From the NCBI GenBank assembly GCA_945947575.1, contig CAMEYM010000013.1, forward strand, positions 1 to 64,000: a DNA stretch of 64,000 bases. Reading direction: 5' to 3'. Both the position numbers and the translations under genes were made by a program. Under the pieces are notes generated by a model. It did not search any database. It was given only the letters and a program-made list of their open reading frames with translations, and was not told where the DNA came from. The DNA is from Rhizobium sp. Q54 (GTDB lineage Bacteria; Pseudomonadota; Alphaproteobacteria; UBA2966; CAIVPW01). This document shows positions 1 through 64,000 of this stretch, one piece after another. The first letter of the stretch is position 1; each line of letters begins with the position of its first letter.

Positions 1-492
1 GGCCTGCTTGCGCAGCTCGATGAACGCCGCGACCTTGGCGCGCAGGATGACCGGCTCGACCGGCTTGAAGACATAGTCGACCGCTCCCGCCGAGTAGCCG
101 CGGAAGATGTGCGCTTCGTCGCGGTCCATCGCGGTCAGGAAGATCAGCGGGATGCGCCGCGAGCGCTCGCGCTGGCGAATCAACGTCGCCGTCTCGTAGC
201 CGTCGATCCCCGGCATGCGCACGTCGAGGAGGATGGCAGCGAAGTCGCGCTCCAGGACGAGCCGGAGCGCTTCCTTGCCGGACGAGGCACACACCAGGTC
301 GGCGTCGAGGTCTGTGAGGATTTCGGTGACCGCCTTCAAGTTGTGAACGTCGTCGTCCACCAGCAGGACCGACGGGCGCCGCGCCGCGGCCATCGACCCC
401 AGCGAGGTCTCGTCGTTGGCAGGCGGGCTGGCCGATCGCTGCTTGTTGACGATCTCGTTCACTGCGGCCTCTTGTGGACGGGGCTCATTCAC
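1..492 (-). CDS. response regulator, receiver domain (C-terminus cut by window edge)
   Basis: Translation from a GTG at 492 gives a short Pro/Ala-rich lead, then a CheY-type receiver domain. The acidic pair is in LLVDDD, the phospho-acceptor aspartate is in ILLDVRMPGIDGYE, the conserved Thr is in IFLTA and the Lys is in VFKPVEP. The frame stays open to base 1, so any C-terminal output domain lies outside the window. The GTG overlaps the TGA of the upstream hybrid kinase in a GTGA junction, which implies translational coupling and makes this the likely partner or phosphorelay output of that kinase. An internal ATG at MAAARRPS is a possible later start. Receiver identity is certain. Whether it is a single-domain regulator or carries an effector cannot be seen. 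Confidence 0.9.
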   Translation of the reverse strand, partial: MNEPRPQEAAVNEIVNKQRSASPPANDETSLGSMAAARRPSVLLVDDDVHNLKAVTEILTDLDADLVCASSGKEALRLVLERDFAAILLDVRMPGIDGYETATLIRQRERSRRIPLIFLTAMDRDEAHIFRGYSAGAVDYVFKPVEPVILRAKVAAFIELRKQA

Positions 493-3400
493 GCTGCGTT
501 ACGCGTCGGATAGAGGCGGGCGCGCAGCATGGCGGTGAGCTGGTCGGGATCGACCGGCTTCGGGATGTAGTCGGAAGCGCCCGCGTCGAGGCATTTCTGG
601 CGATCCTCCTTCATGGCCTTCGCGCTCACTGCGATCAGCGGCAGCGTGCGGTACTGCTTCATCTTGGAGATACGGCGCATCGTCTCATACCCGTCCATCT
701 CCGGCATCATGATATCGACCAGCACGGCGTCGATCCCCGGGGTCGACTTGATCAATTTGATGCCGTTTCTGCCGTTCTCGGCATAGACGACTTCGACGTT
801 GTACTGCTCGAGCAGGCTCGAGAGCGCAAAGATGTTGCGGATGTCGTCGTCGATGATGGCGATCTTGGCGCCCGCCAGGATCGGATCCTCGCGCTCGGCG
901 CGGCGCACCGCATCCTGCAGCGGCACCGGCAACTCGGTGACGCGCTGATGCAGGTTCATGCTGGCCTTGGCGAGCAGGTGATGCTCGCTGCGCGCGACGG
1001 TGATGCGTCCCGGCATGCGCTCGCGCAGGCCGGCGAGCTGCCGCTCTGAGACGCCCTCCGGCGAGTAGAACACCACCAGCGCCGAAGTCGCGAGCCCGTC
1101 GGTGAGCAGCTGCTCGACCTGGGCGATGGCGCCGGCCGCGTTGGCGCTCGCATCGACGACGATGCAGTCGAACATCTGATCGACCACGTCGGCAGTCGAT
1201 GCGCCGGGCGAAGACGTCGTGATGGTGACCGCGAAGGTCGCGAACAGCTGCGCCACGTCGTGGCCGTTGCCGGCGCTGCCACGCACCAGCAACAGGTTGC
1301 GGTCGTGGCGCGCTGCGAACGACTTGAGGCCCATGAACGCCTGGGCGATCTGGGCGGGTTCGGCGGCGGTGGGGGTGAGGCCGATGGCGCCCATGCCGAG
1401 CGCGCGCGCCCGCTGCCCTTCGGCGGCGAACACATGGATCGGGATGTGGCGCAAATCGACCGCGTGCTTGCAACGATCGAGGATCGCCCAGCCGTCGCTG
1501 TCGGCCATGTCTGCGTTGAGCACGGCGGCATGGATGCGGTGTTTGCGCAACAGCGGCACGACATCCTTGCCCGCCGAGGTGACGATGCCCTTGAAGCCCG
1601 AGTCGCGCGCGATCTTCAGAAGGTTGGCGGCACGCAGCGGATCCGGCTCGATGATGAGCACGGCCGAGCCGGAGCCCTTGAGGTTGTTGCGGTCGTCGAT
1701 GACCACCGCGGTGGTCTCGGCGCCGGCGGCGATCTCCATCTCCTCGGCGGTCGCCTCGGTGCGCACCGACAGGCCGCGTTCTTTGTGCTGCACGGTCTGC
1801 TTCTGCACCTGCTCGGCATTGAGCGGCAGGTAGAGGGTGAAGGTCGATCCCTTATCGACTTCCGACGACACCGCGATCTCGCCGCCCAGCAGGCGCGCGA
1901 TCTCGCGGCAGATGGACAAACCAAGGCCGGTGCCGCCGTACTTGCGCGTGGTGGAGCCGTCCGCCTGCTGGAACGGCTCGAAGATGATCTTCTGGTTGTC
2001 GCGGCTGATGCCGATGCCGGTGTCCGAAACCGCGAAGGCGATGACCGGGTCGGCGTGGCTCAGCACCGGATGGTCCTCGGCCCAGCCGCTCTTGGCGACC
2101 ATGGCGCGCATGGACACCGTGCCCTCGTGCGTGAACTTGAAGGCGTTCGACAACAGGTTGAGCAGAACCTGCTGCAGCCGCATCTGGTCGGTGTAGAGGC
2201 TGGCGGGCAGGGCAGGATCGAACTCGACGTCGAACGTCAGCTTCTTGTTCGCGGCAACCTGCTCGAAGGTGCGCGTGAGCTGGGTGGAGAGGTGGTCGAA
2301 GTTGACCTCGTGGAACTGCAGCGTCATCGCGCCCGACTCGATCTTGGATAGATCCAAGATGTCGTTGATGAGCGTCAGCAGGTCTGAGCCGGACGAGTGG
2401 ATCGTCTCGGCGCACTCGACCTGCTTCTCGGTGAGGTTCTTGCTCGGGTTGTCGGCCAGGAGCTTGGACAGCACCAGCATGCTGTTCAGCGGCGTGCGCA
2501 CCTCGTGCGACATGTTGGCCAAGAACTCGGATTTGAAGCGCGAGGTGAGAGCGAGCTGCTCGGCCTTCTCTTCGACCGCGCGCTTGGCGCGCTCCACTTC
2601 GCGGTTGATCGCCTCCACCTGCTTCTTCTCTTGGGCGAGCAGGCGGGCCTTGTCTTGGAGCTCGTCGTTCTTGCCGCGCAGGGCTTCCTGCTGGGCCTTG
2701 AGGAGTTCTTCCGATTCGCGCAGCGAGGCGGCTTGCTGCTCGAGGCGGTCGTTGGTGTTCTTCAACTCCTGCTGCTGGATCTGCAACTCGCCGGTCAGCA
2801 ACTGCGACTGTTTCAGCAGGTCCTCGGTGCGCATGTTCGCCGAGATCGTGTTCAACACGATACCGATCGATTCCATGAGCTGATCGAGGAACGAAAGGTG
2901 CGTCTCGGAGAATCGCGCGAACGACGCGAGCTCGAGCACCGCCTGGATTTCGCCTTCGAACAACACGGGCAGCACGACGATGACCAGCGGCCGCAATTCG
3001 CCGAGGCCAGAGTTGATGCGGATGTAGTCCTCCGGCACCTCGGCCAGGATGATGCGCTGCCTCTCGTAGGCGCACTGTCCGACCAGCCCTTCACGGAGGC
3101 GGAAGCGGTTGGCGAGGCTCTTGCGCTCCTTGTAGGCGTAGGAGGCGAGGAGCTCGAGCACCTGCTCCTCCTTGTCGCCGCGCGTCTCCTCGGTGCGCGC
3201 CACGTAGAACACGCCGTGCTGCGCGCCGACCAGCGGTGCGAGCTCCGACAGGATGAGGTTCGACACCGTGACGAGGTCGCGTTCGCCCTGCAGCAGTCGG
3301 GTGAACCGCGCGATGTTCGTCTTCAGCCAGTCCTGCTCGGTGTTTTTCAACGTGGTGTCGCGCAGGTTGCGAATCATCTCGTTGATGTTGTCTTTCAGCG

Positions 3401-6296
3401 CCGCGACTTCGCCCGACGCGGTCACCGTGATCGACCGGGTGAGGTCACCTTTGGTCACGGCGGTGGCTACCTCGGCGATGGCGCGCACCTGGTTGGTCAG
3501 GTTGGCGGCGAGCTGGTTCACGTTGTCCGTGAGGTCGCGCCACAAACCGGCGGCGCCCGGCACCTTCGCCTGGCCGCCCAGCTTGCCTTCGACGCCCACT
3601 TCGCGGGCCACGTTGGTCACCTGGTCACCGAAGGTGGCCAGCGTGACGATCATTCGGTTAATCGTTTCGGCGAGTGCCGCGATCTCGCCCTTCGCGGCCA
3701 CCGTCAGGTTGCGCGTCAGGTCGCCTTGCGCCACCGCGGTCACCACGTCGGCGATGTCTCGCACCTGGTTGGTGAGGTTGGCGGCCATCATGTTCACGTT
3801 GTCGGTGAGGTCCTTCCACGTGCCACCGACGCCCTTCACCTGGGCCTGACCGCCGAGCTTGCCTTCGGTGCCGACTTCGCGCGCCACGCGGGTCACTTCC
3901 GAGGAGAACGAGTTGAGCTGGTCCACCATGGTGTTGACGGTGCCCTTCAGCTCCAAGATTTCGCCCTTGGCGTCGACGGTGATCTTTCTGGAGAGGTCGC
4001 CGCGCGCCACGGCGGTGGTCACTTCGGCGATGTTGCGCACCTGGTTGGTCAGGTTCGACGCCATGAAGTTCACGTTGTCGGTGAGGTCCTTCCACGTACC
4101 GGCGACGCCCTTCACGACGGCCTGGCCGCCGAGCTTGCCTTCGGTGCCCACTTCGCGGGCCACGCGCGACACTTCCGAGGCGAACGAGGACAGCTGGTCC
4201 ACCATGGTGTTGATGGTGTTCTTCAGCTCCAAGATTTCGCCGCGCACGTCCACGGTGATCTTCTTGGTCAAGTCGCCGTTGGCGACCGCGGTCGTCACGT
4301 CGGCGATGTTACGCACCTGAGACGTCAGGTTCGTCGCCATGGCGTTGACGTTGTCGGTGAGGTCCTTCCACGTGCCGGCGACGCCCTTCACCTGGGCCTG
4401 GCCGCCGAGCTTGCCTTCCGTACCCACTTCGCGCGCCACGCGCGTCACTTCCGAAGCGAACGAGGACAGCTGGTCCACCATCGTGTTGATGGTGTTCTTC
4501 AGCTCCAAGATTTCGCCCTTCACGTCCACGGTGATCTTCTTGGACAAGTCGCCCATGGCGACCGCCGTCGTCACCTGGGCGATGTTACGCACCTGGTTGG
4601 TCAGGTTCGTCGCCATCAGGTTCACGTTGTCGGTGAGGTCCTTCCAGGTGCCGGCGACGCCCTTCACCTGGGCCTGGCCGCCGAGCTTGCCTTCGGTGCC
4701 CACTTCGCGCGCCACGCGCGACACTTCCGAGGCGAACGAGCCGAGCTGGTCCACCATCGTGTTGATGGTGTTCTTCAGCTCCAAGATCTCGCCCTTCACG
4801 TCCACGGTGATCTTCTTGGTGAGGTTGCCGTTGGCGACTGCCGTGGTGACGTCGGCGATGTTACGCACCTGAGAAGTCAGGTTCGTCGCCATGGCGTTCA
4901 CGTTGTCGGTGAGGTCCTTCCAGGTGCCGGCGATGCCCTTCACTTGGGCCTGACCGCCGAGTTTGCCTTCGGTGCCCACTTCGCGCGCCACGCGCGTCAC
5001 TTCCGAGGCGAAGGAGTTGAGCTGGTCCACCATCGTGTTGATGGTGTTCTTCAGCTCCAAGATTTCGCCCTTCACGTCCACGGTGATCTTCTTGGACAAG
5101 TCGCCGCGGGCCACGGCGGTGGTCACGTCGGCGATGTTACGCACCTGAGAGGTCAGGTTCGTCGCCATGGCGTTCACGTTGTCGGTGAGGTCCTTCCACG
5201 TACCGGCGACGCCGCGCACGTTTGCCTGACCGCCGAGCTTGCCTTCGGTACCCACTTCGCGGGCCACGCGCGTCACTTCCGAGGCGAAGGACGAGAGCTG
5301 GTCCACCATCGTGTTGATGGTGTTCTTCAGTTCGAGCACCTCGCCCTTGACGTCCACGGTGATCTTCTTGGTGAGGTTGCCGTTGGCGACCGCGGTCGTT
5401 ACGTCGGCGATGTTACGCACCTGAGTCGTCAGGTTCGTCGCCATGGCGTTCACGTTGTCGGTGAGGTCCTTCCACGTGCCGCCGACGCCCTTCACGTGCG
5501 CCTGGCCGCCCAGCTTGCCTTCGGTGCCTACTTCGCGCGCGACGCGCGTCACTTCCGAGGCGAACGAGGACAGCTGGTCCACCATCGTGTTGATGGTGTT
5601 CTTGAGGGCGAGAATTTCGCCCTTCACGTCCACAGTGATCTTTTTGGTCAGGTCGCCGCGCGCCACGGCGGTGGTCACCTCGGCGATGTTACGCACCTGA
5701 TTGGTCAGGTTCGTCGCCATGAGGTTCACGTTGTCGGTGAGATCCTTCCAGGTGCCGGCGACGCCCTTCACTTTGGCCTGGCCGCCGAGCTTGCCTTCGG
5801 TACCCACCTCGCGAGCCACGCGCGTCACTTCCGCGGCGAACGAGCCGAGCTGCGCCACCATCGAGTTCACGAGCTTGCCGATGCGCAGAAATTCGCCGCG
5901 CAGCGGCTTGTCGTCGACCTCGAGCACGACGGTCTGCGACAGGTCGCCCTTGGCGACCGAGCCGATCACGCGCGCGACTTCGGCCACCGGGTATGCGAGG
6001 TCCGAGATCAGCGAATTGATCGCGTCGATCTTGGTGCGCCAGCCGCCGGTCGCGTTCGCGAGCTTGCCGCGCTGGTTGATCTTGCCTTCCTTGCCGACGA
6101 CCTGGGCGAGGCGCTCGAACTCCGCCATCGCGTCGCGGTTGAGGTCCACGACGTCGTTGAACGCCTCGGCGATCATTCCGTCGATGCCGCCGCTATCCAC
6201 CGGCAGACGCACCGAAAAGTCGCCTTTCCGCAGCGCGCGCAGGGCCTTCAACAGGTCCTGGCCGCGCAGGTTGCTCATCGTCACGACTTCATGCAT
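489..6296 (-). CDS. giant poly-HAMP hybrid histidine kinase (HAMP repeats-GAF-HisKA-HATPase-REC)
   Basis: The protein is 1935 aa from the ATG at 6296, which has GAGG six bases upstream; a TTG at 6308 would add four residues. There is no signal peptide or membrane segment, so it is predicted to be cytoplasmic. Residues about 15-985 are a diverged HAMP followed by tandem 92-residue HAMP units ([13 protein letters not shown] then [20 protein letters not shown]). A GAF-like domain follows at about 990-1150, then a long coiled coil, a HisKA H-box with the phospho-acceptor His at 1264 ([12 protein letters not shown]), and a HATPase with DTGIGI and GGTGLGLSI. Next come two weak receiver-like domains and a canonical C-terminal receiver with Asp 1861 ([13 protein letters not shown]). 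This architecture resembles group III (Nik1/Os-1 type) kinases, which sense osmotic or other stress in fungi and also occur in bacteria. The signal sensed here is unknown. Confidence 0.95.
3460..5943 (-). repeat. nine tandem 276-bp units encoding HAMP repeats
   Basis: The repeat is in-frame coding DNA inside the hybrid kinase. The marker GCCTTCGGT or its close variants recurs on the plus strand at 3585, 3861, 4137, 4413, 4689, 4965, 5241, 5517 and 5793, an exact 276-base (92-codon) period. The inner units are nearly identical at the DNA level, while the outer ones (around 3585 and 5793) are diverged. This is the pattern expected from unequal recombination or slippage, with older end units. 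Confidence 0.95.
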
Positions 6297-6708
6297 GGCG
6301 AGCCTCAAGATTCAGAAAACAGGGAAGCAAAGCGCCCAAACATGGTTCCGGAGACACGAACTCAACGGACCACGCAGTCCCAACGCTCGGGATAGGGGCG
6401 GGGCCGGGGCTGCTCCCGGGGTGGCTGACAGCGGGCACTGGACCAATGTGCGGGATGCGAGCGCGGCGGATCGTTTGCGGCGCCGATGCAGTGGACCTGA
6501 CGAGGAATCTCGTTCCGTCCGCAGGCCACCTACCCATCGTGCTCCCTTATTACTTTCGGGCCGCGAATCTCGGCCGGTTTGTTTCGTTCGGCCTACCTCC
6601 TTGGAGATAAGCCGACGAAAGACGCTGCCTCGGCCGCAACCCTCGACCCGACGTTCGCCGCTTGATGGTCCCCGGAGCACTCCTTCCGAGGGGCACCGCG
6701 GCCGGAGA

Positions 6709-6729
6709 GCCCTACTTTTGGGGTAGGGC
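6709..6729. repeat. inverted repeat, 7-bp arms
   Basis: The arms are GCCCTAC and GTAGGGC around a seven-base loop rich in T and G. There is no T-tract on either side, so it does not look like an intrinsic terminator. It could be an operator or part of a structured leader. Confidence 0.5.
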
Positions 6730-6801
6730 CTGTTCCGGCCATGCTCCGGAGAATCCCTTGTGCTGTCGTCAGGAGGTATCGGGTGAAGACCTGAGAGAGC
6801 C

Positions 6802-6823
6802 GGGCCTAGGATTCCCTAGGCCC
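6802..6823. repeat. perfect hairpin, 9-bp arms, 4-base loop
   Basis: GGGCCTAGG and CCTAGGCCC flank the loop ATTC. The stem is perfect, but no run of T follows on either strand. It is 170-200 bp upstream of the exported-protein gene, which fits an operator or an RNA element better than a terminator. Confidence 0.6.
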
Positions 6824-6946
6824 TACCGCGCTCCCGACAATTTGTGGCAGTGCGCCACGCCGCAACCGTGGCCTTTGCCGCTAGGCTCGGGGCGGCCACG
6901 TGCTCTGCGGTGTAAGGGCCAGACCCTATTGCTGGCTTGGACGTAG

Positions 6947-6965
6947 CACCGTCACTGTGACGGTG
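6947..6965. promoter_or_regulatory. 19-bp palindrome upstream of exported-protein gene
   Basis: CACCGTCAC and GTGACGGTG flank a single central T, giving a perfect 19-bp dyad. It ends 35 bases before the chosen GTG start at 7001, the position expected of a repressor operator or a MerR-type spacer site. No regulator gene is adjacent, so the binding protein is unknown. Confidence 0.55.
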
Positions 6966-7000
6966 AAGGTTTGAACGTGCGGGACATGAGGAGCGACGCT

Positions 7001-7594
7001 GTGAGCTCTAGCGCTGCTGCCAGGACGACGGGGCGGACCATCGCCGCCGCTGCGCTGCTGGCCGCTTCCTGGCTTCCGGCGAGCGCCGCTGGTCAGGCGT
7101 ACCAGGCCGAGGCTGCGCCGGACGGGTGGCGGGCTTGGCTGTTCTCGACGGCCCCCGCAACGCCGGAGCGCCGCCTCGACCTTGGCGTCCTGCCCGACGA
7201 CCGGTCCTCCCGTGTCGCCGCATTTGTCACCTATCCGGTCGTGAGCGGCCTGCATGCCGGCCTGCGGCTCGACGGCACCATCGACGGCGCCGGCGCCCAC
7301 GCCAACACCGCCCTTCTGGTGCTGCGCCTGCCCTTGTTCGGATCGCCCGAGGCGCCGGCGCGCGCCGCCGCCATGGGCGGAACTGCGACGTACGCGCCGC
7401 GCCGGGCCGTGCGGTCCGAGAACTCAACCTCGGCGAGCGCTGTTCCCGACAGCCTGCTCGGACGTCTGCTCGACCCGTCCTTCTACTGGCAGGCCCTGCG
7501 CCTCGACGTGCCGGCGCGCTGGCTCACCGGCGACGACGAGGCCCCGTCCGCCGTGATGCTGCCACCGGTGCGGGTGTCTCAGCCCGGCGTCTAG
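7001..7594 (+). CDS. hypothetical exported protein
   Basis: The GTG at 7001 is preceded by AGGAG at a seven-base spacing. It begins a 197-residue protein with a clean signal peptide: an n-region with two Arg, a hydrophobic IAAAALLAASWLPASA, and a probable cleavage site near ASA-A. Upstream in-frame starts (TTG 6971, GTG 6977, ATG 6986) have weaker ribosome sites. The mature part is Ala/Pro/Arg-rich, with no cysteine pair, repeat or motif I recognise. A palindromic operator candidate lies just upstream. It probably acts in the periplasm or envelope; the function is unknown. Confidence 0.65.
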   Translation: MSSSAAARTTGRTIAAAALLAASWLPASAAGQAYQAEAAPDGWRAWLFSTAPATPERRLDLGVLPDDRSSRVAAFVTYPVVSGLHAGLRLDGTIDGAGAHANTALLVLRLPLFGSPEAPARAAAMGGTATYAPRRAVRSENSTSASAVPDSLLGRLLDPSFYWQALRLDVPARWLTGDDEAPSAVMLPPVRVSQPGV

Positions 7595-7655
7595 GCCGCG
7601 GCGCGCTGACATCCGCGTGCGAGCAGCACGCGGAGCGAGTAGGGTGGCGGTCCGC

Positions 7656-8882
7656 ATGACCGCCCTGTCTGCCCAACCGCTGCTGTCCGCGCGCCCAGGC
7701 GCGCGCCCCGTCGTTCGGCTGCGCGACGCCAAGCAGCTGCGCGTCCTCAATGGCCACCCCTGGATCTTCTCGAATGAGATCGAGATGGATGCGGCCACCA
7801 GTGCTCTTGAGCCGGGCGCCGTCGTGCGGGTGCAGCGTCACAACGGCGGCCCGGTCGGCACGGCGATCTTCAATCCGCACACCCTGATCGCTGCACGCAT
7901 GCTGGCGCGCGACTCAGACCTCGAGGTGGACCAGGCCTGGCTCGCCGGGCGACTCGCGCGCGCCATCGACGTCCGCTCGCGCCTGTTCGACCGGCCGTAC
8001 TACCGGCTGGTGCATGCGGAGGCCGACGACTTGCCCGGCCTCGTCGTCGACCGCTACGGCGACGTGCTGGTCGTGCAAGCCAACACCGCCGGCATGGACC
8101 GGCTGCTACCCATGCTGTTGCCGGCCCTCACCGACCTGGTGCGGCCGCGCGCCATCGCGTTGCGCAACGACTCGTCGGCACGCGCGCTCGAAGGACTTGC
8201 CGAGGAGGTGCGCTGGGCGACGGAACCCGTCGTGGGCCCGATCCGCATCGAGGAGGCCGGCGCCACGTTCTTTGCCGACGTCATGGCCGGGCAGAAGACG
8301 GGCTGGTTCTACGACCAACGCGACAACCGCGAATTCCTCGCCGGGCTCAGCTCCGGCATGCGCGTGCTCGATGCCTATACCCACACCGGCGGGTTCGCGG
8401 TGCGCTGCGCGCGCGCCGGGGCGACCGCCGTGGTCGCCCTCGATCGCTCCGAGCCCGCACTTGCGTTGGCGGCGCAGGCCGCTGAAGCCTCCGGCGTCGG
8501 TACGAAGTGCACGTTCCAGCGTGCCGAGGTGTTCGAGGAACTCGAGCGCAAGGCGACTGCTGGTGAGCGCTTCGACCTCGTGATTGCCGACCCGCCCGCG
8601 TTCGTCAAATCGAAGCGCGACCTGGACACCGGCCTGCGCGGCTACCGCAAGCTCGCCCGCCTCGCGGCCGCGGTCACCGCGCCGCAAGGCTTCTTGGCGA
8701 TCGCCTCGTGCAGCCACAACGTGCCGGCGGAGGTGTTCCAGGAGCAGGTCGCGCGCGGCATCCACGATGCCCGCCGCGCCGGCCGTATCGTGCGCAGCGC
8801 CGGCGCCGCCCCGGACCACCCGGTGCACCCGCTGCTGCCGGAGTCGGCGTACCTCAAGATGCTGGTGTTGGCGCTCGACTAG
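7656..8882 (+). CDS. class I SAM-dependent rRNA methyltransferase, RlmI-like (PUA + Rossmann)
   Basis: This protein of about 408 aa belongs to the RlmI family, which methylates cytosine C5 in 23S rRNA. An N-terminal PUA-like domain contains the family hallmark NGHPWIFSNEI. The SAM-binding site is VLDAYTHTGGFAVRCA followed by the acidic VVALDRSEPAL. The substrate motif is VIADPPAFVKSKRD, and IASCSHN carries the conserved Cys of m5C enzymes. ATG 7656 is preferred to GTG 7644 because the family starts shortly before the PUA domain. The stop shares the four bases CTAG with the stop of the convergent permease gene. Exact target position in rRNA is inferred from the family only. Confidence 0.88.
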   Translation: MTALSAQPLLSARPGARPVVRLRDAKQLRVLNGHPWIFSNEIEMDAATSALEPGAVVRVQRHNGGPVGTAIFNPHTLIAARMLARDSDLEVDQAWLAGRLARAIDVRSRLFDRPYYRLVHAEADDLPGLVVDRYGDVLVVQANTAGMDRLLPMLLPALTDLVRPRAIALRNDSSARALEGLAEEVRWATEPVVGPIRIEEAGATFFADVMAGQKTGWFYDQRDNREFLAGLSSGMRVLDAYTHTGGFAVRCARAGATAVVALDRSEPALALAAQAAEASGVGTKCTFQRAEVFEELERKATAGERFDLVIADPPAFVKSKRDLDTGLRGYRKLARLAAAVTAPQGFLAIASCSHNVPAEVFQEQVARGIHDARRAGRIVRSAGAAPDHPVHPLLPESAYLKMLVLALD

Positions 8883-9670
8883 GCCTTGTGCAGGGTCTTC
8901 GCCGCTGCCGCGATCAGGATCGCGCCCAGGATCAATTTGAGCGTCGTGTCGGGAGCCACGGACGCCAGCATGCCGCCGGGAATCGCCGCGGCGATCGACG
9001 CCAGGCCCATCGGCAGGGCGATGCGGCGCAGATCGTCGCGCGACGGCAGCATCTTCATCGCGCGATAGCGCATCAGGCCAGCTGTGACGGCGACGACGGA
9101 GATCGCTAGGCTGGCGGTGCCGGCGGTCGCTGCGCTGGCGCCGTACACCAGAATGAGCGTCGGGATGAGGAGCTCGCCACCGGCGACGCCGAGGAGGGCG
9201 GCGATAGCGCCGATGATGGCGCCGAACGCCACGCCGCTCAGCAATCCCGCCCAGGTCTCGCCGCCCAGGAAGCCGACCGGCACGACGGGCATGAACGCCT
9301 CGAGGATCAGGATCGCGGCGATCCCCAACAGCAGCGCGGCCAGGGCACGCTCGAAGCGGCGGTCACTGAATCGCCGCAACACGCCGGGCGCCAGGAATGC
9401 GCCGATCAACGCGCCGATCATGAGTCCGTGGATGGCCATGTCGAAGTCGCGCAGCGACTCGGTGCTCAAGGTCGTCGCACGCACCGCGAACGCGCCGACC
9501 AGGGTGATCAGGCTGACGACGAGGTTCATCGGAACCGCGGCGCGCGCCGACATGCCGAACAGGAGAAGAAGGAGCGGCAGCCGGAACTCGCCGCCGCCGA
9601 CGCCGATCAACCCGGCAACGAAGCCGATCAGCGCCCCCGCGATGAGGGCGCCGGAAGTTTGTCGGCTCAG
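8879..9670 (-). CDS. TauE/SafE family membrane permease (probable sulfite/sulfonate exporter)
   Basis: About 260 residues with roughly eight hydrophobic helices. The duplicated Gly-rich signature appears twice: GFVAGLIGVGGGEFRLPLL near the N-terminus and AIAALLGVAGGELLIPTLI in the middle, as usual for TauE/SafE permeases of organosulfur or sulfite anions. No ATG, GTG or TTG exists between the hydrophobic N-terminus and the end of the upstream gene. The best candidate start is a CTG that overlaps the upstream TGA as CTGA (9670-9668), which would couple the two genes. The start is therefore uncertain. Being coupled to a cyclic-nucleotide-binding protein suggests regulated transport, an inference from position only. 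Confidence 0.85.
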   Translation of the reverse strand: MSRQTSGALIAGALIGFVAGLIGVGGGEFRLPLLLLLFGMSARAAVPMNLVVSLITLVGAFAVRATTLSTESLRDFDMAIHGLMIGALIGAFLAPGVLRRFSDRRFERALAALLLGIAAILILEAFMPVVPVGFLGGETWAGLLSGVAFGAIIGAIAALLGVAGGELLIPTLILVYGASAATAGTASLAISVVAVTAGLMRYRAMKMLPSRDDLRRIALPMGLASIAAAIPGGMLASVAPDTTLKLILGAILIAAAAKTLHKA

Positions 9671-10650
9671 ACGAGAATCCAGGACGTGTCGCGGTGTCCC
9701 AGGCCGGTGCGCTCCGCCAGCAGCGCGCGATGGACCGAAAGCAGGTTCCAGTGCACGGCCTCGAGCAACTTGAACGACAAGCGCGAGCCCTCGCGGAACA
9801 GGCGGGCGAACTCGCCGGCGCCGATCTCGAGCAGGACCGAATCCTTGAGCACGCGGCAGTTGGCGCTGCGCGGACCCTGATCGAGCAAAGAGATCTCGCC
9901 AAAGATTCGTCCCGGCCCGAGGTCGGCGAGCGTCAGCAAGTGACCGTTGCGCTCGACGGTGACCTCGACGAGGCCGCGCGCCATGACAAAGCAACTCGCC
10001 GCCGGTTCACCCTCGGTGAACAGCACCTGATCCTTGGCGACCTCCCACTGGCGCATACTGACGCACATCGCGTTGATCTCGGCGTCGGTGAACGCCTCGA
10101 AGAACGGCATGCGGCGCAGGAAGCCGACGCAGTCTTGCGACAGCCCGTGCACGCGGCCGGCCAGGCCGGGCCGCTGCGCGATCGGCGGTGCAGCCAACTT
10201 GGCGGGACGCGATCCGATCTCGGCATCGAGGTTGCGGATGGCGCTGCACAGTCCGAGGGCGAGGCGGTACAAAACCTTGAACGCCGGCGGCGCATATTGG
10301 CGGCGCAGCTCGCGGAAGCGTTCGAGGTTGATCTCGAAACCGGTGGCGTCTTCGGCCACACGCGCCGTGCCCAGATACCCGGGCGAATCGCCGGGCGCCG
10401 ATTCGCCGATCGACTCTCCGGCCGTGATGGAGATGTGCAGGCCGGTGCTGCCGTCGACCAGCGTGGTGGACAGGTCCACGCGGCCGCTGGTCAGCAAGAA
10501 GGTGCGGTCCTGCGGCATGTCCTGCCGGAACAGCAGGGTGCCTGCCTTGCTGGCAAAGGGCGTTACAAAGGTGTCGATTTCGCTGCGTTCTTGGGCGGTC
10601 AGATCGTCGAACGCCCGCACCACTTTTGCGGACCCGTGCACTCCAGCCAT
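9667..10650 (-). CDS. double cyclic-nucleotide-binding-domain protein without HTH
   Basis: A 327-aa protein with two Crp-type cNMP-binding folds. The first (about 12-125) has GTLLFRQDMPQD and a diverged phosphate cassette (GESIGESAPGDS). The second (about 180-310) has the good cassette FGEISLLDQGPRSA. No DNA-binding helix-turn-helix follows, so it is not a Crp/Fnr regulator but a ligand-sensing or adaptor protein. ATG 10650 is preceded by a GGGTAGG stretch. It runs into the TauE/SafE permease with overlapping stop/start, suggesting one transcription unit. The ligand is not known. Confidence 0.82.
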   Translation of the reverse strand: MAGVHGSAKVVRAFDDLTAQERSEIDTFVTPFASKAGTLLFRQDMPQDRTFLLTSGRVDLSTTLVDGSTGLHISITAGESIGESAPGDSPGYLGTARVAEDATGFEINLERFRELRRQYAPPAFKVLYRLALGLCSAIRNLDAEIGSRPAKLAAPPIAQRPGLAGRVHGLSQDCVGFLRRMPFFEAFTDAEINAMCVSMRQWEVAKDQVLFTEGEPAASCFVMARGLVEVTVERNGHLLTLADLGPGRIFGEISLLDQGPRSANCRVLKDSVLLEIGAGEFARLFREGSRLSFKLLEAVHWNLLSVHRALLAERTGLGHRDTSWILV

Positions 10651-10883
10651 ACCTACCCTATGCCCCCGTGCGCTCCGGCGCCCCTCCGGATCACGCGCGC
10701 TTGCCCCATAGGCTGGGCACCATACAAAGGCGAGGTCGAAAAGACCATCGCATGGTTGCGTGAATGTGACGGGAAAGGAGTGCGGCCGCGCCGCCCGCGT
10801 TTCTCAGGCCGCGCGGGCGCTGCTAAAGATATCCACAGGTCACGCCAACGTTCCAGCGGCGTGACGTTCCCGAAAAGCGAGTC

Positions 10884-12110
10884 ATGCCCGCCGTCATCCT
10901 GGTCGTCTTCGCGCTGACATACGTCGGCATGGCCTTCGGCCGCGTGCCCGGCCTCAAGCTCGATCGCACCGGCATCGCCCTGCTCGCGGTGGCGGTGCTG
11001 CTCGCTTCGACCGCGGTCGATCCCGCATTCGTCGGCGCGGCCGTCGATCCGCCCACGCTGCTGGTGCTGTTCGGCCTGATGGTGGTGTCGGCCCAGCTCG
11101 GCCACTCGGGTTTCTACGCGGAGTGCGCGGCGCGCATCGTCCGCTCCCAGCTCACGCCACCGCGCCTGCTCGGACTCACAATCCTGGTGGCGGGCGGCCT
11201 GTCGGCGGTGCTCGTCAACGACATCGTCGTCTTTGCGATGACGCCGCTACTGATTGCGGGCCTCGGCCGCCGTGGCCTCGATCCGCGCCCGTTCCTGCTC
11301 GGCCTTGCCGCCGCCAGCAACGCCGGCTCGGCGGCTACCATCATCGGCAACCCGCAGAACATCCTGATCGCCACCGTCGCCGATATCGGCTTCTGGCAGT
11401 TCTTCTTCGTGTGTGCGCCGCCGGCGGCGGTGGCGTTGCTCGTCACCTACGTCGTGATCGCGCGTCTGTGGCACATCGAGCTGTCTGCCGGCATCCGCCC
11501 GACCGAGCCCGAGGCGGTGAACAGCGACCGCGAGCAGATCATCAAAGGTCTCGCCGCCGTCGCGGCGCTCGTCTTTTGGTTCAGCGCCGGCCTGCCGCGC
11601 GAGGTGGGCGCCCTCGTGGTTGCAGCGCTGCTGTTAGCGAGCCGCAAGGTCGCCAGCCGCGCCACCCTCGCCGAGGTGGACTGGCACCTGCTCGTGCTGT
11701 TCGCGTGCCTGTTCGTGGTGACGGGCGCGGTCGCTGCAATCGGCACAGCCGGCGTCGTGGTGGACTGGCTCGCCGGCCACGGCGTTCTGCCCGACCGGCT
11801 GGCGGTGCTCGCGCCTTTGGCACTCGTGCTCAGCAACACCATCGGCAACGTGCCGGCGGTGGTGCTGCTGACGACATTCTGGACCGAGGCCGGAGAAAAC
11901 GTCCTCATCGCGCTCGGTCTGCTCTCGACGCTCGCCGGCAACCTGCTCATCGTTGGCAGCATCGCCAACCTGATCGTCACCGAGCGTGCTGCGGCGTTGG
12001 GCGTGCGGCTGACGTTCCGAGATTTCGCGCGCGCGGGCGTGCCGATCACCGCCATCACCATGGTGTTCGCCGTGGCGTGGCTCGCGTTCGTCGGAGTGTT
12101 GCCGCTCTAG
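10884..12110 (+). CDS. SLC13/ArsB/NhaD-type anion transporter
   Basis: 408 aa, about eleven hydrophobic helices, belonging to the ion-transporter superfamily (citrate transporter-like, ArsB/NhaD branch). The hallmark loop SAATIIGNPQNILIA sits near residue 155 and its symmetric partner is LLIVGSIANLIV near the C-terminus, each at the tip of a re-entrant hairpin in this fold. Substrate cannot be read from sequence; dicarboxylate, sulfate, arsenite or Na+/H+ exchange all occur in the superfamily. It is divergent from the cNMP-protein/TauE pair across 230 bp, which holds both promoters. Confidence 0.85.
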   Translation: MPAVILVVFALTYVGMAFGRVPGLKLDRTGIALLAVAVLLASTAVDPAFVGAAVDPPTLLVLFGLMVVSAQLGHSGFYAECAARIVRSQLTPPRLLGLTILVAGGLSAVLVNDIVVFAMTPLLIAGLGRRGLDPRPFLLGLAAASNAGSAATIIGNPQNILIATVADIGFWQFFFVCAPPAAVALLVTYVVIARLWHIELSAGIRPTEPEAVNSDREQIIKGLAAVAALVFWFSAGLPREVGALVVAALLLASRKVASRATLAEVDWHLLVLFACLFVVTGAVAAIGTAGVVVDWLAGHGVLPDRLAVLAPLALVLSNTIGNVPAVVLLTTFWTEAGENVLIALGLLSTLAGNLLIVGSIANLIVTERAAALGVRLTFRDFARAGVPITAITMVFAVAWLAFVGVLPL

Positions 12111-12111
12111 T

Positions 12112-12954
12112 CTAGAAGCGGCCGCCGGCCAGGGTCTGGTACGCGCCCGCCAGTGCGCAGAACTGCTCTACCGTCAGCTCCTCACCGCGCGCCTGACCGT
12201 TGACGCCGGCCATGCTGATCATTTGGTCGGAATTGACGTTGAGGGTCTTCAACGCGACGCGCAGCATTTTGCGGCGTTGCCCGAAGGCGGCCGCAACGAC
12301 CTTCTCCAGATGATCCCAGCGCGCCGGCGCGAGCGGCTGGGCGCGCGGCACCAGCTGCACCACCGACGACGTCACCTTGGGTGGCGGCACGAACGAGCCG
12401 GCCTCGACGTCGAATAGCCGTTTCACGTCGCACAGCCACTGCGTCATTACCGACAGGCGGCCGTAGTCGGCGGTTGAGGGTGTCGCCACCAGGCGCAGCG
12501 CGACTTCCTTCTGGAACATCAGCGTCAACGACGCGTAGCGCTTGGCGTCCTTCAACCACTTGATCAGCAGCGGCGTAGAGATGTTGTAGGGCAGGTTGGC
12601 GACGATCTTCGTGCCGACCGGGGCGTACTGCGCCTCGTTGACGATCATCGCGTCGGCCTGAAGGATGCGCATGCGCCCCGGCACGGCCTTCGACAGCTCT
12701 TCCAGGGCCGCAAAGCAGCGCTGGTCGTTCTCGACGACGATCAGCTTGCGCGCGCCGGCGTTGAGCAGTGAGCGCGTCAGCCCGCCCGGACCCGGCCCGA
12801 CTTCGTAGACTGCGCCGCTTTGCACGTCGCCGGCGGCGGCGGCGATCTTGTCGGTGATGTTTGCGTCGAACAGGAAATGCTGGCCGAGCGCACGCGCCGG
12901 CGCGATGCCGTGGCGCGCCACCACGTCCTTGAGCGTCGGGAGATTAGGCAACAC
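12112..12954 (-). CDS. rsmA: 16S rRNA (adenine1518/1519-N6)-dimethyltransferase RsmA/KsgA
   Basis: KsgA family enzyme that dimethylates two adjacent adenines in helix 45 of 16S rRNA late in 30S assembly. Visible motifs are ARALGQHFLFD (RNA/SAM entry), YEVGPGPGGLTRSLL (SAM-binding motif I), the acidic IVVENDQR, and the catalytic VANLPYNISTPLL. GTG 12954 gives 280 aa, the usual length, and overlaps the end of pdxA by 11 bp. A longer frame to ATG 13020 would overlap pdxA by 77 bp and add a Pro-rich lead absent from the family. Last gene of the lptF-to-rsmA run, an arrangement (surA-pdxA-rsmA) that is conserved widely in proteobacteria. Confidence 0.93.
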   Translation of the reverse strand: MLPNLPTLKDVVARHGIAPARALGQHFLFDANITDKIAAAAGDVQSGAVYEVGPGPGGLTRSLLNAGARKLIVVENDQRCFAALEELSKAVPGRMRILQADAMIVNEAQYAPVGTKIVANLPYNISTPLLIKWLKDAKRYASLTLMFQKEVALRLVATPSTADYGRLSVMTQWLCDVKRLFDVEAGSFVPPPKVTSSVVQLVPRAQPLAPARWDHLEKVVAAAFGQRRKMLRVALKTLNVNSDQMISMAGVNGQARGEELTVEQFCALAGAYQTLAGGRF

Positions 12955-13966
12955 TGCGGCGTGCGCTGGCAGGAGAGTTGCGCCGCGCGGCGAAATCGGC
13001 GGCGGCGGCGATGGCGGCAATCAAACTCTCGGGGCGGGCGAGACCGCGCCCGGCGAGGTCGAAGGCGACGCCGTGATCTGGCGACGTGCGCACGAACGGC
13101 AGGCCGAGCGTCACATTGATGCCGTCCCAGAAGCCGAGTGCCTTGAGCGGGATCAACGCCTGGTCATGATACATGCAGATGGCCGCATCGTAGCGCAGCC
13201 GCGCCTCGTCGTGGAACATTCCGTCCGGCGGCAGCGGGCCGACGACGTTGATGCCCTGCTTGCGCAGGCGTTCGATGGCCGGCGCGATGATGCGCTTCTC
13301 CTCGTCGCCGATCGATCCACCCTCGCCCGCATGCGGGTTCAGTCCGGCGACCGCCAGGCGCGGTTCGGCGATGCCGAAATCCTGCACCAGCGCGCGCGCC
13401 GTGATCTCCGCGTTCGCGACGATCTCGTCGGTGGTCAGCGAGTCCACGGCCTGGCGCAGGGAGACGTGCACCGTGACCGGCACCACCCGCAGGGTTGGGC
13501 AGGCCAGCATCATCACCGGCCGCACTCCCGGCCCGGCCAGCTGCGCCAGGTACTCGGTATGGCCCGGAGCCTTGAAGCCGGCGGCGTAGAGGCTGTGCTT
13601 GTGAATCGGATTGGTCACCACCGCCGCGGCCTCGCCGCGCCGCACCAGGGCCACGGCGCGATCGATGGCAGCGATCACCGCCGGCGCGTTGGCGGGGTTG
13701 GGCTTGCCAAGCTGGACGGGCGCCGGCAGCGCCAGCGGCAGCACGGGGAGGGCGCGCGGGAACGCCGCCGTCGCTTCGGCCGCCGACTGCACCGCGCGCA
13801 TCGGCACGTCCAGGCCGACGTCCTGGGCCAGGCGCTGCAGGCGCGCCGGATCGTCGAGCACGAAAAACGCCGGCAGGTTCTTCTCGCGGCGAGCGCGCCA
13901 CGCCATCAGGGTGATCTCGCCGCCGATCCCGGCGGGGTCACCCATGGTGACGGCAATGGGTTGCAT
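12944..13966 (-). CDS. pdxA: 4-hydroxythreonine-4-phosphate dehydrogenase
   Basis: PdxA oxidises 4-phosphohydroxy-L-threonine in de novo pyridoxal phosphate synthesis. The protein opens with the family signature IAVTMGDPAGIGGE. Metal-site histidines are present in APGHTEYLAQLAG, NPHAGEGGSIGDEE and MYHDQALIPLKAL. ATG 13966 gives 340 aa, matching the family; the longer frame to 13999 would run into surA. It starts four bases after the surA stop, so the two are co-transcribed. Confidence 0.95.
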   Translation of the reverse strand: MQPIAVTMGDPAGIGGEITLMAWRARREKNLPAFFVLDDPARLQRLAQDVGLDVPMRAVQSAAEATAAFPRALPVLPLALPAPVQLGKPNPANAPAVIAAIDRAVALVRRGEAAAVVTNPIHKHSLYAAGFKAPGHTEYLAQLAGPGVRPVMMLACPTLRVVPVTVHVSLRQAVDSLTTDEIVANAEITARALVQDFGIAEPRLAVAGLNPHAGEGGSIGDEEKRIIAPAIERLRKQGINVVGPLPPDGMFHDEARLRYDAAICMYHDQALIPLKALGFWDGINVTLGLPFVRTSPDHGVAFDLAGRGLARPESLIAAIAAAADFAARRNSPASARRSVA

Positions 13967-13970
13967 CAAG

Positions 13971-15245
13971 CTAGCGGACCCGGATGTCGATGTTGGCATT
14001 GCGCCGCAGGTCGCGCATGTGGCGCCGCTCGATCGCGTCGAGGCGCTGCTGGCCGATCGTCTGGGCGGCCTCGGCGCGGGTGGGAAGTTCGGCGGCGGCC
14101 ACGTCCCGTTGGCACACCATGAAGACGTGCACGCCGAAATCGGAGCGCACCTGCTCCGAGACGCGGCCGATCTCGATGTTCGCCACCGCGCCGCGGAACC
14201 GCTCCGGCAGGTCGCCGACGCGCACGGTGCCTAGGTCGCCGGACTGCGGGTTGCCAACCTCGCGGATCATGCTGTCCATCTGCTCGCAGCCGCGCACCGT
14301 GCCGGCGATCGATTGCGCGCGCGCTTCGGTGCGGGCGACCTCGGCGGCAGGGGCGGTCGGCGGCAGAGGGAGTGCGATCTGTTTCAGGTGCAGCTTGGTT
14401 TCGTTCGGATCGCTCACGCCGATCTGGCGTTTGTCGCGCACCTGCAACACGTAGTAGCCGCCGCCGGCGTTGATGGGGGCCGACACGGCGCCAACGTTGA
14501 GCGTGCGCACGACGTTCGCCAATTCGGGGGCCATCTGCTCTTCCATGACCCAGCCGATGTCACCCCCGGCGAACGCCGAGGAGCCACGCGAGAACTGGCG
14601 CGCCACCGCCGCGAACTGGGCGCCGCCGCGAATGTCGTCGCCGAGGCGCTGCGCCTGGGCGCGCAAGTCGGCGTCACGCTGGGTGGTCTCGGCGGGCAGG
14701 AAGATCTCGGACAGCAGATAACGGAACTTGCCGTTGCTCTGGGCGAGACGCGCCATCTCGGCATCGATCTCCTGCTCGGAAACCTTCACCTGCGGCACCA
14801 GCACCGCCTGGACGACGCGGTTCCAGGACAGCTCGGCGCGGATCTGCCGCAGAACAGACTGTTCGTTCAGCCCCTGGCCGGCGAGGAACGTGGCAAGTCC
14901 GCCGCGCGGGATGTTGTTGCGAGTCTCGATGACGCGCTTGGCGTCCTCGACGTTGGCGGTTGTAATGGACAGATTGAGGCGGCGCGCCTCGGCGATCTGC
15001 AGTGTCTCATCGATCAGGGTGCGCAGCACCTGCGGCCGCAGGCGATTGCGCAGGTCGGCGCTGTCGCGTAGTCCCGCGCTGCCGATCGCTACAGCGATGC
15101 GCTGTTCGAGGTCGAACAGGGTGACGATCTGGTCGTTGACCACCGCGGCAATGCCTTGCGCGGGTGTCTGAGCGAATGCCGCGGGGGTGGTCAGCGCGAG
15201 CAGCCCGAGGAGGGCGAGACCAGCAATCCGGTGCAGAGCCTTCAT
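13971..15245 (-). CDS. surA: periplasmic peptidyl-prolyl isomerase/chaperone SurA
   Basis: 424 aa with a signal peptide (hydrophobic LALLGLLALTTPAAFA, cleavage before QTPAQG). An N-terminal SurA domain begins with GIAAVVNDQIVTLFDLEQR, followed by two parvulin-type domains: the first around SRGSSAFAGGDIGWV near residues 225-235, the second around PQSGDLGTVRVGDL near 340. SurA escorts unfolded outer-membrane proteins, including LptD, through the periplasm. It lies directly downstream of lptD as in many proteobacteria. The first domain keeps the FAGGDIGW hallmark of active parvulins. The second is more diverged. Confidence 0.94.
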   Translation of the reverse strand: MKALHRIAGLALLGLLALTTPAAFAQTPAQGIAAVVNDQIVTLFDLEQRIAVAIGSAGLRDSADLRNRLRPQVLRTLIDETLQIAEARRLNLSITTANVEDAKRVIETRNNIPRGGLATFLAGQGLNEQSVLRQIRAELSWNRVVQAVLVPQVKVSEQEIDAEMARLAQSNGKFRYLLSEIFLPAETTQRDADLRAQAQRLGDDIRGGAQFAAVARQFSRGSSAFAGGDIGWVMEEQMAPELANVVRTLNVGAVSAPINAGGGYYVLQVRDKRQIGVSDPNETKLHLKQIALPLPPTAPAAEVARTEARAQSIAGTVRGCEQMDSMIREVGNPQSGDLGTVRVGDLPERFRGAVANIEIGRVSEQVRSDFGVHVFMVCQRDVAAAELPTRAEAAQTIGQQRLDAIERRHMRDLRRNANIDIRVR

Positions 15246-15266
15246 ATGGCGATACGGTTCCCAGTT

Positions 15267-17426
15267 CTAACCGAGGTTACGCAGGTTGAAGCGCAGCGAG
15301 ATCGAAGTCGACGGCGGCACGTCGCGATCCCCGGTCAAGCGGCGCACACCCTCGAGGCTCACCCGCATGCAGTCGCATTCATAGACGAGGCCAAGCCCGA
15401 GCAGCCGCGGGCCACCGTCGTCGCGCAGGTCGTGACGCGAGCGCCCCGTCAGGGCCCAGCCGCGGCCGATGCCAAGCCGGCCGGACAAGTTGAGCTCCTC
15501 GCGTTCGCCCAGTTCGTCGGTCACGAGCCCTTCGCTGAGGAAAACATACCCCGCCGAGAGTTGGGCGTCATCGGGACCGAGAGTGAGGTCGACCTCGTTG
15601 CGCCGCAAGGAGAACGACTCCCGGTCCATGCGAAAGCGCTGCTGGAGGTCCACGTTCGGCCACTGCACGTTGATCCGGCCGACGTAGTCGGACGGGCTCT
15701 TCTCCAGGCCGCTACCCAGGGCGAAAGCGTCGTCGCGGGCCCGGATGGTCTGGCCGATCATGGCGTAAGCGGCCGTCCCGATCGAATAGGTGCCGATCTT
15801 GACGCCGTAGTTCATGCGCGGCCCACCCTCCCAGCGGTCGCGGCCGGGGAAGCGTGACGGGCTGAACAGGTTGGTGTCGTCGAACTCGAACGACAGCGAA
15901 TCCTCATTCGGGATCAGGCGCGGGTTGCCGCCGTACGGCGCCAGGATGAACGAGGCGATCGGCTCGATCAGGAAGTCGTAGCGCGCGCCGGCGCGGATCA
16001 GCGGGTACCGCCAGTCGAGGGCGAGCCGCGGCAACAGGCGCGCCTCGACCCCGTCCACCACCAGCTCGTCCGGGTCGCCGGCCATGCGGGCGCCATCCAC
16101 GGCATAGCCGTCGGCCCGCACGCGGGCGCTGAGCAGATAGACCTCGCCGCGCGGCGACGTGTACGGCAGCTTCCAGGTGCCGCCGGCGCTCAGCCGCAAC
16201 ACATCAAGGCCCTCGGTGCGCTGCAAGGCCAGGGCATTGGCGTCGATGGTCAGGTACTGGCCGTAGATGCCGGGCGGTCCGTACAGGACGTAATCGACCA
16301 TCGGCAGTACCAGCGGCGTCTGGCCGGGATCGTCGTCCTCGCGCAGGCTCTGGAATGCCCATGCGTTGGCGGCGGCGTAGTTGCGTCCGTCGATGCCCTC
16401 GATGTACGCGTTGGTGACGAGGACGTTCTGGTCCGAGATCTCGTAGCGGCGCAGGTAGGTGTCGTCGGACGCGCGCGCTCCCGTGAAGCCCCAGCGGAAC
16501 ACGTCGTCGATGGCGAACCTGCCGTTCGCCTCGATGTGGCTGCGGGTATCGCGGCCGTCGGCGAGCGCGAGGCCGTCGCGGGCGCGCGGACGGGTGATGC
16601 TGCCGCGCGTCTCGAAGCGTCCGTTCTGCGCCACCTGCCGGTACTCGCCCTTGAGCACCGTGCCTTCCTTGCTTGTGAACAGGGGAGTGATGGTCGCGTC
16701 GTAGTGCGGCGACAGGGCGATGTAGTAGGGAGTCTCGATCATCGCGCCGAGCTGGTTGTTGGTGCCGTAGGTCGGCGCCAGGAAGCCGCTCAGGCGCTTC
16801 ACCGTCGGGTCGGGGTGCGAGAAGTAGGGCGTGTACAGCACCGGTACGCCGAAGAGCTCGAGCCGCGCGTGCTCGTAGCGCACCGTGCGCGCGACCTTGT
16901 CATGGACGACGCGGGACGCCTTCACCTGCCAGGCAGGCGGGTTGGGATCGCCGGCGCAGGTGACGCACGCCGTGAACACCGCGTTGAGCATCTCGATGCG
17001 GTTGCCGTCGGTGAGGGTGCCGCCCGCCGCGGCAAAACGGCTCTGGTCGGCGAGCAGCACGCGCAGCCCCGACACGTAGCCGTTGCGGAACTGGTTGGTG
17101 AGCTCGGTTTCGTCGGCGAAGATCACTTCGCCGTCCGGCTGCAGTACGGCGACATTGCCGACGGCGCGCACGCGGTCGCTGCGCGGATCCCAGACGACCT
17201 GGTCGGCTAGCATCGTTTGCGTGTCGGTGGTGATCTCGACGTGGCCGGCGGCGGTGACGATGCCGGTCGCCTGGTCGTGCACAATGGTGTCGGCGGCGAT
17301 CATCACCGGCCGCTCCGGCGTGGCGAGCTGGGCGGAGGCCGGCGCGGCGACCGCGGTCAGCGCCACGAGCAGCGCGAACGCCAACTCCCTGGGCCACCGG
17401 CGCCAGAGCAATTTCCCCCGTCGCAT
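15267..17426 (-). CDS. lptD: LPS-assembly protein LptD
   Basis: 719 aa. The signal peptide ends around ASAQLATPERP, an OstA/LptA-like jellyroll follows (IAADTIVHDQATGIVTAAG, NVAVLQPDGEVIFADE), and then a long beta-barrel with alternating aromatic residues to the C-terminus (FNLRNLG). LptD with LptE inserts lipopolysaccharide into the outer leaflet of the outer membrane. A Cys pair in TACVTCAG may form the structural disulphide typical of the family. Upstream lptF-lptG and downstream surA make a coherent outer-membrane assembly operon. Confidence 0.94.
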   Translation of the reverse strand: MRRGKLLWRRWPRELAFALLVALTAVAAPASAQLATPERPVMIAADTIVHDQATGIVTAAGHVEITTDTQTMLADQVVWDPRSDRVRAVGNVAVLQPDGEVIFADETELTNQFRNGYVSGLRVLLADQSRFAAAGGTLTDGNRIEMLNAVFTACVTCAGDPNPPAWQVKASRVVHDKVARTVRYEHARLELFGVPVLYTPYFSHPDPTVKRLSGFLAPTYGTNNQLGAMIETPYYIALSPHYDATITPLFTSKEGTVLKGEYRQVAQNGRFETRGSITRPRARDGLALADGRDTRSHIEANGRFAIDDVFRWGFTGARASDDTYLRRYEISDQNVLVTNAYIEGIDGRNYAAANAWAFQSLREDDDPGQTPLVLPMVDYVLYGPPGIYGQYLTIDANALALQRTEGLDVLRLSAGGTWKLPYTSPRGEVYLLSARVRADGYAVDGARMAGDPDELVVDGVEARLLPRLALDWRYPLIRAGARYDFLIEPIASFILAPYGGNPRLIPNEDSLSFEFDDTNLFSPSRFPGRDRWEGGPRMNYGVKIGTYSIGTAAYAMIGQTIRARDDAFALGSGLEKSPSDYVGRINVQWPNVDLQQRFRMDRESFSLRRNEVDLTLGPDDAQLSAGYVFLSEGLVTDELGEREELNLSGRLGIGRGWALTGRSRHDLRDDGGPRLLGLGLVYECDCMRVSLEGVRRLTGDRDVPPSTSISLRFNLRNLG

Positions 17427-17430
17427 GGGT

Positions 17431-18525
17431 CTAGCCGTCCTCGAGGTGGAACAGCGTTGCCGCTCCCAGCAAGGTCGATACTCCGGCCGGCGTCCACGCC
17501 GCCAGGGCTGCCGGCACGTTGCCGGCGAGGCCGAGCGCCAGCACGATGTCGCCGGCCACGTATAAGACGAGACCGACGAACACGCCGCCGACGATCAGCA
17601 GCCCGGCATAGCCGTGGCGTGTTAGGCGCAACGAGAAGGTCGCCGCGATCAGCACCATCGCCAGCAGCAGCAGCGGCGAGGACAGCAGCGTATGCCAGTG
17701 CAGACGGTGATTGAGGGCCGAGAAGCCGGCCTCGCGCAGCGTGTCGATAAACGCAGGAAGTTCCCAGAACGAGAGGGTCTCGGGCGGCGCAAAGCTGTCC
17801 TGGATGCGCGCCAGGGTCAGCGTGGTCGGCACGATGTAGCGGTCGAGGCGCTGCGGCGCGCGATCCGGTCCGGACAGCAGGACGTTGAACAGCTCCCAGT
17901 GCCCTTCGCGGAGGACTGCGGTTGCCGCGTCGATGCGCCCGGCGAACCGGTCTGCGCCCTCATAGAAGTAGATCGTGACCTCGCCGAGCTCCTCGCCCTG
18001 CTGGCCGACATGCTCGGAATGGATCACGGACTGGCCTTCGGGCCCTGCCTGGCGCAGCCACAGGCCGTTCTGCGACACCGCCAGCGAGCTCGTCTGGCCG
18101 CGGAAGTAGCGCGCCTCGAGCTGCTCGAAGCGCGCCGCTGCCGCCGAGGCGAAGGGATCGAACACGGTGATCGAGAAGATGCCGAGGCCGCCCGCCAGCA
18201 ACAAGGCAGGCATGATGAACTGCCACACCGACACGCCGGCGCCGCGCGCCACGACCAGTTGCTGGCTGCGGGTCAGCCAATAGAACGCCAGCATCGATCC
18301 GAACAGCGCTGCAATCGGCAATATCTTCTGGGTGAGTAGCGGCACGTGCAACAAGCCCATCTGGAAGACGAGGACCGCGTCCATCTCTTCGCGATTGGCG
18401 GCGCGGCGCATCAGCTCGGCAAGCTCGAACAGGAAGGCAACCGAGACCAGCGCCGCCAGCACGATGCCGAGGCCCAGTAGGAACTGGCGCCCGAAATAAA
18501 GCGTAAGCGTGTAGGACATCCGCAT
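17431..18525 (-). CDS. lptG: LPS export ABC transporter permease LptG
   Basis: 364-aa YjgP/YjgQ family permease with three N-terminal helices, a large periplasmic jellyroll segment (about 120-270) and three C-terminal helices. Signature stretches are LTLYFGRQFLLGLGIVL, LPIAALFGSMLAFYWLTRS and MVLIAATFSLRL. With LptF and LptB it extracts LPS from the inner membrane. The start is the ATG at 18525, whose A is the last base of the lptF stop (TGATG), so the two permeases are translationally coupled; a second ATG two codons later is also possible. Confidence 0.93.
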   Translation of the reverse strand: MRMSYTLTLYFGRQFLLGLGIVLAALVSVAFLFELAELMRRAANREEMDAVLVFQMGLLHVPLLTQKILPIAALFGSMLAFYWLTRSQQLVVARGAGVSVWQFIMPALLLAGGLGIFSITVFDPFASAAAARFEQLEARYFRGQTSSLAVSQNGLWLRQAGPEGQSVIHSEHVGQQGEELGEVTIYFYEGADRFAGRIDAATAVLREGHWELFNVLLSGPDRAPQRLDRYIVPTTLTLARIQDSFAPPETLSFWELPAFIDTLREAGFSALNHRLHWHTLLSSPLLLLAMVLIAATFSLRLTRHGYAGLLIVGGVFVGLVLYVAGDIVLALGLAGNVPAALAAWTPAGVSTLLGAATLFHLEDG

Positions 18526-19652
18526 CAGGCGGACCTCAGCCGACGCGGCCACGCCAAGTGCAGCTGCGGCCAGCGGCGCACGCGCAGCACGAACAGGGCC
18601 GCAAACATCGCGACGATCGGCGCCAAGTACAGGAACGGCGTCAGCTCCGAGCGCCGCACGATGATCGAGTGCAGGCCGAGTCCCATCGCTTCAATGAGAA
18701 CCGCCGCGACCGACGCCAGGATGATGCGGCCCCATTCGCCGCGCCGGTTGAACTCGCCCGACAGCAGCGCGGCGATGGCGATCGCCGCCAGCACCAGGGC
18801 GTAGAGCGGCGCTACCAGGCGGTTGTGACCTTCGGCGCGCAGCTCGTTGGCGTAGGCGCGGTCGTTGCGGGTGTCCTCCGGCCACAAGAGGGTCGCAAGG
18901 TAGCGCTCGGCCGGCTCGCGCCAACGCGTGCCGGGCGTCTCGCCAAGAATGTCGAGGTCGAGCGCGTTGCGCTCGAAGGTCATCAGCGTGACCTGCTGCT
19001 CTTTGACGCGCAGCTCCTGGCGATTGCCCTCGAACAGCACGAAGCGGGGCACGCCGTTCTCGCCCATCAGCAGCAGGCCGCGCTCGGCCATCAGCGTCAC
19101 CGCGACCTCGGGGTCGCGGCGGTAGTGCACCAGGATGCCGCGCAGCTCGCCGTTGGGTCCGCGCTCGCGAATGAAGGCGGTGACGCCCTTCGTGATGGCG
19201 TTGAACTCGCCGTCCTGCAGGAGCACCGCCGCCTGGTTGCTGCGGATGACGAACTGCAGGTCCTTGAATGTGCGGAAGCCGAGCGGCATCAGATACAGCG
19301 AGATGACGAAGCCGATCAGGGTGACGATGCCGGCCAGCGCCAGTGCCGGCACGGCCAGGGCGTTTGGGCTAAACCCCGCCGCCCGCATCACCACAAGCTC
19401 ACTGTCGTAGGTAAGGCGGTGGTAGGTGTAGACGATGGTCGCGAACAGCGCGATCGGCAGGATCAGCAGCAGGAACCCTGGCGTCAGCAGCAGCAACAGG
19501 TACAGGAACCGCGTCCCCGACAGGCCGCGGTTGATGATCATGTCGACGAACGTCAGGCTCTGGGTCAGCCACACCACCGCCGCCAGGGCGACCGTGGTGA
19601 ACACGAGCGGCCCCGCCAGCTGGCGCAGGATGTAGCGCGACACATGATTCAC
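18525..19652 (-). CDS. lptF: LPS export ABC transporter permease LptF
   Basis: 375-aa YjgP/YjgQ permease, the partner of LptG. It starts with MNHVSRYILRQLAGPLVF from GTG 19652, has three helices before a periplasmic domain (about 135-270), and three helices after it ending in VLRVRRWPQL. The motif ELVVMRAAGFSP after helix 3 matches the coupling region of LptF proteins. The longer frame to 19694 would extend across promoter-like TATACT sequence. First gene of the lptF-lptG-lptD-surA-pdxA-rsmA unit, divergent from the SDR-like gene. Confidence 0.93.
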   Translation of the reverse strand: MNHVSRYILRQLAGPLVFTTVALAAVVWLTQSLTFVDMIINRGLSGTRFLYLLLLLTPGFLLLILPIALFATIVYTYHRLTYDSELVVMRAAGFSPNALAVPALALAGIVTLIGFVISLYLMPLGFRTFKDLQFVIRSNQAAVLLQDGEFNAITKGVTAFIRERGPNGELRGILVHYRRDPEVAVTLMAERGLLLMGENGVPRFVLFEGNRQELRVKEQQVTLMTFERNALDLDILGETPGTRWREPAERYLATLLWPEDTRNDRAYANELRAEGHNRLVAPLYALVLAAIAIAALLSGEFNRRGEWGRIILASVAAVLIEAMGLGLHSIIVRRSELTPFLYLAPIVAMFAALFVLRVRRWPQLHLAWPRRLRSA

Positions 19653-19735
19653 CGGGCCAGTATACGCAGGTCGGAAGCCAAGGGAATCTGCCAAGTGGCG
19701 ACCCAGTATAGGCCGGACACCGCAGGAGGTTGCGC

Positions 19736-20614
19736 GTGCGCGTAGCCGTGCTCGGCGCCACGGGCAAGACCGGCCGCTACCTCGTCGCGCGCCTGTGCCA
19801 CGACGGTCACGCGGTGGTAGCGCTGTCTCGCAAGCTCGACCGGCTCGACGCCGTCGACGGGTGCGCCACCCGGCGGCAAGCCGACATCCTGCAACGCGAC
19901 ACCATCGTGGCGGCGCTTGCGGACGCCGAGTGCGTCGTCAGCCTCGCCCACGCCAGCCTCGCCGAGCCGCTGCTCGCCGCGCTGCCGCCGCTCTGTCGCT
20001 GGGTTGTGCTGACCGGGTCCGTGCGCCGATCGACGGCGCTGCCCGACCCCGGCGCCGACGGGGTGCGCCGCGGCGAAGCCGCGTTCCGTGCCTGGATCGC
20101 CGCCGGCGGCCGCGGCGTCATGCTGCATCCCTCGATGATCTTCGGCGCTCCCGACGACCGCAACGTCGGACGCCTGCTGCGGTTCATGCGACGCTGGCCG
20201 CGCGCGCTGCCCCTCGTGGTGCCGTTGCCGGGCGGCGGCCGCCACACGGTGCAGCCGGTCTACTTCGAAGACCTTGTCGCGGCGTTTGCCGCCGCCGTGA
20301 CACCGTCGCGCGCCTTGCCGCTCGACATCGAGATCGTCGGACCGCAGCCGATGCAGTACTGCGACCTGGTGCGTGCGACCGCCGCTGCGCTCGGTCGCCG
20401 CGCGTGGATCGTGCCGTTGCCGCTGTCGCTACTTGTCGGCGTCGCGTACGTCGCCGCCACCCTCGGATTCAAAGTCCCGTTCACCGCCGCCGAGCTCCGT
20501 CGCGGCACGGAGAGCAAACGTTTCGCCGTCGAGCCGATGCAGACCCTGTTGGGCGTCCGACCGCGCGCCTTCGACGTCGGCGTGCGCGAGAAAGTGACGC
20601 GCGGCTGGTTCTGA
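19736..20614 (+). CDS. NAD(P)-binding atypical short-chain dehydrogenase-like protein
   Basis: 292 aa from GTG 19736, which has a strong AGGAGG six bases upstream; the TTG at 19730 abuts that site and is unlikely. The N-terminus has a Rossmann nucleotide-binding loop, VAVLGATGKTGRYLVARL, as in NmrA/atypical SDR proteins. The classic Tyr-x3-Lys catalytic pair is not evident, and the sequence has a C-terminal hydrophobic stretch (LPLSLLVGVAYVAATLGF). Substrate unknown. Divergent from lptF with about 80 bp between them. Confidence 0.75.
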   Translation: MRVAVLGATGKTGRYLVARLCHDGHAVVALSRKLDRLDAVDGCATRRQADILQRDTIVAALADAECVVSLAHASLAEPLLAALPPLCRWVVLTGSVRRSTALPDPGADGVRRGEAAFRAWIAAGGRGVMLHPSMIFGAPDDRNVGRLLRFMRRWPRALPLVVPLPGGGRHTVQPVYFEDLVAAFAAAVTPSRALPLDIEIVGPQPMQYCDLVRATAAALGRRAWIVPLPLSLLVGVAYVAATLGFKVPFTAAELRRGTESKRFAVEPMQTLLGVRPRAFDVGVREKVTRGWF

Positions 20615-20846
20615 GACAGCGAGATCACATCGCCGGGACTGGCTTGATCGTATCCGCAGCCGCACTACATGGCGGGGGTCTGGCGCAGTGCGGAAGGTTT
20701 GTGCCCATAGATCGCCCATATTGTTGGTGAGCGCCCTACGCCGGATCGCTTGCCGGCATGTTTTTTCCGGGAGGCGCGCCCGGTAAGATGCACCGCCCAT
20801 TGCGGTTTGCGCGGGGCTCTTGTCCACGATCCGTCGAGGAGCATTC

Positions 20847-22346
20847 ATGAAGGTCTCTTTTGCTGGCACCACGATTCCGTCCGACGGTGCTTTGGCGCTC
20901 GGTGTGGCGAAGGGCGGCAAGCTCGGAGCCCTCGCGGCCTCCGTGGATAAGAAGAGCAAGGGCGGCGTGCGCCGCGCCATCAAGGCGGCCAGTCGCTTCG
21001 AAGGCGACAAGGGTCAATCGCTCGAGATCCTCGCCCCGTCCGGCACGCGTCTTTCGCGTCTCATCCTGGTCGGCCTCGGCAAGCCGGAGGACTTCGATAC
21101 CCGCGCCGCCGAGGTGCTCGGCGCCAACGTCGCGCGGCGCGTGTCGGCCACCGGCGACACCAAGGTCGCCATCGCGCTCGACGTGACCAAGGGTTTCAAG
21201 ATCGATGAGGACAAGCTGTCGGCGCGGATCGCCTTCGGCGCGCGTCTCGGCAGCTACCGCTTCGATCGCTACCGGACCAAGGAGAAGCCGGACAAAAAGC
21301 CGAGCCTCAAGCAGCTGACGGTACTCACGGCCGGCAACACGTCTGCGCAGAAGCGGTTCGCCATCCTCGACAAACTTGCCGAAAGCGTCTCCTTCACGCG
21401 CGATCTCGTCACCGAGCCGCCCAACGTCCTGTTCCCGAAGTCACTTGCGGCCCACGCCGAGAGTCTCGCCAGCCTCGGCGTGAAGGTCGAAGTGCTCGGC
21501 ATCGCCAAGCTGCAGAAACTCGGCATGGGTTCCCTCATCGGTGTCGCGCAGGGGTCGAGCCACGAGCCCTACGTCGTCGTCATGCAGTGGAACGGCGGCA
21601 AGCCCAAAGCTCCGCCGGTCGCATTCATCGGCAAGGGCGTCACCTTCGACTCCGGTGGCCTTTCTTTGAAGCCGGCTTCCGGCATGGAAGAGATGAAGTT
21701 CGACATGGCCGGCTCGGCCGCGGTGATTGGCACGATGCGTGCGCTCGCCGCGCGTAAGGCGAAGGTCAACGCCGTGGGCGTCGTCGGCCTCGTCGAGAAC
21801 ATGCCGTCCGCCAACGCGCAACGGCCCGGCGACGTCGTCACGTCCATGTCCGGGCAGACCATCGAGGTGCTCAACACCGACGCCGAGGGCCGCCTCGTGC
21901 TCGCCGACGTGCTCTGGTACGCCAAGGACCGCTTCAAGCCGGTGTTCATGGTGGATCTCGCCACGCTGACCGGCGCGATCATCGTTGCCCTCGGCCACAA
22001 CCAGGCCGGTTTGTTCTCCAACAACGACGAGCTCGCCACGCGCCTGGTCTCTGCCGGCGACGCCGAAGGCGAGAAGATGTGGCGCATGCCGCTTGGTGAG
22101 GACTACGACAAGGACATCGACTCCGACATCGCCGACATGAAGAACATCGGCACCGGCGGCAAGGCTGGCTCGATCATCGGCGCCCAGTTCCTGCAGCGCT
22201 TCGTCGGCGACACGCCGTGGGCGCACCTGGACATCGCCGGCACCGCCTGGCTGAACAAGGACAACCCGACGGCGCCCAAGGGCGCCACCGGCTACGGCGT
22301 GCGCCTCCTCAATCGCCTCGTCGCCGATCACTACGAAGAGAAGTGA
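20847..22346 (+). CDS. pepA: leucyl aminopeptidase (M17 family)
   Basis: 499 aa from ATG 20847, with GAGGAG five bases upstream. Zn-dependent M17 cytosolic aminopeptidase. Metal and catalytic residues appear in order: [17 protein letters not shown] with the conserved Lys and Asp, [11 protein letters not shown], and the family signature [12 protein letters not shown], then [13 protein letters not shown]. The N-terminal macro-like domain is about 1-165. Some PepA proteins also bind DNA; nothing here tests that. Directly coupled to holC by a GTGA overlap, a conserved alphaproteobacterial pairing. Confidence 0.94.
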
Positions 22347-22795
22347 CCGAAGTCTCGTTCTATCACCTGCAGCGCGTCGGCCTGGACCGCGCGCTGCCCA
22401 AGCTTCTCGAGAAGGCGCTGGAACGCGGCCTGCGCGTTCTCGTGCGCGCCGGCTCCGACGATCGCGTCGAAGCGCTCAACGCGGCGTTGTGGACCTACGA
22501 CCCCGACTCGTTCCTGCCCCACGGCAGCAAAGCCGACGGCAACTCTGCCCAGCAGCCGATCTACCTGACGGCAGACGCCGCAGAGAACCCCAACGCCGCC
22601 ACCATGCTGGTGCTGGTGGATGGCATGGAGGCCGAGGACGTCGGCACCTTCGCCCGCGTCCTCGACATGTTCGACGGCAATGACGCCGAGGCGGTGGAGG
22701 CGGCCCGCGCCCGCTGGCGCACCCTCCAGGCCGGTGGCCACGCGCTCACCTACTGGCAGCAGACCGACTCTGGCGGCTGGGAGAAGAAGACCTAG
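22343..22795 (+). CDS. holC: DNA polymerase III chi subunit
   Basis: 150 aa. The GTG at 22343 overlaps the pepA stop (GTGA). Features of HolC are the start [20 protein letters not shown], the central [13 protein letters not shown] and [18 protein letters not shown], and the C-terminal [20 protein letters not shown]. Chi bridges the clamp loader and SSB at the replication fork. Length and partner gene (pepA upstream, ndk downstream) match other alphaproteobacteria. Confidence 0.92.
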
Positions 22796-22799
22796 TGCC

Positions 22800-22828
22800 T
22801 TGCGGGCGCCACAACGCGCCAGTATAAG
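22800..22828 (+). promoter_or_regulatory. candidate sigma-70 promoter for ndk
   Basis: TTGCGG at 22800-22805 and TATAAG at 22823-22828 are separated by 17 bases, ahead of the ndk ribosome site GGAGG. Spacing is ideal. The -35 hexamer fits the TTG-rich alphaproteobacterial form. Confidence 0.5.
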
Positions 22829-22859
22829 CCGCGCCACACTTTAGATATTGGAGGCGACC

Positions 22860-23282
22860 ATGGCGCGCGAGCGCACCTTTTCGATCATCAAGCCCGACGC
22901 GACCGCGCGCAACCTGACCGGTTCGATCAACCAGCGTCTCGAGACGGCGGGCCTGCGTATCGTCGCCCAGCGTCGCGCCCGTCTCACCCGGGCCCAGGCC
23001 GAGGGCTTCTACGCCGAGCACAAGGCGCGGCCGTTCTTCGACTCCCTGTGCGCGTTCATGACCTCCGGTCCGGTCGTGCTGCAGGTGCTGGAAGGCGAGG
23101 GCGCCATCGCCAAGAACCGCGAGACCATGGGCGCCACCAATCCGGCCAACGCCAACCCCGGCACCATCCGCAAGGACTTCGCCGAGAGCGTCGAGCGCAA
23201 CTCGGTGCACGGCTCCGACTCGCCGACGTCCGCTGCCCGCGAGATCTCCTACTTCTTTGCTGAGACCGAGATCGTTGGCTGA
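22860..23282 (+). CDS. ndk: nucleoside diphosphate kinase
   Basis: 140 aa from ATG 22860 with GGAGG upstream. Transfers the gamma phosphate between NTPs and NDPs via a phosphohistidine. The opening [16 protein letters not shown], the nucleotide-binding [17 protein letters not shown], and the active-site His in [13 protein letters not shown] are all present. The last 34 bp overlap the end of the convergent purN gene, so the two mRNAs share antisense 3' ends. Confidence 0.96.
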
Positions 23283-23950
23283 GGATTGAAATACACGGCG
23301 GCAGGTGCCGCCGCTCCGTCGATCGTCACGCGGGCGCCTTGAACGTGCACGCGACCCTCGGCGATCCAGCGCACCACCTGCGGATAGATGTGGTGCTCTG
23401 AGCTCGTGACGCGAGTCGCAAGCGTGTCGGCCGTGTCGCCGATCTGCACCGGCACCGCCACTTGGGCGATGATTGGTCCGACATCTACCTCGCTGCGCAC
23501 GTAGTGCACGGTGCAGCCGGCGAAGCGCACACCTGAGGCGATCGCCCGTTCATGGGTGTGCAGGCCTGGGAACGCGGGCAGCAGCGACGGATGGATGTTG
23601 ATCAGGCGGTCGCGGAACGCCGCCACGAACCCCGGCGTCAGGATGCGCATGAAGCCGGCGAGGCATACGAGTTCGGCGCCCGCAGCGACCAGCTGTTCCT
23701 GCGCCGCCTTGTCGAAGGCCTCGCGCGAGCCAATCTGCTTATGGTCGATGACCGCGGTGGCGAGCCCGGCCTGCTCGGCGCGCCGCAGCGCCTGGGCGCC
23801 GGGTACGTTCGACAGGACCAGCACGATGCGCGCCGGGAAATCCAGCTTAGCGCACGCATCGATGAGTGCCTGCAGGTTGGAGCCGCGGCCGGAAGCGAGG
23901 ACCGCGACGGCCATGCGCGGGCTGGCTTGGTTGCTGGTTTTCCCGCTCAT
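23249..23950 (-). CDS. purN: phosphoribosylglycinamide formyltransferase
   Basis: 233 aa. Uses 10-formyl-tetrahydrofolate to formylate GAR in purine synthesis. Motifs: [17 protein letters not shown] (phosphate loop), [31 protein letters not shown] with catalytic Asn and His, and the Asp in SEVDVGPII. The C-terminal tail ([13 protein letters not shown]) reaches into the convergent ndk end. purM, the usual neighbour, is not in this window. Confidence 0.95.
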
Positions 23951-24036
23951 CCAGTATGCTGCCCGACGGAGCGTTCACCATACTTGAACCAGTTGGCGAT
24001 GCAATGCCGCCCAGGGCCCGTGGCGCCGCGCGAGGC

Positions 24037-25188
24037 ATGTCGCACGGGCGCGTGCGCAACGGGGCCATATGGCGCGCGCGCGTGCGCGCGTTGGGAGCGG
24101 CGTTAGCCGTTCTGCTGACGCTGTGGCTCGCCGTCGCTGCAGCTCCGGCTGTGGCGCAGGGCGTATTCGTTGTGGACGGCATCCGCGTGGACGCGACCGC
24201 CGCCGACGCCAACGCCGCGCGCGAGGTCGCCCTGGCCACCGGTACCCGCGAGGCCTACCGCAAGCTCTTGGAGCAGATCGTGCCGCGCGAGTTCCACGCG
24301 CGCCTGCCCGATCCGCGCGCGCCCGACCTTACCGGCATGGTGTTCAGCCTGCAGGTTGAGAACGAGCGCACTTCGCCGACGCGCTACCTCGCCAACCTGA
24401 CGGTAAGTTTTAGGCGCGACGCCATCCGCGCGCTGTTGCAGCGCTCGCAAGTGCCATTCGCCGAGACCGCCAGCCGCCCGGTGCTGATCGTGCCGGTCTA
24501 CAACGCCGCCGGCGCAACCCTGTTGTGGGATGACCCGAACCCGTGGCGCCAGGCGTGGGGCTTCGCCCGCGACCGCAACAGCCTCTCGCCGATGGTGCTC
24601 GCCAACGGCGACCTTACCGACGTCGGCCTGATTAGCGCCGCCCAAGCCGCCGGTGGGGACCGCAGCCGCTTGTCGGCCATCGCCCAGCGCTATGGCGTCG
24701 AGGATGTCTTGGTCGCTCAGGCCAATCTGCGCTTCGAGATCGGCAGCCGCATTCCGTCCATCGACATCGTCCTGCGCCGCTTCGGCCCGTCCGGCGAGGG
24801 CACCACCATTGAGGGCTTCCGGGGCGAAGCCGCTGAACCGGTGCAGGCGCTGCTGGCGCGCGCCGTCGCGTCCATCGTCACCGGCATCGAGGAGCGCTGG
24901 AAGCGGGAGCACTTGCTCGCATTCGGCAATGAAGCGGTTCTTTCCGCCAACGTTCCGCTCGCCACGCTTGGCGACTGGATCGGCATTCGCCAGCGCCTGG
25001 AACGCGCTCCGGAGATCAAGGCCGTCGAGCTCGCCGAGATCTCCACCACCGGTGCCCAGGTGATGCTGCGCTACTTCGGCCAGGCCGGCAGCCTTGTCAC
25101 GGCGTTGGCCCAACGTGGCATGATACTGTCCGAAAGCGGCGGCTACTGGACGCTCACCCTGCGGCCAGGCGCTCCCGCCCTCAATTGA
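24037..25188 (+). CDS. DUF2066 domain exported protein
   Basis: 383 aa from ATG 24037; ATG 24004 is an alternative, and longer frames would cross into the purN promoter. The basic n-region and hydrophobic ALGAALAVLLTLWLAVAAAPAVA form a signal peptide or anchor. The body carries the DUF2066 pattern: GIRVDATAADANAAREVALATG, EAYRKLLEQIVP, VSFRRDAIRALL and RPVLIVPVY. Family function is unestablished. It heads a tight run with a CDP-alcohol phosphatidyltransferase, an AI-2E permease and hdaA, the usual alphaproteobacterial order. Confidence 0.85.
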   Translation: MSHGRVRNGAIWRARVRALGAALAVLLTLWLAVAAAPAVAQGVFVVDGIRVDATAADANAAREVALATGTREAYRKLLEQIVPREFHARLPDPRAPDLTGMVFSLQVENERTSPTRYLANLTVSFRRDAIRALLQRSQVPFAETASRPVLIVPVYNAAGATLLWDDPNPWRQAWGFARDRNSLSPMVLANGDLTDVGLISAAQAAGGDRSRLSAIAQRYGVEDVLVAQANLRFEIGSRIPSIDIVLRRFGPSGEGTTIEGFRGEAAEPVQALLARAVASIVTGIEERWKREHLLAFGNEAVLSANVPLATLGDWIGIRQRLERAPEIKAVELAEISTTGAQVMLRYFGQAGSLVTALAQRGMILSESGGYWTLTLRPGAPALN

Positions 25189-25197
25189 GCCCCGCGC

Positions 25198-25755
25198 GTG
25201 AACATTGCCAACTTCATCACTCTCGGGCGCTTGTTCGCGGTACCGGTGACGATTTGGCTGATCCTCGGCGATCGCCTGGCGGTAGCTTTCTGGGTATTCG
25301 TCATCGCGGGCATCTCGGATGCGCTCGATGGCTGGGTCGCGAAGCGCTACAACCTCGTCACCGAGCTCGGCAGCACCCTCGATCCGGTCGCCGACAAGGC
25401 GCTGCTCGTGGCGGTCTACGTGACGCTCGGTTCCGCGGGGCATTTGCCCGACTGGTTGGTGATCCTGGTGGTGTTCCGCGACTTCGCCATCCTTGGGGGT
25501 GCCCTCTTGGCGCGCACTCTGCGCCTCGAGGTGCAGTTCGAGCCGATGCGCATCAGCAAGATCAATACTGTCGCGCAAATCGCACTGGCAGCCGCGGTGC
25601 TCGGCCAGTACGCGTCGGCGTTCCTCCAGACCTGGACCACCGGTATCGGCACCTGGTTGCTGATGGCGTTGGTCACCATCACCACGCTGTGGTCCGGCAC
25701 CAGCTACCTCATCCGCTTCAGCGAGCAGGCTCGCTCGACCAAGCCCGGCGCCTGA
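25198..25755 (+). CDS. CDP-alcohol phosphatidyltransferase (PgsA-like)
   Basis: 185 aa, GTG start ten bases after the DUF2066 gene. Contains the family catalytic motif in SDALDGWVAKRYNLVTELGS followed by TLDPVADK, that is D-x2-DG-x2-A-x-R-x8-G-x3-D-x3-D, inside the second of about five membrane helices. The enzyme displaces CMP from a CDP-linked lipid, most likely making phosphatidylglycerophosphate or a related phospholipid; the alcohol substrate cannot be fixed from the motif alone. Confidence 0.88.
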   Translation: MNIANFITLGRLFAVPVTIWLILGDRLAVAFWVFVIAGISDALDGWVAKRYNLVTELGSTLDPVADKALLVAVYVTLGSAGHLPDWLVILVVFRDFAILGGALLARTLRLEVQFEPMRISKINTVAQIALAAAVLGQYASAFLQTWTTGIGTWLLMALVTITTLWSGTSYLIRFSEQARSTKPGA

Positions 25756-25756
25756 C

Positions 25757-26827
25757 ATGAACGCGCGCCAGCAGGTTCTTTTTTGGCTGATCAGCCTGCT
25801 GCTGTTCGGCGCCGTCGTTTATGTGCTGCGCCCAGTTCTGTTGCCGTTCGTGGCGGCCATGGCCGTCGCCTACCTGCTCGATCCGGCGGCCGACCGATTG
25901 GAGCGTTGGAACTTCTCGCGCAACGCCGCGACCTGGATGCTGACGGTCGGGTTCTTCTCGATCATCGTGCTGGGGCTGCTGCTGCTGGCGCCGCTGCTCT
26001 ACAGCCAGATCATCGGCTTCATCGACCGGCTGCCGGAATACATTGAGAGCGCGCGTGCCTGGCTGCTGCCTCTCATCGACCGCCTAGTCGAGCGCATCCC
26101 CATGCTCGGTGATCCCAACGCGCTGTGGCAAAACACCGCAGGTCTCGCAACGGGGTGGACCTCGTGGGTTGGCGTTGGCGTGGCCGGCCTGTGGAACCGC
26201 GGCCTCGCGCTGTTCAATCTGCTGTCGCTGCTGCTCATCACGCCGGTGGTGTCGTTCTACCTGCTGCGTGATTGGCATAGCTTCGTCGCCGTACTCGACT
26301 CGTTGCTGCCGCGTCAGCACGCGGACACCATCCGCGAGCAGGCGCGCCGCATCGACGAAGTCCTCGCCGCCTTCGTGCGCGGCCAAGGCCTGGTGGCGCT
26401 CGCCGACGGCGTCGTCTACGGGCTCGGCCTGTCGTTCGTCGGCCTCGAGTTCGGATTGGTGATCGGGCTAGGGGCGGGGCTGCTGTCGTTCGTGCCGTAC
26501 CTCGGCGCGCTGCTCGGCTCGTTCACCGCCATGATGGTCGCACTGCTGCAATGGGGTCTCGACCCGATCCAGTTGGTGCTGGTCGCGGCAGTATTCGTCA
26601 TCGGCCAGCTGCTCGAGAACGCCGTGTGGCAGCCACGCCTGCTCGGCAGCCGCGTCGGCTTGCACCCGGTGTGGATCATCTTCGGCGTACTTACCGGCGC
26701 ATCGCTGTTCGGCTTTGTCGGTGTGCTCCTCGCCGTGCCGACCGCCGCGGCGATCGGTGTGCTGATCCGGTTCGGCCTCGATCGCTACCGGCAGAGTCGC
26801 ATATATCGCGGACCCGATGCGGCGTGA
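25757..26827 (+). CDS. AI-2E family transporter / PerM-like permease
   Basis: 356 aa with about eight hydrophobic helices. Family marks include the early VLLPFVAAMAVAYLLDPAADRLER, the middle FVRGQGLVALADGVVYGLGL, and the later LLSFVPYLGALLGSFTAM and GLHPVWIIFGVLTGASLFG. Members export signalling molecules or act in Na+/H+ exchange, so the substrate is open. ATG follows the upstream TGA by one base. Its own stop overlaps the hdaA GTG (GTGA). Confidence 0.88.
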   Translation: MNARQQVLFWLISLLLFGAVVYVLRPVLLPFVAAMAVAYLLDPAADRLERWNFSRNAATWMLTVGFFSIIVLGLLLLAPLLYSQIIGFIDRLPEYIESARAWLLPLIDRLVERIPMLGDPNALWQNTAGLATGWTSWVGVGVAGLWNRGLALFNLLSLLLITPVVSFYLLRDWHSFVAVLDSLLPRQHADTIREQARRIDEVLAAFVRGQGLVALADGVVYGLGLSFVGLEFGLVIGLGAGLLSFVPYLGALLGSFTAMMVALLQWGLDPIQLVLVAAVFVIGQLLENAVWQPRLLGSRVGLHPVWIIFGVLTGASLFGFVGVLLAVPTAAAIGVLIRFGLDRYRQSRIYRGPDAA

Positions 26828-27495
26828 GCGGCCAGGGCAAGGGACCCGGTACCGGCGTACAGCTGCCGCTCGACCTCGGCCATCGCCGTGCCATGGGGCG
26901 CGACGATTTCCTCGTCTCGGTCGCCAACGAGGAAGCCGTCCGTTGGATCGACCGTTGGCCTGACTGGCCGCCGCCCGGCATCGTCATCGCTGGCCCGCCG
27001 GGCTCCGGCAAGACCCACCTCGCGCACGTCTGGGCGGCGCGGTCCGGAGCGACCTTTGCGGCGCCCGACCTGAATGCGGTACCCGCGCGGGGGCCGATCG
27101 TCGTTGATGACGCCGACCGCGCGCCGGAGCGCGAACTCCTGTTCCTCTTCAACGCGGCACGCGCCAACGCCGCGACCTTGCTCCTCATCGCGGGGCGCCC
27201 GCCGGCGCAGTGGGCCATCAAGCTGCCGGACCTGCGCTCGCGTCTCGGCACTCTAACGGTGGCTGAGATCGCCGCCCCCGACGACGCGCTGCTCGCCGCC
27301 GTCTTGATGAAGCACTTCGCCGACCGCCAGATGCAGGTGCCGCCGGAAGTCCTGTCCTTCCTGTTGGCGCGGCTGGAGCGCTCGTTCGAGGCGGCGGCGC
27401 GCGCGGCCGCTGCCCTAGACCGGGCGGCCCTGGCCCGCCGGCGTCCGCTCACCCTCCCGCTGGCGCGCGAGGTCCTTACCGAGCTTGAGATTTGA
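26824..27495 (+). CDS. hdaA: DnaA-inactivating ATPase HdaA (Hda homologue)
   Basis: 223 aa from GTG 26824, overlapping the upstream stop as GTGA. The N-terminal QLPLDL is the beta-clamp-binding hexapeptide of Hda proteins. The AAA+ core shows Walker A GPPGSGKTHLAHVW, Walker B IVVDDADR and an arginine-rich sensor stretch DLRSRLGTL. There is no C-terminal DnaA DNA-binding domain, which separates it from DnaA. Hda/HdaA, loaded on the clamp, stimulates ATP hydrolysis by DnaA to prevent over-initiation of replication. Identification rests on fold, clamp motif, size and conserved operon position. Confidence 0.88.
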   Translation: MSGQGKGPGTGVQLPLDLGHRRAMGRDDFLVSVANEEAVRWIDRWPDWPPPGIVIAGPPGSGKTHLAHVWAARSGATFAAPDLNAVPARGPIVVDDADRAPERELLFLFNAARANAATLLLIAGRPPAQWAIKLPDLRSRLGTLTVAEIAAPDDALLAAVLMKHFADRQMQVPPEVLSFLLARLERSFEAAARAAAALDRAALARRRPLTLPLAREVLTELEI

Positions 27496-27607
27496 TCGGC
27501 GCGGCATCAATTCTTTGGGATTCCGGCCGGGGGCGCCGGCCAGTCCTGCACGGCGCGCAGCGCTTGTGCTTCTATGCGCGCGGGGCGGGGGTGTGAGGTA
27601 CGTACCA

Positions 27608-28051
27608 ATGTCTATGAAGGCTCGGGTTCGCTGGATCGAGAAGCGCCTGTTCATGGGCGAGTCGGGGACGGGCCATACGGTCGTGCTCGGCACGACCGCC
27701 AGCGCGGACGGCCACAAGTTGGCACCAAGCGCCCTCGAACTGATGCTAATCGGCGCCGGCGGCTGCACGGCATGGGACGTCGTCGACATCCTCGAGAAGG
27801 GGCGTCAGGCAGTGGCGGATTGCGTCGTCGACCTCGATGCCGAGCGCGCCGAGACCGAGCCCAAGGTCTTCACGCGCATCCATATCCATTTCACGGTGTC
27901 CGGACGCGGCCTTGATCGCTCGAAGGTCGAGCGTGCCATCCAGCTGTCGGCTGACAAGTACTGCTCGGCGACCGCCATGCTCGCCAAGACCGCTGCCATC
28001 ACCCACGACTTCGAGATCGTCGAGACCGAGACCGTCGCTGTCGCGTCGTAG
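27608..28051 (+). CDS. OsmC family protein (YhfA-type)
   Basis: 147 aa from ATG 27608 with GAGG about nine bases upstream; ATG 27614 is also possible. OsmC-like fold with GHKLAPSALELMLIGAGGCTAWDVVDIL bearing the first redox Cys and the second in DKYCSATAMLAK, the two positions used for peroxide or hydroperoxide reduction in the family. Not clearly tied to neighbours. Its stop abuts the stop of the convergent small exported protein. Confidence 0.88.
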   Translation: MSMKARVRWIEKRLFMGESGTGHTVVLGTTASADGHKLAPSALELMLIGAGGCTAWDVVDILEKGRQAVADCVVDLDAERAETEPKVFTRIHIHFTVSGRGLDRSKVERAIQLSADKYCSATAMLAKTAAITHDFEIVETETVAVAS

Positions 28052-28390
28052 CTAGTAGCGGTCCGGGTCGGGGTACTGGAACAGCAGGAAGCCACCGCGC
28101 TTTCCAGTCTTCTTCACGTCCAGGGCAATCCACCGATTGCCTTCGACGATGTAAGTGAGCTCGACCTCGTCCCCGCGATGCACCTCGTACAGCGGCGAGG
28201 CCGTGTTGCCGCGTACCAGGTATGTCTCGGCCCCCACAGTCAGCGTCCGTGAGTCCGGATTGACGGCACGGACGATGCCCTCCGTGAATCCCGCGGGCTT
28301 GATCTGTGCGATGCCGACTGCAGGGACTGCCGCCATCGTCAGTCCGGCGAAGAGGGCCGCGGTGCGCATGGTCTTCCAGGAAGAGTTCAT
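28052..28390 (-). CDS. small exported protein with DUF1344-like domain
   Basis: 112 aa with a signal peptide (MRTAALFAGLTMAAVPAVGIA). The mature 80 residues form a small beta-type domain: GIVRAVNPDSRTLTVGAETY, LVRG, then GDEVELTYIVEGNRWIALDV. The same pattern recurs at the C-terminus of the next gene (GIVDRIDPVTRTMTMGANTY). DUF1344-like proteins are periplasmic and of unknown role. The ATG is preceded by GGAGG on the minus strand. Confidence 0.75.
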   Translation of the reverse strand: MNSSWKTMRTAALFAGLTMAAVPAVGIAQIKPAGFTEGIVRAVNPDSRTLTVGAETYLVRGNTASPLYEVHRGDEVELTYIVEGNRWIALDVKKTGKRGGFLLFQYPDPDRY

Positions 28391-28592
28391 TGTCGACCTC
28401 CTGAGTTCAGTCTACATCGACAAAGGCAGGACCACGCGCTCGCGCGGTCTCGCGTCCTGCTGCTTGATCGACAGGACCCGGAGGAAATGGGGCGGAACCT
28501 GTGATCGCAGGGTGGCAAGGCTGTGGCATTCGGCGAACATAAGAAGGGGCGCGGCTTGCGCCGCGCCCCCATGCGTGTGCTGGTCCGGCGAA

Positions 28593-29258
28593 TTACGGCG
28601 CCGGCAGCTCGCGCACCTCGATCTTGCGAACATCGAGCGCGACGCGGCGTCCGTCTTCGACGACGTACGTCACCTCGATCTGCTCCCCAGGTCTGACCTG
28701 TCCGATCAGGTCGGCGTTGGCGCTGCGCACCAGATAGGTGTTCGCGCCCATGGTCATGGTGCGCGTCACCGGGTCGATGCGATCGACTATGCCGGTCTGG
28801 AACTGGGCCACCTCGATCATATCGACGCCCTCGGGTCTGGTCGGGTCGGTGGCCAGGATCAGCCGCTCGGCCGTGCGCGCGGCGAACTGGGCGCCGCCCA
28901 GCGAATCGATGGCAAGCGCGGTCTTGGCGATCTGGGCGGCGAGGCGATAGCTGACCGACGCCATGCCGTCCGCCATGTTGATGGCGCCGTCGGGGACCGA
29001 GCAATGGGTCGACAGTCCGGCGACGAAGTCCTCGTGGCCGGGTCCAACCAGGCAGTTCAACGTCAGGCGCATGTTGCGATGCACCTCCTCGATCGTTGTC
29101 GCCTCGGCCGCCAGCTGGGCATAGCGCGCCGCGGTGGTGGCGAATGGGTTGGCGGCGAACGCGGGCGGACCCATGAACGCGATGCCCGCAAGGCCAAGGC
29201 TGGCGATAGTCACCAGACCGGGGAACTTCGGTCGAATTGCAGCTGTTCCGGAACGCAT
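28593..29258 (-). CDS. exported two-part protein ending in a DUF1344-like domain
   Basis: 221 aa from ATG 29258 with GGAGAG upstream; the longer frame to 29390 covers the 5' end of the zinc-ribbon gene's region and is unlikely. Signal peptide GLVTIASLGLAGIAFMGPPAFA. The middle (about 40-150) is a helical unit with two cysteines (LNC, THC) and is unlike anything I recognise. The C-terminal 65 residues match the neighbouring small protein closely, including TYLVR, TYVVE and ALDV-RK. Probably periplasmic; function unknown. Confidence 0.72.
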   Translation of the reverse strand: MRSGTAAIRPKFPGLVTIASLGLAGIAFMGPPAFAANPFATTAARYAQLAAEATTIEEVHRNMRLTLNCLVGPGHEDFVAGLSTHCSVPDGAINMADGMASVSYRLAAQIAKTALAIDSLGGAQFAARTAERLILATDPTRPEGVDMIEVAQFQTGIVDRIDPVTRTMTMGANTYLVRSANADLIGQVRPGEQIEVTYVVEDGRRVALDVRKIEVRELPAP

Positions 29259-29286
29259 GATTCTCTCCCTGCTGCCGAGTAGTCTT

Positions 29287-29514
29287 CTACTGAAGCGCCG
29301 CGCCGGCCTGCCAGTGGGCGCGCGCCTCGTCGATGTCGTGGACGCCGAGCAGCATTGAGGCCGTCTTTTCCTCGTGCCAAAGGCGGACACCGCAGTCGGG
29401 GCAGCTGATCCACACGGCGGAAACGCCTAACGGCGGATCGCCGACATGCAGATCAACGCTGCACCGCGCGCACCGGGCGCCGGAGATCGGAGGGGGAGGA
29501 AGGATCGAGGCCAT
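29287..29514 (-). CDS. small zinc-ribbon protein
   Basis: 75 aa from ATG 29514, chosen because AAGGAG stands six bases upstream; the frame continues to 29592 but without a ribosome site. Two Cys pairs, CARC near residue 14 and CPDC near residue 38, fit a zinc ribbon. A short amphipathic tail follows (LLGVHDIDEARAHWQ). There is no signal peptide, so it should be cytoplasmic. It may be a metal-binding or protein-interaction module. No specific family recognised. Confidence 0.62.
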   Translation of the reverse strand: MASILPPPPISGARCARCSVDLHVGDPPLGVSAVWISCPDCGVRLWHEEKTASMLLGVHDIDEARAHWQAGAALQ

Positions 29515-29557
29515 CGCGGACTCCTTGCCGTGACGAAGACGGGAACTGCTAGCTAGA

Positions 29558-30490
29558 TCACTCTGCTGCGGTTGCGACCGTGCGGCCCGCAAGCGGATCG
29601 ATGGCGGCGACCGTGATCGCGTCGAGGTGGTGAAACGCGTTGTGACGGATGATGGTCACCAGCGTGGACGCGTACTTGGCGCGTTCCTCGGAATAGAGGT
29701 TGAGCGTTGACGCCAGCGCCTGGCCGTCGAGCGGCAGGCCCTTGGCGCGCATCTCGGCGCGCTTGATGCGGAACTGAACGTACGCCGGGTGCGTGTTGAG
29801 GTTCCCGGCGTACTGCACGACCGAGTCGTAGAGAGTCTCGAACGAGCGAACGCGGAACGCCGTGCGACCCGCGACCTTCATGCCCGCGATCGATATGTCG
29901 TACGTGCGCTCGCCAAAAAGGGCGTTGCCTTCGCGCGCGAAGCGCGACGTGCCCCATGCGCTCTCGATCGCTGCTTGGGCGGCGGCCACCGAAAGCGGCA
30001 GCACGTCGATGCGCGCGAGCAGGTCGTCGAGCTTGTCGGGCGAGCCGCGATAGGCGGCGGCGATTTCCTCGACCCAGCTCCGCTCCTCGCTGCGCAACTC
30101 GCAGCCGCGCTGCACGACTCGTTGCAGATCGAGAAGGTCGGCACGTTCCTCGGCGATACGCGTGTTGACCTCGTGCAGGAGGGGCAACACCGTGTTGAGG
30201 AACGCGGTCTTGCGCGTCTGCGTATCGGAGGTCGCGAGTCCTTGCGGCAAGCGCATGGCGCGCAGTTGATCGGCGCTGGCGTAGGGCGCGGCGAGCGCAT
30301 GCGTGAAAGCCGAGTCCGCCGGTCCTTCGTAGGCGACCGGGATGAGGTGCCCGCGCACGCCAATGGTCGTGCGTTCGCACTGCGCTGCATCGGCGCGCGC
30401 CGGCGCCCACGTCGCAACCGCCGCAACTAAAAAACCGCCTACCACTACCCTGACCAAACCTGGCGTTGAGTGGGAGCTGGGACTCCGCAT
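29558..30490 (-). CDS. exported Bax-like glucosaminidase-domain protein
   Basis: 310 aa from ATG 30490 with GGAGGG upstream. After a signal peptide (VVVGGFLVAAVATWAPARADA) comes a helical region and then the glucosaminidase fold. The catalytic-type Glu lies in AAAQAAIESAWGTSRFAREG, and NALFGERTYD follows. The C-terminal YAGNLNTHPAYVQFRIKRAE resembles E. coli Bax (LYZ2/glucosaminidase group). Likely cleaves or remodels peptidoglycan in the periplasm. It ends 44 bp upstream of the zinc-ribbon gene and may be co-transcribed with it and the DUF1344-like genes. Confidence 0.85.
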   Translation of the reverse strand: MRSPSSHSTPGLVRVVVGGFLVAAVATWAPARADAAQCERTTIGVRGHLIPVAYEGPADSAFTHALAAPYASADQLRAMRLPQGLATSDTQTRKTAFLNTVLPLLHEVNTRIAEERADLLDLQRVVQRGCELRSEERSWVEEIAAAYRGSPDKLDDLLARIDVLPLSVAAAQAAIESAWGTSRFAREGNALFGERTYDISIAGMKVAGRTAFRVRSFETLYDSVVQYAGNLNTHPAYVQFRIKRAEMRAKGLPLDGQALASTLNLYSEERAKYASTLVTIIRHNAFHHLDAITVAAIDPLAGRTVATAAE

Positions 30491-30658
30491 CGCACCCTCC
30501 GTCGGTGGGACCACCGCTTCGCTAGCGGTATGGGCAACCTAGGAGGCAGGACTGCGGTGAGGGCGGGGCCTTACTGTGTTATGGCTGTGACACCGCGACA
30601 CAAGCGTTGCCGGGGCATTAACGCGGCCCCGTGGCATTAACCAAGCGTGGCGGTATTC

Positions 30659-32185
30659 CTAGGCTTGAGGCAGGCGGATGGTGACCCGCAGGCCGCCATC
30701 GCGCTCGTTGTCGGCGGCAATCGTGCCGCCCATCGACTCGATGTTGCGGTGGGCGATCCACAGGCCGACGCCGAAGTTCGCGGCGCCTTCGCTGGCGGCA
30801 GCGCGTAGCGAAAAATACCGCTCGAAGATGCGCGCCAAATGCTCCTCGGGCACGCCGGGTCCCTGGTCGGCGATGGCGATCGCCGCCTCATGGCCCTCGG
30901 CGCTGCAGCTGACGCGGATCTCCTTGCCGGCCGGGGTGAACGACACCGCGTTGTCGAGGATGTTCTCGAGCACCGTTTCCAGGTGCTGCGGATCGGCGCG
31001 CACGATGCTGCGGCCGGAGCAGATGATGTTGATGCGCGGCGCGTTCTCACCGAGCTGGGTGCGGTAGTTGCCGACGAACTCCTGGACGAAGTTCATGAGC
31101 TGAATGGGGTCGCGTTTGCCGCCGATCGACTCGGCCGCCGCGACGTCCATGCGGCGCACTGCGGTGACCAGCGCGTCGAGGCGCTCGACCGCTTTCTCGA
31201 TGCGCTCCAACGCCTTGCGCGACTTGTCGTCGCGGCCGGCGACTACCGCACGCAGTGGCTCGACCGACTGGGCGATGACGCCGAGCGGGCCCTTGAACGC
31301 GTGGACGTTGTCCTCGGCGGCGCGCCGCACCGCCTCCGCGGAGGAGCGCAGCTCGCGCACCAGTAGGTCGAATTCCTCGGCCACGGGGGCGAGTTCCGGC
31401 ACGTGGTTGCGGTGCACGAAGGCGCCCTCGCCGCGATAGGTGCGGATGTGGCGCGATAGCTTGGCGAAGCCGCGCAGATCGTTCCAGATGCCGGTGAAAA
31501 TGGCGAACACCAGTCCCGCCATCGTCAGGTAGATGAGCAGCGCGAAGCGGATTTCCGGCGACTTCCAATACGGCTGCGACAGGAGTGTGCCCACGAGTTC
31601 CGTGGTCGCTGCCGACGTCACGACGATCCAGCAGCCGGACTCGGTCATCAGCGGCGTCGCGGAGGTCAGGAGCTCCTCGATGCCGGCCGGGTTGGTATAG
31701 CGGTAGGAGAGGGGCTGGGTGCGCTCGCAGCTGGGTACGAGATCATTCAGCACGCCCGACGCGGCCAGCTGGCGCCGCTCCTGATCGATCTGCGCGCCGC
31801 TCACGGGCGGGGAAGCGGCCACCAGGAAGAATCCGGCGTCAGCTCCCGCATTGGCGCGCGGCCGGAACAACAGGCGGATGCGCACGCGTCCCGCGCTCAT
31901 GCGGTCGAGCGCAGCGGCGAGTGCTGTGGCGCGTGCTGTGTCGAGGGGGCCGACCAACGGCCGCAGACCTTCCGCGATGATCTGCCCCTGGCGGACCATG
32001 GTGTCGCGCAGCAGTTCCGTCCGCTGCTGGTCGACGGCCTGGAACTGCAAATACAACAGGATCGGCACCGCGACGAAGATCGCGGCCAATAGGGCGACCC
32101 TGGAGCGCAGCGATCTCGATGCGAGCTTCGCCTTGTCGGCGAGGCTACGGAGTCTTTGGATCGTCGCGCCGCCAGCGATAGCCAA
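30659..32185 (-). CDS. membrane sensor histidine kinase
   Basis: About 508 aa with a first helix (VALLAAIFVAVPILLYLQFQA), a periplasmic sensor of about 180 residues with one Cys pair (SCERTQ, SGCWIV), and a second helix (FALLIYLTMAGLVFAIFTGIW). A HAMP-like linker precedes an unusual H-box, VHAFKGPLGVIAQ, and an ATPase with N-box ENILDNAVSFT and GPGVPEEH. In-frame starts are only TTG (32212, 32185), and all overlap the response-regulator gene; 32185 keeps the overlap to about 40 bp. The phospho-acceptor His is present although the flanking Glu is replaced by Ala. Likely partner of the regulator upstream. Confidence 0.85.
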   Translation of the reverse strand: MAIAGGATIQRLRSLADKAKLASRSLRSRVALLAAIFVAVPILLYLQFQAVDQQRTELLRDTMVRQGQIIAEGLRPLVGPLDTARATALAAALDRMSAGRVRIRLLFRPRANAGADAGFFLVAASPPVSGAQIDQERRQLAASGVLNDLVPSCERTQPLSYRYTNPAGIEELLTSATPLMTESGCWIVVTSAATTELVGTLLSQPYWKSPEIRFALLIYLTMAGLVFAIFTGIWNDLRGFAKLSRHIRTYRGEGAFVHRNHVPELAPVAEEFDLLVRELRSSAEAVRRAAEDNVHAFKGPLGVIAQSVEPLRAVVAGRDDKSRKALERIEKAVERLDALVTAVRRMDVAAAESIGGKRDPIQLMNFVQEFVGNYRTQLGENAPRINIICSGRSIVRADPQHLETVLENILDNAVSFTPAGKEIRVSCSAEGHEAAIAIADQGPGVPEEHLARIFERYFSLRAAASEGAANFGVGLWIAHRNIESMGGTIAADNERDGGLRVTIRLPQA

Positions 32186-32909
32186 AACCTGGGTAGTTCT
32201 CAATCTGATCAAAGCGCTCGTCCGCTGCCCGGAACTTCTGCCGGATGCGTTTCATGAAGGTGCGCATGTTGGCACGATAGCCTTCGCCGCCGTCGCCGGC
32301 GATGAAGCCCTTGCCGTGCACGAGGTCGTAGAGCTCGCGGTAGCGCACGTTCTTGCCCGCGCGCTCCGCCAGAGTGCACACCATCTGGAATTCGGTGACC
32401 GTCAGGTCGATCTCGCGGCCGCGCCACAGCGCTTTGCCCGCCGCGGGCTGCAGCTCCAGCTCACCGACCGCGAGCGGCGGTGGATCGTTGCTGTCGTCGC
32501 CGTCGGCGTTGGTGCCGGGCAACTTGCCGCTGCCCCGGATCAGATTGATGCGAGCCAGCAGGATGCCGAACGAACGCGACTTCTCCACGTAGTCGACCGC
32601 GCCGGTCGACAGTGCGGTCTCCTCGTAGATTTGGTCCTGTAGCGCCGTGAGGAAGATTACCGGGAACTCAAGGCCCTCTTCGCGCAGGCGGCGCAGCACC
32701 TCGATTCCGTTCATTCCGGGCATGCGCCAGTCGAGCAGCAACAGGTCCGGGCGATATGTCTCCGCTTCCATGCCGGCGAGAAACGCCTCGCCGTCGGCGA
32801 ACTCGCGCACCTCGAAGCCGGCGTCGCCGAGATTGGCGGCGAGGGACTCGCGGAACAGCGGATCGTCATCGACTAGCGCAAGGCGCGACTTGCCCTCGGC
32901 GCTCGTCAC
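32145..32909 (-). CDS. OmpR/ChvI-like response regulator
   Basis: 254 aa from GTG 32909; longer frames would overlap the preceding lipoprotein gene. The receiver has the acidic LVDDDP, phospho-acceptor in LLLLDWRMPGMNG, Thr in IFLTA and Lys in YVEKSRS. The linker is Asp/Pro-rich. The winged-helix output domain has LTVTEFQMVCTLAER, then GEGYRANMRTFMKRIRQKF and FDQIENYPGFGYRWR, close to ChvI-type envelope-stress regulators of alphaproteobacteria. It overlaps the kinase gene downstream, forming a two-component system. Confidence 0.9.
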   Translation of the reverse strand: MTSAEGKSRLALVDDDPLFRESLAANLGDAGFEVREFADGEAFLAGMEAETYRPDLLLLDWRMPGMNGIEVLRRLREEGLEFPVIFLTALQDQIYEETALSTGAVDYVEKSRSFGILLARINLIRGSGKLPGTNADGDDSNDPPPLAVGELELQPAAGKALWRGREIDLTVTEFQMVCTLAERAGKNVRYRELYDLVHGKGFIAGDGGEGYRANMRTFMKRIRQKFRAADERFDQIENYPGFGYRWRRDDPKTP

Positions 32910-32937
32910 GTCGGCGCCGGCGCCGCGCGGTTGCGGA

Positions 32938-33510
32938 TCACTTTCGGGCAGCGCGGAGTGCGGCGATGCATCGGGCCCGCGCTTCGGGCGCGATGAGGCT
33001 GGGCGAGAAATCGTATCCAAGGGCACGACTCCGATCGTTGTTAAGGTCGCGATAGAACAGCACGCTCAGGCTGCAGGTGGTCGCCGCGTACTCCCAGACG
33101 GTTGCCGGCGGCCGTTCGGCGACGGTCGTCGGCGTGCCGAGCAGCGCCGCGACCTGGTCGGGTTCGAGGCCGACGAGCACTTCCGGCCCCAGTTCCGCCA
33201 ACGGTCCGATTTCTCCGAGCGTCAGCGGCGCCGGTCGCGGTAGCTCCGCCACGGCCGGTGGCGGGGGAGGCGTTTCGACGACTGGTGCGACGATCTCGGG
33301 CACTGGGGCCGGCGGCGGTTGGGGCGCAGGTATGGCCGCAGGCGGCGGGCGCCGCGTCAACGTGGCGATGTCGGCGCCGAGAGTCGCGATGTCGCTCCCA
33401 AGGTCCGCGCATCCCGCCAAACCCATGGCTGCTGCAAAGGTCACGCAACGAATCACCAGCGCGCGTCGCTTGTGCGCCGGGACTGCCACGTTGTGAGTGG
33501 CGCTTTGCAC
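32938..33510 (-). CDS. proline-rich lipoprotein with BamE/SmpA-like C-terminus
   Basis: 190 aa from GTG 33510; GTG 33489 is also possible. The signal peptide ends in the lipobox GLAGC, so a lipid-anchored Cys is expected. A flexible Pro-rich stretch (PAPQPPPAPVPEIVAP) follows, then a C-terminal domain with LEPDQVAALLGTPTTVAERP, VWEYAATTCSLSVLFY and GYDFSP. The LLGxP pattern and the two cysteines resemble the small alpha/beta fold of SmpA/BamE/OmlA lipoproteins. It is 28 bp upstream of the response-regulator start, so it is probably made with the two-component system. Confidence 0.72.
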   Translation of the reverse strand: MQSATHNVAVPAHKRRALVIRCVTFAAAMGLAGCADLGSDIATLGADIATLTRRPPPAAIPAPQPPPAPVPEIVAPVVETPPPPPAVAELPRPAPLTLGEIGPLAELGPEVLVGLEPDQVAALLGTPTTVAERPPATVWEYAATTCSLSVLFYRDLNNDRSRALGYDFSPSLIAPEARARCIAALRAARK

Positions 33511-33783
33511 CGTCCCGACACGCTCCTCTAGCGCTTCTCCGACCGCGACCTTAACGCAGAAAATACCCCGGAAACTGCCATCGGGTATCAACCCTAGAGG
33601 GCGCCCACGGTTCGGTCACAGGGATGACACGGGCAATGCCACGGTCTCGGCTGGAAAGTTCGGGTCGTCGCCAACGCCGGCCAGCCTGCCCCGCAGTCGC
33701 GGCAGGAAGGCGGCGCGGCGAAGGGCCTCTCCCCCAAATTGGAGGCCGTTGGATTGCTCCGTGGGATGGAAGTTTGGGTGACG

Positions 33784-34173
33784 ATGATCACAACGCGCGC
33801 TTTCCTCGGCCTGCTGTTCCTGTCGTGTGCGCTGAGCGTCGGTTCCGTCGTCCTTACGTTCACCGCCACCGCGGCTCCAAGCCCTCACGGGCACCCGACC
33901 GGCGTGACTCCCCTGATCACGCCCGTTGCCGCGCCGTTCAACGAGGAGGCGCGGCGTCTGTTGGAGCGCACCCTCGACGCGATTGCCAATCAACCGTTTG
34001 GAGCCGACCGGGAAGCTGCGCTTCGCACCCTGCGTGGCCTCATGGACGGAATTCGTACTCCGATCGCCGACGGTACCTGGACTCCCCCGCAGAGTATTCG
34101 CGGCGCAGTGCCATCGGTCGATCGGGAACCCGGCGTAGCGGCGCCGGGTTTCGGGATCGTCAACTCGCCCTGA
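33784..34173 (+). CDS. small hypothetical exported protein
   Basis: 129 aa from ATG 33784; GTG 33778 is an alternative. A signal peptide is clear (FLGLLFLSCALSVGSVVLTF, then TATAAPS). The mature part has a helical stretch FNEEARRLLERTLDAIANQ and REAALRTLRGLMDGI and a Gly/Pro-rich tail. No family recognised. A strong hairpin follows 80 bp downstream and probably ends its transcript. Confidence 0.6.
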   Translation: MITTRAFLGLLFLSCALSVGSVVLTFTATAAPSPHGHPTGVTPLITPVAAPFNEEARRLLERTLDAIANQPFGADREAALRTLRGLMDGIRTPIADGTWTPPQSIRGAVPSVDREPGVAAPGFGIVNSP

Positions 34174-34252
34174 CGTCCCGGCTGCAGGGGAGGGCAGGGG
34201 AAGTTGCGACCGCATCCCCGACCCCCAAAGTCCGCTTCTCCCCTGCATACCA

Positions 34253-34294
34253 GGGCTCCGCCCCGCTCCCCCGGGGCGGAGCCCTCATTTTGTG
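34253..34294 (+). terminator. intrinsic-terminator-like hairpin
   Basis: GGGCTCCGCCCCG and CGGGGCGGAGCCC form a perfect 13-bp stem with a six-base loop, followed by TCATTTTGTG. The T-tract is short but correctly placed for the plus strand. Confidence 0.65.
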
Positions 34295-34320
34295 AAGGTA
34301 GAATGCGGCGGAGGATTCCG

Positions 34321-34710
34321 ATGTCCGCGTTCGCAAGCAAGACACTCTCTCCAACACTCGACTCCGCGCGCCCGACAGCTCCGATGTGCGCATCCTGCTC
34401 GCGCTCGCCGGTGGCAGCATGGCGCACTTCGAGTTCGCGCCCGGCAGCACCTCGCGCGCCGGCGTCCATCGCACGGTCGAAGAGATCTGGTACGTGCTGG
34501 GTGGCGAGGCGGAGGATGTGGCGCCGTCAGGGCACGCGCGCCGAGATCGTGTCGCTGCGCGCCGGTGGTTGCCTGAAAATTCCCCTCGGCACCGCGTTTC
34601 AGCTTCGGGTGACCGGCAGCGTTGCGCTGACGGCTGTGGCAATCACCATGCCGCCGTGGCCGGGCGAGGGCGAAGCGGAGTTCGTCGAAGGCGCCTGGCG
34701 GGCCGACTAG
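34321..34710 (+). pseudogene. cupin-domain gene with two compensating frameshifts
   Basis: ATG 34321 has GGAGG six bases upstream and starts MSAFASKTLS. Coherent protein then continues in another frame (TLSNTRLRAP, DSSDVRILLALAGGSMAHFE, HRTVEEIWYVLGGEAE) and finally returns to the first frame (MWRRQGTRAEIVSLRAGGC, IPLGTAFQLR, ITMPPWPGEGEAEFVEG). The shifts fall at a CT-dinucleotide run near 34350 (two extra bases) and at GGCGGAGGATG near 34520 (one extra base), so the overall frame is restored. Joined, it is a single-domain cupin of about 128 aa. As written it cannot make that protein. Either the gene is decaying or the sequence contains errors. Its TAG overlaps the stop of the convergent Sel1 gene in CTAG. 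Confidence 0.8.
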
Positions 34711-35591
34711 CGAACGGTGCCGTTGGTGGTAGCGTGCACCAGCATGCGCAGGGCCTGCAGGGTTTCGTAGGTAACGGGACCCTTCTCGTCGCCTATGCGC
34801 GCGCGGAATTCCTCCAACGCCATTTGGGTGCGGGCGCCGAATAGGCCGTCCGGCGCGCCCGGGTCGTAACCGAGCCGCGTCAGGTTCTGCTGCAGGAACT
34901 GGATCGCGGCGCGGTCGGTGGCGCCGCCGTCGCTGCTGCGCGACCAGGCGGCGGCCGTGCGCGTTAGCGCGGCGCGCTCGGCCTCATTGAGTGTGGCGCT
35001 CACAGACGTGGCGGCGGCGCGCCCGGCCGCGTCCCCGGAGCGCGCGCCGATCAAAAACCATTGCAGCGCCGTCATATGGTCCTCCGGTACGCCCAGGCCG
35101 CTGAGGTACATCAGGCCGAGCATCGACTGTGCCGCAGCCACACCCTGGCGCGCCGCCTTGCCGTACCACAGCGCCGCCCACACGTGATCCTGCGGAACTC
35201 CGCGCCCGTTGGTGAGCAGCGTCGCCAAGACGTACTGCGCCTCGGCGTGGCCCTGCATCGCCGCGGATTCGAGGAACGATGCGGCCGCCGTCTCGTCGAG
35301 CGGCACCTCGGTTCCGCGCAGGTAGGAGAGCCCCATATGGAGTTGCGCGGCCGCGTGGCGCGCGTTCGCGGCTCGCTGGATCCACTGCAGCGCCGCCTTC
35401 TCGTCTGCCGCCGTGCCGATGCCGCGATAGTGTGCCATGCCGATGGTGAACTGTGCCTCCGCGTCACCGTTTTCGGCAGCGCGCAGGGTCGGCTCCCAGG
35501 CGAACGTGCGCGGCGGAGTTTGCGCGATCGCGCCTGCAGCGAGCACCATCGCGCTGGCAAAGGGGACCAGGAGATGCCGCGTGCGCGCCAT
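34707..35591 (-). CDS. exported Sel1-repeat protein with peptidoglycan-binding domain
   Basis: 294 aa. A signal peptide (LLVPFASAMVLAAGAIA) leads into four Sel1/TPR-like repeats, visible as GDAEAQFTIGMAHYRGIG, HAAAQLHMGLSYLRG, GHAEAQYVLATLLTNGRG and VAAAQSMLGLMYLSGLG. A helical spacer precedes a C-terminal PG_binding_1 domain (AIQFLQQNLTRLGYDPGAPD, GLFGARTQMALEEF). Such proteins usually scaffold complexes at the cell wall. It starts three bases after the sixA stop. Confidence 0.88.
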   Translation of the reverse strand: MARTRHLLVPFASAMVLAAGAIAQTPPRTFAWEPTLRAAENGDAEAQFTIGMAHYRGIGTAADEKAALQWIQRAANARHAAAQLHMGLSYLRGTEVPLDETAAASFLESAAMQGHAEAQYVLATLLTNGRGVPQDHVWAALWYGKAARQGVAAAQSMLGLMYLSGLGVPEDHMTALQWFLIGARSGDAAGRAAATSVSATLNEAERAALTRTAAAWSRSSDGGATDRAAIQFLQQNLTRLGYDPGAPDGLFGARTQMALEEFRARIGDEKGPVTYETLQALRMLVHATTNGTVR

Positions 35592-35594
35592 CGT

Positions 35595-36116
35595 TCAGCC
35601 GCCGGCGCCCAGTTCGGTCGGCGTCACGAACAGGGCGAGGGTGCCGCCGCCGGGTGTCAGTTGGCTCCAGCGTTCCGCGTCGAAATCGATACGAGCGACG
35701 CTGCCGGGTGAAAAGCCCTGCGCCATCGCCGCGAGTTGCTCGAGGTCGCCGGCGCCGGCGAGCGCGATGGCGAGCTCGGCCATGGCGGGGTTGTGGCCGA
35801 CCACCGTCGCGGTGCGCTCGCCGTCATCGATAGTGCGCACGAGGGTCAGCAGCTGCTTGGCGTTCGCTTCGTAGATGCGCTCGTCGAGGTTTGCCTCCAG
35901 GCCAGGGTACGAGCGCGCGGCGTTCTCGTATGTCTCGACCGTACGCCGCGACGTCGAGCACAGCACCTGGCCGAGATCGAGACCGAGCCCCTTGAGGTGG
36001 GCACCCATGCGGCTGGCCGCCGTGACACCCTCCTGGGTCAGGGGCCTCGCATGATCGGTGGCCCCACCGGCCGGCTGGCTCGCCTTGGCGTGCCGAAATA
36101 GATACAATGTCCGCAC
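35595..36116 (-). CDS. sixA: phosphohistidine phosphatase SixA family
   Basis: 173 aa from GTG 36116, chosen because the conserved protein begins at RTLYLFRHAKA; upstream frame is Arg-rich and has no ribosome site. RHG-type active site LFRHAKAS with catalytic His, a second His in ATVVGHNPAMAELA, and the Arg in STSRRTVETYE. SixA dephosphorylates phosphohistidine, for example on HPt domains or the nitrogen phosphotransferase system. Family assignment is firm, the target here is not known. Confidence 0.88.
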   Translation of the reverse strand: MRTLYLFRHAKASQPAGGATDHARPLTQEGVTAASRMGAHLKGLGLDLGQVLCSTSRRTVETYENAARSYPGLEANLDERIYEANAKQLLTLVRTIDDGERTATVVGHNPAMAELAIALAGAGDLEQLAAMAQGFSPGSVARIDFDAERWSQLTPGGGTLALFVTPTELGAGG

Positions 36117-36307
36117 TTTTCTGAGCCCTCGTCGCGTCGGGCGGGTGCCAGCGTCCCCCAAGGTTTCGGCCCTGGGGCGGCTCCGGAATCCGAGGGTGAA
36201 TCCTCAGGGTTTGGGCGGCCTTTGTCTAGCGCGGGCAGGTGCTAGGAAGGGGGCGCGGCAGATAGCGAGGGCTTTGGTTCGTTGGTACGGGGCAGGAAAG
36301 GACACCC

Positions 36308-38518
36308 ATGACCACGGCAGACGAGCAGGCCGCCCGCCATCGCGCGGATCAGGCCCTGCAGGACGCCACGCCCCCGAGACAGCCCCGGCCTTCCCCCGAG
36401 GCGGTCGCATCCCTGGCCAAGTCGCCGGAGCGCTTCCTGAACCGCGAGCTTTCGTGGCTGGCATTCAACGAGCGTGTCCTCGAAGAGGCAGGCAATCCGC
36501 GTCATCCGCTCCTGGAGCGGTTGCGGTTCCTGTCGATCTCGGCGACCAACCTCGACGAGTTCTTCACGGTCCGCGTCGCCGGCCTGTGGGGTCAGGTCAA
36601 GGCGGGGGTCAAGCAGACCTCCGACGACGGCCTCACGCCGGCGCAGCAGCTCGAGCGCATCAACGAGCGCGCCAACGTCCTGATGGCCGAGCAGCAGCGC
36701 ACGTGGGGACTGCTGCGCGGTCTGTTGCGCGAGGCCGGCATCTCCGTGGTCGACTCGTCCGAGCTCACGTCCTCGGACCGCGACTGGCTCGAGAGCTATT
36801 TCCTCGAGCAGGTGTTCCCCCTGCTGACACCGATCGCCGCCGACCCGGCGCACCCGTTCCCGTTCCTGCCGAACCTCGGCTTCGCCTTGGTGCTGCAGCT
36901 GCGCCGGCGCCAGGACAACCAGGGGCTCACTGCGGTGTTGCCGCTGCCGCCGCAGGTGCGCCGCTTCTTGCGCCTGCCCGGCGAGGCGATCCGCTTCCTC
37001 TCGCTGGAAAACCTCGTCGAGCAGTTCCTCGACCGGTTGTTCCCCGGCTACGAGATGGTTGGCCGCGGCTTGCTGCGCATCCTGCGCGACTCCGATATTG
37101 AAGTCGAAGAAGAAGCCGAAGATCTGGTGCGCTACTTCGAGCTCGCCATCAAGCGGCGCCGGCGCGGCAACGTTATCCGCCTCAAGGTCGATGCGGCGAT
37201 GCCGCCGGACCTGCGCCGCTTCGTCGCCCATGAGCTCGGCATCGCCGAGGAGTCCGTCACGGTCACCGACGGCATCTTGGGTCTCGGCGACACCTCGCAG
37301 CTGATCATCGAGGATCGCCCCGACCTGCTGTTCGAGCCCTACACGCCGCGCTACCCGGAACGCGTGAAGGAATCCGGCGGCGACGTTGCCCGTGCCATCC
37401 AGCAGAAGGACATCCTCGTCCACCACCCGTACGAGACGTTCCGCACGGTGGTCGATTTCATCGTGCAGGCCGCGGCCGATCCCGCCGTCATCGCCATCAA
37501 GCAGACGCTTTATCGCATCGGCAAGGATTCGGCGATCGTCGCCGCCCTCATCGAGGCGGCCGAGGCGGGCAAGAACGTCACCGCGCTGGTCGAGCTCAAA
37601 GCGCGCTTCGACGAAGCGGCCAACATCAAGTGGGCGCGCGACCTGGAGCGCGCGGGCGTGCACGTCGTCTACGGCTTCGTCACGCTCAAGACTCACGCCA
37701 AGGTCTCGCTGGTGGTGCGCCAGGAAGGCGGCGCGCTGGTCAGCTACGTTCACCTCGGCACCGGCAACTATCATCCGACGACGGCGAAGATCTATACGGA
37801 CCTGTCGCTATTCACGTCGGATCCCGCCATCGGCCGCGATGCCGCGCACGTGTTCAACTACATGACCGGCACAGCGCCGCCGCCCAAGCTGGAGAAGCTC
37901 GTCATCGCGCCGCGCGACTTGCGCAACACGATTCTGCGGCTGATCGAGAACGAGATCGCCCACGCGCGGGCAGGGCGCCCGGCCGCGATCTGGGCCAAGC
38001 TCAACGCCCTCGTCGATCCGCAGACCATCGATGCGCTGTACCGCGCCAGTCAGGCCGACGTCTCCATTGACCTCGTCGTGCGCGGCATCTGCTGCCTGCG
38101 TCCGGGCATCGCCGGCTTCTCCGACAACATCCGGGTGAAGAGCATCGTCGGCCGCTTCCTGGAGCACGGCCGCATCGTTTGCTTCGGCGACGGCCACGGC
38201 CTGCCGCATCCGGAGGCGAAGGTGTTCATCGAGTCGGCCGACTGGATGCCGCGCAACTTCGACCGCCGAGTCGAGGTGCTGGCGCCGATCGAGAACGCCA
38301 CCGTGCATCGCCAGGTGCTCGACGAGATCATGGGTGCGCTGCTGCGAGACCAAGCCCAGTCGTGGATCGAGGGGCCGGACGGCAACTACACGCGCGTCGC
38401 GTCGGGACCAAACGCCTTCTCGGCGCACTCGTACTTCATGACCAACCCGAGCCTGTCCGGTCGCGGCAAGGCATTGCGCGCCAAACCGAGTGCCAAGCTT
38501 GTCCCTGACAACCGCTGA
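36308..38518 (+). CDS. ppk: polyphosphate kinase 1
   Basis: 736 aa from ATG 36308 with AAAGGA upstream. PPK1 polymerises the gamma phosphate of ATP into polyphosphate. The N-terminal domain starts [19 protein letters not shown]. The two phospholipase-D-like catalytic halves include [34 protein letters not shown] with the phospho-acceptor His, and the second His in [20 protein letters not shown]. Overlaps the ppx start by about 29 bp, the usual ppk-ppx arrangement. Confidence 0.95.
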
Positions 38519-40019
38519 GATCCCACGCTCGGCGGCGCGCCAGCCCGCCGCCACCGGCGAGCGGCGCTTGGCCGTGATCGACGTCGGCTCGAACTCGGTG
38601 CGTCTCGTCGTCTACGAGGGCCTAGTGCGCGCGCCCCTGTCGATCTTCAACGAGAAGGTCCTGGCCGGCCTCGGCCGCGGCCTGCGCGAGTCCCAGCGCC
38701 TCAATCCCGAGGGGCGCAAGCGCGCGCTCGCCGCCATCGACCGGTTCGTGGCGCTGGCGGGTGCGCTCGGCGCGGGCTTGCCGGAGATCGTTGCCACGGC
38801 CGCGGTGCGCGACGCCACCGACGGCGCCGAGTTCGTCGCGCTCATCGAAAAGCGCACTGGGCATGCGGTGCAAGTGCTGCGCGGCCAGGAGGAGGCGCGC
38901 CTCTCTGCGCTCGGCGTGTGCGCCGCCATCTTGGAAGCCGACGGCATCATGGGCGACCTCGGCGGCGGCAGCCTCGAACTCATGCAGATCGGCCAGGGCA
39001 AGCCGGGCGAGGGCGTCACCCTGCCGCTGGGCACCCTCATGCTCGCCGGCAGCACGCGCCCGAAAGCGGCCGAGACCGTTACGGCGGCGCTCGGTCAGCT
39101 GGAATGGTTGTGGAAGCAGAACGGCGGCCGCACGTTCTACGCGGTCGGCGGCGCCTGGCGCAGCTTCGCGCGCCTCGACATGACGCGGAAGAACTACCCG
39201 CTGCACATCGTCCACCACTACCGCATGGGCGCCACCGAGGCGATGAAGCTCGCCGAGGCGATCGCCGGCCTGTCGGAGAAGTCCGTGCAGGGCCTGCAAG
39301 GCATCGACAAGGGCCGCGCCGACACCATGCCGCTCGCTGCGCTGGTGCTGGGACGCATCCTCTATATGTCGAACGCCAAGGACGTGGTGTTCTCGGCCAA
39401 CGGCGTGCGCGAGGGCGTGATGCACGACCGCCTGTCGCCGCGCGCCCGCAACAGCGATCCGCTGCTCGAGGTGGTGGCGCGCATGGTCAATCGCACCGGT
39501 CGCGGCGCCGCGGTCGGCGAGGAATTGCGCCGCTGGACCGATCCGCTGTTCGCCGACGAATCCCTCCCCGACGGTCGCATGCGCAGCGCCGCATGCTTGT
39601 TGTCCGACATCGCCTGGATGGTGCACCCGGACTATCGCACCGCCGAGGCGGTCAGCACGATCCTGCACGCGCCATTCGTCGGCATTGACCACCCCGGCCG
39701 CGCGTTCGTTGCCCTCTCGGTCGGCGCGCGCTACGACGATGAAGAGGCACCCGACCGCATCGAGCAGGCGCGTTCCATCCTCGATGACAAGGACCAGCAG
39801 CGCGCCGAGCGCCTCGGCCGCGCTCTGCGCCTCGGCCATACGCTGTGCGGTGGCGCCGCCGGCGTGCTACCGGCGACGAAGCTGACGCTGTCGTCCGACT
39901 CCCTCAAGCTCAGCGTGCCGCCGCGTCACGCGACATTGCTCGGTGAGAAGATCGAGAAGCGTCTCGAGTCGCTCGCCAAGGCCTTCAGCCGCAAGCCCGA
40001 GGTTAGCGTCGAGGGCTGA
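38490..40019 (+). CDS. ppx: Ppx/GppA exopolyphosphatase/pppGpp phosphatase family
   Basis: 509 aa, starting at GTG 38490 (or TTG 38499) inside the ppk 3' end. Actin-like ATPase fold: phosphate 1 loop [18 protein letters not shown], phosphate 2 loop [14 protein letters not shown], and catalytic-type Glu in [14 protein letters not shown]-terminal HD-like region has [21 protein letters not shown]. Hydrolyses terminal phosphates of polyphosphate or the 5' phosphate of pppGpp; with ppk upstream, polyphosphate turnover is the natural reading. Confidence 0.93.
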
Positions 40020-40071
40020 CGCGCGTGCAGTGCGTTCCGTTCGACTCTCCGCTGACGGTTCAACTCCGTCG

Positions 40072-41268
40072 CTAGCCGGCGGCTTTGACGCGCGGCGGCG
40101 CTTCCTCGGCCATGCGAGGCAACGTCACCAGTTCGACGCCTTTGCCCTTGCGCGCCGCCAATGCGACCTGGCCATTTACCAGGCGCACGGCGTCCTCGCC
40201 GAACACTTCGTTGCGCCAGCCGTGCAGGCAGCGCGACTCGTCGCTCGTGCCGGCGGCGATGTCCTCGAGCTCCTCGCTCGAAGCGACCAGTTGCTGGGCG
40301 ACGTCGTGCTCCTCGCACTTCATCTTGAGCAGCACCTTGAGCAGCGCCACCATCGGGCCGATGCCCGATGGCACGCGGCGCATCTTGTCGCGCTTGGGCA
40401 GGCTGGATTCGGGCAGCGCCAGCGCCGTCTGCACCGACTCGAGCAGGGTGCCGCCTGAGGAACCTTCGGCGAGGCCCTTCGAGATGCCGCGGATACGGGC
40501 GAGCTCGGCGCGGTCGCGCGGCGGATGCGCAGCCACCGCGATCAGCGTCTCGTCGCGCAGCACGCGGCTGCGTGCCAGGTCGCGCGTCTGTGCCTCGCGC
40601 TCGCGCCAAGCCGCGACTTCGCGCAGCACGACCAGGAAGCGCGGATCGGTCGAGCGCACCTTGAGGCGCTCCCACGCCTCATGCGGCTCCGTCACATAGG
40701 TCGCCGGTTCGGTGATGGCCGCCATCTCCTCGGCCACCCAGGCGGTGCGGTCGGTGTCGTCGAGGCGCTTGTTCAGCTTCTCGTACACCGTGCGCAGATG
40801 CACCACGTCGTCGAGCGCATAGCGCAGTTGGCGGTCGGTGAGAGGACGCCGGCGCCAATCGGTGAAGCGCGAGTGCTTGTCCAGGCGCGCGTTGGCGAGA
40901 CGAGTCACCAAGGTTTCGTAGCTCACCGACTCGCCGAAGCCGCACACCATCGCCGCGATCTGCGTGTCGAACACCGGCGTCGGCGCCTTGCCCGACAGGT
41001 GCAGGAAAATCTCGATGTCCTGCCGTCCGGCATGGAACACCTTGAGCGTCTCCTTGCGTGCCAGCAGATCCAGCAGCGGCGACAGGTCGATGCCGGGCGC
41101 CAGCGCGTCCACTGCGACGGCGTCCTCGGCGTCGGCAATCTGTGCCAGGCACAACTGCGGCCAGTACGTCGTCTCGCGGATGAACTCGGTGTCGATGGTG
41201 ACGTAGGGCGCCGCCGCAAAGCGCTTGCAAACTGCCGCCAGCGAGGCCGTATCGGTTACTAAGGTCAT
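40072..41268 (-). CDS. rnd: ribonuclease D
   Basis: 398 aa from ATG 41268. DEDD exonuclease: Asp and Glu in YVTIDTEFIRETTYWP, second Asp in VFHAGRQDIEIFLHLSG, third in RQLRYALDDVVHLRTVYEKL (with Tyr, DEDDy type). HRDC domain at about 205-290 (REVAAWREREAQTRDLARSR, VLRDETLIAVAAHPP). Trims 3' ends of tRNA and other stable RNAs. Converges on ppx and is divergent from aspS. Confidence 0.94.
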   Translation of the reverse strand: MTLVTDTASLAAVCKRFAAAPYVTIDTEFIRETTYWPQLCLAQIADAEDAVAVDALAPGIDLSPLLDLLARKETLKVFHAGRQDIEIFLHLSGKAPTPVFDTQIAAMVCGFGESVSYETLVTRLANARLDKHSRFTDWRRRPLTDRQLRYALDDVVHLRTVYEKLNKRLDDTDRTAWVAEEMAAITEPATYVTEPHEAWERLKVRSTDPRFLVVLREVAAWREREAQTRDLARSRVLRDETLIAVAAHPPRDRAELARIRGISKGLAEGSSGGTLLESVQTALALPESSLPKRDKMRRVPSGIGPMVALLKVLLKMKCEEHDVAQQLVASSEELEDIAAGTSDESRCLHGWRNEVFGEDAVRLVNGQVALAARKGKGVELVTLPRMAEEAPPRVKAAG

Positions 41269-41506
41269 GGCGCCGTGTTCTACACGAAAGCCCGGGCCAG
41301 GGGGTAGCTGAACCGCCCGGCACGGTGCGGCCTCGAGGGGCTGCGCGGCCTTGACAATGCCACTCGGGACGTGCGGCACTCCGGCCGCTTCCGGCCAGCC
41401 CGGCCATCGCTTCAGGCCAACCCCGGAAGCGGCACCCAATCACGGTTCGCTGAACGTCGCGCGGAACGCGCGCGGCGCCTGGCGCCACTGAAGGAAGAGC
41501 CACCCT

Positions 41507-43309
41507 ATGGCCCTGCACCCCTATCGTACCCACACTGCCGGCGACCTGCGCGCGTCGCACGTCGGGCAGGTGGTGAAGCTCTCGGGCTGGGTCCATCGCA
41601 AGCGCGACCACGGCAACCTCCTGTTCATCGACCTGCGCGACCATTACGGCATCACCCAGTGCGTGGTGGAGCAGGGGGAGCCCACCTTTGTGGGTGCGGA
41701 TTCCCTCCGGGCCGAAAGCGTGGTCACGGTGCTGGGCCGGGTCGTGGCCCGCAGTCCAGAAACGATCAACCCCACGCTGCCCACCGGCGCCGTCGAGGTT
41801 CGCATCGGCGCCTTGGACGTCTTGTCGGCCGCCGAGGAGTTGCCGATCCAGGTGTTCGGTGACCACGACTATCCGGAAGACTTGCGCCTGCGCTATCGCT
41901 ACCTCGATCTGCGCCGCGACAAGCTGCACCAGAACATCATCCTGCGCAGCAAGGTGATCACCTCAATCCGCCGCCGCATGGTGGAGCAGGGCTTCACGGA
42001 ATATCAGACGCCGATTTTGACGGCATCGAGCCCGGAAGGCGCGCGCGACTACCTCGTGCCGAGCCGTATCCACCCCGGCAAGTTCTACGCCCTGCCGCAG
42101 GCGCCGCAGCAGTTCAAGCAGCTCTACATGGTGGCGGGCTTCGATCGCTACTTCCAGATCGCGCCGTGTTTCCGCGACGAGGACGCGCGCGCCGACCGCT
42201 CGCCCGGCGAGTTCTACCAGCTCGATGTCGAGATGAGCTTCGTCGAGCAGGAAGACGTCTTCAAGGCGATCGAGCCGGTGATGCACGGCATCTTCACGGA
42301 GTTCGCTCCCACCAAGAAGGTGACGCCGAACCCGTTCCCGCGCATCGCGTATCGCGAGTCGATGCTCAAGTACGGCAACGACAAGCCCGACCTGCGCAAC
42401 CCGATCGTCATCGCCGACGTCACCGACGCCTTCAAGGGCTCCGGCTTCGGCATCTTCGCCAAGGCCATCGACGCAGGCTCGGTCGTGCGCGCCATTCCGG
42501 CGCCCGGCTCGGCCGGCCAGCCGCGCTCGTTCTTCGACAAGATGAACGACTGGGCCAAGGAAGAGGGATGGCCGGGTCTCGGCTACATCATTTTCGAGGG
42601 TGATGCCGCCAAGGGACCTATCGCCGGCAAGCTCGATGCCGCGCGCCTCGACGCGATCAAGAAGGCCGCGAACCTCAAATCGGGCGACGCCGTGTTCTTC
42701 GCCGCCGACAAGCCCAACAAGGCCGCGCAGCTCGCCGGCTTGGCGCGCACGCGGCTCGGCAACGAGCTCGGCCTGATCGAGAAGGACGCGTTCCGCTTCT
42801 GCTGGATCGTCGACTTCCCGATGTTCGAGTTCAGCGAGACCGACCAAAAGATCGACTTCTCGCACAACCCGTTCTCGATGCCCCAGGGCGGCGGGGAGGC
42901 CCTGACGACGCAGGACCCGCTCGACATCCTCGCCTACCAGTACGACATCGTCTGCAACGGCGTGGAGCTGTCCTCCGGCGCCATCCGCAATCACTTGCCC
43001 GAGGTGATGGTCAAGGCGTTCGAGATCGCCGGCTACACCCGCAAGGACGTCGAGGAACGCTTCGGCGGCATGTTCTCCGCGTTCCACTACGGCGCACCAC
43101 CGCACGGCGGCACGGCTCCGGGCATCGACCGCATCGTCATGCTCCTCGCCGAGGAACCGAACCTGCGCGAGGTCGTCGCCTTCCCGATGACTCAGAGAGC
43201 CGAAGACCTGCTCATGGGCGCCCCCGCGCCGGTCAGCGAGAAGCAGCTGCGCGAAGTCCACATCCGCGTCCAGCTGCCCGCGGCGATGCAAAAAAAGGCA
43301 GCGACGTAG
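41507..43309 (+). CDS. aspS: aspartyl-tRNA synthetase (bacterial type)
   Basis: 600 aa. OB-fold anticodon-binding domain with [20 protein letters not shown], class II motif 2 in [20 protein letters not shown], a GAD insertion domain (about 300-420), and motif 3 [15 protein letters not shown]. Charges tRNA-Asp. In genomes lacking AsnRS this enzyme can be non-discriminating and also charge tRNA-Asn; the window cannot decide. Located beside rnd as in many alphaproteobacteria. Confidence 0.96.
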
Positions 43310-43340
43310 CGCGAAGCCGGCGGCTGGCCAGGGTTTCTGC

Positions 43341-43362
43341 GGCTTTCGCGAACGCGAGAGCC
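43341..43362 (+). terminator. short hairpin downstream of aspS
   Basis: GGCTTTCGCG and CGCGAGAGCC pair with one mismatch around a two-base loop, 30 bp after the aspS stop. No T-run follows, so it may be a processing or weak termination structure. The remaining 220 bp up to the VOC remnant hold nothing I recognise. Confidence 0.35.
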
Positions 43363-43582
43363 CGCAACTCGCCCGTATCGCCACCGAATCTACGCCGTTC
43401 TTCTCCCGTATCTTTCCCGTAGCTGCCGACGCGCGGTATCGCGTGGGCCGAGCAAGTTGGATTGCCATCAGGACGGAATCGCGCATGCCGTCGAAATGGG
43501 ATCTCAGACAGCGGACGACGAGCGGCGAGCAAAGAATCCGTGTGGCGCTTGACAGCGGATTGGTCAGGAAGAATCCGTCAAC

Positions 43583-43855
43583 TCACACCAAGTTGAGGTG
43601 AGCACGGTGCAGAACTACTTCGCTTCGGCGGACGTCGGTGAACTTGAACAGCGGGCCGCCCCTGAGCGCCAGGAACTCGACGCCGTCGAGCACGAAGCTC
43701 CCCGACATCACCATGCCCTCGGGCATCGGCCCGCCCGTGGGCGCCCGGTTCATGCCGGTGACATTCGAGTTCTTGAAGATCGAGACATAGAAGTTGATCG
43801 CCTCCTCGGCTTGGGAGTCGAACCACAGGAACGGACTGACCTTCAGGATGGCGAT
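43583..43855 (-). pseudogene. remnant of VOC/PhnB-like (3-demethylubiquinone methyltransferase-type) gene
   Basis: The frame reads VSPFLWFDSQAEEAINFYVS, then IFKNSNVTGMNRAPTGGPMP and GVEFLALRGGPLFKFTD, matching the N-terminal two thirds of PhnB/VOC proteins of about 150 aa. After FTDV the similarity ends and a stop follows 16 codons later, so the last third is gone. A GGAGG lies seven bases before ATC at 43855, where an ATG is expected; no standard start codon exists. It is third in an ArsR-SRPBCC-VOC operon, a common trio, and appears decayed. Confidence 0.68.
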
Positions 43856-43881
43856 GTTCGGTCCTCCGCTGCGTGCGGCGG

Positions 43882-44382
43882 CTAGCGCTTCTGCGCCGCC
43901 GCCAGTTCCTGCACGATCGCGTCCATGCGGTCGAAGCCGGGCCGCAGGCCCTCCTCCATCGGCGATGCGAGCACGCCGTCGCGCGCCGCGCGGGTGACAT
44001 ACTTCATGGTGCTCACCATGATCGTGTTGCCGTTCTTCTCGGTGAGCTCGACCGTGTTGACGGAGTCGCCGGGGTACCACGGCTGGTCGAAGCGCTCGGT
44101 CGCGACGAGGCGCTCCGGCGATTTCACCTCGGTGTAGACGCCACCCCAGCCCATCGTGCGGCCGTCGGAGTGCGTCGTGACGAAGCGGTACTTGCCACCG
44201 ACGCGCAGGTCGATGTCCGCCACGGTGAGCGTCCAGCCCTTTGGCCCGAACAGCCAACGCTTCAACAGCTCCGGCTTGGTCCAGGCGTCGAACACCAGCC
44301 GGCGTGGTGCCGAGAAAGTGCGCGTCATGCGGATCTCGGTGTCGCCGTGGGCTTCGACCTTGAGGTCTCCGGTCTTTTGCAT
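43882..44382 (-). CDS. SRPBCC/AHSA1-domain protein
   Basis: 166 aa. START-like helix-grip fold of the Aha1-C-terminal/SRPBCC group: MTRTFSAPRRLVFDAWTKPE, LLKRWLFGPKGWT, GGKYRFVTTHSDGRTMGWGG, and TMKYVTRAARDGVLASPMEE near the C-terminus. Such proteins bind hydrophobic ligands in their cavity and are commonly paired with an ArsR regulator, as here. ATG 44382 lies ten bases after the regulator stop. Ligand unknown. Confidence 0.9.
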   Translation of the reverse strand: MQKTGDLKVEAHGDTEIRMTRTFSAPRRLVFDAWTKPELLKRWLFGPKGWTLTVADIDLRVGGKYRFVTTHSDGRTMGWGGVYTEVKSPERLVATERFDQPWYPGDSVNTVELTEKNGNTIMVSTMKYVTRAARDGVLASPMEEGLRPGFDRMDAIVQELAAAQKR

Positions 44383-44392
44383 GGCGAGTCTC

Positions 44393-44776
44393 CTACTTCT
44401 TGCGGATGCGGGTCTTGGAGGCGGCGCGCGCTTCGGCGGCCTTCAGTTCGTCGAGGAGGGCATCGAGCAGCTGAAACGTGCCCTCCCAATGCTTGCGGTA
44501 GTTCTCGATCCACTCGTTGGCGGCGGCGAGGGGCGCCGCCTCGAGTTTGCGTGGCCGCCGCGTCGCGTCGCGCCCGCGCGAGACGAGCCCAGCGCGCTCC
44601 AGCACCTTGAGGTGCTTGGAGATCGCCGGCTGGCTCATCGAGAAGGGCTCGGCTAGTTCCGCGACCGAGGCCTCACCGGACGCCAGCCGCGCCAGGATGG
44701 CGCGCCGCGTCGGGTCGGCCAGGGCCGCGAACGTAGCGTCGAGGTTCTTCGGCCCGGTGCTCAGCGAAAGCGACAT
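44393..44776 (-). CDS. ArsR-family winged-helix regulator
   Basis: 127 aa from ATG 44776; the longer frame to 44815 would start inside the inverted repeat described next. Winged helix: FAALADPTRRAILARLASGE, then the recognition helix MSQPAISKHLKVLERAGLV and the wing SRGRDATRRPRKLEAAPLAA. No metal-binding ELCVC motif is present, so it is not an arsenic/metal sensor of the classical kind. It heads the operon with the SRPBCC gene and probably represses it and itself. Confidence 0.9.
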   Translation of the reverse strand: MSLSLSTGPKNLDATFAALADPTRRAILARLASGEASVAELAEPFSMSQPAISKHLKVLERAGLVSRGRDATRRPRKLEAAPLAAANEWIENYRKHWEGTFQLLDALLDELKAAEARAASKTRIRKK

Positions 44777-44790
44777 GACTGCGCCAAATC

Positions 44791-44840
44791 CATAACCAGA
44801 TGGTTCAGGAACCATACGGTTATGTATTGGGCAGAGTCAA
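44791..44840 (-). promoter_or_regulatory. promoter with overlapping ArsR-type operator
   Basis: On the minus strand TTGACT (44840-44835) and TATGGT (44816-44811) are 18 bases apart. An inverted repeat of 34 bp (44791-44824) covers the -10: outer arms CATAACC/GGTTATG and inner arms ATGGTT/AACCAT around CAGG, with one mismatched dinucleotide per arm. Binding by the adjacent ArsR protein would block the polymerase. Confidence 0.7.
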
Positions 44841-44885
44841 GCGCCCCTCGAATCGAGGGCCTCAGCGATTGGATGCGGTGGACGG

Positions 44886-45707
44886 TTAGCCGACCGTCTC
44901 CGGCCGCGGCTCCCAGCGGAACAGGCGAACGGCCAACAAGCCGCCGCCGATTCCCCAGGCCGCCATCACCGCCAGGTGCGGCAGGATGGCGTAAGTGCCG
45001 CCGGCGTCGCTCCAGGCGAAGCCGCTGCCATGCAGCGTCGGGCTGAAGGCGCCCGAGAACGCGCGCGCGAAGTGCTTGAGCGGGAAGAAGTCCGCGACGG
45101 TGCCCAGCCACGCAGGCGCCGACGCCGACGGCGGGATGAACACCTCTGAGATGAATCCAAGCGGCAGCAGCGTCGCCGAGGCGATCGGCGGCGTCGCGTT
45201 GCTGTTCGGCGACAGCGCCGCCACGAGGCAGCCCAGCGCCGCAAAGCATGCGACTCCCACGACGAACGTCAGCGCCGCCGCCGGCAGCGTGTGCACGTAG
45301 ATCGTCACGTCGTACAGCCACACGCCGACCACCATCATGATGAGGACCGCCAGCAAGGCGATCCAAGCGGACGACGCCAGGCGGCCGCCGAGAAACATCC
45401 ACGTCGGCAGCGGCGTGCCACGCATTCGCTTCAGCACGCCGAGCTCGCGCGAGTTGACCATGTGGATGGACAGGTTCCAGTACGACGTCGAGACCGCCCC
45501 ATACACCGCCAGCGCGGGCGCATAGAACTGTGCCGCGGTGACGCCGAGCGGACCGATGCGGTCGTTGCCGAACAGCGTCGCGAACACCAGCAGCATCAGC
45601 AGCGGAAAAATCAGGCTGAAGAACGCCGCCGTCGGCGAGCGCCGGAAGATGCGGTTCTCCAACCCAATCTGGCCGAGCAGCAGGCGCGCGAGCGACGGCT
45701 GTTTCAT
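44886..45707 (-). CDS. ABC-2 type transporter permease
   Basis: 273 aa from ATG 45707, overlapping the ATPase stop as ATGA. Six hydrophobic helices: FFSLIFPLLMLLVFATLFG near the start, IALLAVLIMMVVGVWLYDV, ALTFVVGVACFAALGCLVAAL, and the ABC-2 signature region NATPPIASATLLPLGFISEV. Pairs with the following ATPase to make a drug- or polysaccharide-type exporter. Substrate cannot be inferred. Confidence 0.9.
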   Translation of the reverse strand: MKQPSLARLLLGQIGLENRIFRRSPTAAFFSLIFPLLMLLVFATLFGNDRIGPLGVTAAQFYAPALAVYGAVSTSYWNLSIHMVNSRELGVLKRMRGTPLPTWMFLGGRLASSAWIALLAVLIMMVVGVWLYDVTIYVHTLPAAALTFVVGVACFAALGCLVAALSPNSNATPPIASATLLPLGFISEVFIPPSASAPAWLGTVADFFPLKHFARAFSGAFSPTLHGSGFAWSDAGGTYAILPHLAVMAAWGIGGGLLAVRLFRWEPRPETVG

Positions 45708-46603
45708 GCCGCCTGCTCCGCGATGAGGTCCAGGTACACGTCTTCGAGAGTCGGAGGCACCACCGTCAGCCCGTCCAGCTCGACGCGGCGCGCCACCGCC
45801 CAACCGGTCAGCGCATGCAGCGCGGCGGTGGTGTCCTTCACCTCGGCCTCGATCCAGGCGCCGATCTTGCCGGCAAACGGCGGCGGCATGTCCTGCAGGG
45901 AAACGTCCGTCATCACGCGAAATCGCACGCGCGCTCCACGGCGATGGCGATCGCCGAGCGTCGCCGGCGTGCCCTCTGCAACGATGCGCCCGTGGGCGAT
46001 CACCGCGATCCGGTCGGCCAGCGCCTGCGCCTCATCCATGTAGTGAGTCGTCAGCAGGATGGTCTTGCCAAAGGTGCGGAGCGCGCGCACCAGCTCCCAC
46101 GCTTGGCGGCGTGCGGACGGATCGAATCCCGTGGTTGGCTCGTCGAGGAAGATCAGGTCCGGGTCGCCGACCAATCCCAGCGCCAGCTCTAGGCGCCGGC
46201 GCTGACCTCCCGACAGCGTGCGCACGCGCGCGCGCATCTTCTCCTGCAGCCCCACCAGGGCGATCAGCTCCTCGATCGGCCGCGCTTTGGGAAACAAGGT
46301 GGCGGTGTAGCGCACGGTCTCGATCACCGTGAGCTCGCCCTCCAGTCCGCCTTCCTGCAGAACAATGCCGATGCGCTCGCGCAGCGCGCGGCCGCCGGTG
46401 GCAGGGTCCATGCCCAGTACCGCGACCGTGCCCGCGTCGCGGTCGCGGTGTCCTTCGAGGATCTCGACTAGGCTGGTCTTTCCGGCACCGTTCGGCCCGA
46501 GCAGCGCGAACACCTCGCCCTCGGCGATGGCGAGGCTGACCCCGCTCAGAGCGGTGACGCCGCCATAGCGTTTGACGACCTTATCGACGACGATCGCCGC
46601 CAC
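45704..46603 (-). CDS. ABC transporter ATP-binding protein (drug-export type)
   Basis: 299 aa. Walker A LLGPNGAGKTSLVEILEGH, Q-loop in IGIVLQEGGLEGEL, signature LSGGQRRRLELALGLVGDP, Walker B LIFLDEPTTGFDP, and H-loop ILLTTHYMDEAQAL. The C-terminal extension after about residue 215 is the DrrA/CcmA-like regulatory domain. Couples to the permease downstream. Confidence 0.93.
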   Translation of the reverse strand: MAAIVVDKVVKRYGGVTALSGVSLAIAEGEVFALLGPNGAGKTSLVEILEGHRDRDAGTVAVLGMDPATGGRALRERIGIVLQEGGLEGELTVIETVRYTATLFPKARPIEELIALVGLQEKMRARVRTLSGGQRRRLELALGLVGDPDLIFLDEPTTGFDPSARRQAWELVRALRTFGKTILLTTHYMDEAQALADRIAVIAHGRIVAEGTPATLGDRHRRGARVRFRVMTDVSLQDMPPPFAGKIGAWIEAEVKDTTAALHALTGWAVARRVELDGLTVVPPTLEDVYLDLIAEQAA

Positions 46604-46635
46604 GATGGCTCCCCCAAGTTCGGGCGCAGCATACG

Positions 46636-46672
46636 GCCAAAACGAAACGGGGAGGACCTTGGTCCTCCCCGT
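46636..46672 (-). terminator. intrinsic terminator of the dienelactone hydrolase gene
   Basis: A perfect 12-bp stem, ACGGGGAGGACC with its complement around a two-base loop (46647-46672). On the minus strand it is followed by GTTTCGTTTTGG, a T-rich tail. It lies 27 bp past the stop of the gene at 46699 and before the ABC ATPase gene, so it separates the two units. Confidence 0.85.
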
Positions 46673-46698
46673 CGAGCTCGCCTCGGAAGCCGGAAGGG

Positions 46699-47601
46699 CT
46701 AGGCCTTCAGGTTCTGGTTGAAGAAGTCGATCGTGCGCGTCCAGGCCTGCTTGGCCGAGGCCTCGTGATAGCGCGCGGCGTTGGTGTCGTTGTTGAAGGC
46801 GTGGTTGGCGCCCTCGTAGACGAACACCGTCACGTTCTTGCCCGCAGCCTTCGCCGCGTCGGCGTAGGCGATGTTGCCGGTGTTGGTGCCGGTGTCCAGG
46901 GAGCCGAGGTGGACCATGTGCGGCACTTTGACGTTGGCAACGTTGGCATTCCAGCCGCTGCCGCCGCCGTAGTAGGTGACGCCGGCCGCAACGTTCGCCG
47001 GAGTGTCGGCGGACGTCATGATGTCGTTGACGCGGCCACCGCCCCAGCAGAAGCCGACCACGCCGACCTTGCCGTTCGAATCGGGGCGCGCCGCAGCGAG
47101 CTTGGCGATGTTCTGCAGTTCGGCAACCGCCTTTGGCGCCTGCACCTGGCCGAAGATCTGTGCGGCTGCTTCATCGGTGCCGGGATAGCCGCCCGCCATG
47201 CTGAGCAGGTCGGTGCCGAGGGCGAGGAAGCCCTCGACGGCCATGCGCCGAGTCACGTCCTCAATGTGCGGATTCAGACCGCGGTTCTCGTGGATGACGA
47301 TGACGGTCGGCAGGCGGGTGGTGGCCGTTGCCGCGCGGGGCTTGGCGACCAAGGTCTTCACCTTGACGCCGTCGCCGCCGTCGATCTCCTCGCGCGTCAC
47401 GGTGATGCGCGCGTCATTCGGCTCGACGATGGCCGCCTTGGCGTAGTTGTTCTCGAGGAGCGGCAGCAGCGCGGACGCCGCAACGGTGCCTCCGGCCATC
47501 ATGGTGAGGCGGTCGACGAACACGCGGCGCGGCATGATGGCGTGCGTGTAGTCATGGAAGAGATCGATGTACTTCTGGTCGACCTTGATGGGTTGGGTCA
47601 T
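46699..47601 (-). CDS. dienelactone hydrolase family protein
   Basis: 300 aa. Alpha/beta hydrolase of the DLH group with nucleophile Cys in VGVVGFCWGGGRV, His in VYEGANHAFNND, and oxyanion region VIVIHENRGLNPHIEDVTRR. Residues about 23-52 (MPRRVFVDRLTMMAGG) resemble a weak Tat-like/anchor segment, but the twin-Arg consensus is incomplete. Many DLH-family proteins act on lactones or other esters; the substrate is unknown. Single-gene unit with its own terminator. Confidence 0.88.
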   Translation of the reverse strand: MTQPIKVDQKYIDLFHDYTHAIMPRRVFVDRLTMMAGGTVAASALLPLLENNYAKAAIVEPNDARITVTREEIDGGDGVKVKTLVAKPRAATATTRLPTVIVIHENRGLNPHIEDVTRRMAVEGFLALGTDLLSMAGGYPGTDEAAAQIFGQVQAPKAVAELQNIAKLAAARPDSNGKVGVVGFCWGGGRVNDIMTSADTPANVAAGVTYYGGGSGWNANVANVKVPHMVHLGSLDTGTNTGNIAYADAAKAAGKNVTVFVYEGANHAFNNDTNAARYHEASAKQAWTRTIDFFNQNLKA

Positions 47602-47756
47602 TGGCAGGAAGCCTCCCTTTGGTCCTACTGGCCCGAGACAAACGCTCCCCTCCCGGAAACGCGCTCGGCATAGTTAACGGTAGCCGGGGAAGCCTGCGCG
47701 TGTCGTTCACAAAATCGCGGCCACGCAGCCGCAAAGGCCAGCAAAACCGCTGTTGG

Positions 47757-48980
47757 CTAGGGCAGCAGCCGCTCGATGAACCCACCGCGCAGGCAGTGGT
47801 CACTCGCCATGCTCGACCCATACGCGCCCGCCGGCAGGATGGCGACCCGGTCGCCCTCGGCGAGCGGCGGCAGCAGCCGCTGCCGGGTGAAAACGTCGCC
47901 CGACTCGTTGATGTTGCCGCCGATGCTGACCCGCTCGGTCGCCATTGCCAGCGGCCGGTCGATCACCACGAACTCGAGCTCCAACCCGTAGTGCGCGGCA
48001 TAGACGTTGGCCGCCTGGCCGACGTTGAGGCCCGCCCAGCGCTCACCATTCTTGGTCCACGTTGCGGTCACCTGCGCCACCAGGATGCCGGCGGCGGCGA
48101 CCAGATGCGTACCCAACTCACAGGCGATCACCGGTCCGCCGTGTCCGAACACCTCGCCGATCGCCGCGGCCCACCGCTCGGCGCGGAGGGGATCGTCCCC
48201 CGGGCGCAGGCGACCGCCAAGACCGCCGCCGACGTTGATGCAGCGCAGGTCTGGGACGCGCGGCGCGAGGTCTGCGAGAACCCCGAGGGCACGGCGGAAA
48301 TGGACCTCGTCCTTCCCGCGTATGCCCCAGCCGAGGTGCATGTGCAGTGTGTCTACCACGAGCCCCGCGTCCTGTGCCGCGGCCAACGCCGCGCCGGCGT
48401 CCGCGGGCGACAGGCCGAGCCTGCTGTCGCCGTAGTCGGTGCGGCTGTTGACGCCGTAGCCGACGTGCACGCCCGGATCGATGCGCAAACCGACGCGCGT
48501 GCCGCGCGGCACCAGCTGCGCGTAGCGGCGCAGGGTGGGGGCGTGGTCGAAGTTGACGTGCGGACCCGAGGCGGCGAACGCACGCAGATCCGCCTCGGAG
48601 AGGGATGAAGCCGTCACGGAGATCTGCGCGGCCACGAACCCGGCGCCGCGCGCCACCGCGACCTCGCGCGGCGAGCAGGCATCGATGTCCACGCCCTCGC
48701 GACGCATCAGATCGAGAAGGGGGCCGAAGCGATTGGCCTTCATCGCGTAACAGATGCGGGTTTCTCGGAACGGTGTGAGTGCCGCGCGCACCTCGGCGAT
48801 CTGCACGCGGACGCGAGCGCCGTCATAGAGATACAGCGGTCCGTCCACCTCTGCCGCCAGCTCCGCGACGCTCTGGCCTGCCACTTCCAGTCCATTGGCG
48901 CCGACGGCGAGGGATCCGCCCATCCACCACGGCACTGTATTGGCTGCGACAGGCCCGACGTCCGGCAGCGGGGCGCTCAT
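47757..48980 (-). CDS. fold-III PLP-dependent decarboxylase, diaminopimelate-decarboxylase-like
   Basis: 407 aa. N-terminal TIM barrel with the PLP lysine in CYAMKANRFGPLL, the barrel His in DTLHMHLGWGIRG, and the phosphate-binding NVGGGLGGRL. Several substrate residues differ from true diaminopimelate decarboxylase: the EPGR loop is ELGTH, the catalytic CESGD is NESGD, and the C-terminal YN is DH (GAYGSSMASDHCLR). A different amino acid or a peptide/siderophore precursor is therefore likely. ATG 48980 overlaps the stop of the ABC exporter (ATGA), tying the two together. Confidence 0.85.
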   Translation of the reverse strand: MSAPLPDVGPVAANTVPWWMGGSLAVGANGLEVAGQSVAELAAEVDGPLYLYDGARVRVQIAEVRAALTPFRETRICYAMKANRFGPLLDLMRREGVDIDACSPREVAVARGAGFVAAQISVTASSLSEADLRAFAASGPHVNFDHAPTLRRYAQLVPRGTRVGLRIDPGVHVGYGVNSRTDYGDSRLGLSPADAGAALAAAQDAGLVVDTLHMHLGWGIRGKDEVHFRRALGVLADLAPRVPDLRCINVGGGLGGRLRPGDDPLRAERWAAAIGEVFGHGGPVIACELGTHLVAAAGILVAQVTATWTKNGERWAGLNVGQAANVYAAHYGLELEFVVIDRPLAMATERVSIGGNINESGDVFTRQRLLPPLAEGDRVAILPAGAYGSSMASDHCLRGGFIERLLP

Positions 48981-51139
48981 GCGACGCGCGCCTGCCGGCG
49001 TTGGGATTCTTTCTCGATCTGCGCGCGCAGGTCGGGACGCGTCTGCAGCAGTGCCAGGAACGGGCGGCGGCGCAGCGACAACAGCACGCTCGGCGCCAGG
49101 GTCCGCACGGTCGCCGAGCGCGGCTGGTCGTAGAGGAGGGCGGTCTCGCCGAAGTAGTCCCCGTCGCGCAGCGTCGCGATGCGCCGAGGGCCTCCAGCGT
49201 CGTCGGCGATCACCTCGAGGTCTCCGCGCGCCACGATGAAGAACCGATCGCCCGGGTCGCCCTGATGCACCACTTCGCGGCCGGCCGGATAGATCTCGGG
49301 CTGGAACTGCTGTGCCAGCAATTCAAGGATATCCGGGGCGAGACCGGCAAGCAGCGGTAGCTGCTTCAGGCGCGACGCCTCTACCGTCGCCCAGTCGCCC
49401 TCGGCGCTGACGCCGAAGCCGCTCTGCTTCGCCCACAGCTGCGCGTACAGGCTCCCCTTGCGCAGCAGCTCGTCATGGGTGCCGTGCTCGACCAGCTTGC
49501 CGCCGTCCAAGACGAAGATGCTGTCGGCGCTCGTCGTGGACGACAGGCGGTGGGTGACGGAGAGCACCGTGCGCGTGCGGCCGACGCGTTGCACCGTCTC
49601 GTTCACCGCGGCTTCGGTCGCCGGATCGAGGGCGCTAGTGGCCTCGTCGAGCACCAGTACCGATGGGTTGCGCAGGAGAGCGCGCGCAATGGCGAGGCGT
49701 TGGCGCTGGCCGCCCGACAGGCGCACGCCGCCCTCGCCGAGCATGGTGTCGAGGCCGCTGGGCAGCTTGTTGACGAGGTCCAGGAGTTCCGCATCGGCGA
49801 GCGCAACGCGCATCTCGTCGTCGGTTGCGTCTGCCTTGCCGACCCGCAGATTGGCCCGAACCGTGTCACGGAAGACGACGTTGTCCTGGAAGACGACCGC
49901 CATCTGACCGCGCAGCGACGCTTGCGTCAGTTCGCGGACGTCTCGCCCGTCCCACCGCACCGAACCGTCTTGCGCATCGAAGAAGCGCAGCACCAGGTTG
50001 AGGACGGTCGACTTGCCAGACCCGCTCGGTCCGACGAACGCGCAGTAGGAGTTGCGCGGCACGCGCAGGCTGACCTCGCGCAGGTTCGGCCGCTCCGCCG
50101 AATATCCGAACGTGACGCGATCGAGCTCGATGCCGTCGGCAAGCGGCGACGCTTCGCCGGAATTGCTGCGGTCGGCGACGGAGACCTCTTCTGCCAGGGC
50201 GTCGTCGATGCGCCCCAGGCCGGAGTCTGCTGCGATGAAGTAGGGATGCGACCACGTGATGCCGCCGACCGATGCGCTGAGGCCTGTCGATAGGGCATAG
50301 AAAGAGACGAGCGATCCGATGCTCATGTCGCCGCGGAACACCAGCAGCGAGCCCACCACCAGAATCCCCATGTTGAAGGCGAGCATGGTGAGATTCGGCG
50401 TACGCTCGACCAGGGCGCCGAGAATCTGCGCTCGCGTCGATAAGGCAAGGTAGTTGCCAAGGTTGCGACGAAAGCGTTCCAGCAGGCTGCCCTGCATGCC
50501 GAACGCCAGCACCGTCTGGTGGGCGGCGAGATCCTCGTGGACGCGTGCCGCGAATTGGGCCTGTTCCTCGCGCACGCGCCGGCTCGCCCGCAGAGCGCGG
50601 CCGCCGAGTAGCCAGGGTCCGGCGGTCGAGAGCGCCAGTCCTGCCATCGCAAGCAGCGCCAGCTTCCACTCCAGGGTGAAGAGCAACGCGCTGCTGATGC
50701 AAAGTCCGAGGGTGCCGGTGAGCGCCCACGGAATGCCGGACGCGAGACTCTGTTCCACCGCACTCAGGTCGGTGGTGAAGTGTGCGACCAGGGTGGGCGT
50801 TGCCGTCTTCGCGTGGAACCCGACGCTCTGGCGCTGCAGGCGGACATAAAGACGTTCGCGCACCCCCGCTAACAGCCTCTCGCCCAGGCGCGCGTGCAAG
50901 ACGTCGCGGCCGATCGCCACGAAGCAGTAGACGACAGCGGCGCCGACCACGCCGCCCAGTAGCGGGAGCAGCAGCGTCGCGTTGCGCGGCGTCAGAACGT
51001 CGTCGATCAGTACCTGGATGACGAGCGGCAGCAGCGCGCTTTCGAACGCGCTCGTTGCCAGGAACAACGCCGCGACAAGGAGGAACGCCCCCCAGTGCCC
51101 GCGCACAAGCGTCGGCAACCGGCGGATGAACCCAATCAT
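48977..51139 (-). CDS. ABC exporter (fused TMD-NBD) with C-terminal cyclic-nucleotide-binding domain
   Basis: 720 aa from ATG 51139; longer frames are Arg-rich and unrelated. A six-helix type I exporter domain (about 15-300) is followed by an ATPase with Walker A VGPSGSGKSTVLN, signature RLSGGQRQRLAIARALL, Walker B VLVLDEATSALDP and H-loop SVTHRLS. The last 130 residues are a Crp-type cNMP domain with GREVVHQGDPGDRFF and the intact phosphate cassette FGETALLYDQPRSATVR. Export may thus be gated by a cyclic nucleotide. Coupled by ATGA to a PLP decarboxylase. Substrate unknown. Confidence 0.92.
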   Translation of the reverse strand: MIGFIRRLPTLVRGHWGAFLLVAALFLATSAFESALLPLVIQVLIDDVLTPRNATLLLPLLGGVVGAAVVYCFVAIGRDVLHARLGERLLAGVRERLYVRLQRQSVGFHAKTATPTLVAHFTTDLSAVEQSLASGIPWALTGTLGLCISSALLFTLEWKLALLAMAGLALSTAGPWLLGGRALRASRRVREEQAQFAARVHEDLAAHQTVLAFGMQGSLLERFRRNLGNYLALSTRAQILGALVERTPNLTMLAFNMGILVVGSLLVFRGDMSIGSLVSFYALSTGLSASVGGITWSHPYFIAADSGLGRIDDALAEEVSVADRSNSGEASPLADGIELDRVTFGYSAERPNLREVSLRVPRNSYCAFVGPSGSGKSTVLNLVLRFFDAQDGSVRWDGRDVRELTQASLRGQMAVVFQDNVVFRDTVRANLRVGKADATDDEMRVALADAELLDLVNKLPSGLDTMLGEGGVRLSGGQRQRLAIARALLRNPSVLVLDEATSALDPATEAAVNETVQRVGRTRTVLSVTHRLSSTTSADSIFVLDGGKLVEHGTHDELLRKGSLYAQLWAKQSGFGVSAEGDWATVEASRLKQLPLLAGLAPDILELLAQQFQPEIYPAGREVVHQGDPGDRFFIVARGDLEVIADDAGGPRRIATLRDGDYFGETALLYDQPRSATVRTLAPSVLLSLRRRPFLALLQTRPDLRAQIEKESQRRQARVA

Positions 51140-51387
51140 GCCGGGGGGATCGCCGTTCCGGTGCGCCGGAATCTGCGCAGTGGCGCACGCGCCATGTCCG
51201 TCGCGGGCGCAGCGAACCGAAGTTTCCTGCGAGGATGGATCATGACGCCAGAGGGAACCATACCGGCGCCCGCCGCCAGATGCCATGGTGGCCGTTCGCG
51301 GCAGCCGCCGTGCGCTGCGGGCGGCTTGGCCTGGGCGAGCGCATGGGACTAACATCGCGCCCCGGGACCAGTAGGGGAGGGTTTGAG

Positions 51388-52695
51388 ATGGCGAAGACTC
51401 CGAACGAGGCGCAACCGTTCGCGGACGCCGAGCCGGTTGCGGCCAACGGCTTGCTGCATCGCCGGCTGTTCTTGAGCGGCGGCGCATTCTTTGCAGGGGC
51501 ATCAGCGCTGAGCGGTGTGCTGGGAGCTCGGCCTGCATCCGCGCAGATGGCGACCGTGCCGGATTGGCGCAAGGAGCCAGGCAAGTCGTTCACGCCCTAC
51601 GGCGTGCCGTCGCGATTCGAGGAGCCGGTGCAGCGCCTCGTCACCGTGCGCGCGCCCAGCTATCCGAGCCCCGGCGCCGGCTCGTCGCGCACTCCGTTGC
51701 ACCTGCTCGAGGGCATCATCACGCCGAGTGGCTTGCACTTCGAGCGCAGCCACAGCGGCGTGCCCGACATTGATCCCGATCGCCACCGGCTCCTGATCCA
51801 CGGCCTGGTGCGTCAGCCGCTGGTGTTCGATCTCGAATCGCTGATGCGCTACCCGCGCGTGTCGGCCATCCATTTCATCGAGTGCGCCGGCAACAGCGGC
51901 GGCGGCTGGGCCGCCCAACCGCCCGTCGGCTTCGTCGCCACGATGCACGGCCTTCTGTCGTGCTCAGAGTGGACCGGCGTGCCGCTGCACTACCTCTTGG
52001 AGGAAGCAGGCATCGATCCCAAGGCAAAGTGGATCCTGGCCGAAGGCATCGACGCCGCGGCCATGAGCCGCAGCGTTCCCCTCGACAAGTGCTTGGGCGA
52101 CGCGATGGTCGCGCTCTTCCAGAACGGCGAGCGCATCCGGCCCGAGCAGGGCTACCCCATGCGCCTGTTGCTGCCCGGGTGGGAAGGCAACATGAACGTC
52201 AAGTGGCTGCACCGCATCAAGGTGACCGAGGGCCCGACCCACACCAAGGACGAGACATCGAAGTACACGGAGCTGATGCCGGACGGAAAGTCGATGCAGT
52301 TCACCTTCCCCATGGAGGTGAAGTCGGTCATCACGCGTCCGTCCGAGGGCATCAACATGCAGGGCCCGGGGTTCTACGAGATCTCCGGGTTCGCCTGGTC
52401 GGGCAACGGCAAGATCAAGCGCGTCGACGTCTCGGCCGACGGTGGCGCCTCGTGGGCGGAGGCCGCCCTGCAGGAACCGATCGCCAGCCGCGCGCTGACG
52501 CGCTTCCGCCTGCCGTGGCAGTGGGATGGCCGTGAGGTCATTCTGCAAAGCCGCGCCACCGACGAAACCGGTGCCGTGCAGCCAACGCGCGCCGAGCTGA
52601 TCGGCTCGAAGGGCATCAAAAACGCCTACCACTACAACGGCATTACGACCTGGGAGGTCCGTGCGAGCGGACTCGTGAAGAATGTTTGGGCGTAA
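51388..52695 (+). CDS. soxC: sulfite dehydrogenase/SoxC-type molybdopterin oxidoreductase
   Basis: 435 aa from ATG 51388 with GGAGG upstream. An N-terminal LHRRLFLSGGAFFAGASALS resembles a Tat-type export signal, in keeping with a periplasmic molybdenum enzyme. Moco-binding Cys in IHFIECAGNSGGGW, and SoxC landmarks GYPMRLLLPGWEGNMNVKWL, RSVPLDKCLGDAM and TRPSEGINMQGPGFYEISGF. The C-terminal dimerisation domain begins near residue 320. Overlaps the cytochrome gene by 14 bp. The other sox genes (soxXYZAB) are absent here, so it may work as a stand-alone sulfite or sulfur-intermediate dehydrogenase. Confidence 0.9.
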   Translation: MAKTPNEAQPFADAEPVAANGLLHRRLFLSGGAFFAGASALSGVLGARPASAQMATVPDWRKEPGKSFTPYGVPSRFEEPVQRLVTVRAPSYPSPGAGSSRTPLHLLEGIITPSGLHFERSHSGVPDIDPDRHRLLIHGLVRQPLVFDLESLMRYPRVSAIHFIECAGNSGGGWAAQPPVGFVATMHGLLSCSEWTGVPLHYLLEEAGIDPKAKWILAEGIDAAAMSRSVPLDKCLGDAMVALFQNGERIRPEQGYPMRLLLPGWEGNMNVKWLHRIKVTEGPTHTKDETSKYTELMPDGKSMQFTFPMEVKSVITRPSEGINMQGPGFYEISGFAWSGNGKIKRVDVSADGGASWAEAALQEPIASRALTRFRLPWQWDGREVILQSRATDETGAVQPTRAELIGSKGIKNAYHYNGITTWEVRASGLVKNVWA

Positions 52696-53218
52696 GGTTT
52701 TGCTCGGCGGTATGACCGCCACGGCCCTCGTTGCGGCCAGCACGGCGCTCGCCGTCGATCCGCCGAAGCTCGGCCAGCCGGCGCCGGAGATGCTGATCCG
52801 GCTGTTCGACATCAGCATCCCTCCCGACGGCACCGGCCTGCCGCCCGGCCAGGCAACCGCCAAGCAGGGCGAGGCGGTGTTCATCGCGCGCTGTGCCGCG
52901 TGTCACGGCGAAAAGGGCGAGGGCGCCACCAACGATCGTCTCGCCAGCGGCGTAGGCACGCTGCAGGACGAGATTCAGACGTTCAAGACGGTCGGCAGCT
53001 ACTGGCCCTACGCGACAACCCTGTTCGACTACGTGCGCCGGGCGATGCCCTACAACGCACCTCTCTCGCTCACCGATGAGGAGGTGTACGCGGCGACTGC
53101 CTACGTCCTGTTCCTGAACCGGATCATCGGCGAGACCGACGTCATCAACGCCCAGTCCCTACCCGCGGTGAAGATGCCGAACCGCGACGCCTTCATCAAC
53201 GCCTACGCGCCGCGCTGA
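52682..53218 (+). CDS. monohaem c-type cytochrome, SoxD/SorB-like
   Basis: 178 aa with an export signal (VLLGGMTATALVAASTALAV). Haem c attachment site CAACH in VFIARCAACHGEKGEG; a methionine in RRAMPYNAPLSLTDEEV is the likely axial ligand. Longer diheme SoxD proteins have about 380 aa, so this is the shorter single-haem form. It starts inside soxC and is evidently the electron acceptor of that dehydrogenase. Confidence 0.9.
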   Translation: MFGRKVLLGGMTATALVAASTALAVDPPKLGQPAPEMLIRLFDISIPPDGTGLPPGQATAKQGEAVFIARCAACHGEKGEGATNDRLASGVGTLQDEIQTFKTVGSYWPYATTLFDYVRRAMPYNAPLSLTDEEVYAATAYVLFLNRIIGETDVINAQSLPAVKMPNRDAFINAYAPR

Positions 53219-53230
53219 TACATCAAAAAG

Positions 53231-53267
53231 GGCGGGCCGAGCTTCGTGGGCACCAGCTCGGCCCGCC
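53231..53267 (+). terminator. strong hairpin downstream of soxC-cytochrome pair
   Basis: GGCGGGCCGAGCT and AGCTCGGCCCGCC form a perfect 13-bp stem with an 11-base loop, 13 bases after the cytochrome stop. It lacks a following T-run but has A residues before it, so it may act on either strand. The next 150 bp hold nothing recognisable. Confidence 0.5.
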
Positions 53268-53423
53268 TAGTCGATCAGGGAGGATTTACCAAAGGACCAC
53301 ACAACGCGCGGACAGGAGAGCCCTCGGCCGTGACGAGGGTCCAGCATCCATCCGCTATCCACCCGCGCGCGACGCCAGGGCTGGCTTCCCACGTGGGTGA
53401 ATCTCGGAACGGGGTGTGCGTAC

Positions 53424-53678
53424 TCAACCTGCGTGTGTCTCCAGTTCGCGGGCAAATCCCGCGCCGTGCATCACCGCAATCCGTGCGGATCGCACCTGTG
53501 CCTGCCATTCGTTGAGGCGGGCGATGAAGGTGGCGAGCCGCGCTTGCGCCTCGCCGTCGTCAAATCCTTGCACGCCGGTGCCCCGGCGCGTCTCGATGGC
53601 TCGATGGCGCTCCTGATAGCGCCGCAGCTCGGCTTCGATCTCCGATTCGCAATGCTGGACGGCGCTGAGCGGGGCCAT
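53424..53678 (-). CDS. small helical protein downstream of nrdJ (second)
   Basis: 84 aa from ATG 53678, two bases after the preceding stop. Mostly helical and charged: HCESEIEAELRRYQERHRAI, then FDDGEAQARLATFIARLNEW. No signal peptide or membrane helix. Not recognised as any family. Its tight spacing behind the 80-aa protein and nrdJ makes it part of the ribonucleotide reductase operon. Confidence 0.6.
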   Translation of the reverse strand: MAPLSAVQHCESEIEAELRRYQERHRAIETRRGTGVQGFDDGEAQARLATFIARLNEWQAQVRSARIAVMHGAGFARELETHAG

Positions 53679-53680
53679 CG

Positions 53681-53923
53681 CTATGCCGCCCTCGCGCGGC
53701 TGCGCGCCAAGACTTGGGCGATGACGGTGCGCAGGTCGGCGACCTGATCCATCAACCCACCAATCTGGTCGGACAGCCGGCGATGTTCGGCGAAGTCCTC
53801 GCCGCTGGCCTGATTGCGGGCGATGCGGGAGCTGACCTCTGCCAGCCGGCTTTCTGGTTCGCACATGTCGCGCGTCAACGCATCGACACGATCAAGCAGG
53901 CCGGCGAGGGAGTCGCTCCGCAT
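53681..53923 (-). CDS. small coiled-coil protein downstream of nrdJ (first)
   Basis: 80 aa from ATG 53923 with AGGA upstream, eight bases after the nrdJ stop. Two heptad-like helices, LAGLLDRVDALTRDMCEPES and LSDQIGGLMDQVADLRTVIA, suggest a helical hairpin or dimeric coiled coil. No family recognised. Coupled with the next small gene (two bases between stop and start). Confidence 0.62.
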   Translation of the reverse strand: MRSDSLAGLLDRVDALTRDMCEPESRLAEVSSRIARNQASGEDFAEHRRLSDQIGGLMDQVADLRTVIAQVLARSRARAA

Positions 53924-53931
53924 CGGGGTCC

Positions 53932-56900
53932 TCACGAGCAGCCGGTGGTGCCGCCGCAGGTCACGCACTTCAAGCACGTACCGTTGCGCACCAGGGTGAA
54001 GTTGCCGCACTCGCCGCAGGCATCGCCTTCGTAGCCTTTGACCTTGGCTTCTATGCGCCGCAGCGTGACACCGACGGCCTCCGCGGAGCCCGATCCGGCA
54101 GCGACGCTCACCGTCTCGGCCACCGTCATGGTGGTGTGGCTGTGCGCGACGGCATGGCCGCCGGCACCAGCCATCGCCAGCATGCGCGGGGCTTCACCGA
54201 CTGCCGCCGCCGGCATCTTCGCCGTGGAGACCAGGTACGGCTTGTGGCCACGCACGTAGCCGTTGCTGGCGAGATCGACGCGCGGGCTCTCGCCGACCGC
54301 CGCCGCTTCGCGCTGGCGCTCGCCGCCGCCCATGGCGTCGGGGCGCAGGTTGTCCGGCGAGACATGCGCAAGGTCGGTGCGGTTCAGGTAGGACACCGCC
54401 AGCTCGCGGAATACGTAATCGACGAGCGACGTGGCCATCTTGATGGCCGTGTTGCCTTCGACCATGCCGCTCGGTTCGAAGCGTGTGAACGTGAACGCCT
54501 CGACGAACTCGTCGAGCGGCACGCCGTACTGCAGGCCGATCGAGATCGCGATGGCGAAGTTGTTCATCAAGCTGCGGAAGGCGGCGCCTTCCTTGTGCAT
54601 GTCGATGAAGATCTCGCCCAGCGAACCATCGTCGTATTCGCCGGTGTGCAGGTACACCTTGTGACCGCCGACGGTGGCCTTCTGGGTGTAGCCCTTGCGC
54701 CGCTGTGGCAGGCGCTTGCGCCGCGCGACCCAGGCCTCGGCCATCTTCTCGGCGGCCGCCTTCACGCGCTCGGGAACGGCGGGCGCCGGGGCAGGGGGTG
54801 TCGCAGCTGCGGCGAGCGGGGTGGCATCCTGCTCGTCGTCGTCGGCGATATCGGCGCCGGCGATGGCGGAGGCCAGCGGCTGCGAGAGCTTGGAGCCGTC
54901 GCGGTACAGCGCGTTGGCCTTCAGCGCCTTGGTCCACGACATCTGGTAGGCGTTACGCACGTCCTCCACCGTCGCCGAGTTCGGCATGTTGATGGTCTTG
55001 GAGATGGCGCCGGAGACGAACGGCTGCGCCGCCGCCATTGCCAGGATGTGGCTCTGCCACGACAGCGAGCGCGTGCCGCGGGCGCCGCACGGGCTGGCGC
55101 AATCGAATACGGCGAGGTGCTCCGGCTTCAGGTGCGGCGCACCTTCGACGGTCATGGCGCCGCAGCAGAACAGGTTCGCCGTCTCGATCTCCTTGGCGGT
55201 GAAGCCGAGGTGGGTGAGCACGTCGAAGGTCGGGTCGTTGAGTTTCGCCGGATCGATGGCGAGCGTCTTGGTGAGGAATGCCTCGCCGAGCGTCCACTTG
55301 TTGAATGCGAAGCGGATGTCGAAGGCGGTGGACAGCACCTGCTCGACGGCGTCGATCGAGTCGTGCAGGAACCCCCTTGCCATCAGCGCCTTGTGGTCGA
55401 TGGCCGGCGCACCTTCCAGCGTGCCGTGGCCGACCGCGTAGGTGACGATGGCGTTGGCGCGCTCCTCGTCGTAGCCGAGCGTCTCGAGGGCCAGCGGCAC
55501 GCAGCGGTTGATGATGCGGAAGTAGCCGCCGCCGGCGAGCTTCTTGAACTTCACCAGGGCGAAGTCCGGCTCGATGCCGGTGGTGTCGCAATCCATGACC
55601 AGGCCGATGGTGCCGGTCGGGGCGATGCAGGTGGTCTGGGCGTTGCGGAACCCGTGCTTGGTGCCGAGGGCGAGCGCGCGCTTCCACGCCTCGCGCGCCG
55701 CGACGACCAACTCAGTGTCCTCGCAGTTGTCGGCGTCCAGCGCCACCGGCTCGGTGTGCAGGCCTTCGTACTTGCCGCTGAGGGCGCCGGCGGCGCGCGC
55801 ATGGTTGCGGATGACGCGTAGCATGGCGGCGCGGTTGTCTTCGAAGCCAGCAAACGGTCCGCGCTCGGACGCGATCTCGGCAGAGGTCGCGTACGACACG
55901 CCGGTCATCAGCGCGGTGGCGGCGCCGCAGATGGCGCGGCCTTCGTCCGAGTCGTACGGAATGCCCGACGCCATGACGTAGCCGCCGAAGTTGGCGTAGC
56001 CGAGACCCAGGGTCCGGTAGCGGTAGGACAGCTCCGCGATCCGGCGCGACGGGAACTGCGCCATCATCACCGAGACCTCCAGCACCAGCGTCCACAGGCG
56101 CGTGGCGTGGGCGTAGGACTCGGTGTCGAGGGTGCCGTCGGGACGGCGGAACGTCATCAGGTTGAGCGACGCCAGATTGCACGCCGTGTCGTCCAGGAAC
56201 ATGTACTCGGAGCACGGATTGCTGGCGCGGATGTCGCCGCCCGCCGGGCAGGTGTGCCAGTCGTTGATGGTGGTGTGGAACTGCACGCCGGGGTCGGCCG
56301 ACTGCCAGGCGGCTTCGGCGACCTTCTCCCACAGCTCGCGGGCCGGCAGTTTCTTGTGCACCTTGCCGTCGGAGCGGCGCGTCAGCGTCCACTCCTTGTC
56401 GTCCTTCACGGCGCGGAGGAAGTCGTCGGTGACGCGCACCGTGTTGTTGGCGTTCTGGCCGGAGACGGTGAAATACGCCTCGCCGTCCCAGTCGGTGTCA
56501 TAGGTCGGGAACTCGAAGTCGGCGTCGGTGTAGCCCTGCCGCGCGAAGTCGATCATGCGCTGGACATAGTTTTCGGGCACTTGCGCCTGGCGCGCGGCGC
56601 GGATCGCCTTCTTGAGCTCGGGATTGTCCGAGGGCGTGAAGCGGCGGTCGCCTTCGACGGCGTTGCACGCCTTCAGCACCGCAACGAGATGCTTCTGGTT
56701 GACGCGGGAGCCCGTCACCAGGTTGGCGACCTTCTGCTCCTCGACCACCTTCCAGTCGATAAAGCGCTCGATGTCCGGGTGGTCCATGTCCACCACGACC
56801 ATCTTGGCCGCGCGTCGCGTCGTGCCGCCCGACTTGATGGCGCCCGCGGCGCGGTCTCCGATCTTGAGGAAGCTCATCAGGCCCGACGACTTGCCGCCGC

Positions 56901-57654
56901 CCGACAGGCGCTCGCCGTCGCCGCGCAGCGCCGAGAAGTTCGAGCCGGTGCCCGAGCCGTACTTGAATAGCCGCGCCTCGCGCAGCCAAAGATCCATGAT
57001 GCCGCCGTCCTCGACCAGGTTGTCCTCGACCCCCTGGATGAAGCACGCGTGCGGCTGCGGGTGCTCGTACGCGCTGGTCGAGCGCGTCATCTCGCCCGAG
57101 CGCCAATCGACGTAGTAGTGGCCCTGGGCCGGCCCATCGATGCCGTACGCCCAGTGCAATCCGGTGTTGAACCACTGCGGCGAGTTGGGCGCGCCCATCT
57201 GCGCGGCCAGCATGAAGCGCATCTCGTCGTAGAACGCGCGCGCGTCCGTCTCGGCGTCGGACTCGGCAGTGCCGAAATAGCCACCCTTCCAGCCCCAATA
57301 GGTCCAGGTGCCGGCCAGACGATCGAACACCTGGCGCGCATCCTTCTCGCCGGTGTTGCGCTCATTGCCGGGGAGGGACTCGAGCGCGGCAGTGTCCGCC
57401 ACCTTGCGCCACAGCCACGACGGCACATCGTTCTCTTCGACGGACTTCAGGCGCGACGGCAGTCCGGCGCGGCGGAAATACTTCTGCGCCAAGACGTCGG
57501 CGGCGACCTGGCTCCAGGCCGCCGGCACGTCGAACGCGTCGAGCTTGAACACCACCGAGCCGTCGGGATTTCGGATCTCCGACGTCGCCGTGCGGAACGG
57601 AATCGACTCGTAAGCATCCCGACCAGCGGTGGTGTAGCGACGCGTAATACGCAT
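53932..57654 (-). CDS. nrdJ: adenosylcobalamin-dependent (class II) ribonucleotide reductase
   Basis: 1240 aa from ATG 57654 with a purine-rich AGGGGGA upstream; the frame further up has no ribosome site. Reduces ribonucleotides using a cobalamin-derived radical. Redox Cys in [14 protein letters not shown], catalytic Asn/Cys/Glu in NPCSEYMF with the Cys at residue 481, and [17 protein letters not shown] in the barrel. The C-terminus has a Cys-rich tail, CGECGNF then [13 protein letters not shown], which carries reducing equivalents or binds zinc in this family. The long 1240-residue form is typical of alphaproteobacteria. A NrdR-like site overlaps its promoter. Confidence 0.96.
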
Positions 57655-57723
57655 TTTTTCTTTCCCCCTAGCGAACCGCGCTGCCTCTGTTGACCGAGGC
57701 TGCGGACGACAGAATTCGCCAAC

Positions 57724-57760
57724 CGCTAGTGGTGTGTCAATACACAACCACTAGATACGG
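57724..57760 (-). promoter_or_regulatory. NrdR-like inverted repeat over the nrdJ -35 region
   Basis: CTAGTGGTGTGT and ACACAACCACTAG (57726-57754) face each other across CAAT. On the minus strand the repeat contains a perfect TTGACA (57740-57735), a good -35. The -10 about 17 bases on is weak. NrdR boxes are AT-rich ACAC..TAG-type sites in front of ribonucleotide reductase genes; these half-sites fit only partly. Regulation by NrdR is an inference. Confidence 0.5.
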
Positions 57761-58214
57761 TATTCACCTGAGAATAGTCTAAGGTGCTGGCGGCGCTGGG
57801 AAAATGGAAGCAGTTGCGCCGCCAATAATGGCGGTGCGCTGTACTTGACGATTACGTTGCGGAGCCCAGAATCGGGGGCTCAATTCCTCAGGGCATCCAG
57901 GCGGAAGACCCCGGGATCGATCGCGCTGCTGGCGGACGTCCGGCACCGAGCTGATTTCCTGAAGGAGGCTCGACGCTGAGGAGACGCTGACGATCGACCA
58001 TGAGGCCTTCCGCTGGTTGCCCTGGGGGCCTTGACCCAACAGAATGGGTTTGGAGCCCCACGAGGCCCAACATCTAGCACCTGGCCGCTGTGGAGCGTCA
58101 ACCACATTTTGTGACCAGAATGTGACCACCCACACAATATAGTTTCGCCTCGCTTGGGCAGGCCGGTGGCGGCCGTATGGACGCGGGCGGCCCGCCGGGC
58201 CATAAAGTCAGCCC
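57761..58214. other. 450 bp without a convincing gene, between nrdJ and the NDUFA12 gene
   Basis: Both neighbours point away from this stretch. Overlapping minus-strand frames are open but Arg/Ser/Pro-rich, lack ribosome sites and match nothing known. A direct repeat of TGTGACCA lies near 58110. No tRNA, tmRNA or cobalamin-riboswitch signature was recognised. Confidence 0.55.
58110..58128 (+). repeat. direct repeat TGTGACCA x2, 11-bp period
   Basis: TGTGACCA at 58110-58117 and 58121-58128 with GAA between them. The 11-base period puts both copies on the same DNA face, suitable for cooperative regulator binding upstream of the NDUFA12-mlaD operon. Confidence 0.5.
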
Positions 58215-58643
58215 ATGAGCCTCATTTCCCGTCTGTTCTCGTGGTGGGCCAACGAGCCCCTCGGCACCTCGCTGTTCACGCGCTTTCGCGGCGAGCTGGT
58301 AGGCACCGACCAGAACGGCAATCGCTACTTCCAGGAGCGCGGCAAGATCGCTGCCAGCCGCAGCCGCGGCCGCCGCCGTTGGGTTCTCTACAAGGGCGAC
58401 GTCGAGGCCTCCAAGGTGCCGCCCGAGTGGCACGCCTGGCTGCACCACACCGTCGCCGCGCCGCCCCAGGCCGATCGCCGCCGCCACCGGTGGGAGGCGC
58501 CGCATATCGCCAACCTGACCGGCACCGCCAACGCCTGGCGGCCGCCCGGCAGCCTCAGCGCACCGGCCGGCAGCAAGCGTCCGCGCGGCACCGGCGACTA
58601 CGAGGCCTGGACCCCCGGCGACGACGCCAAGCGGCCGAACTAG
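58215..58643 (+). CDS. NADH:ubiquinone oxidoreductase accessory subunit, NDUFA12 type
   Basis: 142 aa. NDUFA12/B17.2 family (the complex I accessory subunit that alphaproteobacteria share with mitochondria): GTSLFTRFRGELVGTDQNGN, RYFQERG, RRRWVLYKGDVEASKVPPEW, HAWLHH. The C-terminal tail is Pro/Gly-rich with LTGTANAWRPPG. Peripheral to respiratory complex I. Followed by mlaD in the conserved order. Confidence 0.93.
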   Translation: MSLISRLFSWWANEPLGTSLFTRFRGELVGTDQNGNRYFQERGKIAASRSRGRRRWVLYKGDVEASKVPPEWHAWLHHTVAAPPQADRRRHRWEAPHIANLTGTANAWRPPGSLSAPAGSKRPRGTGDYEAWTPGDDAKRPN

Positions 58644-58652
58644 GGACCTTCC

Positions 58653-59150
58653 ATGCAGCAGAGCCCGCTCGAAGTCCTGCTCGGCGCCGCGGTCATCGTC
58701 ATCGCCGCCGGCTTCCTGTTCTTCGCCTTCAACATCACTGACAGCCGCGCCGTCAGCGGCTACGAGATCGCCGCGCGCTTCGAGCGCGTCGATGGCCTCG
58801 AGATCGGCGGCGATGTGCGTATGGGCGGCATCAAGATCGGCACCGTGCGCAGCCAGACCCTCGACCCCCAGACCTACGTCGCGGTAGTGCGGTTCTCGAT
58901 CGACAACGCCATCAAGATCCCGACCGATTCGTCGGCCTCGATCGAATCGGAGGGCCTGCTTGGCGGCCGCTACCTCAACATCGTGCCGGGCGGCGACGAC
59001 CGCATGCTCGCGCCCGGCGAGGAGATCCGCTTCACCCAGGCTTCCGTCAGCCTCGAGGCTCTGCTCGGCAAGTTCTTGGGCGGCGGCATTACCGCGCCAC
59101 AGGCGCCCGCACCGGCACCCGCGATGCCGGCGCCTCTGCTCGCCCCCTAG
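58653..59150 (+). CDS. mlaD: MlaD-type MCE-domain lipid transport protein
   Basis: 165 aa. One N-terminal transmembrane helix (VLLGAAVIVIAAGFLFFAFN) and a single MCE domain: GLEIGGDVRMGGIKIGTV, SASIESEGLLGGRYLNIVPG. Anchored in the inner membrane with the domain in the periplasm. MlaD forms the hexameric ring of the Mla phospholipid trafficking system. mlaE/mlaF are not in this window. A Pro/Ala-rich tail ends the protein. Confidence 0.92.
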   Translation: MQQSPLEVLLGAAVIVIAAGFLFFAFNITDSRAVSGYEIAARFERVDGLEIGGDVRMGGIKIGTVRSQTLDPQTYVAVVRFSIDNAIKIPTDSSASIESEGLLGGRYLNIVPGGDDRMLAPGEEIRFTQASVSLEALLGKFLGGGITAPQAPAPAPAMPAPLLAP

Positions 59151-59157
59151 CACGCCG

Positions 59158-59541
59158 ATGCGCAGCATCCTATTCGGCGCCGCCTGCGCGCCGCTGCTGC
59201 TATTGGCGGCGGCGGCGACGACGGCCCAGGTCGCCGAGCCCAAGGTCGCCGTCCTGCAGGGCCTTGACAAGGTCACCGCCCGCATCTCGACCCTGCGCGC
59301 GCCCATCGACCAGGGCATCCGCTTCGGCACGCTCCTCATCACGGCGCGCTCGTGCAACAAGCGCCCGCCCGAAGAGCCGCCCGAAACCTCCGCCTTCCTG
59401 GAAATCTACGACCTGCGCCAAGGCGCCGGTCCGGTGCTGGCGTACTCCGGCTGGATGTTCGCCTCCAGCCCCGCGCTCGCCGCGATGGAGCACGCCGTCT
59501 ACGACATCTCCGTCATCGACTGCGTCGCCGCCCCGCGCTGA
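59158..59541 (+). CDS. DUF2155 exported protein
   Basis: 127 aa from ATG 59158, seven bases after mlaD. Signal peptide LFGAACAPLLLLAAAATTAQ. Family pattern: VAVLQGLDKVTARISTLRAP, FGTLLITARSCNKRPPEEPP, AFLEIYD, GWMFASSPALAAMEHAVYD and DCVAA. The two cysteines (RSC, IDC) may form a disulphide. Function of DUF2155 is not established, but its link to mlaD and NDUFA12 is conserved in alphaproteobacteria. Confidence 0.9.
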   Translation: MRSILFGAACAPLLLLAAAATTAQVAEPKVAVLQGLDKVTARISTLRAPIDQGIRFGTLLITARSCNKRPPEEPPETSAFLEIYDLRQGAGPVLAYSGWMFASSPALAAMEHAVYDISVIDCVAAPR

Positions 59542-59555
59542 TTGCGCGACTCGTC

Positions 59556-59571
59556 ATGGCCGGGCTTGACC
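59556..59571. repeat. left half of REP-like palindrome interrupted by the IS
   Basis: ATGGCCGGG at 59556-59564 pairs with CCCGGCCAT at 60834-60842 across the element. Removing the IS and one copy of the duplicated GGGCTTGACC restores a single 9-bp-stem hairpin with a short loop. Similar GGCCGGGCTTG/CCCGGCCAT palindromes are common intergenic repeats in alphaproteobacteria. Confidence 0.7.
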
Positions 59572-60818
59572 CACTGCTGTCCGGTTAAGCATAGGTCAGC
59601 TCGCATTGTCGCGAGGTGAGGGTCTGTATGGGCGGTGGTTGGCCGGTCATGATTGCGGCCAGCGGCCGGCGGGCGAAGAGGAGTGCGGGCATCAATCGTG
59701 CCAAGGCTTGCAGGCCGAGACCGGCCGGTTGAGCGACGTTGGCGAGGCGCAACAGCAGGTAGGCGATGAGCGCCGCCATGATCTGGATCGTCAGCGCGTT
59801 GCGCGATGTGCCGAAGAAGTGGGCCAGCTTGAGGTTCTGCTTGATCCACTTGAAGAACAGCTCGACCTGCCAGCGCGCTTTGTAGAGTTCGGCGATCTCG
59901 CCGGCCGACGTCGTCAGGTCATTGGTGAGCAAGGTGATCTCGCGGCCGGCATTGAGCTGTACGCCAATCAGTCGCACCTCACCTTGGAACGGATTGCGCC
60001 GCTGGCCACCCAGTCGCTGCGAGAGAGTAACGACGCGATCGAACAGGACGCCGGCATCGCGGACACGGCGACGCCTGACCAACGTCGTAGGCGAGTTGCG
60101 CTTGAGCCGGGTGACGAAGCGGCAGCCAGCCGCGTCGAGCGTGGCCCAGAAGGCGAAGTCGTAATAGCCCTTGTCGAAGACATACGTGGCGCCCGCTTCC
60201 ACGGGCATCGCTTTCGCAGCCGTGATGTCATTCACCCGCTCGCTGGTGACGGCGAACCAAGTTGGGCGTTGCTGGCGTGGGTCCAGCCCGAGATGCAGCT
60301 TCACCGCACCCTTGGCCCACGCTTCCACTCGCTTGCCGGCGTAGATGCGGGTGGCGTCGATCAGGCGAAGCGCCTGCGCACCCACCGAGCGGCCGGCAAA
60401 CGCCGAGCACAGCTTGCCGGCAACTGCTTCGAACAGCGCCACTGGACGGTTGGCGTTGGCATCCGCGAGCGTCGAGCGAGCCGCGCCGACGAAGCCCAGG
60501 TGCGCCAGCACGCCCGGGTGACGATCGAGCACCCGCTCCAGGTCACGCAGCGAACGAGCTCCGGTCAGCTGCGCGCCGACCATCGCCACCAGATGGCCCC
60601 ACTCGTTCAAGGCGTGCTTTCGCCGCCCCACTCGAAGCAACCGCGCCGTCCGATCGAACCAGCCGCGCGGCACGGCTTTGAGCAACTGACCGAACACCGT
60701 AGATTGGTAGCGCATGGCTTGGGCTCTCCGAGCTTCAATTCAACCGAGTTCTCAGCAAACCCAGTTGAATCCAAGCCATGCACCTCGTCCACTGCACCGC
60801 TAACCGGACAGCAGTGGG
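59570..60818 (-). mobile_element. complete IS4-family-like insertion sequence
   Basis: Perfect 18-bp terminal inverted repeats, CCCACTGCTGTCCGGTTA at 59570-59587 and its complement at 60801-60818, enclose one transposase gene. The last three bases of the left repeat serve as the transposase stop codon. The 10 bases GGGCTTGACC occur at both borders (59562-59571 and 60816-60825), overlapping the outermost repeat bases; depending on the true ends the target duplication is 5 bp (CTTGA) or about 10 bp. It lies between DUF2155 and the aat side of a normally contiguous cluster. Confidence 0.93.
59585..60715 (-). CDS. IS4-type DDE transposase
   Basis: 376 aa. The N-terminal DUF4372-like domain begins MRYQSTVFGQLLKAVPRGWF. 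DDE core: first Asp in QALRLIDATRIY, second in ATYVFDKGYYDFAFW, and the Glu in YKARWQVELFFKWIKQNLK, which is the Y-(2)-R-(3)-E-(6)-K signature of the IS4 family. All catalytic residues are present and the frame is intact, so the enzyme looks functional. GGAGAG precedes the ATG. Confidence 0.94.
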   Translation of the reverse strand: MRYQSTVFGQLLKAVPRGWFDRTARLLRVGRRKHALNEWGHLVAMVGAQLTGARSLRDLERVLDRHPGVLAHLGFVGAARSTLADANANRPVALFEAVAGKLCSAFAGRSVGAQALRLIDATRIYAGKRVEAWAKGAVKLHLGLDPRQQRPTWFAVTSERVNDITAAKAMPVEAGATYVFDKGYYDFAFWATLDAAGCRFVTRLKRNSPTTLVRRRRVRDAGVLFDRVVTLSQRLGGQRRNPFQGEVRLIGVQLNAGREITLLTNDLTTSAGEIAELYKARWQVELFFKWIKQNLKLAHFFGTSRNALTIQIMAALIAYLLLRLANVAQPAGLGLQALARLMPALLFARRPLAAIMTGQPPPIQTLTSRQCELTYA

Positions 60819-60842
60819 CTTGACCAGGCTTGACCCGGCCAT
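60816..60842. repeat. right half of REP-like palindrome interrupted by the IS
   Basis: Contains the second copy of GGGCTTGACC and then CCCGGCCAT, the partner arm of the sequence at 59556. The stem continues weakly outward (CGTC on the left, CCACG on the right). Confidence 0.68.
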
Positions 60843-60864
60843 CCACGCGGCGCATGACGGAGCC

Positions 60865-61230
60865 ATGCCGCGCACGCTGCAGCAGTGGATCTTCGGCATC
60901 GGGTCGTTCGCCGTCGGGTTCGCGCCCATGACGTTCGGCGTTTTCCGCGCCTGGAACAGCGGCGACAATCGCATGTTCTGGATGGCACTTATGGCCACCG
61001 TGATGGCCCAGATCATCGCGATGATTGCTCGGGCCAACTTCGGCGTTCCGCGCATCGTGCCACAGGCCCTCGTCACACTGGTGTTCGCGACCCTTGCGGC
61101 GGGAGGGTGGGCCTATCTGCTGGGTGCGACCGGGGCGCCGGGTACTTGGTCAGTGGCCTTTGTGTTCGGGCTGTGCCTCGCGGCTCGCCCCCTGTTGGAG
61201 GCGCGTTCGCGCCCCGCTCCGGAGGCTTAG
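60865..61230 (+). CDS. small four-helix membrane protein
   Basis: 121 aa from ATG 60865; the frame further up runs into the IS and REP. Four hydrophobic segments: GIGSFAVGFAPMTFGVF, MFWMALMATVMAQIIAMIA, ALVTLVFATLAAGGWAYLLG and WSVAFVFGLCLAARPLL. No recognised family. The nearest upstream ribosome-like GGAG is only two bases from the ATG, so expression level or start is uncertain. Its stop overlaps the aat stop in TTAG. Confidence 0.6.
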   Translation: MPRTLQQWIFGIGSFAVGFAPMTFGVFRAWNSGDNRMFWMALMATVMAQIIAMIARANFGVPRIVPQALVTLVFATLAAGGWAYLLGATGAPGTWSVAFVFGLCLAARPLLEARSRPAPEA

Positions 61231-61889
61231 TCCTCCGGCATCTCCGCGACGCGCGCCAGCATCAGCACTTCGTCAGGCGAGGCGTTCGCCGTCAGGCGAT
61301 GGAAGTCCGCGTCCTTCGCCACCGCGCCCTTCAGGCGCTTCAGGTACTCGGCGCGCGAAATCTCCACTGCGCCGAACTTCTGCAGGTGCGTCGTCACGAA
61401 CTGCGTGTCGAGCAGGGTGAACCCACCCGCCCGCAGCCGCGCCACCAGATATGCGAGCGCGATCTTGCTGGCGTCGCGGTGCAGCGAGAACATGCTCTCG
61501 CCGAAGAACGCGGCGCCCAGGGACACGCCGTAGAGTCCGCCGACCAACTCGTCGTTCTCCCAGCACTCAATGCTGTGGGCATGCCCGATCGAATGCAGTC
61601 CCGTGAACATCTGGATGATCGAGTCGTTGATCCACGTCGTCCAACGGCCGGGGCGAGGGCTGGCGCAGCCCTCGACCACCGCCTGGAAGGCGGTATCGGT
61701 GCGTACCTGATACGGCTGGTCGCGGATGGTGCGGGCGAGACGCTTCGGCACGTGGAACGTCTCCATGGGCAGCACGCCGCGCTTGTGCGGGTCGAACCAG
61801 GAGATGTGCGGGTCGTGCCGGCTCTCGGACATCGGGAAGATGCCCTGGGCATAGGCGCGCAACAGCATGTCGAGGGTGATGCGGGTCAT
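61227..61889 (-). CDS. aat: leucyl/phenylalanyl-tRNA-protein transferase
   Basis: 220 aa from ATG 61889; the longer frame to 61979 overlaps accC and is not conserved. Adds Leu or Phe to N-terminal Lys/Arg of proteins as an N-degron for ClpS-ClpAP. Family marks: LLRAYAQGIFPMSESRHDPH, ISWFDP, HSIECWENDELVGGLYGVSL, GAAFFGESMFS and LLDTQFVTTHLQKFGAVEIS. Part of the aat-accC-accB-aroQ minus-strand cluster. Confidence 0.95.
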   Translation of the reverse strand: MTRITLDMLLRAYAQGIFPMSESRHDPHISWFDPHKRGVLPMETFHVPKRLARTIRDQPYQVRTDTAFQAVVEGCASPRPGRWTTWINDSIIQMFTGLHSIGHAHSIECWENDELVGGLYGVSLGAAFFGESMFSLHRDASKIALAYLVARLRAGGFTLLDTQFVTTHLQKFGAVEISRAEYLKRLKGAVAKDADFHRLTANASPDEVLMLARVAEMPED

Positions 61890-61926
61890 GTTGCAGACCC
61901 GGTTGTGGGAAGCGCCGGTGTTCCCG

Positions 61927-63270
61927 TCAGCGCCACGAGCCCATGGACCGCTCGAGCCAATGGACGTCGTACGCTCCATTGACGAAGTCCACGTTGGACA
62001 CGAGCTTGCGGTGCAGGTCGATGGTCGTATCGATCCCGCCGATCACGAACTCCTCGAGGGCGCGCCGCAGCCGCATCAAGCATTCGTTGCGAGTAGGCCC
62101 ATGCACGATCAGCTTGGCAATCAGGCTGTCATAGTAGGGCGGCACGCTGTATCCCGCGTACAGCGCCGAGTCGACGCGCACGCCTAAGCCTCCCGGGGGA
62201 TGGTAGTCGGTCACCCGTCCGGGAGACGCGCGGAACGTCTTGGGGTCCTCGGCGTTGATACGACATTCGATGGCGTGGCCGTGGAAGGTCACGTCTTTTT
62301 GCTCGTAGCTGAGCGGGGCGCCGGCGGCGATTTTGATCTGTTCGCGCACGATGTCGATGCCCGTCACCGCCTCGGTGATCGGGTGCTCGACCTGCACGCG
62401 CGTGTTCATCTCGATGAAGTAGAACTTGCCGTTCTCGTACAGGAACTCGACCGTGCCGGCGCCCAGGTAGCCGAGCTTGCTAAGACCGCGCACGACGATG
62501 TCGCCGATCTTGTCGCGGTCGCCGGCATTGAGGGCGGGCGAGGGGGTCTCTTCCAAGATCTTCTGGTGGCGGCGCTGCAGCGAGCAGTCGCGCTCGCCCA
62601 AGTGGATGACGTGGCCCTGGGAGTCGCCCAGCACCTGCACCTCGATGTGGCGCGGCGTCACCAGGTACTTCTCCATGTAAACTTGGTCGTTGCCGAACGC
62701 CTTGCCGGCCTCCGAGCGCGCCATGCTCAGCGCCTCGCTCAGCTCAGCCTCGCTGTTGGCTACCTTCATGCCGCGGCCGCCGCCGCCGGCGGTCGCCTTG
62801 ATTAGTACCGGAAAGCCGATTTCCTTCGCGACGCGCTTGGCGTCCGTATCGTTTCCGACCGATCCGTCCGAGCCCGGCACGCACGGGATGCCGAGGCTCT
62901 TGGCAGCTTCCTTGGCGGCGATCTTGTCGCCCATCATGCGGATGTGCTCGGGCGTCGGGCCGATGAACGTGATGCCATGCTCGCCGACGATCTCGGCGAA
63001 ACGCGCGTTCTCGGACAGGAACCCGTAGCCCGGGTGGATTGCGTCGGCGTTGGTGATCTCCGCCGCCGACAGAATCGCCGGAATGTTCAGGTAGCTGTCC
63101 GTCGCCGGCGGCGGCCCGATGCACACCGCCTCGTCGGCCAAACGCACATGCATGGCGTCGGCGTCGGCGGTCGAATGCACCGCGACCGTGTGGATGCCGA
63201 GCTCGCGGCAGGCGCGATGGATGCGCAGCGCCACCTCGCCGCGGTTGGCTATGAGAACCTTTTCGAACAC
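61927..63270 (-). CDS. accC: acetyl-CoA carboxylase biotin carboxylase subunit
   Basis: 447 aa. ATP-grasp enzyme that carboxylates biotin on Acc[21 protein letters not shown] at the start, glycine-rich ATP lid [13 protein letters not shown], the catalytic [15 protein letters not shown] and [20 protein letters not shown], and the C-terminal domain ending LERSMGSWR. Downstream of accB with 22 bp between them. Confidence 0.97.
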
Positions 63271-63292
63271 GGGCGCGACCTTCCGCGGCCCG

Positions 63293-63748
63293 CTACTCGA
63301 CGATCAGCAAGACTTGGCCGTACTCGACCGGCGTGCCGTCCTTGATGAGGACGCGCCGCACCGTGCCGGCGCGCGGCGCAGGGATCGGGTTCATCGTCTT
63401 CATCGCTTCGACGATGAGCAGCGTCTGTCCCTGGCGCACCTGGGCGCCTTCCTCGACGAACGGCTTCGCCCCGGGCTCCGGCGCGAGATAGACGGTGCCG
63501 ACCATCGGCGAAGTGACCGCGCTGGGATGGTCCTTGCCGAATTCTTCCTTGGCTGCCGCCGCGGGAGCGGTCACCGCCGCAGGTGCCGGCGCCGCCGCCA
63601 TGCTGTGCATCGCCATCATGGTGGGTCCGGCCGAGCGCACGACGCGCACGCGCCGCTCGCCCTCGCTCCACTCGATTTCGGTGAGGTTGTTCTCGGTCAA
63701 CAGCCCCGCGAGGGCCTTGATGAGATCGCGATCGACCTTGTCGGCCAT
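63293..63748 (-). CDS. accB: acetyl-CoA carboxylase biotin carboxyl carrier protein
   Basis: 151 aa from ATG 63748 with GGAG upstream. An N-terminal helical region ([20 protein letters not shown]) and an Ala/Pro-rich hinge lead to the biotinyl domain with thumb ([18 protein letters not shown]) and the biotinylated Lys in [16 protein letters not shown]. It starts one base after the aroQ stop. Confidence 0.96.
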
Positions 63749-63749
63749 G

Positions 63750-64000
63750 TCAGCTCCGCTTCTTCTTGGTGGCGGTCCGCGCTGCGCGCGACGCTTTGTT
63801 CGGGGTGCGCGATGGGGCCGCTTTGCGCGATGTCCGGTTCTCACCTTTGCGACCCAACACGTGCGCCATGGCATCGACGGCCAGCACATAGCTCTCGCTG
63901 CCGAAGCCGCAGATCACGCCTTCCGCCTGCCGGCTCACGTACGAATGGTGCCGGAAATGCTCACGCCGATAGATGTTGGACAGGTGCACCTCGACCACCG
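63750..64000 (-). CDS. aroQ: type II 3-dehydroquinate dehydratase, C-terminal part
   Basis: Partial: the N-terminus is beyond the right edge. Shows [20 protein letters not shown] with the substrate-binding Ser, Asn and Arg region, then [20 protein letters not shown]. The normal family ends soon after that helix. Here about 30 further residues follow, rich in Lys, Arg, Ala and Ser ([24 protein letters not shown]). Shikimate pathway enzyme, in its usual place before accB. Confidence 0.92.

What the first reader, a model, noticed from the sequence alone, without database searches (positions are those of the whole stretch)
47757..51139. cNMP-gated ABC exporter coupled to a divergent PLP decarboxylase: a possible make-and-export module
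An ABC exporter with all motifs and a complete Crp-type cyclic-nucleotide cassette (FGETALLYDQPRSATVR) is translationally coupled (ATGA) to a fold-III decarboxylase. Seen in sequence: the fusion, the overlap, the motifs. Inference: the decarboxylase makes a polyamine- or siderophore-like product and the transporter exports it when a cyclic nucleotide binds. I know of no described system with this exact pairing.
Basis: partly seen in the sequence, partly recalled or inferred. Interest (0 to 1): 0.6.

Follow-up and report, generated by a model that had tools for sequence, protein, structure and literature searches.

The report
cNMP-domain exporter beside S-methylmethionine-type decarboxylase
A membrane exporter with a built-in cyclic-nucleotide sensor is encoded together with an enzyme that belongs not to the polyamine or siderophore decarboxylases but to the branch that makes the sulfur osmolyte DMSP from methylated methionine, which hints at a small-molecule make-and-export unit switched by a second messenger.

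Summary
On the minus strand, a 720-aa ABC exporter with a C-terminal cNMP domain overlaps (ATGA) a 407-aa fold-III PLP decarboxylase. The exact pair occurs only in the window genome and one sister species. A third species of the genus has the decarboxylase alone.

The proposed polyamine or siderophore product is not supported. The decarboxylase falls in one strongly supported clade (100/99) with enzymes that sit beside methionine S-methyltransferases. Two overlap a BurB-type SET gene, two are next to an MmtN-type gene, and one lies in a KARI/FkbH/NRPS cluster. This is the setting of S-methylmethionine (SMM) decarboxylases (BurI/SMMDC) of DMSP synthesis. The clade has Asn for the catalytic Cys and lacks the diaminopimelate-binding Arg.

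In the sister species a SET methyltransferase gene precedes the exporter; the window keeps only a 35-codon remnant. The ancestral unit was therefore SET – cNMP exporter – decarboxylase.

Best reading: decarboxylation of a methylated, probably sulfonium, amino acid, with the amine or its product exported under second-messenger control. Clade placement is well supported. Substrate, exported compound and gating are inference. The genome carries 22 cNMP domains and 9 nucleotide-cyclase matches, so the sensor is plausible but not special to this locus.

The parts
48977..51139 (-). ABC exporter with C-terminal cNMP domain, 720 aa (TMD-NBD-cNMP half transporter)
   Evidence: best curated hits are MsbA_rel and NHLP/MsbA exporters, all far below cut-off
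50270..51079 (-). transmembrane domain (ABC_membrane, residues 21-290)
49634..50083 (-). nucleotide-binding domain (ABC_tran, residues 353-502)
49040..49291 (-). cNMP-binding domain (residues 617-700)
49103..49153 (-). phosphate-binding cassette FGETALLYDQPRSATVR (residues 663-679), Glu and Arg present
   Evidence: sequence; aligned to solved PKG chains
48977..48980 (-). ATGA stop/start overlap of the two genes
47757..48980 (-). fold-III (alanine-racemase fold) PLP decarboxylase, 407 aa, S-methylmethionine-decarboxylase (BurI/SMMDC-type) clade
   Evidence: AlphaFold model pLDDT 86, best PDB fold matches are diaminopimelate decarboxylases
48738..48740 (-). PLP-binding Lys81 (ICYAMKAN), kept
48000..48002 (-). 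Tyr327 in place of the diaminopimelate-binding Arg; Glu in the methyltransferase-linked relatives
   Evidence: role of the Arg from PMC7857480
47907..47909 (-). Asn358 in place of the catalytic Cys of CESGD
51136..51243 (-). 35-codon remnant of a SET-domain methyltransferase gene (MIHPRRKLRFAAPAT...), stop overlapping the ABC start as ATGA; the intact 217-aa gene stands at this place in the sister species (L005:5184-5837)
47715..47734 (-). terminator-like stem just downstream of the decarboxylase stop (weak: 2 found, 1.7 expected)

Best explanation
The locus is what remains of a three-gene unit: SET methyltransferase - cNMP-domain ABC exporter - PLP decarboxylase. The decarboxylase is a diverged member of the S-methylmethionine decarboxylase (BurI/SMMDC-type) clade. 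It most likely removes the alpha-carboxylate from a methylated, positively charged amino acid, with S-methylmethionine to DMSP-amine as first candidate. In the ancestral unit the SET enzyme would have made the methylated substrate; in the window genome that step must come from elsewhere, for example other SET genes in the genome. The homodimeric ABC exporter would carry the onium amine or its onward product out of the cytoplasm, and its C-terminal cNMP domain would raise or lower transport when a cyclic nucleotide (or, as in HetC, another nucleotide messenger) binds. Shown: gene structure, cassette residues, clade membership, the clade's linkage to methionine S-methyltransferases, and the lost SET gene. 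Inferred: substrate, exported compound, gating and its direction.
For: (1) A maximum-likelihood tree puts the window enzyme and its two congeners in one clade (UFBoot 100 / SH-aLRT 99) with homologues from Eleftheria, two sphingomonad-type genomes, Rhodovulum and Rhizobium, apart from LysA and the Aminicenantes enzymes. (2) All eight have Asn for the catalytic Cys, whereas in the 46-row alignment A2 all 44 rows other than the window and L005 have Cys. Position 291 is Asp or Thr instead of Arg/Lys, and position 327 is Glu or Tyr instead of the diaminopimelate-binding Arg. (3) Clade members lie beside methionine S-methyltransferases: in S. paeninsulae and G627 the gene overlaps a SET gene whose best solved relative is BurB (E 2.2e-32 and 3.6e-41). 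In R. lusitanum and Rhodovulum it is followed by an MmtN-type methyltransferase (Rhizobium protein E 3.9e-105 to 7vvv, the MmtN structure; the two are 52% identical), with a class-III aminotransferase in Rhodovulum. In Eleftheria it sits with KARI, FkbH and thioester-reductase assembly-line genes, resembling the setting of burI (PMC7496086; PMC9135737; KARI link from own knowledge). BurI loss accumulates SMM; BurI and SMMDC are reported to catalyse this step (PMC11464771). (4) The sister species has a SET gene directly before the exporter, and a third species has a cNMP-ABC gene directly before two SET genes. (5) The two sphingomonad-type loci also carry an MFS-HEAT transporter and a small Crp-like protein. 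(6) The own genome has 9 nucleotide-cyclase matches, and in G004 another cNMP-ABC gene follows a class III cyclase gene.
Against: The window sub-branch is long (about 1.3 changes per site) and has Tyr327/Thr291 where the BurB/MmtN-linked members have Glu/Asp, so the substrate may have shifted. The G002 congener even has Asn at the otherwise invariant His215. The sister species' SET protein matches BurB only in the SET/post-SET part (E 2.3e-6) and has Gly and Ala at the positions of SAM-binding Arg133 and His138 of BurB, so it is not shown to be a methionine methyltransferase. The exact pair is confined to two species, and G002 has the decarboxylase without a nearby exporter. SET pairs are common genes of this family, so the ABC-SET neighbourhood in G002 could be chance. 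BurI and SMMDC sequences themselves were not compared. No transport or binding data exist.
Confidence: 0.42

Rival explanations
1. The decarboxylase is a polyamine-, diaminopimelate- or siderophore-type enzyme, and the exporter releases a polyamine or siderophore.
For: Same fold and broad family; nearest solved structures are diaminopimelate decarboxylases. AR-fold decarboxylases do act in siderophore pathways (PMC7857480).
Against: The genome has another LysA-like enzyme (G000:C3). The catalytic Cys and the diaminopimelate Arg are lost. Curated lysA cut-off not reached (198.5 of 297.9). The clade's neighbours are methionine S-methyltransferases. None of the six window genes scanned (the pair and four flanking genes) is siderophore-related.
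Confidence: 0.12
2. Same clade, different chemistry: with Asn for Cys the enzyme performs decarboxylation-dependent transamination or oxidation and yields an aldehyde, or it acts on another methylated amino acid such as a trimethylated lysine made by the lysine-type SET enzyme.
For: A Cys387 variant of D-ornithine/D-lysine decarboxylase was solved with PMP and 4-guanidinobutanal (title). The sister species' SET keeps the NHSC motif and lacks BurB-specific residues.
Against: Asn is conserved in clade members whose setting implies plain SMM decarboxylation. An invariant H-C-[LM]-R-G near the C-terminus in the members that are complete there could supply a replacement residue, but its position is modelled with pLDDT below 50.
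Confidence: 0.22
3. The two genes are neighbours by chance: a generic cNMP-ABC exporter of an expanded family landed before an unrelated decarboxylase, and the ATGA overlap is ordinary gene packing.
For: Pair found in two species only; G002 has the decarboxylase elsewhere without an exporter. Five more cNMP-ABC genes in G002, G004 and G347 have other neighbours, G347 has a further match whose surroundings were not read, and the genome has 22 cNMP domains.
Against: Pair and overlap survive in the sister species at 83-90% protein identity with dN/dS 0.09-0.18. A SET, decarboxylase and transporter association recurs in two sphingomonad-type genomes.
Confidence: 0.24

Closest known systems
BurI / SMMDC, S-methylmethionine decarboxylases of DMSP synthesis (Burkholderia thailandensis, Streptomyces mobaraensis)
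   Same: fold-III decarboxylase; clade members share the same kinds of gene setting (BurB-type SET, MmtN, KARI/FkbH/NRPS)
   Different: window branch is 33-41% identical to the clade's members outside its genus, has Tyr327/Thr291, and stands with a cNMP-ABC exporter; BurI and SMMDC sequences themselves were not compared here
HetC of Nostoc PCC 7120 (PMC10986499)
   Same: ABC exporter with a covalently attached cNMP-type domain that is needed for function
   Different: HetC carries the domain at the N-terminus with a C39 peptidase and binds ppGpp, not cAMP; the window protein has no peptidase and a C-terminal domain with an intact cyclic-nucleotide cassette
Diaminopimelate decarboxylase LysA (1knw, 3vab, 2qgh)
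   Same: fold, PLP Lys, Gly-rich loop, ESGD acid pair, GAY tyrosine
   Different: catalytic Cys to Asn, EPGR to ELGT, substrate Arg to Tyr; below the lysA cut-off; a separate LysA-like gene exists
BurB SET-domain methionine S-methyltransferase (9l4t, PMC12542666)
   Same: close match of the SET genes overlapping the sphingomonad-type clade members; best solved relative of the sister species' SET gene
   Different: the sister species' SET protein has Gly/Ala at BurB Arg133/His138; the window keeps only a remnant

Membership tests
BurI/SMMDC S-methylmethionine decarboxylase clade | falls in one supported clade with decarboxylases of methionine S-methylation loci | tested here: met
   100/99 support, 8 rows, one origin; loci with BurB-type SET or MmtN
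BurI/SMMDC S-methylmethionine decarboxylase clade | Asn at the Cys position and no Arg at position 327 | tested here: met
   but Tyr instead of the Glu seen in the S-methyltransferase-linked members
BurI/SMMDC S-methylmethionine decarboxylase clade | methionine S-methyltransferase gene in the same locus | tested here: inconclusive
   SET gene intact in the sister species, remnant in the window; it lacks BurB-specific residues
BurI/SMMDC S-methylmethionine decarboxylase clade | direct sequence relation to characterised BurI or SMMDC | not tested
   no SMMDC record in the collections used; BurI deliberately not fetched (see referred steps)
BurI/SMMDC S-methylmethionine decarboxylase clade | decarboxylates S-methylmethionine | not testable with these tools
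   needs an enzyme assay
Diaminopimelate decarboxylase (LysA) | catalytic Cys in C-E-S-x-D | tested here: not met
   Asn358
Diaminopimelate decarboxylase (LysA) | Arg that binds the distal carboxylate of diaminopimelate | tested here: not met
   Tyr327; role from PMC7857480
Diaminopimelate decarboxylase (LysA) | reaches the curated lysA score | tested here: not met
   198.5 against 297.9 bits
BurB (SET methionine S-methyltransferase), for the sister species' SET gene | SAM-binding His72, Arg133, His138 | tested here: not met
   Gly and Ala at 133 and 138, region of His72 not aligned (against residues)
Type IV ABC exporter (ABCB/MsbA-like half transporter) | TMD plus NBD with Walker A, signature, Walker B and H-loop | tested here: met
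Ligand-binding cNMP domain | phosphate-binding cassette with Glu and Arg | tested here: met
   FGETALLYDQPRSATV aligned to solved cyclic-nucleotide sites
Ligand-binding cNMP domain | binds a cyclic nucleotide and changes transport | not testable with these tools
   HetC shows that such domains can bind ppGpp instead

The most novel reading that the evidence does not exclude
A second-messenger-gated sulfonium-metabolite unit: a SET enzyme and a Cys-less PLP decarboxylase make a DMSP-type onium amine, and a fused cNMP sensor opens or closes a dedicated ABC exporter for it, so that release of a DMSP-type compound by these bacteria is set directly by a nucleotide messenger.
Probability: 0.2. Interest if true: 0.72.

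Novelty: new variant of a known kind. Interest (0 to 1): 0.46.

Why it matters
No exporter came up in the passages of the DMSP papers read here, and ABC exporters with attached nucleotide sensors have one experimental precedent found here (HetC). If the unit works as inferred, it joins S-methylmethionine-type metabolism, export and second-messenger control in one short operon and gives a testable protein pair. Independently, the Arg-to-Glu/Tyr and Cys-to-Asn signature of the clade may let genome annotators tell these enzymes from the 'diaminopimelate decarboxylase' label they now carry.

Tried and rejected
Polyamine/siderophore reading: no support (see rivals). Aminicenantes homologues (33%, shared NWWE start) as the same system: rejected, since they keep Cys and follow an unrelated gene without an ABC exporter. 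Protein-family libraries: no curated family names the decarboxylase or the exporter above cut-off, and none names the SET genes. Shared methyltransferase in G002: the gene next to the lone decarboxylase is convergent and matches a protein lysine methyltransferase (8hkr), not MmtN. Tandem SET genes as a fixed partner of cNMP-ABC genes: rejected, they are present without the exporter in other relatives. Replacement of the catalytic Cys by C396: plausible but not modelled with confidence (pLDDT below 50 at 393-396). Plasmid records: no relative of the exporter covering 80% of the query at E 1e-60. Paper searches for a described SET/decarboxylase/cNMP system found none.
Full report
What is there. 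The window lies in a 2.49-Mb, 40-contig, 96%-complete draft genome; its closest named relative is a MAG contig (L005). On the minus strand an ABC exporter gene (48977-51139, 720 aa) overlaps a PLP decarboxylase gene (47757-48980, 407 aa) by ATGA. Pfam finds ABC_membrane, ABC_tran and cNMP_binding in the first and both Orn/DAP/Arg decarboxylase domains in the second. The cNMP cassette FGETALLYDQPRSATVR has the Glu and Arg that hold the ribose and cyclic phosphate (own knowledge) and aligns with solved PKG and PKA sites. Against the sister species both genes show dN/dS well below 1 (0.09 and 0.18), so both are maintained.

How widespread is the pair. Among 15 genomes of the order, the decarboxylase occurs in three of one genus: the window genome, G004 (83%) and G002 (58%). 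In G004 (the same contig as L005) the exporter (90%) stands before it with the same overlap; in G002 the decarboxylase stands alone. In 385 genomes of the class only G004 and one other genome hold a strong exporter match, and that other gene lies next to an acetolactate-synthase-like gene. In the class sample no clear member of this decarboxylase clade appeared outside the genus at E 1e-32, and a profile search of 398 genomes of the phylum added one (G627). The exact pair is therefore narrow, and probably young.

A third gene was lost. In G004/L005 a 217-aa SET-domain gene (L005:5184-5837) ends one base before the exporter start. The window aligns to L005 on both sides but lacks about 575 bases there, and keeps a 35-codon remnant (51136-51243, MIHPRRKLRFAAPAT...) whose stop overlaps the exporter start, again as ATGA. 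The older arrangement was thus most likely SET - exporter - decarboxylase. In G002 a cNMP-ABC gene stands directly before two SET genes, but such SET pairs are present without the exporter in other relatives, so this second link is weaker.

What the decarboxylase is. LysA function is unlikely: the genome has another LysA-like gene, the lysA cut-off is not reached, Cys358 is Asn, the EPGR Arg is Thr, and the Arg that binds the distal carboxylate of diaminopimelate (PMC7857480) is Tyr327. A plasmid search brought four homologues with the same Asn. Their surroundings are telling. In Sphingomonas paeninsulae the gene overlaps a SET gene, and G627 has the same order; the best solved relative of both SET proteins is BurB (E 2.2e-32 and 3.6e-41). 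BurB methylates methionine to S-methylmethionine (PMC12542666). In Rhizobium lusitanum and Rhodovulum the gene is followed by a methyltransferase; the Rhizobium protein matches 7vvv at E 3.9e-105, which is the MmtN structure (PMC9135737), and the two methyltransferases are 52% identical. In Eleftheria it lies with KARI, FkbH, AMP-binding and thioester-reductase assembly-line genes, resembling the setting in which DMSP is made as a natural-product precursor (PMC7496086; PMC9135737). In those pathways the next enzyme after S-methylmethionine is a decarboxylase, BurI or SMMDC. A 30-row tree puts window, G004, G002 and these five in one clade, 100/99, one change in all 200 bootstrap trees. At three positions the methyltransferase-linked members read Asp291/Glu327/Asn358, the LysA rows Arg/Arg/Cys, and the window branch Thr/Tyr/Asn. 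Loss of a carboxylate-binding Arg for Glu or Tyr fits a substrate with a positive side chain such as a sulfonium; that is inference.

What remains open. The window branch is long and differs from the methyltransferase-linked members, and the sister species' SET protein has Gly and Ala where BurB uses Arg133 and His138. The substrate could therefore be S-methylmethionine, another onium amino acid, or something else. Replacement of the catalytic Cys can redirect such enzymes: a Cys387 variant of D-ornithine/D-lysine decarboxylase was solved with PMP and an aldehyde (title). I did not compare with the BurI or SMMDC sequences themselves, so the name rests on gene setting and clade, not on identity to an assayed enzyme.

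The exporter and its sensor. The genome has 22 cNMP matches and 9 nucleotide-cyclase matches. cNMP domains are joined there to a Na/H exchanger, an MscS-type channel, a CheB-like domain and an acetyltransferase domain as well as to Crp-type regulators. In G004 another cNMP-ABC gene follows a class III cyclase gene with a DUF5939 domain. Nucleotide control of a transporter is thus in keeping with this lineage, but the sensor is not special to this locus. HetC shows that an ABC exporter can depend on such a domain and also warns that the ligand may be ppGpp.

Conclusion. The membership claim is limited to the clade; the full functional account is given 0.42.

Noticed in passing
window 51136-51243 (-): 35-codon remnant of a SET gene that is intact in L005; the roughly 575-base deletion left a short ORF whose stop overlaps the exporter start, so translational coupling may persist. 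An assembly fault is not excluded.
   Followed up: yes
L189:11480-12001 and L195:12456-12917: BurB-type SET genes in Sphingomonas paeninsulae and G627, overlapping a BurI-type decarboxylase; PMC9135737 (2022) places BurB only in some Burkholderia.
   Followed up: partly
L189:3355-13218 and L195:11224-19999: Shared locus: SpoIIE-type phosphatase, MFS-HEAT transporter, HAMP protein, small Crp-like protein, STAS, ATP-binding anti-sigma-like protein, SET, decarboxylase. A partner-switch set beside DMSP-type genes.
   Followed up: partly
G000 (whole genome): 22 cNMP-binding domains and 9 nucleotide-cyclase matches in 2.49 Mb, with cNMP joined to a Na/H exchanger, an MscS-type channel, CheB and acetyltransferase domains.
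   Followed up: partly
G000:C6:50433-56071 (L157): MscS-type channel with cNMP domain about 4 kb from a class III cyclase gene.
   Followed up: no
G004:C6:10528-15480 (L116:2529-7481): DUF5939/class III cyclase gene directly before a cNMP-ABC exporter gene; the corresponding place in G000 (L149) has the cyclase without the exporter.
   Followed up: partly
L088:1-11157: Very long repetitive RTX-like protein near the lone decarboxylase of G002.
   Followed up: no
window 51379-53218 (+): soxC-type sulfite dehydrogenase gene (above curated cut-off) overlapping a cytochrome c gene, divergent from the exporter.
   Followed up: no
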